A DNA stretch of 64,000 nucleotides, taken from contig NC_088300.1 in the NCBI RefSeq assembly GCF_032854445.1, positions 11,191,191 through 11,255,190 on the forward strand, written 5' to 3'. The translations under genes and the position numbers were made by a program. The notes under the pieces are model-generated. The model was not told where the DNA came from. It saw only the letters and a list, made by a program, of their open reading frames with translations, and searched no databases. The stretch comes from Liolophura sinensis. Its lineage: Eukaryota; Mollusca; Polyplacophora; Chitonida; Chitonidae. How positions within the stretch are numbered: the stretch's first letter is position 1; each line of letters begins with the position of its first letter. This document shows positions 1 through 64,000 of the stretch, piece after piece.

Positions 1-119
1 TTGATGGCATGCATGACTACTGGCATGAGCGATACAGGCCCGACGCGATCTACCTAATGTGAATTTTCCGATGTCAATCATCTTCGCCGTTCAACTGCCC
101 GAGACACATCTGCGTCCAA

Positions 120-250
120 CTCTGTAGGGCTGTGTTTACATATACTATCACAGTCCTGTCTTGTTCCATAAGCTTACCTTGAACACCTCTGTACTTTCTT
201 TTGGGGGCTTTAATATATTACTGCTGGGCACCAAATAATTTGTCTGTCCG
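120..250 (+). repeat. Dispersed repeat, copy A (pairs with 39630-39765)
   Basis: This stretch (TAGGGCTGTG ... CTTGTTC.ATAAGCTTAC ... ACCAAATAAT.TGTCTGTCC) reappears in the same orientation and order at about 39630-39765, with scattered substitutions and small indels. That marks an interspersed element; the class is not identifiable from two partial copies. Confidence 0.6.
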
Positions 251-274
251 TAGTCATAGTCGTCTCAGCTATCG

Positions 275-350
275 GATCAAGGTAGGTGTTCCCAAGTGTC
301 ATCACTAATAAATCCACACAAGCATGAAATTAGTGGAAACTGGATAAATT
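275..350 (+). repeat. Dispersed repeat, copy A (pairs with 8590-8665)
   Basis: The segment GTGTTCCCAAGTGTCATCAC followed by TAATAAATCCACACAAGCAT recurs at about 8595-8665 with few changes. It is an interspersed repeat of unknown class. Confidence 0.6.
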
Positions 351-694
351 CTAACTCCAACCGCCATATTTGAATGCATACTCCTCACAGCACATATGAC
401 GGAGATAACTACTGACATCACTAGCAATTAGTATATTTTGTACATTCTTTAATTGTTTGAGAAATTCTTTTGTTCATCACTGCTGATTATGGGTTCCCTC
501 TGATTCATTACTGGTGAGACTGATCCTAAACAATTATACAGTATGTGTGTCAAAAGGTGTAATTTGCCTAATAGTGGAACGATAATTGCATGCATCATTC
601 GCTTCACTCTGAGGAGTATGCATTCAAACATGTCAGTGGGTGTGTGTATGAGGGGGTGGGGGGAGTTCTTCATGGTCGTAAGTGTAAATGTCTG

Positions 695-797
695 TCAACA
701 ATCTGTGGATGGTCGTGAGTGGCTGTGCCCAGTTTCCTCCCACCAATATGCTGGCCGCCATTGTATAAGTGAAATATTCTTGAGTACGGCCTAAGAC
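695..797 (+). mobile_element. SINE fragment (3' half)
   Basis: It matches the conserved 3' part of the SINE that recurs throughout the window: CCCAGTTTCCTCCCACC, ATGCTGGCCGCCATTGTATA, GTGAAATATTCTTGAGTACG, then an AATCAAATA tail. The tRNA-like head is missing. Confidence 0.7.
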
Positions 798-1483
798 ATC
801 AATCAAATATTTTTTTCATTTGAAAATACATTTCTTGATTCTCGAATACAGTAGACCAGTATTAAGACATATAAGATTTATATTTTACCAATTCTGTACT
901 TGTATTTATTTAATTATATCATTAGCCTTGGACACCATAGAGATGGCTGGGGTAAGCCATCAACCGTGGCAATTTAGTAATGAAATTTTAAAGTGAATAA
1001 ATTTTTTGAAGTGATGTCATAGCTGCTCTGAACGAATCGCCTGCACGCTCTTTAGGCACCTGACTGGAGTATTGGCGGTGAAAACAAACCCAGTTTAATC
1101 CAGGCGAGGTAGGACTTGAATAAGATTTTAGCATGAATAATAAAATTATGGCTTTTAGGTAAGATTTTGTTTCTGAAAAAAGTGATCAGAATGTGCCCAA
1201 CCTTCAAATATGATAGCTTCATAGCCCTGTAGTGCTTTAAACTTTAGAAATGGAAAAAAATCTAGGTCCATATGTTATTTGTCACCTGGTCCTTGCGAAG
1301 AATCCAAACGCTATGAATGAGCGAGCTATGTTGCACAACTGCTGGATTTCGACCCGTGTGTCACACGCTGAGGCCATTGGTTGTAAAAATCACGTGGTTG
1401 ACAGTCATGCGCCCTCGCTTGTCTTCTGGTAAGGTGTACAGCCATCAAGTACTACGCCATTGACGGAAAGGATCCAGGAGAAA

Positions 1484-4464
1484 ATGGCAGTAAACAGGTA
1501 TGATATTGTGTCATCTATTTATCCTGATTCTAATTTAGGTGTTGTATTATAGATGGGATTTGATAATGATGGTGTCAAGTGGCATTTTGAAAGGAAATAT
1601 GGATCAAGAAGGATTATATTTTTAGAGGCCTACTGAAAAGACTGCAAACGAAAACGAAAGTAAATGGCAGTGGCTACGTGTAAACTTCCAGGCACACCAG
1701 AATGCTGTTTGTGTGTTGCAATATAGGGACAGCCAAGGGCCAGCTTATGCCAGGGAATCTCAGACAAAATAGCCTACATATTTGTCCTTTTAGGCGAAAG
1801 GTCGTATATTTGGGGGCGATAAAGCGGTGCAGCTATTTTCACTGTCGAATGAGCTGAAAAGATAGGGCTGCATATATGTAGACAATTACACGCTATAGGC
1901 CTATTTCAGTAGGCTATTCGACTTTGACTATACTATATGATGGCGAGTGCAGCCAATTTGATATGCAGAGCACACCGAAAACAAAATTCTGTCAGAATAT
2001 ATTTTCTGTCTTGGGGACGGATGAGTGAAGAAAAATAAAAATTGAATTCTGTTTGTAGCAACATGTTTACTACACTAGGTGGTTTGCTAGTTATCTTCTG
2101 ATGTATATTTGCATTATGAGGCTCTTGTCGGTCAATTGTTCAACTGCCCCCCTACCCCCCCACCCCTATCCTCTTCCCACCATCTGTGTGTTTGTTTTCT
2201 CAGTATTTTGCGTGAGCCTGTCACTCAGGTATTTGCATGTGTCATCATCACCAGTTTGGTGGTTTGCGTGTGTCATTTATTCCGGGATTTGTATGTGTCA
2301 TTTTCACCAGGATTTGTGTGTCTCACCAGTTTTGTGTTTTGCGTGTGTCACTCATTCCGGAAATTGTACGTGTGGTCTTTACCAGGGATTGTGTGTGTCA
2401 CCCAGTTCTGTGGTTTCCTTGTGTCACACACTCAGGGATTTGTAGGCCCTATGTGTCATCTTCACCAGAGTTTGTGTGTGTCACCAGTTCTGTGGTTTCC
2501 TTGTGTCACACACTCAGGGATTTGTAGGCCCTATGTGTCATCTTCACCAGGGTTTGTGTGTGTCACCAGTTCTGTGGTTTTCCTTGTGTCACACACTCAG
2601 GGATTTGTAGGCCCCGTGTGTCATCTTCACCAGGGTTTGTGTGTCTCACCAGTTCCGTGTTTTGCGTGTGTCTTTCATTTCGGGATTTGTATGTGTCATC
2701 TTCACCAGGGTTTGTATGTCTCACCAGTTCTGTGGTTTGCGTATGTCACTCACGCACAAATTTGTATGTGTCATCTTCACCAGGATTTGTGTGTATCACT
2801 CATTTCGGGATTTGTATGTGTCGTCTTCACCAGGGTTTGTGTGTGTCGCCAGTTTTGTGGTTTGCTTGTGTCACTCATTCCGGGATTCGTATGTGTCATC
2901 TTCACCAGGGTTTGTGTGTCTCACCAGTTTCGTGATTTGCGTGTGTCACACACTCACGGATTTGTATGTGTCATCTTCCCCAGACGACACATACGCGTGT
3001 GTACGCGTGTCACACACTCACACTCTTCACCAGACGACAGTTACGCGTGTGTACGCGTGCCAGACTCAGGGATTGCTATGTGTCATCACCAGTTTTGTGG
3101 TTTCGGTACGTGTGCCACTCACTCAGGGGTTTGCATGTGTGGTCTTCATCGGGTTTGTGCGTTTTACCAGTTTTGTGGTTTGCGTGTGCCACTCACTCAT
3201 TGATTTGTATGTGTCGCGTTCACCAAGTTTTGTGCGTTTTACCAGTTTTGTGGTTTGTGTGTGCCACTCACTCATTGATTTGTATGTGTCGACTTTACCA
3301 AGTTTTGTGCGTTTTACCAGTTTTGTGGTTTGTGTGTGCCACTCACTCATTGATTTGTATGTGTCGTCTTTACCAGCTTTTTTGACAGTCGTATGCTTCG
3401 GCTTGAATATTGATCAATATTCTCCGTTAAAGATCATTTCGCCGGTAAGATTGTTGGTTCTTATTTTGTTTTATTTTTGTTTCCTGTACAGACAAGAGCT
3501 TCAGCGCATTCTCTCCGAATTGTCGGTGAAGATTCGAGTAGACGAGGAGGACTTGAAGAAATCAAGAAGAACAATGGAGGGTGTCACCCAGACGCTGCTT
3601 AAAGGCTTACAAATGCAACATGGCATCGTCCGTAATTTTCAATACACCGGAAGCTCATATGAAGGCACCAAGATTATACAAGCTGACGAGTTTGACGTGA
3701 TGGTTCTACTGAATGGAAATATGGAAGGAGGTCTGCAGATTGAAACTAGGACGCCAGGTTACGCAACCTTGCAACCATCGGCGGCTATATATTCAGATTT
3801 TTTGGATTGCGACCATAGGTTTTTGAGTCCGGGAAAAGTGAGGCAGCGGTTCACAGGAATGGTGCAGACACAGCTGAATAAGTTGAACTTCCCTGTACCA
3901 GTGAAACTGTTGGCTCACGGACCGGCTGTCATGCTCAGGATACAAGACAAACACCATATCGTCGAGGTGGATTTAGTCCCAACGTTTGTTGTAGATGACC
4001 AGTTCTATGTGGCCAAACCATACAAGAGTTACGCTGACAACCCAGAACGCAGTATTGGCGGGGTCTCTACCTCCCTATTCTGGCGTCAATCCACATCCCT
4101 TGACGAGAAGAGCATGTTATCAACAATTGATCGCGACCAGGGCTGCCGACGTAAATGTTTGAAGATCCTGAAGTACATGCGCACTAGGGATGCCACGCTG
4201 AGTTGCCTGACCTCATTTCATTTCAAGAACCTTGTGCTGCATCATGCCGCCGACGGGGACTGGAGGGACGCCAATATGGCGGAAAGGTTCCTGGATTTGT
4301 TGCAGAGCTTGTGTACTTGTCTAGATGGCGGTAACCTGAAGCATTACTTCATACCCCCAGTCAACTTGCTAGACGGGTTCGGTGCGAACGTCATCGCCAA
4401 CCTCAAAGGACGCGTAAGACGGCTGACGAGCAGTGACCAGGCAATTCGACAACTTCTACAGTAG
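1484..4464 (+). CDS. cGAS-like receptor / Mab-21-family nucleotidyltransferase, two coding exons (1484-1497, 3492-4464)
   Basis: Exon 1 supplies ATG GCA GTA AAC AG before gtatga. Exon 2 follows a TTTCCTGTACAG acceptor at 3492 and stays in frame to TAG at 4462-4464, giving 328 aa. The nucleotidyltransferase core is readable: GSS at residues 58-60, E-F-D at 71-73 and a third acidic residue in V-D-L at 164-166. This is the G[S/T]...[E/D]hD...hD signature that binds two metals in cGAS (EFD-type spacing). The C-terminal half has the Mab-21 pattern, including FIPPVNLL near residue 285. No HCCC zinc thumb like that of human cGAS is visible, as in many invertebrate cGLRs. In known members, ligand binding drives cyclic dinucleotide synthesis and STING signalling; that activity is inferred here. 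The intron holds a 75-bp minisatellite whose open frame artificially extends the ORF upstream. Exon 1 is the least certain part: it rests on phase, a good donor and an acceptable Kozak context. Confidence 0.82.
2230..3372 (+). repeat. 75-bp minisatellite in the intron of the cGAS-like gene
   Basis: About 15 diverged head-to-tail units, each containing TTTGTATGTGTCATCTTCAC, CAGGGTTTGTGTGTCTCACC and TGTGTCACTCATTCCGGGA-type blocks. The ~75-bp period is a multiple of three, so all three forward frames stay open over long stretches and create spurious ORFs of 364 and 607 codons. The 607-codon frame runs into the real exon at 3492. Every unit contains CACCAG motifs resembling 3' splice acceptors. 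Confidence 0.85.
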
Positions 4465-4643
4465 GTGAGCTGGGTTCAGCACTCCAGGCACGATGTCAAC
4501 AGAAATTATGTTAGGATGTCACGTGTGTTTCACATACTGTATCACCACACCACGAGCTTACAGTGTGTTACGGGAGAACAGATCACGGGTTGACGTCAAT
4601 ATCAAATCAAGATAGGCCTGACGTGTTATATATAGTGGTCTTA

Positions 4644-4649
4644 AATAAA
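4644..4649 (+). terminator. Candidate polyadenylation signal of the cGAS-like gene
   Basis: AATAAA lies 180 nt downstream of the TAG at 4462-4464, the first canonical signal after the stop. Further AATAAA hexamers occur near 4884-4898. No transcript evidence is available. Confidence 0.45.
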
Positions 4650-4999
4650 CTTCAGATGGTGTTTCTTCAACTTGTGCCTCTCCAATAGCACTAGCAAAAC
4701 AGACTTGACAGATTAAATTTATGTTACCGGAGTCAACCATGGCTGGACAGTTTGGTTAGGAATTACAGCAGTTTGCTTAAAGTTATGGGCTTCTTAACGC
4801 CCCAAAATACCGTTTTCTGTCCAGATATAAGTAATATTGAACAATAATATATATCTTGCTCCTTACTTGTAATTTATTAACCAAATAAAAATGAATAAAA
4901 TTATAGTCTGACTTGTATGGACAGGTGCTAATAATCTAAGGACGAATCTAACGCCAAGAAGTGTCTGCTATCAGCTAATGACACAAGTGGATAACTTGT

Positions 5000-5510
5000 T
5001 GAACTAAAAGATGACAATCTTACCAGACAGACAGACAGAAAGACAGACAGACAAGCGTTTTGGACCGACTGACAGTCCAAAAACATGACACCCACACTAG
5101 ATAGACAAACAAGCCAACAGAGATAGCGTGCTGGACTGACAGGTACTTAAAAAGTTGGCATTCATACCAGATGAACAGACAAGCCAACAGGAGCAACGTG
5201 ATAGACAGGCAGTATACAAAACCTGACATTGATACCAGATAGAGAGGCAAACCAACAGAGACAACGTGATGGACAGACCGTTTATAAACCAGACATCCAT
5301 ATCAGACAGACAGAAAAGCCAACACATATAATGTTTTGGACGGACAAGGAGACAAGCCAACGTAGATAACGTATTGGACCGACAGGCAATACACAAGGCA
5401 TGACCTCGACACCAGATAAACAGTCAAGACAACAGAAACAAGGTGGTGGACAGACAGTCCAAAATCACGATATCCATGCCAGACGGACAGACAAACCAAC
5501 AGAGATAACA
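5000..5510 (+). repeat. Minisatellite, ~65-75-bp unit
   Basis: Seven or so diverged units built on GACAGACAAGCCAACAGAGA, TAACGTG.TGGAC.GACAG and CATGACATCCATACCAGA. They lie in the intergenic stretch 4465-6710, where I find no gene. Confidence 0.75.
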
Positions 5511-5761
5511 GTCGCAAACTTCTCTCCACCTTTTTCTCGAGTGCTCGGGAGATTTTTCTCGTGTGTAAGTGAGATTTCTTGGCATGTGCATGTAAAAATT
5601 TGACAAGTGCACGTTCCAGGACACCAAGGGTCATGCAGTTGTTCAACATTTGCGTTAGGACTTGGGATGAGCATAAACTTTGGCGCAAACTAAAGTAGCA
5701 TTTACCTTATTTATTTATTTAAAACTTTAGTGCAAACTAAAGTAGCACTTAATTTATTTAT

Positions 5762-6085
5762 TTATTTTTTTATTTATTTATCTGATTGGTGTTCTTAAGA
5801 ATATATCATTTATATGTCGGCGGCCATTATTTTGGTGGGAGGAAACTGGGCCAACGTTCATGGGAAGAGAGCATATAAACCCTATACCCAGCTTTGATCA
5901 AAGATACAACTTTTGTCAGTTTGGGGTGTGTCCATTTATTTATGTATTTGATAGGAATATTTTGCGACTGTGGCCAGCATTGTGTGAGAGGAGACCGGGG
6001 AGAACCCTGGGAAAACGCACGCCCATCCGCAGGTTGCTGGGAGACCCTTCACGTACATGTACTGCCGGAGAGATTCAACCACTCG
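5762..6085 (-). mobile_element. Two SINE fragments in reverse orientation
   Basis: 5762-5852 matches the SINE tail read in reverse (TTATTTATTTATCTGATTGG, then GGCGGCCATTATTTTGGTGG, GAGGAAACTGG). About 5935-6085 matches again from the tail through ACGCCCATCCGCAGGTTGCT. They are two degraded, adjacent insertions or one rearranged copy. The 142-codon frame across them is not a gene. Confidence 0.55.
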
Positions 6086-6710
6086 GCCTCATACCCCACT
6101 ATGTGCGTTGCAGACTGGTATTAACAATTAAGCCTGGGTTAACGTTTAATACGCTTTGTAACAGCTGGGCCAATCTGAAAAGTCTGAAAAGGTCTAGGTG
6201 GACTTTGTTATCATTAAACACACATTTCAGAAAAGAACACAAAAAACAAATTACAACATCGTTTCATCTAAAGAGAATGAATATATGAATGAATATTAAC
6301 AGTTTATGGTGCATTGGTAGTAGTCATAGTAAAATCAATGTACCAAGACGATAGGCTAACAGTTCGCGTATCAATGTCTGCCAAGGCAAGTCAATGATGC
6401 ATGATGCCAAGATCTCCGCCACATTATAATCATGGGGTTTATACAGGTGTAGTTGAGTGATACCACTTTATACAGAAACACGAATCGCCTAAACGGCTGT
6501 TGCCAAAACAAAGTCAACTCGAACAGAACTTGTGTCTCTGTACAGGTGTAGGATTTGTATTATCTTGTTAGCGTTACTTTGTCAAGGTGAACAAGCTCAA
6601 TCTGTTGAATGAGTTCGTGGGCAACGCCTATATCATCCGATAGCACAATACCAGCTATGTGACCTGTCCAAAGGTAATTTTAGTCAAGTAAAAGCTTGAC
6701 ACTGTTTATC

Positions 6711-7085
6711 ATGGCTGATCGGAAGTTAGAAACAATGCGGCGGAATGCTGCAGAGGAGAAGCGTCTGGAAACAAAGCAAGAATCTCTGTACAGTAAGTAC
6801 AAAAAGAAGGTGGATCGGCTAGACCGAAGACGGGCCTCGCTCATGACTGAAATGGGCGAGTTACAACGTAGAACTCCGGACTTGGAGGAGCTAGATTCCG
6901 GCAGATTCATGTCTCGACCACGATCATCATCTTTTGGAACAAAATCTCCGCCATCTTTGTCGCCCGTTTCCCAGGACAATGAGAGACCCACCTCAGTTTA
7001 CCTGGAGGTTCCTCATATGAGCCATCGACCAAGGAGCTCTGGAGAGCTGCACACAAACAGCACCCGGCCCAAGACCGGGCGATAA
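6711..7085 (+). CDS. Small basic coiled-coil/disordered protein, 124 aa, unrecognised
   Basis: A single open frame starts at ATGGCTGATC (6711) and ends with TAA at 7083-7085. Residues 1-55 are strongly charged (K/R/E-rich) with heptad-like leucine and methionine spacing, consistent with a coiled coil. The rest is Ser/Pro/Arg-rich with repeated R-P-R-S-S and R-P-K/T motifs, suggesting disorder and possible phosphorylation. I do not recognise a family. A second ATG five codons upstream (6696) is in frame; I chose 6711 because purines flank it (ATCATGG) and M-A-D is a typical start. It could also be the last exon of a longer gene, since a CTGTACAG acceptor-like site occurs near 6545. A minisatellite follows at ~7250, probably in its 3' UTR. 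Confidence 0.45.
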   Translation: MADRKLETMRRNAAEEKRLETKQESLYSKYKKKVDRLDRRRASLMTEMGELQRRTPDLEELDSGRFMSRPRSSSFGTKSPPSLSPVSQDNERPTSVYLEVPHMSHRPRSSGELHTNSTRPKTGR

Positions 7086-7249
7086 GCGCATTTGTCAGTC
7101 AGAACAACAGTTCATTATAAGAGAAGTGTTGTGGAAGTGTATGGGATACACCAATCAAGCATCACAGAAGTTGAAACCAATATGAAAAGCTACAACACAC
7201 CACAGGGTAAATGTCAGAGAACACACTCCAATCATTCATGCATGCAATC

Positions 7250-7620
7250 AGGAGGTACTGGTGACTGACATGGGAAACGTGAACCTTAAATCTCCATGTG
7301 AAACTAGTGACAGACATGTGAAACATGAACCTTCCATCTACAAGAGGAAACTGTTGACGGACATGTGAAACATGAACCTTACATCTTCAAGGTGAAACTG
7401 GTGTCAGACACGTCAAACATGAACCTTCCATCTACAATGTGAAACTGTTATCAGACATGTGTAACTTTACATCTGCAAGGAGGTACTGGTGATAGAATGG
7501 GAAACATGAACCTTCCATCTACAAGGTGAAACTGTTGACAGACATGTGAAACATGAACCATGTATCTGCAAGGTGAAACTGGTGACACGTCAAACATGAA
7601 CCTTACTTCTCCAAGGTGGG
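7250..7620 (+). repeat. Minisatellite, ~48-62-bp unit
   Basis: Seven diverged units of GACATGTGAAACATGAACCT, then TCCATCTACAAGGTGAAACT and GGTGACA. The array starts about 165 bp after the stop codon at 7085. Confidence 0.75.
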
Positions 7621-8301
7621 TCACACCTAAGACCGTAAAAAAACAGGAGGTTGTAACTTCCTCGCTTGGCGTTAATGGGCCATAAACAGAAGTTAACCGT
7701 TATTTATATGTGAGCCTAATAATGCCCATATGAAATAATGTGTGGCGAGGTGAAATATATGAATACACAACTTTACCTGCCTATAACGGGAGAATATTGT
7801 TCTGTCTCTTTTTATGTATAAAGACTCATTTAACTGTGAGATGACTTAATGGAGATGTCGCTTCTTGCTTTGAGGCTGATCTATGCCTTAAGACCTGCTC
7901 TACGTCAGAAGCTTGTATCCTGGCCGTATGTATATATAAGGGCACTTAAATTATCAATGGTCACGCTTAAGACCTGAAAGATTGATGAGGTGCCTTTCAA
8001 TGGCCTGGTCACACGAGACGTGGATTCAATCCCAATCCTGTACAGGGAATCTAGATTCCCCGTATTCGCCTATACATGTACTTCCATATTTCCCAGAGTG
8101 GCAATGAGAGAATTCGTCGGTAACACGCCAACATAGGGCGGTTGTAACATCAGGCACGTGAATGTCATGCAGATTACACAGTAGGCTACACGTATTGGGA
8201 TTAGTTATAACAGCTAGACAGAATACACGGTAGTTACAGAGTACACAGTTTGGACCAGAAAAAAACACAGTTCATATATGTTACAGAATACACACATCGC
8301 T

Positions 8302-8390
8302 TTATTTGATTTATTTGACTGGAGTTTTACGCCGTCCCCAGAATATTTCACTTATACGACGGCCCCCAGCATTATGGTGAAAAAGAAAAC
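8302..8390 (-). mobile_element. SINE fragment, reverse orientation
   Basis: TTTATTTGATTTATTTGACT, GGAGTTTTACGCCGTCCCCA, GAATATTTCACTTATACGAC and GGCCCCCAGCATTATGGTG follow the same order as the tail half of the full-length copy at 25650-25945. Confidence 0.7.
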
Positions 8391-8589
8391 AAAATGGGAC
8401 CAGTTAAAGCAAACAGAGTATGTTACAGAATACGCAGATTGGGACTGGTTGTAACAAACCGGGCCTGTTACTGAACACATATTGGGGCTGGTTGTAACAC
8501 ACAAAATATGCTACAGAGACTAGGATAGGTTGTAATACGTAGGGCTTGAATGAATGATTATGACTTAACGCCACATCGGCAGTATTTCA

Positions 8590-8665
8590 GCCATATTGGT
8601 GGGTGTTCCCATGTGTCACCACTAATAAATCCACACAAGCATTAAACTAGTGCAAACTGGGTAAA
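8590..8665 (+). repeat. Dispersed repeat, copy B (pairs with 275-350)
   Basis: GGTGTTCCCATGTGTCACCA then CTAATAAATCCACACAAGCA is nearly identical to 280-345 in the same orientation. Confidence 0.6.
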
Positions 8666-9193
8666 CATTTTTCCATTTTTGAATGCGAAAGTGACTTATT
8701 GCAACAATTCGGAGAAGGCTTAAACTAAGAAATTTTTTTCAGTTCAGATCAATAACCTAGTCATACTTTTAGATCCACCGGGTGTTGTGGCGAGTAAAAC
8801 GTGGTTACAGAACAAAAACTTTGGGAAAAAGCTGTCTGGTTTTAATGAGATCATGACTTCGTGTTATTTCATTAAACGCTACATTTGAGTAGTAGATGGG
8901 CAGGTAATTGTGTGATAGACTGAAAGCCTGGAGTATCACAGAAAGAAAAGAGAAAACAATACTAAATACGAAATAATCTAAATAGTACTGCAACAACAAC
9001 AACAAGTTGGCCTGCTGTAAGCAAGGTAGGTAACTATTTGGAGTGTTCCTGGAAGTATGTATGGTTCATGTTTGGTTGCCATGTGCAAAAATAGATTTTA
9101 CTTTGAAAGTTTTGTCATCTAAGTTCTGGAACAGATGTGCGTAGGTAGCACAGGCGCTTGAATCCAGTCCGTAAACCCTGTATAGGCCATATA

Positions 9194-9336
9194 CCAGTCT
9201 CCTATATATATATAAGAAGTGAAGGTATCAAACAACTTTCGGCCAGACGACTGAGCTGTTATCTACACAAATCTACCATTAGTATTTCCAACCTTTTCAT
9301 ACCTTATATGGTTCTTATATATATGTAGGAGGCTGG
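9194..9336. mobile_element. Foldback (MITE-like) element, 143 bp
   Basis: The ends CCAGTCTCCTATATATATAT (9194 on) and ATATATATGTAGGAGGCTGG (ending 9336) are inverted complements with about two mismatches. Inner segments AAGAAGTGAAGGTAT and ATACCTTATATGGTTCTT extend the stem imperfectly. Short size, terminal inverted repeats and AT-rich arms fit a non-autonomous DNA element. I could not define a target-site duplication. Confidence 0.5.
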
Positions 9337-10151
9337 ATTTGAGTGCTCATGGCAGATTGTCTCAACAGCAACAGCATACTCACTGTGAGATGCAAGTTCT
9401 CGGGAGTCCCACTTGAGGGGCACTCGCGCATAGACAGGAAATTGGGGTTAGAACCCTGGTGGTACACAGCCTTTGTGTACATGAGTTTTGGGAGAATGGA
9501 GCACGTTCTTAATGAAAAAAAATGTGCACTCTGCCTTTGTTCATGACTTATTTGTTTTGTTTTCCTCTGTGGCGATATCTATATGTGTCAGTAGTTTATT
9601 TAGATCGGACTAAGCATTGGTCCATCTAAATGGACTCAGTGGGCTCATAAAAAAGAACTTTAAATGTTCTAAATGCATGTAAGTTTGAGGTCTGTCAGCG
9701 TGGACTTCATTGAAATCAGTCTCATCGAGTTGAAATTGACAGATGTGCAACTATTTGTTTGAGACGCGGCGATGGACTCAGTGTTACGATGAATGTAATA
9801 ATTTTAAAATAGCACATTGAGTCCATCTAGATGGACTAACTAAGCATTAGCCAGCACAAGCTTCAAAGTGTAAGGTAAGCGTGAGTGCTGCCATGCGGAA
9901 CTCTCAAGAACATGTATCTCATAATAAATTATATGGACCCATGACAAGTAAACTAACCTGTTGGGGAACAGTGGCTTTAAAGGTGCTAAACACCATCATA
10001 TTGTATAGGACTATATTCAGGGGACATTATGGGCAGATTTCACCTCATAATCATGTGACAGGTCCATTTGTTTTAGTTGTCATGCTGAAGATGAAAATCT
10101 GTGGAAGTCGCTGAGACTTGATTTATGTGACTGCTTTATTTTTCGGGAAGA

Positions 10152-13100
10152 ATGTCTTGTCCAGAAGGTTACGTGGTTGGGCAGGTTGCAAACCTTCTGT
10201 CAAGGAGTGATGTTTTCAAATCAAGTGTTAAGACAGTGAGCAGAGAAAAGGCAGAGAGAAAGAAAAGAAAGTTGGAGTCCTTGTTTACAGTGTCACAGGT
10301 AAGTAACACACTCATTGTCTGTAATCTGTTTCACTAGATTTAGGTGCTGTATTTATCAAAGTGTAATAAGTAAAATCTTAATGCCCAGGCTTTTAAAATT
10401 CAGTCAAAGAGGTTTTGTCACATACAGATTGATAGAGTGATTCACCCATGATTACAATCCACTTTATTACATACTGTGATTGAGGGAAATCTGTAGACTG
10501 ATCTAAGAAATGGTCAAGTTTGACAGGCTGTCAGAATACACAGGGATTATTCTACAAGAAAAATGTAAAGAGGTGACCTGGAATGTTACACAGTCAGTCA
10601 GTCAGTCAGTCAGCCTTTCTTTCTTTCTTTCTTTTTCTTTCTTTCTTTCTTTCTTTCTTTCTTGGGCCTGATATATTGAAGTGATTTAATTCAATCACCT
10701 GGTATTCTAGCTTTGTGTTTTGTAGGTAAGATTTTGTTTTGAAAATTTATTTGAATAAGTACAGTATGTTTTTTTACCATGACAGAGCTATGGTGTAAAA
10801 AGGAGTGCCGAACAACCTGGAACAAGGTCAGAGAGAGGCTACAGCCCTCCCTCGGGGGTGGTGCATGAGTCTGTCCATGCTGAGAAAGTGCATCAGACTA
10901 CAACAACTCCACAGTAAGATTGCTGTAATCGTTGACTAGTGGTAATCTTTGTAGTAAATAGCATAAAGAAGGTAATTTAATGACTAGTGAATGAAATGCC
11001 CCACTCAGTGAGAATGTACAGCAGACTGACTAGTAAGACCCGACCCAATGTGAGCGTACAACAGACTGTCTGGTAATACCCCACTCAGTGAGAATGTACA
11101 GCAGACTGACTAGTAAGACCCCACCCGATGAGAGTGTGCAACAGACTGATTGGTAATGCCCCACTTAGTGAGTGTGTACAGCAGACTGAATGGAAATGCT
11201 TGACTCACTGAGAGTGTACATGACTAGTAATGCCCTGCACGGTGAGAATGTATAGCAGACTGACTAGTAATGTTTTATGTGCATTATCATCAGGTTGTGC
11301 TGAGAAATGAGGATTGGTAAAAACATACCATCATTCATTTTGCAGAAACGAAAAAAAGAGAAAATCCCCAGCTGACTCGAGTCTTTCAAAAGAGATGGAG
11401 AGATTAGGCCCTCTGAAGCGAATGAGACGTAATCGTCGTGACAGGACAAACGATGAGAGAACTGTGTTTGTAGGAAACCTGCCCACTACAGTTACACAAA
11501 AGGTAATGTGCTCTGAGGAGATTTGTATGCTCATTATGTGGAAAGCAACAGAGAAAGGGTATTCATGGGTAAAGTTGATGGCAAAATTGACTAATCGATG
11601 AAGGTGCAATTCCGGGTGCCTTTGTGGCCACTGTGTGAGTTCAAGCCCGGCTCATGCTGGCTTCCCTTTTGGCCGTACATGGGAAGATCTGTCAGCAGCC
11701 TGCAAAGGGTTGAGGGCTCTGTGGGTTCCCCAGGTTTCCTCCTACCATGATGTTGACGGCCGTCGTACAAGTGAAGTATTCTTCAAACACCAATCATATA
11801 AATAAAATAAATAAGAAATTTCAAATCCTGTGTCACATATCATACATAAAGTATATATGTTAAAAGATAAATGAAAGTCACAAAATAAATAAAGTGAAGA
11901 AAGTAGCCTTGAATGAATATGTTAGTTTTCTTTAGTTAAACCATGGAGCCATTTGACCATATGTTGTACAAGCAGACTTGATTCTGTTTGTCATATATTA
12001 CTAATCAGAAAATGAATGGAAATCAGTTTACTGTTATCTCTTAAGTTCTACATGTGGTTATTGTAACATAATTTGCTTTCCACAGGCCCTGAAAGGACTG
12101 TTCAAAACATTTGGTGAAATAGAAACGGTTCGCATTCGCTGTGCTGTGAGTAAATAGAGTGGAGAAAGCTCTGATGAATATGTGTAACTTTCTTACAGAT
12201 TATCAATGCATAAAATCATTATGTAGGACACATTATTTTGTGCAGAAAAACCTAAGTACATGTACTGATGTGAACCTCCTCCCACCATAACACTGGTCAG
12301 CGTTGTCTCGGTGAAATTTTCTAGAGTACAGCGTAAAACACCAACCATCAAATAAATAAATACAGTCTGAAAACAGTCTGATGTTTCTTCTGTCTTTTCA
12401 TTTTCTGTCCAAGTAACACTTAAGACAGCTTATACAAATCTCCTGGGGAAGTGTTGTTTACTGCCGCATATTTTACACAGTTTGTGTTGATTATGATCTT
12501 TTGCCATGTACGGAGTACATTTATGTGGACAAGTTTGCAATACTCAATCTTCTTGAGGACATCTGTCAACAAATAGACTTATGGCACTTTGATTTGTCTT
12601 TCAGCCAAGAGCAGACTTGAAGATACCCAAAAAGTTAGCCATAATTAAGTAAGTTGGTTCTCGTATTGCCTCGTGTTAAGGTGTATTCACTAGGACTCCC
12701 TGGCTAGTCTAACAGAAGTATACCCGAACAACTACACTTCTTAAGTAAGTTGTTCCATATATTGGCTGGTGTCAAGGTGTATTCACTATTACTCCCTGTC
12801 TAGTCTAACAGAAGTATACCCGAACAAGTATACTTCTTAAGTAAGTAAGTTGTTCCGTATATTGGCTGGTGTCAAGGTGTATTCAAGTTTACTCCCTGTC
12901 TAGTCTAACATAAGTATACGTGAACAAGTATGCTTCTTAAGTAAGCTGTTCCGTATATTGGCTGGTGTCAAGGTGTATTCACTATTACTCCGTCTAGTCT
13001 AACAGAAGTATACCCGAACAAGTATACTTCTTAAGTAAGTAAGTTGTTCCGTATATTGGCTGGTGTCAAGGTGTATTCACTATTACTCCCTGTCTAGACT

Positions 13101-16100
13101 AACAGAAGTATGCCCGAACAAGTATACTTCTTTATTAAGTAAGTTGTTTCATATATTGGCTGGTGCCAAGGTGTATTCACTAGGACTCCCTGCCTAATGA
13201 CACATAAATGTATCCAAACAGTTAGCCATAATTAAGTAAGTTGGTTCTTGTATTGTCTGGAGTTAAGACAGCACTATAGCTGCCCGTCTACATGTGTCCT
13301 GGAGAAAACTGGAATTTTATTTCAGAATATTGTTCTAATTTGTTGTTGGATGTTTACCGTGTTCCATACATAGTCTATGTTAAGTCATGTGGATTAAGCC
13401 AATTATTGCAGTGTCACATCACCTAATGTCACCTACTGATCATCCTCACCTGGATTCAACCCATGGCAGAAGTTTGCTCTTGTTTTATGTCTGGAACTTC
13501 TGTGTCCCTAGGAAGGAGTTCCATCCCGATCGCCATAATCTGGCCGCTTTTGTTGTGTTTAAGAAGTGTGAGGATGCCCAGAAGGCTACAGCATTGTAAG
13601 TTTGCGCCTGACCTCTCCTCCTTCACAGCTTTGTAATATCAAAAATATAGTGGTGGGTGACATATACCTGTATTTATTTACACTTTTTGTTCAATTCATG
13701 TCTTTTTGTGCAGTTCATTACAGTTCCAAATCTGTGTTTATATGTAAGATGATTTTTTAATATAGGCTTTTGATTAATAGTTAAGGTTAATATAAACGTA
13801 TCATACAGATCACCTATAATTGATAAGTGTTTTGTTTTAGGAATGGTGACTTGTACACAGAAGGTTTTCATATGAGGGTTGATCTGGCCAGTAAGGACAA
13901 ACAGGTGAGTCTTGACCATTGTGAGACTGGATATTAAATATGTCAACAGGTGAGTGTGACTCTTGTGAGGCAGCAATGTGAACATGTCAGCATGGAGACA
14001 AACATGTGGATGTGACTCTTGTAAGGCAAGTGTAAGCATTGCAGTGTCCTCTCGGATGTGTCAGCACTGTATGAAGACTGCGAACCATAACTGGGCAGGG
14101 TATATGTCTGGTGTCTGCTGCATGACGTTTGAGGCATCAATGTATGGAGACAGTGGACTATGACTGGGAAGGGTGTCATATCTTGTTTTCAGCATGGTGT
14201 ATACTGTGATTGTGTATTGTATCTGGTGACCATGAGTGACATTCCTGTGAGGCATCCTACCATGAGACAGTGACTGGGAAAGGTCCTATATTTTTTCTAT
14301 GCATGGTGTGTACTGTGATTTGGCATGGCGTTACAGTGGGGCATCACCTGTATGTTTTCTATGCATGGTGTGTACTGTGATTTGGCATGGCGTTACAGTG
14401 GGACATCACCTGTATTTTTTCTGTGCATGGTGTGTACTGTGGTTTGGCATGGCGTTACAGTGGGGCATCACCTATATTTTTTCTGTGCATGGTGTGTACT
14501 GTGATTTGGCATGGCGTTACAGTGGGGCATCACCTATATTTTTTCTGTGCATGGTGTATACTGTGATTTGGCATGGTGTTACAGTGGGGCATCACCTGTA
14601 TGTTTTCTATGCATGATGTGTACTGTGATTTGGCATGGCGTTACAGTGGGGCATCACCTATATTTTTTCTGTGCATGGTGTGTACTGTGATTTGGCATGG
14701 CGTTACAGTGGGGCATCACCTATATTTTTGCTATGCATGGTGTGTACTGTGATTTGGCATGGCGTTACAGTGGGGCATTACCTATATTTTTTCTGTGCAT
14801 GGTGTGTACTGTGATTTGGCATGGCGTTACAGTGGGGCATCACCTATATTTTTGCTATGCATGGTGTGTACTGTGATTTGGCATGGCGTTACAGTGGGGC
14901 ATTACCTATATTTTTTCTGTGCATGGTGTGTACTGTGATTTGGCATGGCGTTACAGTGGGGCATTGCTTTATGAAGATTGGATTTTGATTTGGCCAAATA
15001 AATGTTTGGAGATGATGGTTAAATGCCTAGAAAAGAAATAGGCTTTATCTAAACAAGAGTTTGTATTTCCTTGCAGCATGACCATCAAAGATCTGTTTTT
15101 GTAGGAAATCTTCCATTCGGTAAGTTGCACTTTACCTTTCCAGTGTAGACCTATACAGATTTTGTGGAGGGAAGTAAATTTTGTGTCGATTGCCGTTGCA
15201 CATATTCTTGGGGAAAGTAGTTTGCTTTGATTGTTGTTACACATTGTGGAGGGAAGTAAGGTTTGCTTTGATTGCCATTACACGTTATTGGGGGAAGTAA
15301 AGTTCGCTTTGATTGCCGTTACACAAGTTATTGGGGGAAGTAAAGTTTGCTTTGATTGCTGTTACACATTGTGGAGGGAAGTCAAGTTTGCTTTGATTGC
15401 CGTTACACATTATTGGGGGAAGTGAAGTTTGCTTTAATTGTTGTTACACATTGTGGAAGGAAGTAAACTTGGCTTTGATTGCTGTTACACATGTTGTGGA
15501 GGAAGTGAACTTTGCCTGGATTGTTGTTACACATGTGGAAGGAAATAAATTCTGTGTTGATTGCTGTTGCAGATGTTGTAGAGGCAGATGTCTGGCAGCA
15601 CTTCCAGGAATACGGGGAGGTTGAGAATGTACGCCTGGTGAGAGACCGTAACACCAGCATTGGCAAGGGCTTCGGCTATGTCCTTTTTAAGGTAATACAA
15701 TCCAGCATCAGCAAGGGCTTCAGCTTCATCCTATTTAAGGCAATACACTCCAGCATCAGCAAGGGCTTCAGCATCATCATGTTTAAGGTAATACAATCCA
15801 GCATCACAAGGGCTTCAGCTTCATCCTGTTTAAGGTAATACAATTCAGCATCAGCAAGATCTTCAGCTTCATCCTGTTGAAGGTAATACACTCCAGCATC
15901 AGCAAGGACTTCAGCATCATCCTGTTTAAGGTAATATACTCCAGCATCAGCAAGGGCTTTAGCCTCATCCTGTTTAAGGTAATACAATCCAGCATCAGTA
16001 AGGGCTTCAGCATGATCCTGTTCAAGGTAATACACTCCAGCATCAGTAAGGGCTTCAGCATGATCCTGTTCAAGGTAATATACTCCAGCATCAGTAAGGG

Positions 16101-17951
16101 CTTCAGCTTTATCCTGTTCAAGGTAATACACTCCAGCATCAGTAAGGGCTTCAGCTTTATCCTGTTAAAGGTAACACACTCCAGCATTAGCAAGGGCTTC
16201 AGCCTCATCCTGTTTAAGGTAATACACTCCAGCATTAGCAAGGGCTTCAGCTACATCTTGTTTAAGGTAATACATTCCAGCATCAGCAAGGGCTTCAGCC
16301 TCACCCTGTTTAAGGTAATACACTCCAGCATCAGCAAGGGCTTCAGCTTCATCCTGTTCAAGGTAATACACTCCAGCATCAGCAAGGGCTTCAGCTATGT
16401 CTTGTTAAGGTAAACACACTACAGCATCATCTACATACCAGCATAGGCAAAGGCATCAGCTAGGTTTTGCTTGAGGTAAACACACCCCAGCATCAGCAAG
16501 GGCTTCAGCAAAGTCCTGTTTAAGCTAAATACACCAGAATCAGCAAGGGCGACAACCAAGTCCTGTTTAAACACATCAGCAAGGGCTTCAGCTACGTTCT
16601 GTCTAAGGTAAACACACTGAAGCATCAGTAAAGGCTTCAGCTACATCCAGATACCGGCAGAGGCTTTGGCTAAGTCCTTGACCTCTACAGAGCATGTACA
16701 CCTCTGTTCTGGTTTGGCAGCGTCTTTGTCTGGAGGTTGGTGATAATAGCTGGATCTGCCCATATACCTGATCTCTGTTATAAATAGTTGAAATATAGCC
16801 TGCGTACAGCCTATTAAAACCAGCTAACAAATGTAAGTAAAACTATACTTGTGATCAGAAATTCTCAGTGAAATCCGTAAGATATCCAGACCACGGTTTT
16901 AGTATATATAAATTTCTAAATTCTCAGACAATATATATATTCTCATAAGCTATTAGTATTCAGCAAAATGACCATAATGTATGTGATTCTCATGGCCGGT
17001 ATACAGCGTTACAAAATAGTTGATTTTGTAAAATATTTTCTGTGAAATTTCAGATAATGCACAGCTTATTGGAGGGTTTGACTTTGTTTCTTTTTCCAGG
17101 ACAAATCATCGGTTTCTTTGACACTCAAATTCGGGAAACACCAATTTAAAGGGAGGGAACTGAGAGTTCAGCAATCAACTGCACATCCTGTGGAGACCAA
17201 TGGTGGCAAAGGTATTTCTGATATTCACTCGATGTGTAGAGGCACATGTACTTTTTGTAGGCAGGGTTAGCTATTTTCATTGTCACACTATTTATATCCA
17301 CGGAAGCCTATTAGTGTTGACTTGACACTAGATTCAACTTTGTTTACTTTTTGAAATGTTTGCTATACCTTTGTGCATGCACTCCATGAGAATCTGTATG
17401 TATCCATGATGAATATAAATATAGGTAAACCAGAAGTTTTACCAGAGAAAAAATAAAATTCACCACCTCCCACTCCCAAGTTTTTATAACTTGATACTGA
17501 TAAGACTTCTGTAGAACACACTTCCTATTTAAGTGTGGATATAAAATGAGATCTTCACAGCAAGCTTGGAATAAGATGTATTTTCACTGTTTGTTAGTCA
17601 TCGCTGGGTTTGATTTCAGGAAAGTCTGATGACCTCAGCACAGCCCAGAAACACAGGACAAGGCCCAAGTTTAAGGCCAGCAACATTACATCTCATTCAT
17701 TTCAAGGGGATAAAGCCTTCAAAAAGTCCTTCAAGAAAGGTCATTCACGCAAAGGACAGAGACCTGCGTCTGTGGGAGATGTTGGTGGGAGCAAGAAGAC
17801 ATCAAAGGGGTTTAGTGAGACACAAGGGACCAAATCCACAGGACAAAAACGTGTGAACAGAGCCGTTGAACTGAAAGGACAAGCAAAGAAAAGCACTTCA
17901 AAGAAAGGACTCCCAAAGAAAGGAAATCACAAATTTCACAAAGCAAGATAA
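10152..17951 (+). CDS. RBM34: RBM34, nucleolar RNA-binding protein with two RRMs (11 exons, 429 aa)
   Basis: Coding exons: 10152-10298, 10786-10913, 11346-11502, 12086-12145, 12605-12648, 13512-13595, 13841-13904, 15077-15119, 15573-15691, 17100-17211, 17620-17951. All junctions are GT-AG, phases join, and the total is 1290 nt (429 aa plus stop), close to vertebrate RBM34. RRM1 begins with RNP2 TVFVGNLP (exon 3) and ends with FHMRVDLA (exon 7). RRM2 has RNP2 SVFVGNLPF (exon 8), RNP1 GKGFGYVLF (exon 9) and FKGRELRVQ (exon 10). The tail is Lys/Ser-rich, as expected for a nucleolar protein. The family (yeast Nop12-like) is linked to pre-rRNA processing; the function here is by homology. Introns 2, 5, 7, 8 and 9 hold minisatellites, several made from adjacent exon edges. 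The gene is tail to tail with ARID4. Confidence 0.93.
10590..10662 (+). repeat. Microsatellites (CAGT)n and (TTTC)n
   Basis: About five CAGT/CAGTC repeats followed by a TTTC tract interrupted once, in RBM34 intron 1. Confidence 0.9.
10975..11275 (+). repeat. Minisatellite in RBM34 intron 2, ~60-bp unit
   Basis: Five diverged units of TGACTAGTAATGCCCCACTC, AGTGAGAATGTACAGCAGAC. The CAGACTGACTAGTAAGA portion loosely resembles the exon 2 end plus donor (CAGACTACAACAACTCCACA, GTAAGA), but the match is too weak to be certain. Confidence 0.75.
11600..11815 (+). mobile_element. SINE copy in RBM34 intron 3
   Basis: It shows GTGTGAGTTCAAGCCCGGCT (box B-like), CATGCTGGCTTCCC, GGTTTCCTCCTACCATGATG, CACCAATCATATAAATAAAA and the ATAAATAA tail in the order of the full-length SINE. 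The promoter box A end is missing or eroded. Confidence 0.75.
12270..12362 (+). mobile_element. SINE tail fragment in RBM34 intron 4
   Basis: AACCTCCTCCCACCATAACA, CTGGTCAGCGTTGTCTCGGT, GAAATTTTCTAGAGTACAGC, then ACCAACCATCAAATAAATAA: the 3' part of the common SINE. Confidence 0.7.
12622..13245 (+). repeat. Junction-derived minisatellite after RBM34 exon 5, ~95-105-bp unit
   Basis: Six to seven units. Each carries an echo of the exon 5 end and its donor: exon ATACCCAAAAAGTTAGCCAT + AATTAA|GTAAGTTGGTTC versus unit ATACCCGAACAAGTATACTT + CTTAAGTAAGTTGTTCC. The last copy (about 13207-13250) again reads AGTTAGCCATAATTAAGTAA, almost identical to the true junction, so near-copies of the exon end bound the array on both sides. 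Each unit keeps GTAAGT. Confidence 0.85.
13885..14010 (+). repeat. Junction-derived repeat after RBM34 exon 7
   Basis: The exon 7 end and donor (GGACAAACAG|GTGAGTCTTG) is echoed at about 13942 (GTCAACAGGTGAGTGTGACT) and 13998 (GACAAACATGTGGATGTGAC). The unit is ~50-60 bp and three copies decay away from the exon. Confidence 0.65.
14180..14965 (+). repeat. 62-bp minisatellite in RBM34 intron 7
   Basis: Twelve or more highly similar units of GCATGGTGTGTACTGTGATT, TGGCATGGCGTTACAGTGGG, GCATCACCTATATTTTTTCT. Homogeneity is high, suggesting recent expansion or an actively variable locus. Confidence 0.92.
15165..15585 (+). repeat. Acceptor-derived minisatellite before RBM34 exon 9, ~43-bp unit
   Basis: About nine units of GAAGTAAAGTTTGCTTTGAT, TGCTGTTACACATTGTGGAGG. 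The true acceptor and exon start read GATTGCTGTTGCAG|ATGTTGTAGAGGC. The adjacent units read GATTGCTGTTACACATGTTG, TGGAGGAAG. The repeat therefore looks like a backward amplification of the 3' splice site plus the first ~15 nt of exon 9. Confidence 0.8.
15653..16640 (+). repeat. 48-bp minisatellite made of the RBM34 exon 9 end (RNP1) plus 5' splice site
   Basis: The last ~39 nt of exon 9 (ACCAGCATTGGCAAGGGCTT, CGGCTATGTCCTTTTTAAG) plus GTAATAC is the founder. About 16-20 units of the form CCAGCATCAGCAAGGGCTTC, AGCTTCATCCTGTTTAAG, GTAATACACT follow in intron 9. Most keep AAG|GTAATAC, a copy of the authentic donor at 15691. The 48-bp period preserves frame, so each unit translates like RNP1 (SISKGFSFILFKVI). 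Degeneration grows after about 16410. Confidence 0.92.
16641..17099 (+). other. Remainder of RBM34 intron 9
   Basis: AT-rich sequence with no recognisable element beyond short TA tracts near 16900-16950. It ends in a polypyrimidine TTTCTTTTTCCAG acceptor for exon 10. Confidence 0.5.
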
Positions 17952-18059
17952 ATAACTTTAAGACTTGTTACAACTCTGCTTGATAATTGGGAAAGTGTTT
18001 AAATACATGTATTACAGTAGTAAAGGTCTTCAATGAATCGGGTTGCTGATCGTTAATTC

Positions 18060-18610
18060 AAGAAGTAAATGAGTTGTGCGAGAGCAGGCGGAATTCCATG
18101 CATGTTCACCAAGTCACAGTATATTCTACTGTGCGTGTAGGTGAAATTCAACGACTGTTTCTCTTGTCACATTATTCTGTGCTCTGAGTGTAGGTGAAAT
18201 CCCAGGCCTGTTTATCCTGTCACAGCAGACTGTGCTGTGAGTGTAGGTGAAATCCCATGCCTATCCTGTCACAGTATACTGTGCTGTGAGTGTAGGTGAA
18301 ATCCCAGTATACTGTGCCGTGAGTGTAGTTGAAATCCCAGGCCTGTTTATCCTGTCACAGTATATTCTGCTGTGAGTGTAGGTGAAGTCTCAGGTCTGTT
18401 TATCCTGTCACAGTATAGTGTGCTGTGAGTATAGGTAAAATCCCAGGCCTGTTTATCCTGACACAGTACATTCTGCTGTGAGTGTAGGTGAAATCCCAGG
18501 CCTGTTTACCCTGTCACAGTATACTGTGCTGTGATTGTAGGTGATACAACTTTTTGCTCTGTCACAATATGCTAGGCTTTAAGAGTAGGTGAAATTCCAT
18601 GCCTGTTCAC
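18060..18610 (+). repeat. ~52-bp minisatellite, probably in the RBM34 3' UTR
   Basis: About ten units of GTGCTGTGAGTGTAGGTGAA, ATCCCAGGCCTGTTTATCCT, GTCACAGTATACT. The array lies between the RBM34 stop (17951) and the first AATAAA (18814), so it may be transcribed. Confidence 0.85.
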
Positions 18611-18813
18611 CCAGTTGCAGTACATGGTGACACCAGACAGTACACCCTGCCCTGACAAAGTGCATAGCTGACAGACCAGTACAGTGACACCAGACATGAC
18701 ACTCCATGTATAGTATACGGCTAATAGACCAGCACATGTTCACCATGACGCAGTAACAGAGTACAGTCAATGGACATCACACCCCAAGCAATGACTTCAG
18801 ATGTAGTTGCAAA

Positions 18814-18878
18814 AATAAATACCAATGTATATGGATCGATTTGTCGAGTTTTTGTGTTTATTTGTGGCTAAGAATAAA
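18814..18878. terminator. Interleaved polyadenylation signals between convergent RBM34 and ARID4
   Basis: On the + strand AATAAA occurs at 18814-18819 and 18873-18878, the first canonical hexamers after the RBM34 stop. On the - strand AATAAA (TTTATT on +) is at 18857-18862, the first canonical hexamer I find downstream of the ARID4 stop. ATTAAA variants lie closer (e.g. near 19766). If used, the two 3' UTRs would overlap here. Confidence 0.35.
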
Positions 18879-19904
18879 TAGTGACAACAGTGTAGTATAG
18901 ATCAGTGTGAAGGCAGGGGTATGTGCCCCAAACCTCTGCTGGCTTCAGTAATATCATTGCCTGTGCACCACCCAGTAAGCTTTTTACACACCTCAGAGTT
19001 GCTTGAACTGTACAATTAACGAAATCTGTAACACACCACTGCTACAACATGGCATCAACTCAATGTAAAAGGAAGCCTTCCGTTGAGTTAAAAATTCATA
19101 ATATTTGGGGTTTAAGAGCAAACTGTACAAAAAATGACCAACATTATAGTCTTTTCAACAGAGAGGTCAAGCAACATTCGACCATCAATACCCATACATC
19201 AACAGCTTGGCACCATTAACTCTCCATACACACATGTATATTATTATAATATTTTCATCAAAACTGTCAAGATGTTCAGCTTTTCATTCAATTTAATGAC
19301 TTGGCAAGGCAGCCTTAAGAAAAGTAATTCATTTGAATATGGATGCCAATGAAAATAAATAACACACCATGATAAACATATTATCAGAAAATTCATTTCT
19401 CTGATGTGAATTATGGGGTGGAAACACTTAATTCTTGATCCACCTCACCTCCCAAGATTTGGGTTTCTGAGACACAATGCTTGCACTCAGCTGTTCATTA
19501 TAGTGACAATACCAGACAGATGTGTAAGTTCACAGCTTGTCCTACCAACAAATTGGACTTGCATTTCAAAATTTGCATTGCTTGTCATTTATACACGAGC
19601 AAAAATAAAACCCCAACCATAATACAAACATTTGCAAAAATTCATTGCATCAAGATCTCTCAGTTGACTGTGATACCCTCAGTTACATGTAGAAGTCTGT
19701 GGGTCACATATAGGGTATATAAAATCTATACCTAACAATTTGTTCTAACATTATCATATATCACTTTTAATATAAAGTTTTATGTCTACATCATTTTCAA
19801 AATAATCTTAAGTTCATTGTATCATGGCAGCAATGTACAAAGAAAGCATTATATCATAGCTTAACCCAGCATCCAGTAACTGGGAGCATTACTAACATGA
19901 TCAA

Positions 19905-20045
19905 CATCGTAAGTCACATGTGACAGTGAGGTCCATGTCACATGTCCACATCACATGTCCATGTGTGACAGTGAAGTCCATGTCACATGCCATGTGTGAC
20001 AGTGAGGTCCATGTCACATGTCCATGTGTGACAGTGAGGTCCGTG
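19905..20045 (-). repeat. Short tandem repeat in the probable ARID4 3' UTR
   Basis: Four to five units of CATGTGTGACAGTGAGGTCC and ATGTCACATGTC with variable spacing. The unit contains the inverted pair CATGTGACA / TGTCACATG, so it can form small hairpins. Confidence 0.7.
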
Positions 20046-20404
20046 TGACAGCATTATACACACCACGAAATATAACATCAAAGTGCCCTTTGATGAATGC
20101 ATCATGATTGGTTGGAATACTGCGTTACCATAGCAACAAGCATTGGTGATTGTTTTGCACCATCATGTAGAAAATGGCACTGTATGGTTGATGAGAAGCC
20201 AGACCATCTGGCTAAACAGCAGTAAGGCAAGTGTATTGAAGACAGAGAGAGAGAGAGCACTGTAGTCCTGGACAGCCAGACAGACGGACGGACACTCACC
20301 ACAGTCTGGATGACAATTCCGCCCATCTGTGCATCCGTGAGCATTATAGACTAGCACAGTCATGGTGACTTGTCTCTTCGACTGTGACTACACATCTGCT
20401 ACAG

Positions 20405-23400
20405 TCACACCGACTCACTCTCCCGCTCCTTTCGCTTGTGCCGTTTACGTCGTCTGTCTATACAGGCCACCTCTGCCTTCAATGACATATAAATTTTGCG
20501 TATCTCAGAAATCTTCTCCACAAGGAATGTGATCCTCTTCTCTCCCTCCAGGTACTTGCCTTCCTCTGTAAACATAATCATACTTATTTAGGGGGTGTTA
20601 TGGTTAGTACAATGCTTATATTTGTGTAAATGTCTTTTCCCCAATGTTATTTATTTGATTTATTCAAGGACTTCCAACAAACTGGAGTGACTGAGGAAAA
20701 CTATTGACCTTTGGCAAGTTACTGATAATCTGTGGAATACAGACATGCGCATCATATTGGTGGAAAACGTGTGGTCTTAAAAGCTTGCGCCAACAACCAC
20801 ATGAGCTTCATTTATTTAATTGATGTTTTACGCAAGAATATTTTATTTTTTTAAGAATACTAACATAACGGCATTATGGTGGGAGGAAACCAGGCAGAGC
20901 CCGGAGGAAACCCACAACCATGTGCAGGCTGCACATGAGAACAACCAGAGGAGGGGAATCCACAAATTCCCTTTCCATAGCCAATACAGAAACTGCTTTG
21001 TCCTAACAAGTGAAAGACAACGCTCTCTCCCATGTATCTTCTTCATCCATCTGATGTTGATCCAACAGCAAATCATACCTAGGTTAAAGTTGTATTTGGA
21101 AGGTTTAGGTGACCGGGGTTCCAATCTGGAGGGAGCAGCTCGTGCAGGTGAGGCTCCAGAGGGGACCACCTCCTCAGCAGCTTCTTTCTGTTCTCCTACT
21201 ACAGCCTCTTCACTGTCACTCCCTGCACACAAAAAACACACCAACAGTCAAGATACCAGCCAAGAGCAACCAAGTCAGTCATCTTGAGAAATATCAGATA
21301 CATGCAGCACATCGCAAAAGTTTTATTTACTTACTTGATAGCTGTTTTAATACATTACTCAAAAATTTTTCACTTCCACGAAGGCCGTCTGTTTTACGCA
21401 TGGAGGAAACAGGAGTTCCAGGATTAAACCACAAGTACTTTCGACAGCCAACGGTCACCCAGGAATTACAAGATTTGAAGGCTGACAAATTCACAACTCT
21501 CAAATCTGCGTTGTTCAAACTGATCAAAACAAAACAAAACAAACGTTTTTATGGACACATGATTTTGGAAAATTCATTTTAAACTTGCAATGAACGGTTG
21601 CTTATTTACAATGCTGTACAGTTTTGCTGAGTATGTGGACTATGTCCTCACCCGCAGCCTTGGCCGCCTGCATCTTTTCCTGCCTTTTTGATGCCCTCTT
21701 CTTCTTCTTAGACGGAGTAGTGTTGTCCGTGTCCCTCTTCCTCTTGCTGGGGGGCAGGAGCATATCATTGCTACTCTCAGAGCTTGGCATATTCCCACTA
21801 CTACCACTCTCGTTGGAGGTTGTGCTGCCCTCACCACCACTGGGGGATTCCCCTCCTGCCGGAAGCCTTTCTGTCGTCCCAGACTCCAGGTTAGCCTCCG
21901 CCATTGTCCGTGATACTGCCCGGTCTATTGACAGCTGGAGGTTGTCGGGGGGTGCTTCTGGGGCGTCACCAGACTCATGTTCCGGTGTGGTGGGCGGGGT
22001 GTTGTCCATCAGAATACTGCTGACAGAGGGCTGTGGGTCTTCACGAGGTGGGGTGGGGTGCCTAGGGGGTGCAGGAATGGCTGGGGAAGGCTGGGGTACT
22101 GTGCTGGCTGTGACAGTAGAGTCTTTGGTATGGGGGTTAGCACTGGCAGAGGACAGAACTGATGATGAGGAGGAAGAGGCAGAGGCAGTAGCAACCACTG
22201 GAGGGGTGGACACAGTGGGAGAGGAGGGGACCACCCACTCTGGACTGACAGACTCACACTTTTCTGTCTTCCCACTTAGCACCTCAGCCACCAACTTTCT
22301 GAGACTATCATTTGACAGATCGCTGGAAGAATTATCTTTTACCTTTTCCGCTTCATTTTCTCTGTGTTTATTTTTCTTCTTTGCTTTTCTCTCTTTCTTG
22401 CTGAGCTTGTCTTTGCCAGACTTTCCCAGTTTGGAAGAGTCTTTCTTGGAACCATCCTTCACTTTCTTCTCTTTGATTGTGCCATCTTTCTTGATACCCT
22501 CATTTTCTTGCCTCTGCTGCTCATGCTCACCCTTCTCTTCCAAATGCTGCTTCTTTTTCAGTTTTTTCTTCACCTTTTTCTTCTCATTTTCGTCCTTGGT
22601 TTGTATTTCCAGTCCATCAGACTTTTCCTCAGAGGACTTTTCCATTGCTTCATCTCTCCTTTCTCGCTTTACCTGCGGCTCTAGGAGTGGTTCCTGTACA
22701 GACTGGACGGCTGAGCCTTCACGCGGTCGTTTCTCTGCTAACTTATCTTTCATCACAGGTGCAGCAGACACATTTTCCCTCACCACAGGTGCAGATTCAC
22801 ACATTGGCTCTGGCATAACTGGCAGCAATTCAAAGCCAGAGGACCTCCCCTTCTTGTTTTCCTTGGGTTTCCTGGTTCGTGATTTCGCGTCAGATTTCTC
22901 TTGGCTAGTAGACATATCTGTTAAACTAACAGCCTTGACTAATGTTGGGGGTTTCTCAAACTCTGCCATTTCGGCTTGAGGCAGCTTCCTGTCTCCCTCC
23001 TTCACAATGACTGGTACTTTGCTGAAACTTTCGTCATCAGACCCGGAATCTTGCCTGTTCTCTGGTATCTCCAAAGATCTCACGTCCCTGATCTTCTCAG
23101 ATACAGGCTCTTCCAGCCCTTTGCCCTTCCCTATTTTGTCAGGTGTGAATTTTTGGGCGTCATTTATGCTGGACTCGATTTTCTCCTGAACAGGGGACTT
23201 AGGCACCACAACCACAGCTGATTTCTCTGTTGGCTTTTCAGTTAGTGGTTTTTTACTCTCGCTGATCTGGGCACTGTCGCTGGGAATCACAGCCTCCTTA
23301 GGTGCAGGTCTAACTTCAGCCTTCTGACTTGATGAGCCAGAGTTGTTCCCCTTTTTCACTCTGTGCTCTTCGGTTTTCTTTGTCTCTTTCTGCGCTGGCA

Positions 23401-24935
23401 GGTCTTTGTCTTGCTGGGACGGCACATCCTCTGCTTTATCCAACTTGTCCACTGTGGGTTCCTGCTTGACCTCAAACGCGGGTTTAAGAGTCTCCCCCGA
23501 GGTAAAGAGTTTACTGGCAGGTGTTTGTGTGAGATTATCAACAGGGGGCGGGGCCGGTTGCTCCTCCTCTTCCTCCTCAGGCTCCACCTTTACAGCCGTC
23601 TCTTCCAAGTCAGCACACTCCTCTTCCTTACTCTTCTCCTCAAATGACATCTCACTCTCCTCACTTTCTGAGGCTATAACAGAGGATGAGGAGGCAAACA
23701 TCAAACACACCACCAGGTTAGGACATAGGCAAGATTAAACATGTGTTTATGTTAGACTTTTATCTATCTATCTACAACCCAAGCTGTAATATACACAACT
23801 TCAATGGATCTCAATAAGAGTGTAAAATTAACTAGATTCCTGATCAAATGTCAGCCAGGTGAAAGAATTAGGGGTCCGAGCATGCCAGTGCTTTGGTCAT
23901 GTATCTTCTCTACCTTGTTCCAGGTGTAGACATATTTACCAGTGTAATGTAAAGAAGAGATCAGTCCCAAAGGCCTGTAAAGCCTTGTCATGACCAAGCA
24001 CTTACCAAGAGGACAATGTATGCTTGAACAATGAACCAACTCTACTGGAAACTTACCGTGGGATTGTACATCTGAGGACTCTGTGTAACCTGAACTTCTG
24101 CGAGTGCGACGAGCTTTACCTAAAACAAAACAAACAGCTAGGAACAGCGACCAAAAAACCAGAGTGTTATCAAAAAAAGGAAACGACACATTAGCTGAAC
24201 AGGTTATGTTATCTGAAATGGCGGCAAGCATGTATGTGAAACTTACAAATTAGTTATGGCCACAGCAATTTTAACTGTTTTAAGAGGCAGAATAAATTGT
24301 TCTCACTAGGTAGAGGCATGACGGGGACCTCCAGTGAGTTTGACCGGGTGGGGCGACTCTTGGCTGAGCCTGTAGGAGCCGGGGAACGGCTTTTATGAGA
24401 CTTCGTGTCAGCCCCACCGGGGCGTGTGGGTGTGACAGAGCTGGGTCGCCCTCGCTTCTTCACAGGGGGTGTCTGTTGCTGCTGCTGCTGACCCTGTCAT
24501 ATGAAACAATCACATATGAACAATTATTTTTGCAATTTCTGTCTTTGATGAGCAAGTGACATTACACCAAATTTTATATACAAACAATTTAGCAGATGTC
24601 CAACACTAATTTATTAATTTATATCTGATTTACAAAAATGGTACAGCATTAATTACTGCAGGGAAAGCAGAGTCTTTCTCCCAACATTTCCATTTGCTGC
24701 TCAGGGAGTTTACCAGCTTTCTCACCTTAGGGGACTGCGGTGTTGGTGTCGTCTTTGTCTTGTTCGCTTTCTTGCCTGTGTCTGGTTTATCCACTATCTT
24801 GACAATCCTGTCAGGTTTCACCCATTCATCATACCTGCACAAACAGTAACACAATTATTCAATTTGGCATCTACATGTACATTCACTATAACCTGAGTCA
24901 AACTATTTTCATTGGCTCAACAAAGGTTTCATTTC

Positions 24936-24966
<31 letters not shown>

Positions 24967-27900
24967 CCACATGCATATGAAAAGCAAGCCTATATTTTGA
25001 AGGATTCCATCAATGTTTGCCATTACTTGGCTTCATTACATTTCCTTTATGACACACAAAGTGACACTACAGCCTGTGTAACAGAAGGGGTGGGTGCAGC
25101 AGTTTACCTCATGTTCCAACCAGCATAATGAACCAGGTACTGGAGAGATCCATCCTCTGTACTCGCTTCCACAACCTGAAATTACACATCACACTGTCAA
25201 ATACACCTTTTAAATTTGGGCACTCTTTTGGTAATTTAATTCAGGCTAAAACATTTTCAAATATTAAAACTTGAACTTAATGTCATATACACCCAAATCA
25301 TAGAGTCAAAATAAACAAATAACAAATCTTTGTACAGCAAGTTCACATGAATACAAGAGATTTTTAAAAAATGTATTAAGCGCAATTACTCATAATTTGG
25401 CTTATTTTAAGGTGTGTTGTAATTAGGGCACCTGGAGGGTATAAAAATGTCCTTGTATTTGACTTTCTATTATACTATTTGCCACTTATACTAACTGAAA
25501 AACTGCCATAGAATGCCATCTGGGGATGTATTATGGCAGGATCACTTGTTTAAAGACGTGAAAAATGGGTGAGGAGGCAAACAAATGGAAAAAAAAAAAA
25601 GGAACAGGCATCAGGTAGACATGTAACAATGCATGACTACAACTTCACCTTTTTTATTTATTTATTTGATTGGTGTTTTACGCCGTATTCAAGAATATTT
25701 CACATATACAATGGCGGCCAACATTATTGTGGGTGGAAACTGGGCAGAGAAACCCAGGGGAAACTCACGACCACCCATACAGCAACCTCACGACCAGGTT
25801 GCTGTATGACCTTCCCACCTATGGCCGAAGAGGAAGCCAGCATGAGCTGAACCTGAACTCACAGCGGCCGCATTGGTGAGATACTCCTGGGTCATCAAGC
25901 TGCACTAGCGCGCTAACCAAATGAGCCAAGGAGGCCCCCTTTACCTTTCAGGCTTGACTGTGAGGACAAAACTTGTAAGGCAACAACAACATGCTGTCAG
26001 CTCTTTTATATGTGGAACTGAAGGTGCAAAACACAGAAGTGTAACTGACAAGATCTCCCAACAGGCCTTTGGATATTACAGCTACTACTCAGCACCAGCT
26101 TATCTCACCTTGGCTTCATAGATCTTCTGATTTCTACCTCGGCCATATTTAACCTTCAGCTTTGTTGCTGATGGTAGCACATCTCCATCATCAACCTCTG
26201 CATCTGCCTTCTCCTCCGATCTACAAAACAACAGGAAAATAGCACCCTTAAAGAAGCCAGGAAAATCATACATGACAATAAAAATCAAATTACACAAGAC
26301 AATCAACTGTCCACACCGTCTGTTGAATGCTACAACTTCAGACTTTCCCTGAGGCTTACATTTACATAATTTTAATACATCATTATGAGTAGACTAGGTA
26401 GACAACAGCGAGGTAAGTGTTGTGGCAGACTTACTAATCTACCTAATCCTTGTCCTCATGACTCGTATCTACAGCATCCAATACATCATTATGAGTAGAC
26501 TAGGTAGACAACAGCGAGGTAAGTGTTGTGGCAGACTTACTAATCTACCTAATCCTTGTCCTCATGACTCGTATATACAGCATCCAATACATCATTATGA
26601 GTAGACTACGTAGACAACAGAGAGGTAAGTGTTGTGGCAGACTTACTAATCTACCTAATCCTTGTCACCATGACTTATATCTACAGCATCCAATACATCA
26701 TTATGAGTAGACTAAGTAGATGGCAGAGTTTACTGTTGTAGCAGACAATACTCTTCTACTTCCTGTTTGTCCTCATGATTTATATCTACATCATCGAATA
26801 TACCATTATGAGTAGACTAGGTAGACAACAGAGAGATAAGTGTTGTGGCAAACTTACTCATCTACTTCCTCCTTCTCCTCAGCCTTGCTCTTCACTTCCT
26901 CCTTCTCCTTGCTCTTTTCCTTCATCTTCCTTCTTGTGTCCTTCTTTTCCTCCTTCTTCTCCTCCTTTTTCACTACTTCTATGTCTTCATCTTTCTCATC
27001 CTCCTTCCTCCCCTCATCAACACGAGGAGATTTTCGACCGGGCTAAATTGAAGCACATCACTTCAGTATATTGAGCCATATATTTTTGATAAAGCACAAG
27101 CGTTGCCTGTTAAGCGATACATTACGTGTTGGAAATGTTGTTTTAGAGGTAAACCAATCGCTCTAACACAACTGATCAAATGAAACATCCATTTCTTTTC
27201 CAGACGTTACAAGAATCTCGAGTACTGAAATCTGAATGTAGGATCCTTTAATTATAATGAGCAACAAATGAAGAGGACATTACCTGTTTCCATCAAAGCT
27301 TGTAGTAAGATGTGCTATGCTTCACTAAGCATGTGACCTAGATCAAAGTGTATTAAGGCCAGGTCAGTAAAGGATGGTTAGTGATGCGTGACGACCTCAG
27401 TTGTTCAAGCCACATCCTGGCTATATAACTACAACAGCTAATGGAACTGAGGAAAACTCACATGTTAGACAGTCTTACCGTGACACTGGCAGTAGACCCA
27501 GCTGCCGAGGCAGCAGCTCTGGCACGTTTGCGGGTGGCCTTGAGTCCCCGGTCCTCCTCGCTGGGGTCCCTCTTCACATCCTCTCTGCGTTCCTCCTCTT
27601 CACGCTGGGTGCCTTTCCTCTCCTTTGTTTCCCGCAGGTCTCTCTTTTCCCGCACCTCCTCTGATTTCTCCTCAGGTTCTGATTTGAAACTCTCTGACAG
27701 TTCCTTCTTGATGCTGTCCAATTGTCGTCGGGAATCGCTCTCTGGCTCTGCACTGGCCCGGCCTCTCTCGGGCGTGTCTTTACTGCGGCGTTCCAATTCT
27801 TTCCCCTTTACCTAACACACAGACAGACAAACATCCAGTCAAAACACAGATCTTGTGAAACAAATGATGCCATGAAGCCCACAGCTGTCATTATCTTATG

Positions 27901-30900
27901 GGACTGGTCATTTTGTTAGCTTTTTTATCTGTCCAACATAACAGCACCCCCCCCCCCCCCCCACTCCCCACACCAACCAAACTACATTCACCTCTACATG
28001 AATACAAGGACTATTAAAATTATCACAGAGCAGCAGTTCTTAACTTATGTTAACAGTCTGATCAAATAAAAACAGAACTTAGAGGAAGCAAATCTCTTAG
28101 GACATGATACACAAACCGAAGTCCTACCTCTTTCACCGGGGTCTTGCGTTCCTTTGGAGACATCATAATATCATCAGACTTCCTCTGCGTTTCCCTGAAC
28201 AAGGATCGGTTAGAGCTGTGGCGACTCCTTCCGGGCCGACTGATCGTGCCCATTGTGCTGCCTAGTTTACGGTAAAAATCCTCAAAGGCGTGTAAATACC
28301 TGGTAAATCAGTGAAAAGAAAAGAGTCAAGTGTGAAACTGTTGTTTAAAGGTTTACTAGGGCAGTCTTAACCAGACATGGCTAAATGTTGTTGTATTCAC
28401 CTAGTCAATTCCCTAAAATGCATAAGAACCTTTGTTTGTATTTTCAAAAGCAATTTAAATGTTTCCAGACATCACATAACACATTCAATGGTGTAGAGCA
28501 GGAGTAAAAACGTGAACTTACTTTTTGTAGGCATTCTTGATTTGTGCAGATGCCGAATTTGACTGAGGGAGATTCATCTTTGAGTAGACAAGACGCCAAC
28601 GCATGGTGTTTGTTACCTGAAACACAAAATCTGGCCTTAGAATCCAATCCGCAGCCTAGCCATACCCCTTGGTCATACCCCGTGAGCGGCTCAAGCCGCA
28701 TATTTGTCAGGACCTCGTTTCCCCATGAGTGGCTCAAGCCCCATAATACACTACCTCTGACTGGTCTAACTTTGCAAGGAAATTCAGATTTTTTGAGAGC
28801 TACGCCAATCCAATACTGCCTTATGAGATCCTATGGGAGCCACGCGAGCTGTGTTCGTAGATTTTCATTGGATGCAAGCCATAAAAAGGCGCAAGAAAAT
28901 GTGGAGAAGATTCGACGACTTTCTATGAGTGTGTTGACAAATTGGCAGATTCGAACACAGAAGACAATTTCGAGGGCTTTAAGAATGAAGACATTTGGGA
29001 GGGTTTCGATTCGGATATTTCGGTTTCAGAAGTTGGTAGTGACATAGAAGAGTCTTTTGACGAAGAGGAATTAACCTCGCACTCCAGAATTAACGAGAGA
29101 CGAGAACCTGAACAATCGGTAACTGTACCTATAACAACAAGAACGTGAACTACGGATACGATCAATTTTCAAGCTCTTACACCTTTTTTTATCACAATCT
29201 TACTCAAATCGAGATACACAGTTCTAATAAAGTGATTCCTTTTATGTTTACACACAAAAATACCAACTGCGATCCTAAGTCTGATGGTTAAATTATCCAG
29301 AAATCATGAGACAAAAAATTCGAATGTTTACTGCAAAATTGTATTTCTGCCGTGGCCTGCTGGGGATCAAGCGGTGAACAGGGTTGCAGTAGCGAGGGCT
29401 GTATGACGTTGAGGTAGCAAATGAGTTAATAGAACATGCATGTTACACTCATGATGTGGTGATGTATACAAATGTGTTTTCCATCAATCTATTGCACAGC
29501 CACCTCACCCTGTTATATCCACCAATAGTCTGCACAACCTTGAACAGTTTGTACAGGTTCAGATCCTTGCTTCCAATGCTTGGGGCCTTATTAATGGGGG
29601 TTCCTGTCAATAAACAAGAGCAGCGAGTGAATTTCCACTAACAGAACTGTCAGATTTGAGCCAAGCACTGCATTTCTACTTTGTAATTAATTAGTGCAAA
29701 GAAAACCATACAAAAGAATTCCAAACACAACAAGAAATGCATATGAAACAGTCCAATACATTAGCTTAATATCTATCTAAATTACTCACTTTAAATACAA
29801 ACATAATGGTCAATCAGGTAATTTGTATCATTACATGTATCTACAAGACAACCACATGATGATAGCAGCCTACCTCTATCATCCATAAACTTATAGAGCT
29901 GAGCCACAAATCTGTCTTTCTCTTCACTAGGCTCATCATCAGACGACTACAACAAAAAAATTTAAAAGTCAGACAGAGGCATATTAAACAAAACATTTCC
30001 ATTAAAATGTCATGTCAGAGCACCAACAGCTGCGGCCACTCTAACCACACAAAGATTTCCTTCTGTAAACAAGGTGACCATTCAGGAGAACAACGCGGAC
30101 AGCATATTTTTAGAATGGAGAGAAAGCTTGTTACAAAGTTTTACAGACGATGTCAAGAAGCCACAAATCTGTCTCCATCCAAATTGGCTTATCATCAGAC
30201 AATTTCAACGTAAGTTCTATATCCATCATACATATCCTCCTAATTCTTACGGTGTGTCACCCGTACCAATTTTAGTACTCCAATATGTAGTTTGATATCA
30301 GACATCATGTGTTACCTCAATTAAAGCAATTTTAGTACTCCAATATGTAGATTGATATCAGATTTTATGGGTTACGTTGATTAAATAACAATTGTAATAC
30401 AGCACCACACGTCTAAATCTGAATATTAGAGATTGCCATATTGATAAGTCTATCTTGAATGTCCTTAAAATTTCAATAGTTAATAATAAACAAAACATAA
30501 ACAAAATGATTATGCTATTCCATATTTTACAAAAAAATAAATGCTGTTCATAAATCGGTGCTCTCCTGAAATGGGCTTAGGTTTGACTTACATCATCATC
30601 TGCCCCTTCATCCACTTCTGTCTCGTAACCTAATAACTCCTCCTTGTTCCAAGTCGCTGGAGGCTCGCCGCTGTCATAATATAACAGGGCCTTCTCCATA
30701 GCTGAAACAGATACACCACCATATTACACGACATTACAGAGAATCTTGAGTACTCTAAATTGTGTTATAGATTAGTGTAGAACATAAAGTCACTTAAAAC
30801 TTATCTCTCAGTCAAGTTCAAAACAGGTAACCTGACTGGTCTTCCTGTAAATCTTTAACCTTTTCAACGACTAAAGCACTTTTATGAGTGGAATTTATGC

Positions 30901-33900
30901 ATACAATTATAATGAGAATGCCGCTAAAAATGATTTTTGTGTATCATTATAGATGTAAGCTTCACAAAACTGTGCAACTTATTTCTCTACACCCATTAGC
31001 TAACATTCTCAGAATGTTTAAAAATATTTGTGGCTGAGGTGGTTGAAAAAGGTTTAAGTATTAAGAAATGAAACGCTGTTTACCATGCTCAAATCACCAA
31101 GATAATGCACAGCAGACGAGAGTTGTCCACTCTTTGAGAATGAGGGGCCGCATGCTGTGCATTATCTTGGTGATTTGAGCATAGCAAACTATATATTATT
31201 TCTATTCTAACATACCATTATAAAATAACAGAGCTATTAGAGGGGAAAAAAATAACACGTAACCGCTCTCCCCTTTTTGTTTCTAGGTTGTTTTGTTATG
31301 ATTTTGGGCAAATCCATGCCAGGGTAATGGGTGAGAAGCATAAATGGAAGGTGCTTCCTGAGATGGTAGCGTTGCCGAGAATTTTAATAACCATCTGGAG
31401 CTGATTTAGGCAGACTAACTTCTTCAACTCGGATGACACTTTGTGTCTGGGTGACGATAGGTATGCAGCCCGGCGCCCTGACACAAGTCACAGAGTCATC
31501 CGACAACTGGGAGGAAAAACCGGTTGAGTGTAAAACACTGCTCAAAGGGCGGTATTGTTCTTCAGACAGCCTGTAGCTGTATGTGACTCCTCAGGCTGGA
31601 CTTGTTCCGGTGGCCAGTTACGGACATTATCCCCTATATTCCATCACCAGTGAGGCTTGGAACAGTGGCTTCAGTGGCACGGAGGGAGTGGTTTGTGCAC
31701 TACATCACTGGAGATGTCTGCCATCATTGAGGACAGGCTGTTCACTCCCATCCCTTTCTTGTAATATCAGCAATTCATCACTTTTGGAGGGGTTACAAGC
31801 AAGAGAACATTGAAAAAACAATTGAAAAAATAAAAGTTCCCAGAGACTTGTTAGATGATGCCACCTCTTTGTTTCTCATACATAGGATAAGTGCCTATTA
31901 GCCACATGATGTCGGTAACAGTAAATAATTCACCCTCAAAGCTGACTACTTGGCCAATTGCCTTTGTCCTCTGAAAATGTGAGCTGTCAAATTTTGAAGA
32001 AAACCAGACGTTCTGAGAGAACAACCAAGCCCCTCTATTCCATGAGCAAAATGGAACTTTTCCAGTGTCCATGGTGAGGACAGCACATGTGTTTAGATTG
32101 TCAATTTGAGCACGCTTCGCTCACCATTGCTTTTAGTGTTCAAGTTTTTGAAGGTATGTGAGCATTAGGGTATAACAGAGCTAAATAATGGGCAGAAAAC
32201 ACCTGTGAAACAATAACCTGAAATGAACATTCAGGCCACATATGTGTCTCACAGAGCATTCTGACCACAGCATGGAGTGACCCAAATTAACAACTTCCCA
32301 ATACACTTTCACAAAACTAGGGTCCACTGTAATTCATTGCCACCTTGGTGTCATAGAAGATCTACCACTTTTAATGACTATGTCTTAATTCTTTAATTCT
32401 TTTCCTTAACAAATTCAGCAAGGTTTCATAGGAACACTTACCACTTTTCATAGCTTTGTCTTCATTCTTTAATGCCACTTCCCTGACAAATTCCTTTAGT
32501 TCCCTTCTGGACACCGATAAACTGAACAGAGAAGTACAAACAGTCAATAGCAGAACAACCCAAACAAACAACTGCAGTAAATGAGATGGCCTAGAAAATC
32601 CAGTCAGGTTAAACTAGGAATTTTATCACAAAACCTAAACACAGTATATATCATGGCAACTCTTTCTGTATTGGTAACTGAATTAACATTGAATGCCACA
32701 TCTCCCCTCCTCCCTTCCGTATCTTGTACCATAGCCAGACACTACAGGACACTCACTATTTACTGTCTTTGAAGGAGCGGACTAAAAGGTGGTCCTTGGT
32801 GCGCAGCTCTGTGGAATGAGCATCAGGCAGGGCCACCAGCACTGGTACAGCTGTCATCTTCTTCTTGTCACCCACCTCTATGTACATCACCTTTCCCACA
32901 AGTTCTCGGTTTTTCCCCTTGTAGTTTGCCCGTTTGGTGACCGGCATGTCACTCTCAGCACTGCTCACTTCTGACTCCTCATCTCTATAGATAGACAAAA
33001 AATAACATCACAGCTCTCTCCACAAGTATATCAACAGCATACACGTAGGCATAAAGCCTCTAGTCAAACATCCAATTCAGTAACTATCATTACGATAGTT
33101 CTCAAATTTCATTAACTCCTGTACAGCATCCCAATGATCAAGGCCTTAACACACAAATTCAACAGTTCCTCTGGCTTAACTTATGTTATATGTATATGAT
33201 AAAACAAAATGAAAAGTGCATCTTACTGATAACAAAAATCCATAAAACTGCTCATACATGTAACTTTCAGTCCTTGTCAAAAAACTTAAACATAGATAAC
33301 ATAAAACTTACTCAGGGTCTCTTAAAGAGCGCCTCTTTTTTTTTTCCTTGTTACTTTGCATGACGGGTGTACCAAAATGTTCTGGATGGGATAGGGGAAG
33401 ATTATCTAAAGTCTGTAAAAACAAAAAAGTCATATTTCCTTAAAGATTATGAGCATTTTTTACACATCAAGATGACTCATAAAATATGCATAATTATGTT
33501 TTTAAATGTCCCTTGGCAAGGACTTCATTGTAAACTTAAAATAAACCAGAATCTGAATGTCTGAAATACCCCCTTTTTTTTAAAGAAAAAAAAAGCAAGA
33601 AAACTTAATAGAAATGACAGGACATTCATGTTGGTTAGCTTGCCTTAACATAGATTGTTTCATGGGACATTTGTGGTGTGCACTGATTGTGCCCATGGTA
33701 CATATAGTTTAAAAGGAGGATTGCAGTAATCAGAAGAGAACACAGTTTACATGAAAGTCCCTTACTGCCTGAAAATACCTGAAAGGGAGTAATTATTAAA
33801 ATAATTACCTAATTATAATTAAACTTAAGCATGAAGTTTATACGACAGGTAAGATGTATGCCAAGTTTCATGGAAATAGGTTCGTTACGTTAGCAAGAGT

Positions 33901-36900
33901 TGCATGGGCAAAATCTGAATACATGGAAAAACGCTATTACGCAAATGGACGTAATTATAAAAACAATTAACCGATTGTCATTAAATTGATTGTCAAAAGT
34001 TCAGATGATAGGGAAAATGTGTAGTAAGTTTTCATCAAAATCTTCATTTAGGGGGTATAACAAGAAGTTGAATATCTATTGTGTATAAATCAAGCAACTG
34101 CAATGCACCTTACCACTTCACCATAAGCAATGTTCGGAGAACAATACAAAGTACATACATGTATGTCAGCAGAAATATAACCATTTACTGCATTTACAAG
34201 GCCTCCTTGTAATTTATTTTACATGTATTTACTTATTTGATGAGAGTTTATTGCAAGTAAAATTTTATACGTAGCAATATAACAACTCACCTCACTCTCA
34301 ATGAAATGTTTTTCGCCCTTTAAACACAATTGCGTTCTTCTTAATGTACGCTCATCAGCGTCATCAAAAACTGAAACGATAGTAAAACAAATAGTCACAC
34401 TCTAGTCTCATTTCAAAATATGAAGACATGGAATAAACTTTCAATCCTTGTAATTTACAACATGTACTATGACAAATGTAAGGTTCCAAAGTAATGGTGC
34501 ATAGGTGTACTTTTTAGCCAGTGGACACAAAAATGTTTACCTGTGCAGCCATTCTGTAAATCTAAGTGCATTGTCTGCATCCATAACTTCTTTTTTTCCT
34601 AATTCAATCCTTGAAATGTAATCTTAATAGTAACAAGTGATGACTTACCAACTGTGTACATAGAAGAATCTGTCAATTTACTAATAACTCCTTCAACAAT
34701 ATCACCAGTTTCAGGATGCTTAATCTCAACTGTTGCTCCAAGCTGAAGAGAAGAAAAGGCGACACATACATAATCAAACTGATCTGGTTTGCTGCTCCCA
34801 GAACACATGACACAGTCACACCTGCAACTTCTGTGCTGTTGCTAATTAAATATGAACATACTTCTAACCAGATCATCAAATCAATGTCTGAGCCACATTC
34901 CTTAAAACAGTCTTTAAAAGTTTGTACAAACTAAAATGATTACATGTAATTACAGATGCTTCATTTGCAGACTATTACCACAAACTGATCAACATCAGTG
35001 ATATATGCCAGGCAGTCCTAAACACCAGGGACAGAAATCAGAAGTGCAGTCAGCAGGACTGACATATACTTGATACATGCCAGCTCATGCTGGCTTCTTC
35101 TCACCCTGCAGATGATCATCAGTTTCACACAGGCTTTGCCCGCTTTCCTCCCACCATAATGCTGGCAGCAGTAAGCAGTGATATAAGTGAAATATTCTTG
35201 AGCATGGTGTAATACACCAATCAAATAAATATTTGATACATGTACAACAAAAAAAAGCAACCCATTCAAAAAATTGGAGAGAATTTGAAGTTCCACCTCC
35301 AATGAAAGCACATCAAATAGTTTCTTACCTTCAATGGTCCCTTAACAAATTCATCAGTAACAACTACTGAACCACTCATATCTTTTAAAGTAACCTGCAA
35401 CAAAAACAAATAGAAATGTGTTAAATGCAAATTGAAATGGAAAAATCATGACATACTTAATTTCTGTGTACAGTTTATTCCACTCGACTTCCTGTCTCCA
35501 CTACGTTCTGGCTCAAGATCAAACCAAACATGATGCACAATAAATGTAACTTAATGGGTGCACAAAACAGTTCTACCAAATCCACTAAATCAGTAAAACT
35601 GCACTGACCCAATGGGCACTAAGAGAAAACTGCTGGACTTACCTTGCATTTGACGGATTTGACAATTTTCTTAACTTTAGCTTCACAGAAGGCTCCCCTG
35701 TATTTAGCACTGACGTCTGTACCTACAGGCAAGTACGGGGGTTCAGCCCCGGCCTGAAGCAGAAAAACATAGCTGAAACACATCCGCAAAAAGCCGGAAA
35801 ATCTTTGTGAGTGTACATGGAGTCGACAGCGCTGGATACAACCAGCATGAAGTACTACCATAAAACAGAAGGCTCAAGCAAGGCAATAAATAACATACAT
35901 GCTTGTGTTATTGTTACACGTAGATAGATGTCCTGGTACTAATACTGGGAATGGGATCTGCCAAAAACACTGCACAGCTGCAGTCCTACGTCAAGACAAC
36001 CCCTACTAAATGATCAATATAAGGTAAAATAAGTCTAACTTATTACTTTACTGCGTTAAATAACTTACCCTTGCAGATTGGCAGTTCATGATATTCAGCA
36101 AATTTTAGTATGTAACTTTCTGGAGGATACTGCAGGCCGAAGAGAAGAGCAGGTTCCAAATGGTCACTTTAGTATGTATCTCCCACATGCAATAACGGGC
36201 CAAACCATTATACATGCTTATAAAAATGTGGTACAGTAGTAATACTCTACAAAAAGCATACTTGGGTTCTCTCAAAATGTCACTATAGACCCACTTTGAT
36301 ATTTGTGAGTTTGCATGGTTGGGGTTAAAACTAAAAGCAATCTTCGAACGAGTGACCCCAAATCAACAGTACTTTACTGTCCATCTACACTTGAACCCAG
36401 TATTTAATCCAGCAAAGTATAAGTTGTTTGTGCTACAGATACCGTATATCTGTAGCACAAACGCAGCCATTTTGCCAAGAAACTGTAGCACAAGTGTCCT
36501 CAAGTATGACCATTTTGACATCAGTCATTTCGGCGAGCTGAGCAGCCATCCTGATCTGTATTCCGGATACTATGACAATTACAAGTGGTTTGTGGTTATT
36601 TCTTGTTCTAAATGATTACCCTGGTTATATGTCCCACTTTTCCCATGCAACGTCAAATGGTAAAGAGTTAGAAAGACACATTACAAGAATTAATTTGACT
36701 TTTAGAAAAACTAATTTCAAGGTATGATTACGGAGCTGAGAAAAAGCTAAAACAGATTCTTTGTCACCTACACCAACACCAACTTGTACGTAACTGATTC
36801 CGGTGGTTAAAGGGTGATCAATGGAATTACAGGGGTCTGATGAATCTTCCCAAGAAAATGTAATGATTGTCATACAAGTAAGTTCTGCAAGGAAGCCAAA

Positions 36901-37787
36901 TAATTTGTCGGACCAAATTAAAGTTATGAAGGCATCTAGTAAATGGTTGTGTGTACCAACAGAGATTAATTATCATGACAAGCTTTGTTCTTCTTGATAG
37001 ATAAGACAATTTCAACATTACAACAGACTTCTTTCTACCTACTTCGTTCAAAAACTGTAAACAATGCAAGTAAAAACCAGAGAACTACATAAATTTTGAC
37101 AGAGTCTAATTCATCTCAACAAGACGTCAAACACTGCAACATAAACATAAACCAGTGCTTACTTCACAGAGGAGTACATCCATTTCACATTTGATGGTTT
37201 TACTTATAATGACATGATGTTGCAGTATAAACCTCCAATCCTTGCAAAACATAAACAAAATATTAAACCACAATTCAGGACTAAGCAACACTGAAAAGTA
37301 ATGGATTTAGGCTAACCGTAAGCTATTAAAACTAAGATAAATTTAACGTATGAAGTTTATGGTCTTTCAGGTTATTTGTATGTTCGGGCATCTGAGAATG
37401 ATATAGAGTTCACACAACAAGCAACTGTTCAAGCAACTATCTTTCTTCTTTTTTTTTCCAGTCCATGTGAGCTTTGTCTACGCCAACTCAGCAGCCCTGG
37501 GAAATGGCAAATCATGAGCGTCACTGCGAAAAAAAAAGATCTTACCAAACGCGGAATACACATTACACACAAGTTGCTTTCTGGAACCATCAGAACAACC
37601 ACATAAAAGGCACAGGAGTAACGAGGTAACACAAAATAAGCAATACAAGCAAGCCAGAGTTTAGTTTTTTCCGGTGCCCTGTCACTCGGTTTAATCATGG
37701 ATGCAGTGAGCTGAAGTCCTGCACGACATCAACCGTTTTTCCACAACATTTACATCAACTAGCAATACTTGGCAATGTACTCACCAT
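20405..37787 (-). CDS. ARID4: ARID4 (AT-rich interaction domain 4, RBP1-like), 23 coding exons, 1563 aa
   Basis: Exons in transcript order: 37787-37785 (ATG), 35753-35643, 35394-35329, 34742-34649, 34370-34291, 33412-33312, 32984-32757, 32521-32442, 30701-30592, 29946-29874, 29603-29509, 28616-28522, 28299-28128, 27811-27479, 27042-26858, 26220-26109, 25175-25108, 24834-24726, 24493-24307, 24119-24057, 23673-21652, 21222-21079, 20565-20405. Every junction is GT-AG and phases join (4692 nt). Domains: N-terminal Tudor/RBB1NT ([34 protein letters not shown]), ARID (~300-395: [22 protein letters not shown]), chromo barrel (~632-690: [33 protein letters not shown]), long K/E/S-rich linker, and C-terminal IDRRRKR helix. 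Vertebrate ARID4A/B bind Rb and the SIN3-HDAC complex; that role is inferred. It is a single pro-orthologue; ARID4A versus ARID4B cannot be decided here. Confidence 0.95.
20808..20935 (-). mobile_element. SINE fragment in the last ARID4 intron
   Basis: Reverse-oriented tail half: CATTTATTTAATTGATGTTT, TACGCAAGAATATTTTATTT, GGCATTATGGTGGGAGGAAA, CCAGGCAGAGCCCGGAGGAA, ACCCACAACCATGTGCAGG. The head is missing. Confidence 0.7.
21652..23673 (-). CDS. ARID4: ARID4 exon 21, large low-complexity linker exon (part of ARID4)
   Basis: This 2022-nt exon runs from a TTCTGTTATAG acceptor to a GCTGCGG|GTGAGG donor and encodes ~674 aa. The reading frame continues past the donor to a TAA at 21602, but splicing at 21652 joins in phase to exon 22 and reaches the conserved C-terminus. 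Composition changes along it: Glu-rich acidic start, Lys/Glu-rich centre with [11 protein letters not shown]-type runs, Ser/Pro/Thr-rich part, then KRKR/KKKKR basic clusters that look like nuclear localisation signals. Low complexity makes a ~450-codon antisense frame that is not a gene. Human ARID4 proteins also have one very long exon in this region. The segment is probably disordered. Confidence 0.88.
24948..24967. repeat. (TA)n microsatellite in an ARID4 intron
   Basis: An uninterrupted TA dinucleotide tract next to a short A-run. Confidence 0.9.
25650..25945 (-). mobile_element. Full-length tRNA-headed SINE in ARID4 intron 16
   Basis: Read on the - strand, the head is GGGGGCCTCCTTGGCTCATT, TGGTTAGCGCGCTAGTGCAG. 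This has a pol III box A (TGGCTCATTTGGTTAGCGCG) and, ~50 bp on, a box B-like GAGTTCAGGTTCAGCTCATG. The conserved body follows (CCATAATGTTGGCCGCCATT on the reverse), then a tail rich in ATAAATAAATAAA. This is the most complete of about a dozen copies and the reference for the fragments listed here. Molluscan SINE families of this general type (for example V-SINE/RUDI-like) are known; I cannot assign the family without a search. Confidence 0.85.
26371..26862 (-). repeat. 106-bp minisatellite built on the ARID4 exon 15 end and donor
   Basis: Four to five units with an exact 106-bp step (e.g. 26422 and 26528). Each has GTGTTGTGGCAGACTTACTA, ATCTACCTAATCCTTGTCCT. Read on the - strand this is an echo of the exon 15 end and 5' splice site (AGGAAGTAGATGA|GTAAGT, TTGCCACAACACTT). 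The GTAAGT is retained in most units. The array ends at the true junction (26858). Confidence 0.88.
27947..27962. repeat. Poly(C) run in an ARID4 intron
   Basis: Sixteen consecutive C residues; on the - strand (sense for ARID4) this is a G-run that might affect splicing or sequencing accuracy. Confidence 0.9.
28640..29160 (+). other. ARID4 intron 11 insert with a short acidic ORF, possible DNA-transposon N-terminus
   Basis: A 68-codon + strand frame (28942-29148) is acidic: [20 protein letters not shown], then a poly-E/D stretch, then R/E-rich. Acidic DSD-rich N-termini of this style occur in piggyBac-type transposases, but no catalytic domain follows and I find no clear TTAA-flanked ends. 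It lies in the intron between ARID4 exons 12 and 11, antisense to that gene. I treat it as an unclassified transposon fragment. Confidence 0.25.
30157..30210 (-). repeat. ARID4: Echo of ARID4 exon 10 in the adjacent intron
   Basis: On the - strand, TGTCTGATGATAAGCCAATT, TGGATGGAGACAGATTTGTG, GCTT matches the start of exon 10 (CGTCTGATGATGAGCCTAGT, GAAGAGAAAGACAGATTTGT, GGCT), about 260 bp upstream of the real exon. The copy lacks a usable AG acceptor, so it is probably not spliced. Confidence 0.6.
30262..30385. repeat. Two-copy ~68-bp tandem duplication in ARID4 intron 9
   Basis: CAATTTTAGTACTCCAATAT, GTAGTTTGATATCAGA occurs at 30268 and again at 30330 with few changes. Confidence 0.7.
31085..31182. 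repeat. Perfect 30-bp inverted repeat (hairpin) in ARID4 intron 8
   Basis: Arm ATGCTCAAATCACCAAGATA, ATGCACAGCA (31085-31114) is exactly complementary to 31153-31182, with a 38-nt loop. GTTTA/AAAC-like sequence extends the arms imperfectly. The structure is transcribed within the ARID4 intron. It may be a young foldback element. Confidence 0.9.
31250..32150. other. Uncharacterised part of ARID4 intron 8
   Basis: It contains short open frames only (up to 76 codons) and no recognised domain. GC content and complexity are higher at 31400-31700 than in neighbouring introns, which could mark an old insertion, but I see no terminal repeats. Confidence 0.35.
33780..34080. other. ARID4 intron 5 segment with palindrome and transposon-like text
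   Basis: GTAATTATTAAAATAATTAC (33789-33808) is a palindrome with a 2-nt centre. It is followed by GCCAAGTTTCATGGAAATAG and a related GTAATTATAAAAACAATTA near 33949. The combination suggests a degraded small DNA element; ends are not defined. Confidence 0.3.
35075..35232 (+). mobile_element. SINE copy in an ARID4 intron
   Basis: CCAGCTCATGCTGGCTTCTT, GCCCGCTTTCCTCCCACCAT, AATGCTGGCAGCAGTAAGCA, GAAATATTCTTGAGCATGGT and ACACCAATCAAATAAATA follow SINE order. The 5' head is missing. Confidence 0.75.
35788..35840 (-). repeat. ARID4: Echo of the ARID4 first exon next to the exon 2 acceptor
   Basis: On the - strand, CTGTCGACTCCATGTACACT, CACAAAGATTTTCCGGCTTT, TTG matches 37907-37859 (CTGTCGACTCCATATACACT, CGAAAAGATTTTCGGCTTTT, TG) in the 5' leader of the first exon. 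The copy ends ~35 bp upstream of the exon 2 acceptor at 35753. Confidence 0.75.
36069..36089 (-). other. ARID4: Candidate alternative first coding exon of ARID4
   Basis: On the - strand, ATG AAC TGC CAA TCT GCA AGG is followed by GTAAGTTA. The 21 nt are in phase with exon 2, so splicing would replace the initiator with M-N-C-Q-S-A-R before A-G-A-E-P-P-Y. No promoter or acceptor was identified, so this is only a possibility. Confidence 0.2.
36426..36462. repeat. Perfect 16-bp hairpin in ARID4 intron 1
   Basis: GTTTGTGCTACAGATA and TATCTGTAGCACAAAC flank a 5-nt loop. Another CTGTAGCACAAG lies ~20 bp further right. It may be a terminal-repeat remnant. Confidence 0.85.
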
Positions 37788-37939
37788 GACTAGTTTCCTG
37801 CAGGCGGTATGGTGTTTCGGGTTTTCTGTCTGCCAACCCGGGACGAAAAAGGTGATCGGCCAAAAAGCCGAAAATCTTTTCGAGTGTATATGGAGTCGAC
37901 AGGGCTGTATCTTCCCTCTGCCTTAGACCACGGCTGAAC

Positions 37940-38105
37940 AACAACTTGTCATGGGGGGTCTCGCCATTTCATTGGCTGAAAGTCACGTGGATCAGCAAAA
38001 TTTACCCACAACACCCTGCGAGGGCCTGCGCGCTACAGCTATTCCTTGCGGAAGTGACTGTCTCGTGGAGGCAAAACATTGACAATTTGGTTACTTACTC
38101 TTGAA
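37940..38105. promoter_or_regulatory. Candidate bidirectional promoter between ARID4 (-) and a + transcript
   Basis: This GC-richer stretch lies between the ARID4 start (37787) and a candidate + strand first exon (38106). It contains ATTGG (37971-37975, inverted CCAAT), CACGTG (37984-37989) and CGCCATTT (a YY1-like core) near 37962. No TATA box is evident on either side. The motifs are typical of housekeeping head-to-head promoters; the assignment is inference. Confidence 0.4.
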
Positions 38106-41100
38106 ATGGTAGGCAATTATTGTAATTTGAGCCATGTTGAGCTGCACCGCTTGATTCATTTAAACACATGCAACAACGTTCAGTAAGATTAAAACACTTG
38201 TTGCCCTGTGATGGCTATTTACATCCTATTTCTTTGCTCAAACGACGTTGGTCTGTGAGGCTTCGCTTCGCATAGTCGGCGACATAACGGTGGTGGGATT
38301 GGGCGCGTTACAGTAGGAAAGGTCAAGGTCGCAGAGGTTTGAGCAAGGCGAAGGTCGTATATTGACAGTTCGCTATTTTAAAAGTGAAGGGTCAGTTTTC
38401 TGAGTCTTAACGCGTTGTTTTGGCGGCATACATGCATTAAATCATCCAGTAACTCAGTTAATTCGTACCACCTAGTAAAGCTCTATGGGACTATGTATTT
38501 AAAAGCAAAGCCCACAATGACTTACAGCGCACTCCTTTTTTTATTATTTGGACGGCCATCCCACAGGCATGGCTGGTCCCATTCATTCCACGTAAAATTT
38601 CGGAAAACAGTCGATTACTAACCTCCTCATGTCCAGTTGCCATTTGCAACACATAGAGCTTAGACTGCCAGATGGTTAGAGACTGATCTGATGTTAAGTT
38701 TGGCAAAATTTCCGACGGCCGAGGACGTCAGAGCACTCCTCATTTAAACACCTGATGCAGTTACCTGCTCGTCAAATATGTCGAGGCTTTCGGTACAGTC
38801 TGAATCCAATATTGGATACATCATATTCATGGCTGCTCAACTTACAGTCAGAGACCAGGGCATTTGGCTAAATGGTGTGAAACAGGTCACGGCCGATATA
38901 ATCGCTTCACCAACCTCTAGCAGGTCAAATCCACGCCGTTGCATATCCTAGGTAGTTTCTAACTAGGGATAAAAAACAAGGTGATTTGATTCTAGTGTCA
39001 AGTCAGAACTATGAAACACAAAGCCATATTGTATAGGACCAGGTTCTCAGTGTGCTGTCCTGGACATACTGATGTCTGTTGTATGACCTAGTTGTTCGCA
39101 ATCCCTGTCCATTTCTGCGTCAGATGTATGTTAGATTAGTGATATGCTTTGCCATGCAAACCTTCACTGGCCCAAAACATGGTCCATATATATACATGAC
39201 CACACAAGCCTCTTCTGTCAATCACAGAATTTCTGTATAATCACTGAGTTATACTGGGAACTTCTCTATTTCTTGAGTTACACCATGGAAAAGCCAAAGG
39301 TATGGCCAGGAATCTCAGAGTGTTGCTGTGTGAACATGTGCAACATTTTAACACTGTCATCTGCATGTTTACAAAGCAAAGCATTACATTCACCAAACTG
39401 ACATATATTGGATGCATAGATGGACAGGGATTTCCAACAACCATGTCATACAGCCAGCAGACATCACCACCACACCGAGGACAGCACACTGAGAACTGAG
39501 CAGTACAGGACAAGTCAATGCTTGAATAAAGGGGTTTGTTTCTACATGAAAATCCCATTAAAGAACTTGTCGTAGCAATATGTGATCGGTCACGAGTGTA
39601 ATCAGTTTATTAAGCAGCAGATTTAGCTCTGCAGGGCTGTGATTATTATTACGTGTATGTTTACTGTCACAGCCCTGACTTGTTCTATAAGCTTACTTTA
39701 TCTCTGTACATCCCATGTTATGCTTGATATACTATTGTTGTCTACCAAATAATGTGTCTGTCCTGTATCCAGGTCTGTTTCTGTATGCAATCCATGTGTT
39801 TTTGGCTTGTCTTTTCCGGTGTAGCCTATGAGATACCATAAGAGTCTGCATCGGCATGCAGTAACATGCACAAGTACTACTGGTCTTGAGCTCAGCGTTT
39901 GCACATATGTAGAGCACAATAGCATAAGGCTGATATTACATCGTTGATATGGTGTGTTCATATAAATACTGTAAATTACTGAATTCCTGACTTAGTGTAT
40001 TGTGTATTAAAATCATTGTTAAACAAAATGTTAGGGGGAGCATCCGAAAAGTACTGCATTTGAGCTCGAGGTTTGCACCCATGTAGATCATAATAACATG
40101 AGGGAGATATTCCATTGTTGATGTGGTGCCACTGTGTACATATTAAATACCGTTAGCCTACATGTAAATTACCAAATTCCTGACTGTATTTTTTATTAGA
40201 ATCAGAGTGATACAAAAAGTCTAGGGGTGGTATCTCAAAAAGTACAGCATGTATTGACCTGAAGTTTTACATGCACATAATGCACAATGACACAGTGGAG
40301 ATGTTACGTCGCTGATACTCTCTGTGCATATTAATTAGGGTAAATGAAGTTTTGCATTAAAGTGGTGTCCTACAGACGAGCTGTTTGGTAGCCTTGTTAC
40401 CAAATCTAAGGTATCGCCTGTATGCTATTCATTCTTAGTGCAGTGCATTTGACAGAACTCCTTGCTGGGGCCTTCACTTCTTGTTGTTGCCATTTTGAGT
40501 CTTGCTTGCTTGTCTTCAGCCCCTTTTGGAGTCCGATGAAATGGAAGAGGCCAGGACAGCTGAATGCGCTCTGACAAGACTCAAGATGGCTCTGCCTAGA
40601 GGCTGTGGAGGCTCAGCAAGTAGGTTGTTTTACTGTTCTAGTCATGATGAAAACACATGGATTCATTGTATGCAGAAATGAACTTGGGTTAGAACAGAAA
40701 CTTTATTTGGCAGACAACCGTAGTACACTGGGGACAGTATGGGAAGTACACAGGTATTCAAGGCAAGTTTGTGGAACTAGATAGGGTTGTCATACTATAC
40801 ATAACGATAATGTACTGCATGCCTGACGCTAACAGTTATAACTTCCAGTCATCTTCAGTTTTGTAAAATATTTAGCATGCAAACCTGAAGAAAAGCAAAT
40901 GTAAGCCAAGGTGAATTAAATTCTGGTGTACTGTGAAAGTGACACTCAGACTTTTCAGTGAATTAAGCTAGTATTGTGCCATAAACTCTTGGTCACGGGG
41001 ACCATTTTTGTTGTTATAGGTTACAGCGTTGATTCCGTGTGTACACCTTGAGCACTGTAAATCACTGAATTCCTGGCATAGTGTATTGTGTATAAGAATG

Positions 41101-41970
41101 TTAAACAAAGTGTGTGGGGTAGTTTCTCAAAAGGTACTGCATGTGTTGAGCTCAGGATTTGCACATGTGGAGCAGAATAGCATGAGGGGGATGTTACATC
41201 GCTGATTCGGTCTGTACATGTTACATGTAAGTACTGTAAATTACTGAATCTCTGATGAAGTGTATTATGTATTACAGTCGATGTTAAACAAAATGTGAGT
41301 GGTGTCTGAAAAAGTACTGGTTTGCACTCATGCAGAGCAGAATAGCATTAGGTGGATATTCCATCGTTGATTTTGTGTGCATATATTAAGTCCCATAACT
41401 TAATGAATTGCTCAGGGCAGCGTAATGACCCAGGAGTCTCTCACCAGTGCGGTCGCTGTGAGTTCAAGTCCAGCTCATGCTGGCTTCCCCTCCGGCCGTA
41501 CGTGGGAAGGTCTTGCAGCAACCTGCGGATGGTTGTGGGTTTCCCCCGGGCTCTGCCCGGTTTCCGCCCACCATAATGCTGGCCACTGTTGTATAAGTAA
41601 AATATTCTTGAGTACGGCGTAAAACACCAATCCAATAAATAAATAAATACTGAATTGCTGACTTAGTGTATTATGTATTAGAATCAATGTTAATGTAAGC
41701 TAAAACAAGTAAGGTTCATCGTACAGACAACTGAAAGCTATGCATAAAAATACTTTTAATTTATTTTTTCAGATTTTTTAAGAGCGTTAAAAGGCATTCA
41801 AATATTTGTTAACTATGGTGGGCTTCACGAGCCACACTAACAGTATATCTGAACTCTGACGTCACATCATCTTTTTTCCCTAATGTTTACCAGAAGGAAG
41901 GAATTTTTGGGAACATTATCACAGTAATCTTTCACTCATGGAAGAAAAGAGCTATTCTAACATTCAGTGA
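38106..41970 (+). CDS. Candidate 59-aa protein, three exons, divergent from ARID4; unrecognised
   Basis: Proposed exons: ATG at 38106-38108 directly before GTAGGC; 40520-40619 (TGCTTGTCTTCAG acceptor, AGCAA|GTAGGT donor); 41894-41970 (CCCTAATGTTTACCAG acceptor, TGA at 41968-41970). Phases join (3+100+77 nt = 59 codons plus stop). Only one of three frames of the 100-nt exon is open, and it is the one that fits. The middle exon is acidic then amphipathic (EEARTAECALTRLKMALP); the last encodes F-W-E-H-Y-H-S-N and a Ser/Asn-rich end. An AATAAA at 42098 follows. Like ARID4, the initiator would be the last codon of exon 1. I do not recognise the protein. The long introns are packed with repeats, so a chance assembly of exons is possible. 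Confidence 0.35.
39045..39497. repeat. Long imperfect inverted repeat, ~100-bp arms
   Basis: 39045-39135 (TTCTCAGTGTGCTGTCC, TGATGTCTGTTGTATGACCT, AATCCCTGTCCATTTCTGC) is matched in reverse complement by about 39398-39496, with scattered mismatches and small indels. The loop is ~260 bp. It may be a foldback element or an inverted duplication. Confidence 0.75.
39630..39765 (+). repeat. Dispersed repeat, copy B (pairs with 120-250)
   Basis: GCAGGGCTGTGATTATTATT, TCACAGCCCTGACTTGTTCT, ATAAGCTTAC and CTACCAAATAATGTGTCTGT parallel 120-250. Confidence 0.6.
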
Positions 41971-42500
41971 TGTTACTGGAGTTGAAAAAATTTCGTCAGA
42001 TTTCCTAACCTCTGATAGTATGGTCCATAAGACCTCCTTAGAATTCAAATGTTTGAGCGCCTTAAACTCTTTTTTACAAAAATCAAAAAAAAAATATAAT
42101 AAATGAAAGTATATTTATATATAATTTCAAAGTGATCTATTTAGCAACACCTACTTTTCAGGCCTTCACCTTTAAACAAAATGTTGAGAGTGGTGTCTCA
42201 AAAAGAACTGCATGTATTGAACTCAAGGTTTACGGTCTACATGTACAGACATGTAGAGCACAATAGCAGGAGAGAGATATTTCGTCATTGATTGGGTGTG
42301 TGCATACTGAATACCATGAATTACTGAATTCCTGACTTAGTGTATTTGAACCAATGTTGAACAAAATGTTAGGGTTGGTATCTGAAGAAGTATTGTATGT
42401 ATGGACCTGGAGTTTTACATGCATATAAGGCACATTGACACAAAGGAGATGTTCCATGTCTGACCCTTTGTGAGCATATTACTGTAAATTGCCAAATTAC
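39890..42500 (+). repeat. Diverged ~190-bp repeat family, seven or so copies with gaps
   Basis: Copies near 39890, 39980, 40160, 41040, 41225, 41655 (after a SINE), 42175 and 42300 share TACTGTAAATTACTGAATTC, CTGACTTAGTGTATTGTGTA, TTAAACAAAATGTTAGGG, GTATCTCAAAAAGTACTGCA and GCACAATAGCATGAGG. They are direct repeats, partly contiguous and partly separated by 500-650 bp. The two candidate exons at 40520 and 41894 sit in those gaps. Confidence 0.8.
41413..41650 (+). mobile_element. SINE copy with target-site duplication, inside the 190-bp repeat
   Basis: The element is flanked by direct repeats TGAATTGCT (41404-41412 and 41651-41659). It starts at CAGGGCAGCGTAATGACCCA and so lacks box A, but keeps box B (GAGTTCAAGTCCAGCTCATG). 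The body CATAATGCTGGCCACTGTTG and tail AATAAATAAATA are intact. The insertion splits a copy of the 190-bp repeat, giving relative ages. Confidence 0.88.
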
Positions 42501-42718
42501 CTCTATGTCTGCTCTTACCAGGTGTTCATTTATTCATTTTGGCGGGCATGTGAAAAAGTGACAAAACTTCAGTGTGACAATCACTTGAAATTGCCATCCT
42601 GCCCCTTTTGATTGCTAGCTAGGTCCTGTAGTGTTGAATATGTGCTTGCTAAGTTTTCTATTTTTGTATAATTCAAATTAATTTGGAGGGGACTCTGATC
42701 AGATCAAGATGAAAATAA

Positions 42719-43730
42719 AATGTTGATGTGTCAGTTTTAATAGCATCACAGTTTTTGAAACAGTACAGACTGGACAATCATTGACAGCTTGAATTCAAAA
42801 CAATGTTAAAAGCTGGCTCCTCTCGGGCCGCAGTGGTGTCGAAAGGAAACTGAAACATGGTGTGGCTAAAGTATCACAGCACATTATGCTTTAGACAAGA
42901 TCTCAGCCATTTTATGGCACCCATAGATGGGGTCTGAAGAGTATAGAGGTGCTAGGGACATGTGGAAGAAATTAAAACATTTTTTGAATATGTACCGGTA
43001 TGTCCTCCCAGTTCCCCTGTCCTTCTTCAGGTTAGCCGTCCTTCTCCGGGCCCCGTCCTTCCGCAGGTCGAAATTCCTCCAAGTCTATTCCTCTTGTCGT
43101 AAAGTCATTGAGAAAGGAAACCGTTTTGGTCTTCTTACAAATGTACAGGCCCAGATAAGACGTACTATGTGGAGAGTGTGTGGTTTCTTATAAATCCAGC
43201 GAAGGTGGATATATATCATTGACAGCCTTTGCTATACTGTTTAAAGCTGGCACATCATCAGTATAGCGTTTAGTGAATGAGAAAAATAGGCCTGGTGATA
43301 TTACTCATTAGTTTCTGCATAAAATCATGTTATGTCAATATAGAACAGGGCAGCCAAAAGTGGGGCACAATGTGTACCCTTTGAAATACCTATATCCACT
43401 GTTGACAAATGGTTCCCTGAATTTAACGTAGATTTTATGAATGAAGAATTCAAGCAACTCGAACATCCCATGGTAACCCTTGTGTGTATGTATGTGTGTA
43501 TGTATGTATTTGATGGGTGTTTCACGCTGTACTCAGTAATATTTCACTGATAAGACGGCAGTCGGCATTGTGGTGGGAGGAAACTGGGCAGAGCCCTGGG
43601 GAAACCCATGACCATCCACAAGTTGCTGACAGACCTTAATTCGCGCGTACGGCAGGGACCGCATTGGTGAGGGTCATTGCGCCGCGCTGGCGTGCTAAGC
43701 ACCTTGACGACAGAGCCCCCCCCCCCCCTT
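42719..43730. repeat. ~1-kb duplicated block, copy 1 (pairs with 46791-47740)
   Basis: It shares with copy 2, in order: TGTTGATGTGTCAGTTTTAA, AAAGCTGGCTCCTCTCGGGC, GAAAGGAAACCGTTTTGGTC, AATCCAGCGAAGGTGGATAT, GACAGCCAAAAGTGGGGCAC, a TATG-type microsatellite and a reverse SINE. Copy 1 lacks ~60 bp present in copy 2 (46967-47030). On the - strand, frames around 43325-43420 encode GTHCAPLLAALF, resembling the GTNCAPLLADLF motif of Penelope-like reverse transcriptases. The frames are broken. Confidence 0.7.
43500..43725 (-). mobile_element. SINE copy in reverse orientation
   Basis: TATTTGATGGGTGTTTCACG, CTGTACTCAGTAATATTTCA, GGTGGGAGGAAACTGGGCAG, AACCCATGACCATCCACAAG, GGGTCATTGCGCCGCGCTGG, and a box A remnant near GTGCTAAGCACC. 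It is nearly full length, ending at a C-run. Confidence 0.75.
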
Positions 43731-43904
43731 GCCCGTAGTGAAACGAAGGCTTTGTTGCCTTTGTTGTTAATGTAGAGGTGACCAGATTTATTACACACCG
43801 AAGCAATTAGTGATGAAATTCTCTCAACTAAATCTGTTTGAGCAATAGTAGTATGGGGAGCGTGTACCTGTACTTGAGTATCACTTGAACTAGCACTTTA
43901 GGAG

Positions 43905-43970
<66 letters not shown>

Positions 43971-44870
43971 TGGTACAGTTTCTCGACTGTGCTATTGAAC
44001 GAGCTTTGTATGGGGATTTGAGCACTTTTGAACCCAGTAACATTGTGATATGTCTTGTGTGTGACACAGGACCGATGAGTTCAAATTGTTCCTCGGGAGA
44101 ACAGGACATAGAATTCATTGATGTGACCTGCTTTAAAAACGCACCAACATTTTTCAACGAAAATACGATAATAGTTTGAGAATAACAACAGAATTATCCG
44201 TGGTTGGGTTAAGCAGCTCCAAAGATGTTAGATTTGTTAGCCGTTAGGGAACGCACTAGGGAACATGATGGGGGGTGGGGGGGGGGGAACACTTGTCATT
44301 ACGTATGCTATCCGCATCATTGCTGTAGCTCGGAAAAGAGCGACGTGTGACAACAGCAAGGGATTACTCTGCGCCAGCATTACAAAGAACGCAGACATTT
44401 GAACTGATCATGCCTATGCGGAAGAGCTTTTCTCTTGTACACACTACATTATGCATGATTTACCAATCCATCTGAACATTTTCCAGGCTCTTTCCCCGGC
44501 AAGTAAAACCACGATCAGCATTTCTCCAAATCTAAGTGAGAAAACACATTCCCCCAATACTGGACACATACAGGTTCAATAATAGTTATATTCCTGATAG
44601 CCTTTTATAAATTACCTGTCCTTAACCTGTAAAATGAGATAGATTCAGCTCCAAGTATTAACAAAAGACATTCACATTCCACCACAAGCCCGTTGTTTCC
44701 AATATTCAGTTTGGTTAGTCAGTCTACAGGCACTGCAGTTTAAAAAATACTGTAACCGAGTGATATATTAGCGCAATCTACCTCTAGGCTTGAGTAAATT
44801 TCACTTTAATCTTGTGGTAGAAGCGTGGACTCCAAGCCCAGATATCACTGGTTCAAATCGCCAGATATTA
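43731..44870. other. Spacer between duplicated block and hAT-like nest
   Basis: It contains a (TA)n tract at 43908-43967, a poly(G) run near 44270-44288 and a 70-codon + frame from 43967 with no recognised domain. Nothing supports a gene. Confidence 0.45.
43908..43967. repeat. (TA)n microsatellite, ~30 units
   Basis: Uninterrupted TA repeats of about 60 bp; likely polymorphic and prone to cruciform formation. Confidence 0.95.
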
Positions 44871-46186
44871 CAGGGCTCGCACAGTTCTTGAAACTCCTTG
44901 AAAGTGCTTGAAAAATACAATTTCATTTTCAAGTACTTGAAAGTCCTTAAAAAACTACTCCTGGAAACTCCTTGAAAATCTTAGTTTGTCCCCAAGTTAA
45001 ATATTGTCTAATGATGGCCCAGTCGTATATCGGGAGCTCGCTGATAATTCTCCCATAATCAGGGCTCCCGCTGGCACTCGCCATGGTTGCAAATTTCTAA
45101 CAATTTTTTAAAATGGCGATAAAATTTGAATGTTTTTGGCGACAAATTTATTTACTCAAAAAAAAAAAATAAATAATAATACAAACCTTATACAAAATCT
45201 ACCATGAGAGTTTTCTGGGTTTTTTAGCAGATTTTCACAATTTTTCTTATAAAAATTATCCACTAACTTTCATTTCAAACGGCCTCATCTCGGCGAAACA
45301 ACACAGTTGTATGGCGATTACTTGACAGAAATCTGCAAAGTGGGTTCAGCATTGATGCAAGTTGACTTCCATTAAATAACGCTTGAAATCATTTTTGTTA
45401 AATAACGAACGAGAATAATGGCATTTTGGGGATGCCTTTCAACGCCAATTGTAAAAAAAAAAACAAAAAAAAATTATCAAGGGAAATAAATTAAGGTAGA
45501 TTTACACTTGTAAATGAAATTACCTCCCTTAAACAATTAAAACTTTTCCAGTTAAACTATTTTTTGGGGATCCGAAGTAAATTAAATGTTTCAGAATATG
45601 TGCCGTTACATAAATGTGTACGCCGTCTGGTTTTCTCCTGTCAGACTGTGTTTCTCCAATGTACTGATCATAATGCTGCATTTAAATAAACTGAATTTAC
45701 AAATTAATTTCGTAACAAATGTTTCTGATAGAGGAAATTACATTTTACTAGGATCCTACAGATAGGTTGAAGAAAGGATTGATTTTTCTTTTAAAAAAAA
45801 AACGAACAAAAACATGCTGCCAAGCATTGGTCCATTATTTTGAGGGCAATTGTTCTAAATGTAACATTTGATAAACTCCAGATATAGCTGGAAGAGACCA
45901 AACTGATTCTAGCATCTACACCAAAGGCAGATAAAAACGAATTACAGAAGGAGACCTACAAGTCATGGCCGGAAAGGAAGTCTCATGTGTGGCTAAAGTG
46001 ACTGGCTGAAAAAAATACGGACCCAGGGGAAGCCCTGCATAATGATGTATAGTGTTCATTTTTTTTTTACTGAGCCAAGGCCTGTTCAAAGAATTTGTCG
46101 CATTACAGAGGTGAACGGCAAAAAACTCCTGGAAAACTCCTTATAAACTCCTTGAATTTCATTTTCATATACCTGTACGAACCCTG
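44871..46186. mobile_element. Non-autonomous hAT-like element (outer)
   Basis: The left end is CAGGGCTCGCACAGTTCTTG, AAACTCCTTGAAAGTGCTTG. The right end, in reverse complement, is CAGGGTTCGTACAGGTATAT, then AAATTCAAGGAGTTTATAAG, GAGTTTTCCAGGAG. Terminal CAGGG and subterminal CTTGAAA/GGAGTTT repeats are typical of hAT-family ends. There is no transposase. A flanking 8-bp duplication is not evident. Confidence 0.6.
45060..46037. mobile_element. Second hAT-like element nested in the first (inner)
   Basis: The left end is CAGGGCTCCCGCTGGCACTC. The right end in reverse complement is CAGGGCTTCCCCTGGGTCCG. The direct repeat CATAAT directly abuts both ends (45054-45059 and 46038-46043). The interior is AT-rich with A-runs and no coding capacity. 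It inserted into the outer element and is therefore younger. Confidence 0.65.
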
Positions 46187-47580
46187 TAGTAGGATTGTCC
46201 CACTTGGTGCTGTGTTGCTGGGGTTGATTATATAGCAGGCCATGATACGTTGGTGGAGCGTGTGGGTGTGTTTGACTCTAATTTCCTGGGTCGTGACTAG
46301 GAAAACTGGTGGTGAATGTAACAATGTGATGCCGAAAGTTTTTCAGACAAAACAGTTATGATTTTAGAAATACATCTGAGCCCAAAGAAGCCATGCAGTA
46401 TCTGTGTATGTGTGTTCACCGAGTTCCGAGCAAGATCAACGATGACGTAATTTGCGAAAAATCCGACCGTTGATGAAACATATAATATAAAGAGGTATTT
46501 AACAGGTATAAAAATACCCCCAACATGACCTTTTATATATATATTTTTTTCCGGGGTATAAATTTCTTGATTTGGCTGAGAAACATAATCTTTGTTTTTC
46601 ATGAGTTTCTTTTCATGTATCTTGTAAACCTATTAGCCATACGACTAGAGATGATTTTGCCACTTTATATTCACAGAAAAAATGGTACAGGACACAATTT
46701 GATTGATGTGACGTTATAGTACTCCTTCTGTGACATTAAGTTATTCTTTTTTGAAACGAACAATAATTCTTAATCCTTATTTTGCATAAGGATGTTGATG
46801 TGCCAGTTTTAATAGCGTCACAGTTTTTGAAACAGTACACACATGACAATCGTTGACAGCTTGAATTCAAAACAATGTTAAAAGCTGGCTCCTCTCGGGC
46901 CGCAGTGGTGTCGAAAAGAAACTGAAAAATGGTGTGGCTAAAGTATCACAGCACATTATGGACGATGCATCAGGGGCCGTCAAGGCCCCGGAAGCTCCGC
47001 GACCCAAGATTACTATAGACGAGGTCTCAGCTATTTTATGGCACCAATAGATAGAGTCTGAAGAGTATAGAGAACATGTGGAAAAAATTAAAAGATTTTT
47101 TAAGTATGTATCAATATGTCCTCCCAGTTCCCCCCTTCCATCTTCAGGTCGGCCGTCCTTCTCCGGGCTTCCGTCCTTCCGCAGGTCCAAAGTCTATTCC
47201 TTTTGTCGTAAATTTAGCGAGAAAGGAAACCGTTTTGGTCTTCTTACAAATGTACGGGCCCAGATAAGGCGTACCATGTGGCGAGTCTGTGGTTTCTTTT
47301 AAATCCAGCGAAGGTGGATATATATCTTTGACAGCCTTTGCTATATTGTTTAAAGCTGTCACTTCACCAATATATCGTTTAGTGAATGAGAAAAATAGGC
47401 CTGGTGATATTACTCCTTAATAGTTCCTGTATAAAACTGTGTTATGTCATAGTATAGTACAGGACAGCCAAAAGTGGGGCACATTGTGAAACACCTATAT
47501 CCACCATCCCGAATTTCACATAAATGTTATGAATGAAAAATTCATAAATTCATGGGATGAACATCCCATGGTAACCCTTG

Positions 47581-47600
47581 TGTGTATGTATGTATGTATG

Positions 47601-47631
<31 letters not shown>

Positions 47632-47633
47632 CT
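47581..47633. repeat. (TATG)n microsatellite
   Basis: About twelve GTAT/TATG units; a shorter interrupted version lies at 43480-43505 in the paired block. Confidence 0.92.
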
Positions 47634-47635
47634 AT

Positions 47636-47740
47636 ATATGTATTTGATGAGTGTTTTACGCCGTACTCAATAATATTTCACTTATCCGACCGCGGCCAGC
47701 ATTGCGGTGCGAGGAAACCGGGTAGTGCCAGGGGGAACCA
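47636..47740 (-). mobile_element. SINE fragment, reverse, at the left edge of the tRNA array
   Basis: TATTTGATGAGTGTTTTACG, CCGTACTCAATAATATTTCA, GCGGCCAGCATTGCGGTGCG and AGGAAACCGGGTAGTGCCAG are the reverse tail half. It is followed directly by a degraded partial tRNA-Glu unit. Confidence 0.7.
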
Positions 47741-47814
47741 AACGGGGAAAATAGGTTTTTACTCCTAAAAAGCACGCAAAATTGAGTGTCATTACTTGGG
47801 GGTGCAGAAATTGT

Positions 47815-47853
47815 CGTGTGACAGCGCGGAACTCTCACCACTAGACCACATGG
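47815..47853 (-). pseudogene. Partial tRNA-Glu remnant
   Basis: Only the 5' portion is recognisable (GACAGCGCGGAACTCTCACC, ACTAGACCACATGG on +). The 3' half is absent, next to a SINE fragment. Confidence 0.6.
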
Positions 47854-48268
47854 AAAGGCTGCCTATTAAGTAGTTAAAGCGGAAATAAACTGTTTACTGG
47901 TCGTTTCAAAAAGATTTTTCAAGACTGTTTTTATTCTGAACGCTTGCCAATCCACTGGATGTCTTCCCAGCTAAAGGCCTTTAGCTCCCGGCTAAAGGCA
48001 TACTTGCTTTACTGTCGTATTGCAATCGTCCCCCGCGAAAATATTATAGACTACAGCATAGGCCCTTAAAACTGTTCGCCATTCTCTCACCTGCATGCCA
48101 GTTCCATTGGCCTAAGCAGCGCTCATTCTCCTTTTTCTTGAAGCAGAACACAATTTAACGAATAACCAGAAGCATTTAAGTATGAAAAACAAGCGTTTGC
48201 TTACATTTGATAATTGCACGAAAGTTTACTTAATCATGAAAAATTGTTTGCGAATTCAAGAAATGATT

Positions 48269-48340
48269 TTCTCATGCGGGGAATCGAAGCCCGGCCGCCG
48301 CGGTGAGAGTGGGGGAATCTTAACTACTAGACCACATGGA
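48269..48340 (-). pseudogene. tRNA-Glu(CTC) pseudogene
   Basis: The unit has CTCATGCGGG, GAATCGAAGC and GAGAGTGGGGGAATCTTAAC on +. Changes in the acceptor, T-arm and anticodon stem (GTGGGGG instead of GCGCGG) should disrupt folding. Confidence 0.75.
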
Positions 48341-48763
48341 AAGGCTGCCTATTAAGGTGTAAAAAGCGGAAATAAACTGTTTACTGGTCGTTTCAAAAAG
48401 GATTTTTCAAGACTATTTTAATTCTGAACGCTGGCCAATCCACTGCATGTCTTCCCAAGAGCTCCCAGCTAAGGCCTACTTGCTTTACTGTCCTGGTACA
48501 ATCGTACCCCCCCCCCCCCCCCCCCGCAAAATATTATAGACTACAGCATAGCTGGTTAAGAGTGTTTGTCATTCTCTTACCTGCATGCCAGTTTCACTGG
48601 ACTAAGCAGCTGCCTTCTTTCTTTCTTTTTTCTTGAGGCAGAACACCAATTTAAAGCAAACCAGAAGCATTGAAGTATGACCAACAAGCGTTTGCTTACA
48701 TTTGGCAATTGCAAGAAAGTTTAATTGATCAATGAAAATTATTCGCGAAGTCAAGAAAAGACT

Positions 48764-48835
48764 TTCCCATGCGGGGAATCGAACCTCGGACGCCGCGGTG
48801 AGAGCGCGGAATCCTAACCACCAGGCAACATGGAA
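48764..48835 (-). pseudogene. tRNA-Glu(CTC) diverged copy
   Basis: The anticodon region (GGTGAGAGCGCGGAATC on +) is intact, but GAACCTCGGACG and CACCAGGCAACATGGAA alter the T stem, D arm and acceptor. Probably non-functional. Confidence 0.65.
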
Positions 48836-49467
48836 AAGCTGCTTATTATGTAGTAAAAAGCGGAAATAAACTGTTTACTGTTCGTTTTAAAAAGGATTTT
48901 TCAAAACTAATTTTATTCTAAACGCTTGCCAATCAATTGCATGTCTCCCAAATTGCTCCCGGCCAAAGGCCCACTTGCTTTACTGTCCTGGTACAATCGC
49001 CCTCCCCCACCTCCCCGAGAAAGTAATATAGAGTACAGCACAGGACATTAGGAGTGTTCGTCATTCTCTTACCTGCATGCCTTTTCCACTGGACTAAGCA
49101 GCTTTCTTTTCTCTTGAAGCAGGACACCAATTTAACGCAAACCAGAAGCATTTAAGTATGAACAACAAGCGTTCACTTACATTTGTGAATTGCAAGAAAG
49201 TTTAATTGATCAATGATTTAACGAAATATAACGAAAACCAGACGCATTTACGTATGAACAACAAGCGTTTATTTACATTTGGCAATTGCATGAAAGTTTG
49301 ATTTTTTTTTTTGTTTTTTTGAAAATTGTTGAATTTATTCCCAATTTGTCATCAAATACACAAGATTTAACAATGCCCGGCTATCACAAACTTTTGAAAT
49401 CACAAAGCAGTCTTAATTAAAATAACACAGAAAAGTTGACTGCTTTGTGAATAGAATAATTAGCTGC

Positions 49468-52400
49468 TCATTTCAATAAATACACTAATTTATCTTTCCG
49501 TAATGTACAGAAGACTTTGTTTATACACCAGATTTTCTCGAAAGATGGCCTGTCTAGTCGAAAAAAGTCAACATGAATACGGGTTTTAACAATGGCAACA
49601 GCATCCCTGTTCTTTTTCTGAAATATTACATGTATGTCACACCAAATACTAAACTGAAGAACACATATGACATACACCATCACCCCTCTAACTTCCTGGT
49701 TAAAGGTGGAATTGAATACCTTGTAAATTAATGTTTCCGAGTCTGTATTTGGTAGGTAGTTCGCATACAAAATAAATATCCGGTTAAAGTCATTAAACAC
49801 ATCCTGAACGATCTTACATTGTACAAACAGATGTTGCCGAGTTTCAGACAGGGAGCAAAAAACACACAAGTCATCGGTGGCTACATTTCTCCTAAGAAGT
49901 TTTCCCTTAACAGGCAAAATGTCATCAACCAATTTGTAACTCAAGCTGGCCAAATTGTGATCTAAGAATTGATGAAAAACAGTTTTCCATATTCTAACCC
50001 AGTCCAAATGCGGCATAGACACCATTGCTCTTGGACAATGTACTATTTTTGTTACAAAATATTCATAAATACACCTGCTTGAACACAATGTTACAGGTTG
50101 CTGTACACCTGTGGTAAATTCTCTCCAGGCGCTCAAGGCCAGTCTGTGAAAAGGTGGAATGTTTTCAGAATGTGGGACATTGGAACGACAGAATTCACGA
50201 CAAACATACCTTAAGGGTAAACCCAACCAATAGATGGCAAGGTATTTCCATTCCGCTGTTGTTCCATGAATTAATTTTAAAACATGCCGAGTAACAAGTG
50301 CTTTTATTTTACATTCCCTATTTTATTATGTACGACAACTCTCTTCAAACTTTCGGGCTTGTTATCCCACAAAAATCTGAACACAGTTTGGGAACATTGA
50401 TTGACACATTTAGGTGGCAACAGAGTACACTGTGCAGAAAACCATAAGACAGCTAAAGCAACTGTATTAATTAAGACAGACCTCCCCCGTAGGGTCAAAT
50501 ATCTTCCATTCCATGCTGATACATGTTTCTTTACCTTACTTAAAACACGTTCAGAATTGAGTTCTGTTTGATCTTGTCCAAAAAATACCCCACAAATCTT
50601 TGAATTTGTGATGTTAAGCCCACCACTGTGCACGTTAGTTTCGTCCCAGTTACCAATGGGAAGAACCGTGCTTTTCAACAAGTTGAGTTTTGCTCCTGAG
50701 GCTTTTCCATAACTTTCTGCTATTTTAATTACATGCGGAACAGAACTCTCTTCAGATAAAATTGCAGTCGTATCATCTGCAAATGCCGACACTCTTGTTT
50801 CCTTATTTGTGCCGGGTAACCGTACACCATTAATTTCGTCATTGTTTCTAATGGCGGCTATAAAGGGCTCTAAGGACAAAATATACAATAATGGTGACAA
50901 AGAACAACCCTGTCGGACACCTCGACTCAGTTTAACTTCTTCTGTTATGTGCCCGTTCACAATAACAGTACTTGTGATGTCAGTATATAATAATTGCTCC
51001 CACTTACAAAAGTCGGGTCCGAAGTTAAATTTCTCTAAACATTTGAACAAAAATGACCAGTCTACTCTGTCAAAGGCTTTCTCCTGGTCTTAGTTAAGAA
51101 AGCATCCTTTTAAATCTTTTGTTCAACATAATCATATGTATTTCGTAATAAGTGAAGGTTGTCAAAAATACTTCGGCCTGGTATTCCACATGTCTGATTC
51201 TGAAGTACAATTGTATCGATCACATTTTTTAACCGATTGCACAAAGCTTTAGAAACAATCTTATAATCTACATTTAGTAAGCTAATTGGCCGCCAGTTTT
51301 TTATGCTTTCGGCATTGTCGGGGTCCTTACATAATAGTGTGATTAACCCAGAACGCTGTGAATTACTTAATCTACCCAAGTTAAAACAGTAATTAACTAC
51401 ATCCGTAAACACACCCGAAAAAAGGGGCCAAAATTGTACATAAAACTCTGCTGGCAAACCGTCGCATCCCGGCGAACGGTTTTTAGACATATTTTTCACA
51501 GCAAAAAACAACTCCTGTTCAGTCAAAAGGCCTTCGCAGGCAGTTTTACAATCGTCATTTAACATCGGAAGCGATGACAAGAACTCATCTTGAATGGAGG
51601 AGTCAGTATCTTGTTCAGTATACAATTTCATATAATGCGACCTTATACACTTAGCAATACCTTCCTGAGATTCATGGGATATTGAAGAATCACTATGACA
51701 AGTAATACTTTTGATCATCTTCTTTCTGCCCCTACCAACTTCTCGTCTAATGAAATATTTGGTTGATTTTTCACCCTGATCAAAATGAACAGCTTTAGCA
51801 CGGATAACCGCTCCCGCATGATTCGACTTATAAAGGGCATTTAGAGTCTTTTTCGCATTGTCAATACGCTCACAGTTAATGATTGGACTAGATTTCAACG
51901 CATTTAATTCTTGTTCAAGTTCCAACAAATCACGTTTTTTGTTCATAGATTTCTCCTTACAGTAACTCCGAATCCTGTCTTTACATTCCTTTTTAAATGT
52001 CTCCCATCTGTCTATTAGATCTGCATGACCAGTTGTACAGACAGAGAAAATATCATGGAAGACGGATTTAATATCATCAACAAGCTCCGTGTCATTTAAC
52101 ACAGAAGTATTACACTTCCAGTAGAACGGCCCCCATGAAATGACATCTTCAAAAGAGACATCAAAAAACAAACACGAATGATCAGAAAAAGACATGTACA
52201 GCATCACACTGGGTTACATACTTAAACACAGCGTTAGGGATATAAAATCTATCCAATCTACTGGCACACTGGCGCCTAGACCACGTGTAACAATTCTTAT
52301 TCGGATGCAGTTTCCTAAAAATATCACAAATACCAAAATCTCTTTTCAAATTATTAATTTCGTCCACTCCATCATTCCTTCCATTAGTGGCACAGCCAGC

Positions 52401-52852
52401 TCTATCTAATTCAATGCTCTCAACACAATTAAAATCCCCACCCATAATAACCCTGCCCTGCATCACATTATCTGGATTAGAAATAAACTCTTTTCTTTCC
52501 TTTGGATTATTAGGGGCATATACACAAACAAGGTTTAAAACAGTGTTGTTGAGCTCAACCCTAAGGCTTATGTAGCGACCGTTAGGGCACCTCTGTATTT
52601 TCGTATAAAGCAGTCTACCGTATACCTAATAATTATTCCCACCCCACAACTTCGATTTGACCCATACGCCCACCTTGCATCGCCCGGGATTTGCAAATAT
52701 TTAGTGTCATTATAGTTTTCGAAGTGTGTTTCCTGTAAGAATAGTACATCAATTCCTTTATCGAAAACAAATTGCTTGACATGTTCTTGTTTAGACGGAT
52801 CCCGTAAACCATTAATGTTTAAAGTCCCAAAACGAATATTATTTAAGCTCAT
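49468..52852 (-). pseudogene. LINE ORF2: endonuclease-reverse transcriptase, frameshifted
   Basis: It begins at ATG AGC TTA AAT AAT (52852). Endonuclease motifs are in order: NINGL, LQETHF (catalytic Glu), GGDFN and SDH. The RT spans ~51.6-50.5 kb, with SPGCDGLP, RPISLLN, GVRQGCSLSPLL and the catalytic FADD. The C-terminal part (50226-49468) contains CVFCSLSETRQHLFVQC, a zf-RVT-like C-x2-C...H...C motif. The coding is split over five frame segments (52852-52568, ~52570-52182, 52207-51110, ~51090-50304, 50226-49468), so frameshifts or stops occur near 52570, 52190, 51090 and 50304-50226. This provides no active enzyme. Confidence 0.88.
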
Positions 52853-54281
52853 TATACAAATAAGTAAAGGTAGAGCGTACATATCCATTGTGGTCAAATA
52901 AGAGACCCCTAATTACGTAACTCATTTGTCTCTTTTCATTCGCTGCCTCGCACGAGAAGCAAGCGATTTTCTTTTCCTGTATTCCAGAAGCATGGTGTCC
53001 CCCTCCTGAGATGGAGTCGGCGTCATAGTCTGACGACTGATCGGCATCAACACCATCATAATCAGTAGGATGGGAACTGCGCGGGATAGATGACGCTGCC
53101 TCTTCGGCTGTACTGCCATTGTCCAACTGAGCTCGCTTTTCCTCGACTGGGACTGGTGAACGCACGTCGGGAGCGTGCACGACAGCCACGACCACATTCT
53201 TCACCCTCGGGATAGCTGATGACGTTTCATTATCACCAACATCCACTTCTTCGGTGTTCTTAGTATTCTTCCGGACGTCCATCTCCTTATCAGACTCGCT
53301 GTCGTCGCTGACGTCATCATCGGCGCTGTCGCCACCATTCCCGTCGATTTCGTCTTCGTTCTCCTCGCTGTCTTGAACCAGTTCCATAGCAGGTGCGTTG
53401 AATGGGTCTTCATCGTCGCTGACGTCAGCATCAATGTCATCTTGTTTTACAGCGTCTTCCTTGTTATACTGGCGCATAGTCGGTAGGTTTCCCTTAACTC
53501 GCGCCGCGTACGACATTGCTCTCGCACAACAGTCACTGACCGTATGAAGCCCTGAGTCACACATTCGGCATGGATCTGTACAGTCCTTCTCTGTATGAGG
53601 ATTCTCATGGGGGGAAAAACCGTCGCAGTTAGAACACCACAGTGCCCTACACTCTGCCGCCTTGTGTGATTTTTGGCCACACTTTCGACATTCATAGGTT
53701 TCCCCGGGGTAAACATAACAATGTCACCACCGAAATTAATAAAATTTGGTACATAACGAACTTTGTGACACCTAAATCTGTAAATCCGAATACCTGTCCG
53801 AACATGTGAGAGCTCCGGGTCTGAAAATCTGGGTTTCGTCACACCCAGGCATTTACCATAGGGTTTCAAAGCTGCCTCGAAAGTGTCATCTGACATTTCA
53901 TCCGGTGCCCAGTGGGCCGTCAGATTCAGGTAAACTGACGACGCGGGCATAATGGACCACGTCGTTCCATTTATAACAACATTGGATTTACTCACTAGGG
54001 CATTATGCCCAACCACTGTAGACACGCGGAGATAGAAGTGTTTCTATAAATAATTCTTCTGAAAACTTATTAGCTCTGTCTTGATATTTAACACACTTGA
54101 CAGAAAAGGGATAAAGTCCCTCTGGAGAGCCGCAGAAAATGCCGGGCTGCTTCGTGTAGAGATTGACACAGACAAAGTTCTGCTTGGCCTGTTTACAGGC
54201 GAAAACGACACGGGTTTGGACATACCTGATCCAACGGGGCACACGCCCTTCACCAAAGAGTAACCCACTGGCCAAACTCAA
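52839..54281 (-). pseudogene. LINE ORF1: zinc-knuckle nucleic-acid-binding protein, frameshifted
   Basis: Three frame segments join near 54010 and near 53705 (a CCCCGGGG run). The middle part has a C-x2-C-x4-H-x4-C knuckle (ECRKCGQKSHKAAEC) and further Cys pairs (CSNCDG, CRMCDSG), as in Tx1/L1-type ORF1. The C-terminal segment (53490-52839) is Asp/Glu/Ser-rich. It ends with TAA at 52839-52841, overlapping the ORF2 start by 14 nt. The upstream segment (from 54281) may begin at an internal Met of a 5'-truncated ORF. Confidence 0.8.
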
Positions 54282-54694
54282 GCTCTGTGGGCTCCCAGTT
54301 CACCAAAAAATCAAAAAACCGAAAAATCCTTTAAAAGGATTTTTCAAGACTATTTTAAATTGCTAATCCACTGCTTGTCTTCCCAATAGCTCCCAGCTAA
54401 GGCTTACTTGCTTCACTGTCCTCGTGCAATCGGCCCCTTGCGAAAATATTTTAGACTACAGCATGAGCTTGATGCAGAACACCAATTTAACGCAAAACCA
54501 AAAGCATTTAAGTATCAACAACAAGCGGTTTACTTACATTTGGCTTTTGCATAAAAGTTTAATTTATCAATGATTTAACAAAATATAACGAAAACCACAA
54601 GCATTTACGTATAAACAAGTGTTTACTTACATTTGGCAATTGCATTCAAGCTTAATTGATCAATGAAAATTGTTTGCGAGTTGAAGAAAAGATT

Positions 54695-54766
54695 TTCCCA
54701 TGCGGGGAATCGAACCCCGGCCGCCGCGGTGAGAGCGCGGAATCCTAACCACTAGACCACATGGGA
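54695..54766 (-). tRNA. tRNA-Glu (anticodon CTC)
   Basis: A 72-nt cloverleaf: acceptor TCCCATG/CATGGGA, D-arm GTCTAGTGGTTAGGAT, anticodon stem CCGCG/CGCGG around loop CTCTCAC (anticodon CTC), T-arm CGGGG/CCCCG with TTCGATT, discriminator A. The sequence closely follows animal tRNA-Glu(CTC). Box A and box B are intact, and TTTT lies ~4 nt downstream on the - strand. First unit right of the LINE. Confidence 0.95.
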
Positions 54767-55261
54767 AGGATGCCATTTATGTAGTAACATCCGGAAATCA
54801 ACTCTTCACTGTTCGTTTTAAAAAGGATTTCTCAATACCATTTTAATTCTGAACGCTTGCAAATCCACTGCATGTCTTCCCAAAAGCTCCCAGCTAAGGC
54901 CTACTGGCTTCACTGTCCCTCGTGCAATCGCTCACTGCGAAAATATTATAGAATACAGCATGGGCCTTAAGAGTGTACGTCATTCTCTAACCGCATGCCA
55001 GCTACATTGGACCTAAGCAGCTTTCTCTCTTTTTTTTTTGATGGAGAACACCAATTTAAGGGAAACCAAAAGCATTTAAGTATGAACAGTAAGCGTTTTC
55101 TTACAATTGGAAGTTGCATGCAAGTTTAATTTATCAATGATTTAAGGAAATTTAAAAAGCACAAGCATTTATCTATGACAAACAAGCGTTTGCTTACATT
55201 TGGCAATTGCATTGAAGCTTAATTGATCAATGAAAATTGTTTGCGAGTTGAAGAAAAGATT

Positions 55262-55333
55262 TTCCCATGCGGGGAATCGAACCCCGGCCGCCGCGGTGAG
55301 AGCGCGGAATCCTAAACACTAGACCACATGGAA
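55262..55333 (-). pseudogene. tRNA-Glu(CTC) copy with D-loop and acceptor changes
   Basis: The + text CCTAAACACTAGACCACATG, GAAAGG changes a D-loop G (the conserved GG) and acceptor position 2 (C to U, giving a G-U pair). The anticodon is intact. Function is doubtful. Confidence 0.6.
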
Positions 55334-55828
55334 AGGATGCCATTCATGTAGTAACATCCGGAAATCACTCTTCACTGTTCGTTTTAAAAAGGATTTCTCA
55401 ATACCATTTTAATTCTGAACGCTTGCAAATCCACTGCATGTCTTCCCAAAAGCTCCCATCTAAGGCCTACTGGCTTCACTGTCCTCGTGCAATCGCTCAC
55501 TGCGAAAAATATTATAGACTACAGCATGGGCCCTAAGAGTGTACGTCATTCTCTAACCTGCATGCCAGCTACATTGGGACTAAGCAGCTTTCTCTCTTTT
55601 TTTTTTGATGGAGAACACCAATTTAAGGGAAACCAAAAGCATTTAAGTATGAACAGTAAGCGTTTTCTTACAATTGGAAGTTGCATGCAAGTTTAATTTA
55701 TCAATGATTTAAGGAAATTTAAAAAGCACAAGCATTTATCTATGACAAACAAGCGTTTGCTTACATTTGGCAATTGCATTGAAGCTTAATTGATCAATGA
55801 AAATTGTTTGCGAGTTCAAGAAAAGATT

Positions 55829-55900
55829 TTCCCATGCGGGGAATCGAACCCCGGCCGCCGCGGTGAGAGCGCGGAATCCTAACCACTAGACCACATGGGA
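55829..55900 (-). tRNA. tRNA-Glu (anticodon CTC)
   Basis: Identical in all 72 positions to the copy at 54695-54766; intact boxes and TTTT terminator. Confidence 0.95.
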
Positions 55901-56395
55901 AGGATGCCATTCATGTAGTAACATCCGGAAATCAACTCTTCACTGTTTCGTTTTAAAAAGGATTTCTCAATACCATTTTAATTCTGAACGCTTGCAAATC
56001 CACTGCATGTCTTCCCAAAAGCTCCCATCTAAGGCCTACTGGCTTCACTGTCCTCGTGCAATCGCTCACTGCGAAAATATTATAGACTACAGCATGGGCC
56101 CTAAGAGTGTACGTCATTCTCTAACCTGCATGCCAGCTACATTGGACTAAGCAGCTTTCTCTCTTTTTTTTTTGATGGAGAACACCAATTTAAGGGAAAC
56201 CAAAAGCATTTAAGTATGAACAGTAAGCGTTTTCTTACAATTGGAAGTTGCATGCAAGTTTAATTTATCAATGATTTAAGGAAATTTAAAAGCACAAGCA
56301 TTTATCTATGACAAACAAAGCGTTTGCTTACATTTGGCAATTGCATTGAAGCTTAATTGATCAATGAAAATTGTTTGCGAGTTCAAGAAAAGATT

Positions 56396-56467
56396 TTCCC
56401 ATGCGGGGAATCGAACCCCGGCCGCCGCGGTGAGAGCGCGGAATCCTAACCACTAGACCACATGGGA
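56396..56467 (-). tRNA. tRNA-Glu (anticodon CTC)
   Basis: Intact 72-nt copy, with spacing of 567 bp from the previous unit. Confidence 0.95.
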
Positions 56468-56961
56468 AGGATGCCATTTATGTAGTAACATCCGAAATCA
56501 ACTCTTCACTGTTCGTTTTAAAAAGGATTTCTCAATACCAATTTAATTCTGAACGCTTGCAAATCCACTGCATGTCTTCCCAAAAAGCTCCCATCTAAGG
56601 CCTACTGGCTTCACTGTCCTCGTACAATCGCTCACTGCGAAAATATTATAGAATACAGCATGGGCCCTTAAGAGTGTACGTCATTCTCTAACCTGCCATG
56701 CCAGCTACATTGGACTAAGCAGCTTTCTCTCTTTTTTTTTGATGGAGAACACCAATTTAAGGGAAACCAAAAGCATTTAAGTATGAACAGTAAGCGTTTT
56801 CTTACAATTGGAAGTTGCATGCAAGTTTAATTTATCAATGATTTAAGGAAATTTAAAAAGCCACAAGCATTTATCTATGACAAACAAGCGTTGCTTACAT
56901 TGGCAATTGCATTGAAGCTTAATTGATCAATGAAAATTGTTTGCGAGTTGAAGAAAAGATT

Positions 56962-57032
56962 TTCCCATGCGGGAATCGAACCCCGGCCGCCGCGGTGAGA
57001 GCGCGGAATCCTAACCACTAGACCACATGGGA
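56962..57032 (-). pseudogene. tRNA-Glu(CTC) with 1-nt T-stem deletion
   Basis: The + text CATGCGGGAATCG lacks one G relative to CATGCGGGGAATCG, removing a T-stem base and weakening box B context. The rest is intact. The same unit carries other 1-bp losses (AAGCGTTGCTTACATTGGC), so assembly error is possible. Confidence 0.6.
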
Positions 57033-57527
57033 AGGATGCCATTTATGTAGTAACATCCGGAAATCAACTCTTCACTGTTCGTTTTAAAAAGGATTTCTCA
57101 ATACCATTTTAATTCTGAACGCTTGCAAATCCACTGCATGTCTTCCCAAAAGCTCTCAGCTAAGGCCTACTGGCTTCACTGTCCTCGTGCAATCGCTCAG
57201 TGCGAAAATATTATAGACTACAGCATGGGCCCTTAAGAGTGTACGTCATTCGTCTAACCTGCATGCCAGCTACATTGGACTAAGCAGCTTTCTCTCTTTT
57301 TTTTTTGATGGAGAACACCAATTTAAGGGAAACCAAAAGCATTTAAGTATAACAGTAAGCGTTTTCTTACAATTGGAAGTTGCATGCAAGTTTAATTTAT
57401 CAATGATTTAAGGAAATTTAAAAAGCACAAGCATTTATCTATGACAAACAAGCGTTTGCTTACATTTGGCAATTGCATTGAAGCTTAATTGATCAATGAA
57501 AATTGTTTGCGAGTTCAAGAAAAGATT

Positions 57528-57599
57528 TTCCCATGCGGGGAATCGAACCCCGGCCGCCGCGGTGAGAGCGCGGAATCCTAACCACTAGACCACATGGGA
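57528..57599 (-). tRNA. tRNA-Glu (anticodon CTC)
   Basis: Intact 72-nt copy with terminator. Confidence 0.95.
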
Positions 57600-58094
57600 A
57601 GGATGCCATTTATGTAGTAACATCCGGAAATCAACTCTTCACTGTTCGTTTTAAAAAGGATTTCTCAATACCATTTTAATTCTGAACGCTTGCAAATCCA
57701 CTGCATGTCTTCCCAAAAGCTCCCAGCTAAGGCCTACTGGCTTCACTGTCCTCGTGCAATCGCTCACTGCGAAAATATTATAGACTACAGCATGGGCCCT
57801 TAAGAGTGTACGTCATTCTCTAACCTGCATGCCAGCTACATTGGACTAAGCAGCTTTCCCTCTTTTTTTTTTGATGGAGAACACCAATTTAAGGGAAACC
57901 AAAAGCATTTAAGTATGAACAGTAAGCGTTTTCTTACAATTGGAAGTTGCATGCAAGTTTAATTTATCAATGATTTAAGGAAATTTAAAAAGCACAAGCA
58001 TTTATCTATGACAAACAAGCGTTTGCTTACATTTGGCAATTGCATTGAAGCTTAATTGATCAATGAAAATTGTTTGCGAGTTGAAGAAAAGATT

Positions 58095-58166
58095 TTCCCA
58101 TGCGGGGAATCGAACCCCGGCCGCCGCGGTGAGAGCGCGGAATCCTAACCACTAGACCACATGGGA
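58095..58166 (-). tRNA. tRNA-Glu (anticodon CTC)
   Basis: Intact 72-nt copy. The following unit is shortened and lacks a tRNA (see 58584). Confidence 0.95.
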
Positions 58167-58559
58167 AGGATGCCATTTATGTAGTAACATCCGGAAATCA
58201 ACTCTTCACTGTTCGTTTTAAAAAGGATTTCTCAATACCATTTTAATTCTGAACGCTTGCAAATCCACTGCATGTCTTCCCAAAAGCTCCCAGCTAAGGC
58301 CTACTGGCTTCACTGTCCTCGTACAATCGCTCACTGCGAAAATATTATAGAATACAGCATGGGCCCTTAAGAGTGTACGTCATTCTCTAACCTGCATGCC
58401 AGCTACATTGGACTAAGCAGCTTTCTCTCTTTTTTTTTGATGGAGAACACCAATTTAAGGGAAACCAAAAGCATTTAAGTATGAACAGTAAGCGTTTTCT
58501 TACAATTGGAAGTTGCATGCAAGTTTAATTTATCAATGATTTAAGGAAATTTAAAAAGC

Positions 58560-58600
58560 ACAAGCATTTATCTATGACAAACATTTCTCAATACCATTTT
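58560..58600 (-). other. Deletion junction: array unit lacking its tRNA gene
   Basis: The text runs TCTATGACAAACATTTCTCA, fusing the spacer sub-repeat directly to the post-tRNA ATTTCTCAATACC segment. The distance between flanking tRNAs is 923 bp, about 210 bp short of two units, and the missing part contains the whole tRNA. Confidence 0.85.
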
Positions 58601-59017
58601 AATTCTGAACGCTTGCAAATCCACTGCATGTCTTCCCAAAAGCTCCCAGCTAAGGCCTACTGGCTTCACTGTCCTCGTGCAATCGCTCACTGCGAAAATA
58701 TTATAGACTACAGCATGGGCCCTTAAGAGTGTACGTCATTCTCTAACCTGCATGCCAGCTACATTGGACTAAGCAGCTTTCCCTCTTTTTTTTTTGATGG
58801 AGAACACCAATTTAAGGGAAACCAAAAGCATTTAAGTATGAACAGTAAGCGTTTTCTTACAATTGGAAGTTGCATGCAAGTTTAATTTATCAATGATTTA
58901 AGGAAATTTAAAAAGCACAAGCATTTATCTATGACAAACAAGCGTTTGCTTACATTTGGCAATTGCATTGAAGCTTAATTGATCAATGAAAATTGTTTGC
59001 GAGTTGAAGAAAAGATT

Positions 59018-59089
59018 TTCCCATGCGGGGAATCGAACCCCGGCCGCCGCGGTGAGAGCGCGGAATCCTAACCACTAGACCACATGGGA
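59018..59089 (-). tRNA. tRNA-Glu (anticodon CTC)
   Basis: Intact 72-nt copy with terminator. Confidence 0.95.
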
Positions 59090-59584
59090 AGGATGCCATT
59101 TATGTAGTAACATCCGGAAATCAACTCTTCACTGTTCGTTTTAAAAAGGATTTCTCAATACCATTTTAATTCTGAACGCTTGCAAATCCACTGCATGTCT
59201 TCCCAAAAGCTCTCAGCTAAGGCCTACTGGCTTCACTGTCCTCGTGCAATCGCTCAGTGCGAAAATATTATAGACTACAGCATGGGCCCTTAAGAGTGTA
59301 CGTCATTCTCTAACCTGCATGCCAGCTACATTGGACTAAGCAGCTTTCTCTCTTTTTTTTTTGATGGAGAACACCAATTTAAGGGAAACCAAAAGCATTT
59401 AAGTATGAACAGTAAGCGTTTTCTTACAATTGGAAGTTGCATGCAAGTTTAATTTATCAATGATTTAAGGAAATTTAAAAAGCACAAGCATTTATCTATG
59501 ACAAACAAGCGTTTGCTTACATTTGGCAATTGCATTGAAGCTTAATTGATCAATGAAAATTGTTTGCGAGTTCAAGAAAAGATT

Positions 59585-59656
59585 TTCCCATGCGGGGAAT
59601 CGAACCCCGGCCGCCGCGGTGAGAGCGCGGAATCCTAACCACTAGACCACATGGGA
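59585..59656 (-). tRNA. tRNA-Glu (anticodon CTC)
   Basis: Intact 72-nt copy with terminator. Confidence 0.95.
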
Positions 59657-60150
59657 AGGATGCCATTTATGTAGTAACATCCGGAAATCAACTCTTCACT
59701 GTTCGTTTTAAAAAGGATTTCTCAATACCATTTTAATTCTGAACGCTTGCAAATCCACTGCATGTCTTCCCAAAAGCTCCCAGCTAAGGCCTACTGGCTT
59801 CACTGTCCTCGTGCAATCGCTCACTGCGAAAATATTATAGACTACAGCATGGGCCCTTAAGAGTGTACGTCATTCTCTAACCTGCATGCCAGCTACATTG
59901 GACTAAGCAGCTTTCTCTCTTTTTTTTTGATGGAGAACACCAATTTAAGGGAAATCAAAAGCATTTAAGTATGAACAGTAAGCGTTTTCTTACAATTGGA
60001 AGTTGCATGCAAGTTTAATTTGTCAATGATTTAAGGAAATTTAAAAAGCACAAGCATTTATCTATGACAAACAAGCGTTTGCTTACATTTGGCAATTGCA
60101 TTGAAGCTTAATTGATCAATGAAAATTGTTTGAGAGTTGAAGAAAAGATT

Positions 60151-60222
60151 TTCCCATGCGGGGAATCGAACCCCGGCCGCCGCGGTGAGAGCGCGGAATC
60201 CTAACCACTAGACCACATGGGA
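60151..60222 (-). tRNA. tRNA-Glu (anticodon CTC)
   Basis: Intact 72-nt copy. The adjacent spacer has a private GAGAG change (TGAGAGTTGAAG), useful as a unit marker. Confidence 0.95.
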
Positions 60223-60716
60223 AGGATGCCATTTATGTAGTAACATCCGGAAATCAACTCTTCACTGTTCGTTTTAAAAAGGATTTCTCAATACCATTTT
60301 AATTCTGAACGCTTGCAAATCCACTGCATGTCTTCCCAAAAGCTCCCAGCTAAGGCCTACTGGCTTCACTGTCCTCGTGCAATCGCTCACTGCGAAAATA
60401 TTATAGAATACAGCATGGGCCCTTAAGAGTGTACGTCATTCTCTAACCTGCATGCCAGCTACATTGGACTAAGCAGCTTTCTCTCTTTTTTTTTGATGGA
60501 GAACACCAATTTAAGGGAAACCAAAAGCATTTAAGTATGAACAGTAAGCGTTTTCTTACAATTGGAAGTTGCATGCAAGTTTAATTTATCAATGATTTAA
60601 GGAAATTTAAAAAGCACAAGCATTTATCTATGACAAACAAGCGTTTGCTTACATTTGGCAATTGCATTGAAGCTTAATTGATCAATGAAAATTGTTTGCG
60701 AGTTGAAGAAAAGATT

Positions 60717-60788
60717 TTCCCATTCGGGGAATCGAACCCCGGCCGCCGCGGTGAGAGCGCGGAATCCTAACCACTAGACCACATGGGA
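60717..60788 (-). tRNA. tRNA-Glu (anticodon CTC), one acceptor mismatch
   Basis: The + text CCCATTCGGGG replaces CCCATGCGGGG, changing the base that closes acceptor pair 7-66 (G-A mismatch). Otherwise identical; could still fold. Confidence 0.75.
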
Positions 60789-61284
60789 AGGATGCCATTT
60801 ATGTAGTAACATCCGGAAATCAACTCTTCACTGTTCGTTTTAAAAAGGATTTCTCAATACCATTTTAATTCTGAACGCTTGCAAATCCACTGCATGTCTT
60901 CCCAAAAGCTCCCAGCTAAGGCCTACTGGCTTCACTGTCCTCGTGCAATCGCTCACTGCGAAAATATTATAGACTACAGCATGGGCCCTTAAGAGTGTAC
61001 GTCATTCTCTAACCTGCATGCCAGCTACATTGGACTAAGCAGCTTTCTCTCTCTTTTTTTTTGATGGAGAACACCAATTTAAGGGAAACCAAAAGCATTT
61101 AAGTATGAACAGTAAGCGTTTTCTTACAATTGGAAGTTGCATGCAAGTTTAATTTATCAATGATTTAAGGAAATTTAAAAAGCACAAGCATTTATCTATG
61201 ACAAACAAGCGTTTGCTTACATTTGGCAATTGCATTGAAGCTTAATTGATCAATGAAAATTGTTTGCGAGTTGAAGAAAAGATT

Positions 61285-61356
61285 TTCCCATGCGGGGAAT
61301 CGAACCCCGGCCGCCGCGGTGAGAGCGCGGAATCCTAACCACTAGACCACATGGGA
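61285..61356 (-). tRNA. tRNA-Glu (anticodon CTC)
   Basis: Intact 72-nt copy with terminator. Confidence 0.95.
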
Positions 61357-61850
61357 AGGATGCCATTTATGTAGTAACATCCGGAAATCAACTCTTCACT
61401 GTTCGTTTTAAAAAGGATTTCTCAATACCATTTTAATTCTGAACGCTTGCAAATCCACTGCATGTCTTCCCAAAAGCTCTCAGCTAAGGCCTACTGGCTT
61501 CACTGTCCTCGTGCAATCGCTCACTGCGAAAATATTATAGAATACAGCATGGGCCCTTAAGAGTGTACGTCATTCTCTAACCTGCATGCCAGCTACATTG
61601 GACTAAGCAGCTTTCTCTCTTTTTTTTTGATGAAGAACACCAATTTAAGGGTAACCAAAAGCATTTAAGTATGAACAGTAAGCGTTTTCTTACAATTGGA
61701 AGTTGCATGCAAGTTTAATTTATCAATGATTTAAGGAAATTTAAAAAGCACAAGCATTTATCTATGACAAACAAGCGTTTGCTTACATTTGGCAATTGCA
61801 TTGAAGCTTAATTGATCAATGAAAATTGTTTGCGAGTTGAAGAAAAGATT

Positions 61851-61922
61851 TTCCCATGCGGGGAATCGAACCCCGGCCGCCGCGGTGAGAGCGCGGAATC
61901 CTAACCACTAGACCACATGGGA
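61851..61922 (-). tRNA. tRNA-Glu (anticodon CTC)
   Basis: Intact 72-nt copy with terminator. Confidence 0.95.
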
Positions 61923-62417
61923 AGGATGCCATTCATGTAGTAACATCCGGAAATCAACTCTTCACTGTTCGTTTTAAAAAGGATTTCTCAATACCATTTG
62001 AATTCTGAACGCTTGCAAATCCACTGCATGTCTTCCCAAAAGCTCCCAGCTAAGGCCTACTGGCTTCACTGTCCTCGTGCAATCGCTCACTGCGAAAATA
62101 TTATAGACTACAGCATGGGCCCTAAGAGTGTACGTCATTCTCTAACCTGCATGCCAGCTACATTGGACTAAGCAGCTTTCTCTCTTTTTTTTTTTGATGG
62201 AGAACACCAATTTAAGGGAAACCAAAAGCATTTAAGTATGAACAGTAAGCGTTTTCTTACAATTGGAAGTTGCATGCAAGTTTAATTTATCAATGATTTA
62301 AGGAAATTTAAAAAGCACAAGCATTTATCTATGACAAACAAGCGTTTGCTTACATTTGGCAATTGCATTGAAGCTTAATTGATCAATGAAAATTGTTTGC
62401 GAGTTGAAGAAAAGATT

Positions 62418-62489
62418 TTCCCATGCGGGGAATCGAACCCCGGCCGCCGCGGTGAGAGCGCGGAATCCTAACCACTAGACCACATGGGA
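62418..62489 (-). tRNA. tRNA-Glu (anticodon CTC)
   Basis: Intact 72-nt copy with terminator. Confidence 0.95.
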
Positions 62490-62982
62490 AGGATGCCATT
62501 TATGTAGTAACATCCGGAAATCAACTCTTCACTGTTCGTTTTAAAACGGATTTCTCAATACCATTTTAATTCTGAACGCTTGCAAATCCACTGCATGTCT
62601 TCCCAAAAGCTCCCGTCTAAGGCCTACTGGCTTCACTGTCCTCGTACAATCGCTCACTGCGAAAATATTATAGAATACAGCATGGGCCCTAAAGAGTGTA
62701 CGTCATTCTCTAACCGCATGCCAGCTACATTGGACTAAGCAGCTTTCTCTCTTTTTTTTTGATGGAGAACACCAATTTAAGGGTAACCAAAAGCATTTAA
62801 GTATGAACAGTAAGCGTTTTCTTACAATTGGAAGTTGCATGCAAGTTTAATTTATCAATGATTTAAGGAAATTTAAAAAGCACAAGCATTTATCTATGAC
62901 AAACAAGCGTTTGCTTACATTTGGCAATTGCATTGAAGCTTAATTGATCAATGAAAATTGTTTGCGAGTTCAAGAAAAGATT

Positions 62983-63054
62983 TTCCCATGCGGGGAATCG
63001 AACCCCGGCCGCCGCGGTGAGAGCGCGGAATCCTAACCACTAGACCACATGGGA
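62983..63054 (-). tRNA. tRNA-Glu (anticodon CTC)
   Basis: Intact 72-nt copy with terminator. Confidence 0.95.
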
Positions 63055-63548
63055 AGGATGCCATTCATGTAGTAACATCCGGAAATCAACTCTTCACTGT
63101 TCGTTTTAAAAAGGATTTCTCAATACCATTTTAATTCTGAACGCTTGCAAATCCACTGCATGTCTTCCCAAAAGCTCCCATCTAAGGCCTACTGGCTTCA
63201 CTGTCCTCGTGCAATCGCTCACTGCGAAAATATTATAGACTACAGCATGGGCCCTAAGAGTGTACGTCATTCTCTAACCTGCATGCTAGCTACATTGGAC
63301 TAAGCAGCTTTCTCTCTTTTTTTTTTGATGGAGAACACCAATTTAAGGGAAACCAAAAGCATTTAAGTATGAACAGTAAGCGTTTTCTTACAATTGGAAG
63401 TTGCATGCAAGTTTAATTTATCAATGATTTAAGGAAATTTAAAAAGCACAAGCATTTATCTATGACAAACAAGCGTTTGCTTACATTTGGCAATTGCATT
63501 GAAGCTTAATTGATCAATGAAAATTGTTTGCGAGTTCAAGAAAAGATT

Positions 63549-63620
63549 TTCCCATGCGGGGAATCGAACCCCGGCCGCCGCGGTGAGAGCGCGGAATCCT
63601 AACCACTAGACCACATGGGA
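63549..63620 (-). tRNA. tRNA-Glu (anticodon CTC)
   Basis: Intact 72-nt copy, the last in the window. The unit continues to the right edge, so the array extends beyond. Confidence 0.95.
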
Positions 63621-64000
63621 AGGATGCCATTTATGTAGTAACATCCGGAAATCAACTCTTCACTGTTCGTTTTAAAAAGGATTTCTCAATACCATTTTAA
63701 TTCTGAACGCTTGCAAATCCACTGCATGTCTTCCCAAAAGCTCCCATCTAAGGCCTACTGGCTTCACTGTCCTCGTACAATCGCTCACTGCGAAAATATT
63801 ATAGAATACAGCATGGGCCCTTAAGAGTGTACGTCATTCTCTAACCGCATGCCAGCTACATTGGACTAAGCAGCTTTCTCTCTTTTTTTTTGATGGAGAA
63901 CACCAATTTAAGGGAAACCAAAAGCATTTAAGTATGAACAGTAAGCGTTTTCTTACAATTGGAAGTTGCATGCAAGTTTAATTTATCAATGATTTAAGGA

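Follow-up and report, generated by a model that had tools for sequence, protein, structure and literature searches.

The RBM34 gene of the chiton (mollusc) Liolophura sinensis carries in its intron 9 an array of about 20 tandem copies (15704-16667), each made up of the last 36 nt of exon 9 and the splice donor that follows them. This raises the question of how a gene came to hold so many copies of one of its own splice sites, and what these copies mean for its transcripts and protein. Here, we address this question in a window of 64,000 nucleotides (the whole stretch of DNA analysed, to which all coordinates refer unless a locus is named) and in other genes of the same genome.

The RBM34 gene and its exon 9 array

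The window comes from an assembly deposited as L. japonica, comprising 609 Mb in 632 contigs and built from PacBio HiFi reads with a mean length of 8,347 bp and a coverage of 14x (PMC11068029); the species name was later amended from Liolophura japonica to L. sinensis (PMC12441733). As a side observation, the mitochondrial gene order in this assembly (ND3-ND2-COX1-COX2-ATP8-ATP6) agrees with that of molluscs, and a 108-kb contig (C99, L002-L009), in which COX1 is present seven times at a spacing of about 15.5 kb, resembles a concatemer of the circular mitochondrial genome produced in assembly.

The gene was modelled with ten exons (10152-17211) that have consistent phases and canonical AG/GT ends, and at least one further exon lies downstream. 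Pfam RRM_1 matches the product twice, with the best match at residues 235-304, and the best PDB match is Nucleolar protein 12 (Nop12; E 4.8e-30), the yeast homologue of RBM34. Two RRMs and a Nop12-like sequence, the marks by which RBM34/Nop12 was to be recognised, are both present, and together with the ten-exon model they bear out the original prediction, made from the sequence without database searches, that the repeated exon is exon 9 of RBM34. This exon ends in phase 0, and the array that follows it was found at one locus only in a search of the whole assembly.

Table 1. Exons and boundary-spanning arrays of RBM34, in window coordinates
Feature	Position	Strand	Description	Basis
Exon 5 (12605-12648) and third array	12605..13267	+	~100-bp units; donor-spanning	TRF, alignment
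Second array, most of intron 8	15162..15572	+	41-bp units; spans exon-9 acceptor	TRF, alignment
RBM34 exon 9	15573..15691	+	119 nt; most of RRM2 up to RNP1 (KGFGYVLF)	gene model, Pfam, PDB
Founder copy (unit 0)	15656..15703	+	last 36 nt of exon 9 and first 12 nt of intron 9; authentic donor 15691|15692	
14 regular 48-bp units	15704..16374	+	12 of them with the exact authentic donor 9-mer	TRF, wrap-around alignment
Decayed distal units	16375..16667	+	GTAAAC-type donors; exon-like diagnostic sites TATGTC, TACGTT, GGCTTTGGCTA	
RBM34 exon 10	17100..17211	+	pairs as acceptor with the exon-9 donor; encodes the remainder of RRM2	gene model

TRF places the array at 15654-16429 with a period of 48, 16.2 copies and 89% matches, while wrap-around alignment resolves 15 regular units at 15656-16374, including the copy within the exon, followed by decayed units up to about 16667. 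Among the regular units, the first after the exon has a GC donor and the third (15800-15846) has a 1-nt deletion. The consensus unit is identical to the end of exon 9 plus its donor at 40 of 48 positions, and the exon-9 donor region aligned against its own intron reaches a local-alignment score of 92, compared with a maximum of 25 among 300 shuffles. The proposed composition of the unit, the RNP1 end of exon 9 together with the donor, has thus passed the comparison with chance that had been set as its test beforehand. As had also been predicted, most units keep the donor, GT being retained in 17 of 20. The exact donor 9-mer AAGGTAATA (AAG|GTAATA), formed by the last bases of exon 9 and its donor, occurs 13 times in exon 9 and intron 9, the authentic one included, and had no occurrence in the remainder of the window. 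Letters diagnostic of the exon are found mainly in the distal units and have been lost from the middle ones; because the distal units are exon-like and the middle ones derived, the exon appears to be the source and the middle of the array to have been homogenised.

Arrays at other exon boundaries

Two further boundaries of RBM34 are crossed by arrays. The exon-9 acceptor (TTGCAG|ATGTTGTAGAGG) matches one 41-bp unit of the preceding array at 27 of 31 positions, with the AG gone from nearly all copies, so that exon 9 is flanked by an acceptor-spanning array on one side and a donor-spanning array on the other. At exon 5, the terminal copy of the array (13211-13258) matches the exon end and donor at 44 of 48 positions. 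Arrays at 10995-11270 and 14285-14964 were ruled out as cases of this kind since their match to the boundary was not significant.

For comparison, two unrelated families were picked before their introns were inspected, namely CCT/TCP1, with 28 spliced exon matches, and kinesin, with 33 exon matches spread over 20 stretches. Arrays crossed 8 of the approximately 122 boundaries sampled (~7%), a total that is approximate as some domain matches end short of the exon end. Four belong to CCT genes, named by reading translated motifs (two donors and one acceptor in CCT3, one donor in CCT5), with the overlap into the exon being short for the acceptor array at locus L055, and four to kinesins (donors at L078 and L085, acceptors at L073 and L074). 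The arrangement, which the original prediction knew from no description of RBM34, is accordingly not special to this gene, and it is of a kind already described from amphioxus. An acceptor array at L071 and a donor array at L055 end before the splice site and were not counted. The latter (L055 1640-2810, reverse complement of the locus) is a 27-bp array of 43 copies that fills the intron after a CCT3 exon and begins just inside the donor, which it excludes; the same exon has the acceptor-spanning array upstream.

Unit lengths across the boundary arrays range from 27 to 109 bp, and lengths such as 34, 64, 73 and 109 bp give no support to a preference for multiples of three. Neither is a targeting of boundaries supported, as arrays occupy 13.8% of bases in the sampled CCT and kinesin loci against the ~7% of boundaries crossed; boundary crossing is no commoner than random placement would give, and no special targeting is needed. 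Loss of the AG as a requirement for tolerated acceptor copies holds for RBM34 exon 9 and fails for L055, L073 and L074. A survey of the RRM family was of little use, as many top matches were multi-copy short open reading frames or had no nearby introns. These include many near-identical one-RRM open reading frames of 175-194 aa on most chromosomes (L018-L038, e.g. L018, L019 and L020), as if retroposition or a mobile element had scattered an A1CF/SYNCRIP-type gene.

The window also holds other repeats. At 55063-63520, TRF finds a motif of ~171 bp repeated at intervals of ~567 bp, which suggests a large satellite whose period exceeds the limit of TRF, and repeats of 93-96 bp at 49129 and 54484 are related to it. 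A 75-bp minisatellite (2248-3375) lies just upstream of an exon (about 3480-4464) whose appearance by eye suggests a cGAS/Mab-21-like receptor, and a 106-bp array at 26374-26881, whose unit includes AGAGAGGTAAGTG, a strong donor-like site, adjoins a probable minus-strand gene.

Origin of the array and its effect on the reading frame

When the donors are joined to exon 10, the frame remains open for donors 0, 1 and 2 and meets a stop for donors 3-15. We infer from these sequences that the exon 9 array is probably a neutral minisatellite whose founder unit spans the exon-intron boundary (a 'mirage') and in which the first donor is used, and that it most likely leaves the RBM34 protein unchanged. 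A 48-bp segment across the exon 9/intron 9 junction would have been duplicated in tandem, a founding event that may have been tolerated in that the gene remains intact through the copy adjoining the main part of exon 9. Since growth was directed into the intron, the exon itself would not have been disrupted, leaving the array free to expand through slippage or unequal exchange. The middle units would then have been homogenised to a derived sequence, with old exon-like copies persisting at the far edge. Exon definition would favour the first donor, closing the normal 119-nt exon, since later donors would give exons of 167 to >800 nt, and their occasional use would, except at two sites, end in a premature stop followed by decay. 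Ordinary growth of a minisatellite in a minisatellite-rich genome would be the simplest account of the array. The exon-like edge and derived middle, as in the amphioxus globin mirages, point to this neutral origin, as do the frameshift in unit 3, the stops predicted for donors 3-15 and the presence of arrays at two other RBM34, four CCT and four kinesin boundaries with unit lengths that are not confined to multiples of three. Two features would speak against it, namely a lean of the changes between units towards third codon positions and a donor hexamer that is less variable than other positions of the unit, in small numbers.

Alternatively, the ladder of donors could tune RBM34 output, with donors 3-15 leading to premature stops and loss of transcript, so that array length would set expression. 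This would fit the 12 decoy donors that share the authentic 9-mer exactly and in nearly every case yield stops before the downstream exons, and the minisatellite donors of human IFI6 that can be used, according to PMC4526556, citing Turri 1995. We regard such tuning as unlikely, as the same kind of array is found at unrelated housekeeping exons and the authentic donor is the first among equals and closes an exon of normal length.

It had also been predicted that distal donors would add in-frame RNP1-like repeats to RRM2. The unit of 48 nt is a multiple of three, and donors 1 and 2 would add 16 and 32 residues to an uninterrupted frame; this part of the prediction stands, and donors 3-15 instead give a premature stop. 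Because the deletion in unit 3 shifts the frame, additions could come at most from donors 1 and 2, of which donor 1 is GC, and the insertion would sit between beta3 and alpha2 of RRM2. The predicted open frame in the units does exist (15787-16413), but it is not continuous with the frame of exon 9, which when read into the array stops at 15838, and it is weak evidence of coding because two reverse-strand frames of the consensus unit are equally open. Substitutions between units fall at 18 third positions versus 10 and 5 at the others (18/33 raw), but many of them go back to a common ancestor of several units. When these are merged by hand into 18 separate events, synonymous changes number 7 (P 0.027, 0.084 and 0.185 at transition weights of 1, 2 and 4). 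This synonymous excess may reflect a weak coding constraint on the units. Considering also the other arrays with units of 34, 64, 73 and 109 bp, proteins with such repeats in RRM2 seem very improbable.

An assembly artefact, named in the original prediction as a possible refutation, is less probable still: tandem repeats easily collapse or expand in assembly and the coverage was 14x, but HiFi reads average 8.3 kb against an array of about 1 kb at a single locus, and the units carry distinct variants. Tandem duplication of exon 9 into alternative exons is refuted by content and virtually excluded, as the copies do hold coding sequence and a GT but are limited to the final 36 of the 119 nt, without the upstream acceptor region.

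Comparison with known systems

Boundary-spanning minisatellites have been named mirages in the amphioxus genes Adh3, troponin C (TnC), the globins BflGb6 and BflGb9, and PGBD5, where they reportedly leave splicing undisturbed (PMC3087553, PMC3902484); they are known from a handful of genes and have been suggested to be possibly general in cephalochordates. No report of such minisatellites in molluscs was found in a literature search that mostly covered papers available without subscription, and the kind of array is already known while the mollusc host and the high frequency are apparently new. Their frequency in a mollusc suggests that mirages may arise in any genome with abundant intronic minisatellites. 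They could supply material from which new introns or displaced exon ends arise, and each is a natural experiment in how the spliceosome settles on a single donor when a dozen identical 9-mers are on offer; as five-tissue RNA-seq of this Liolophura species (SAMN35319765 and following) is already public, this choice is directly testable. If several per cent of chiton exon boundaries carry them, identical donors or acceptors might form ladders in thousands of genes, with low-level use of some ladders, and splice-site choice and the sliding of intron boundaries might be unusually fluid in this lineage, an extrapolation we offer tentatively.

In human genes of segmental duplications, internal tandem repeats are likewise minisatellites at exon-intron boundaries that affect gene structure and possibly form introns, but they belong to recent human paralogues, are usually exonic and are supported by transcripts (PMC2812944). 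In human IFI6 (6-16/G1P3), a minisatellite gives several donors that are used to produce three mRNAs, according to PMC4526556, which cites Turri 1995. There as in RBM34, a tandem repeat at the 3' end of an exon offers several donors; in contrast to the used donors of IFI6, those of RBM34 are candidate sites, most of which would break the frame and two of which would keep it.

The closest likeness is to the amphioxus mirages, which share with the chiton arrays a minisatellite-like structure spanning the boundary at donor or acceptor, with the AG or GT copied along. The RBM34 unit extends across the exon-intron boundary of a genuine gene, many but not all of its copies keep the GT, and its edge units have escaped homogenisation while the middle has not, as in amphioxus. 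The chiton arrays differ in copy number, with about 20 copies in RBM34 and as many as ~30 in one kinesin compared with 2-7 in the amphioxus globin and PGBD5 genes, in their mollusc host, in that two of them flank a single exon, and in being known here from the genome sequence.
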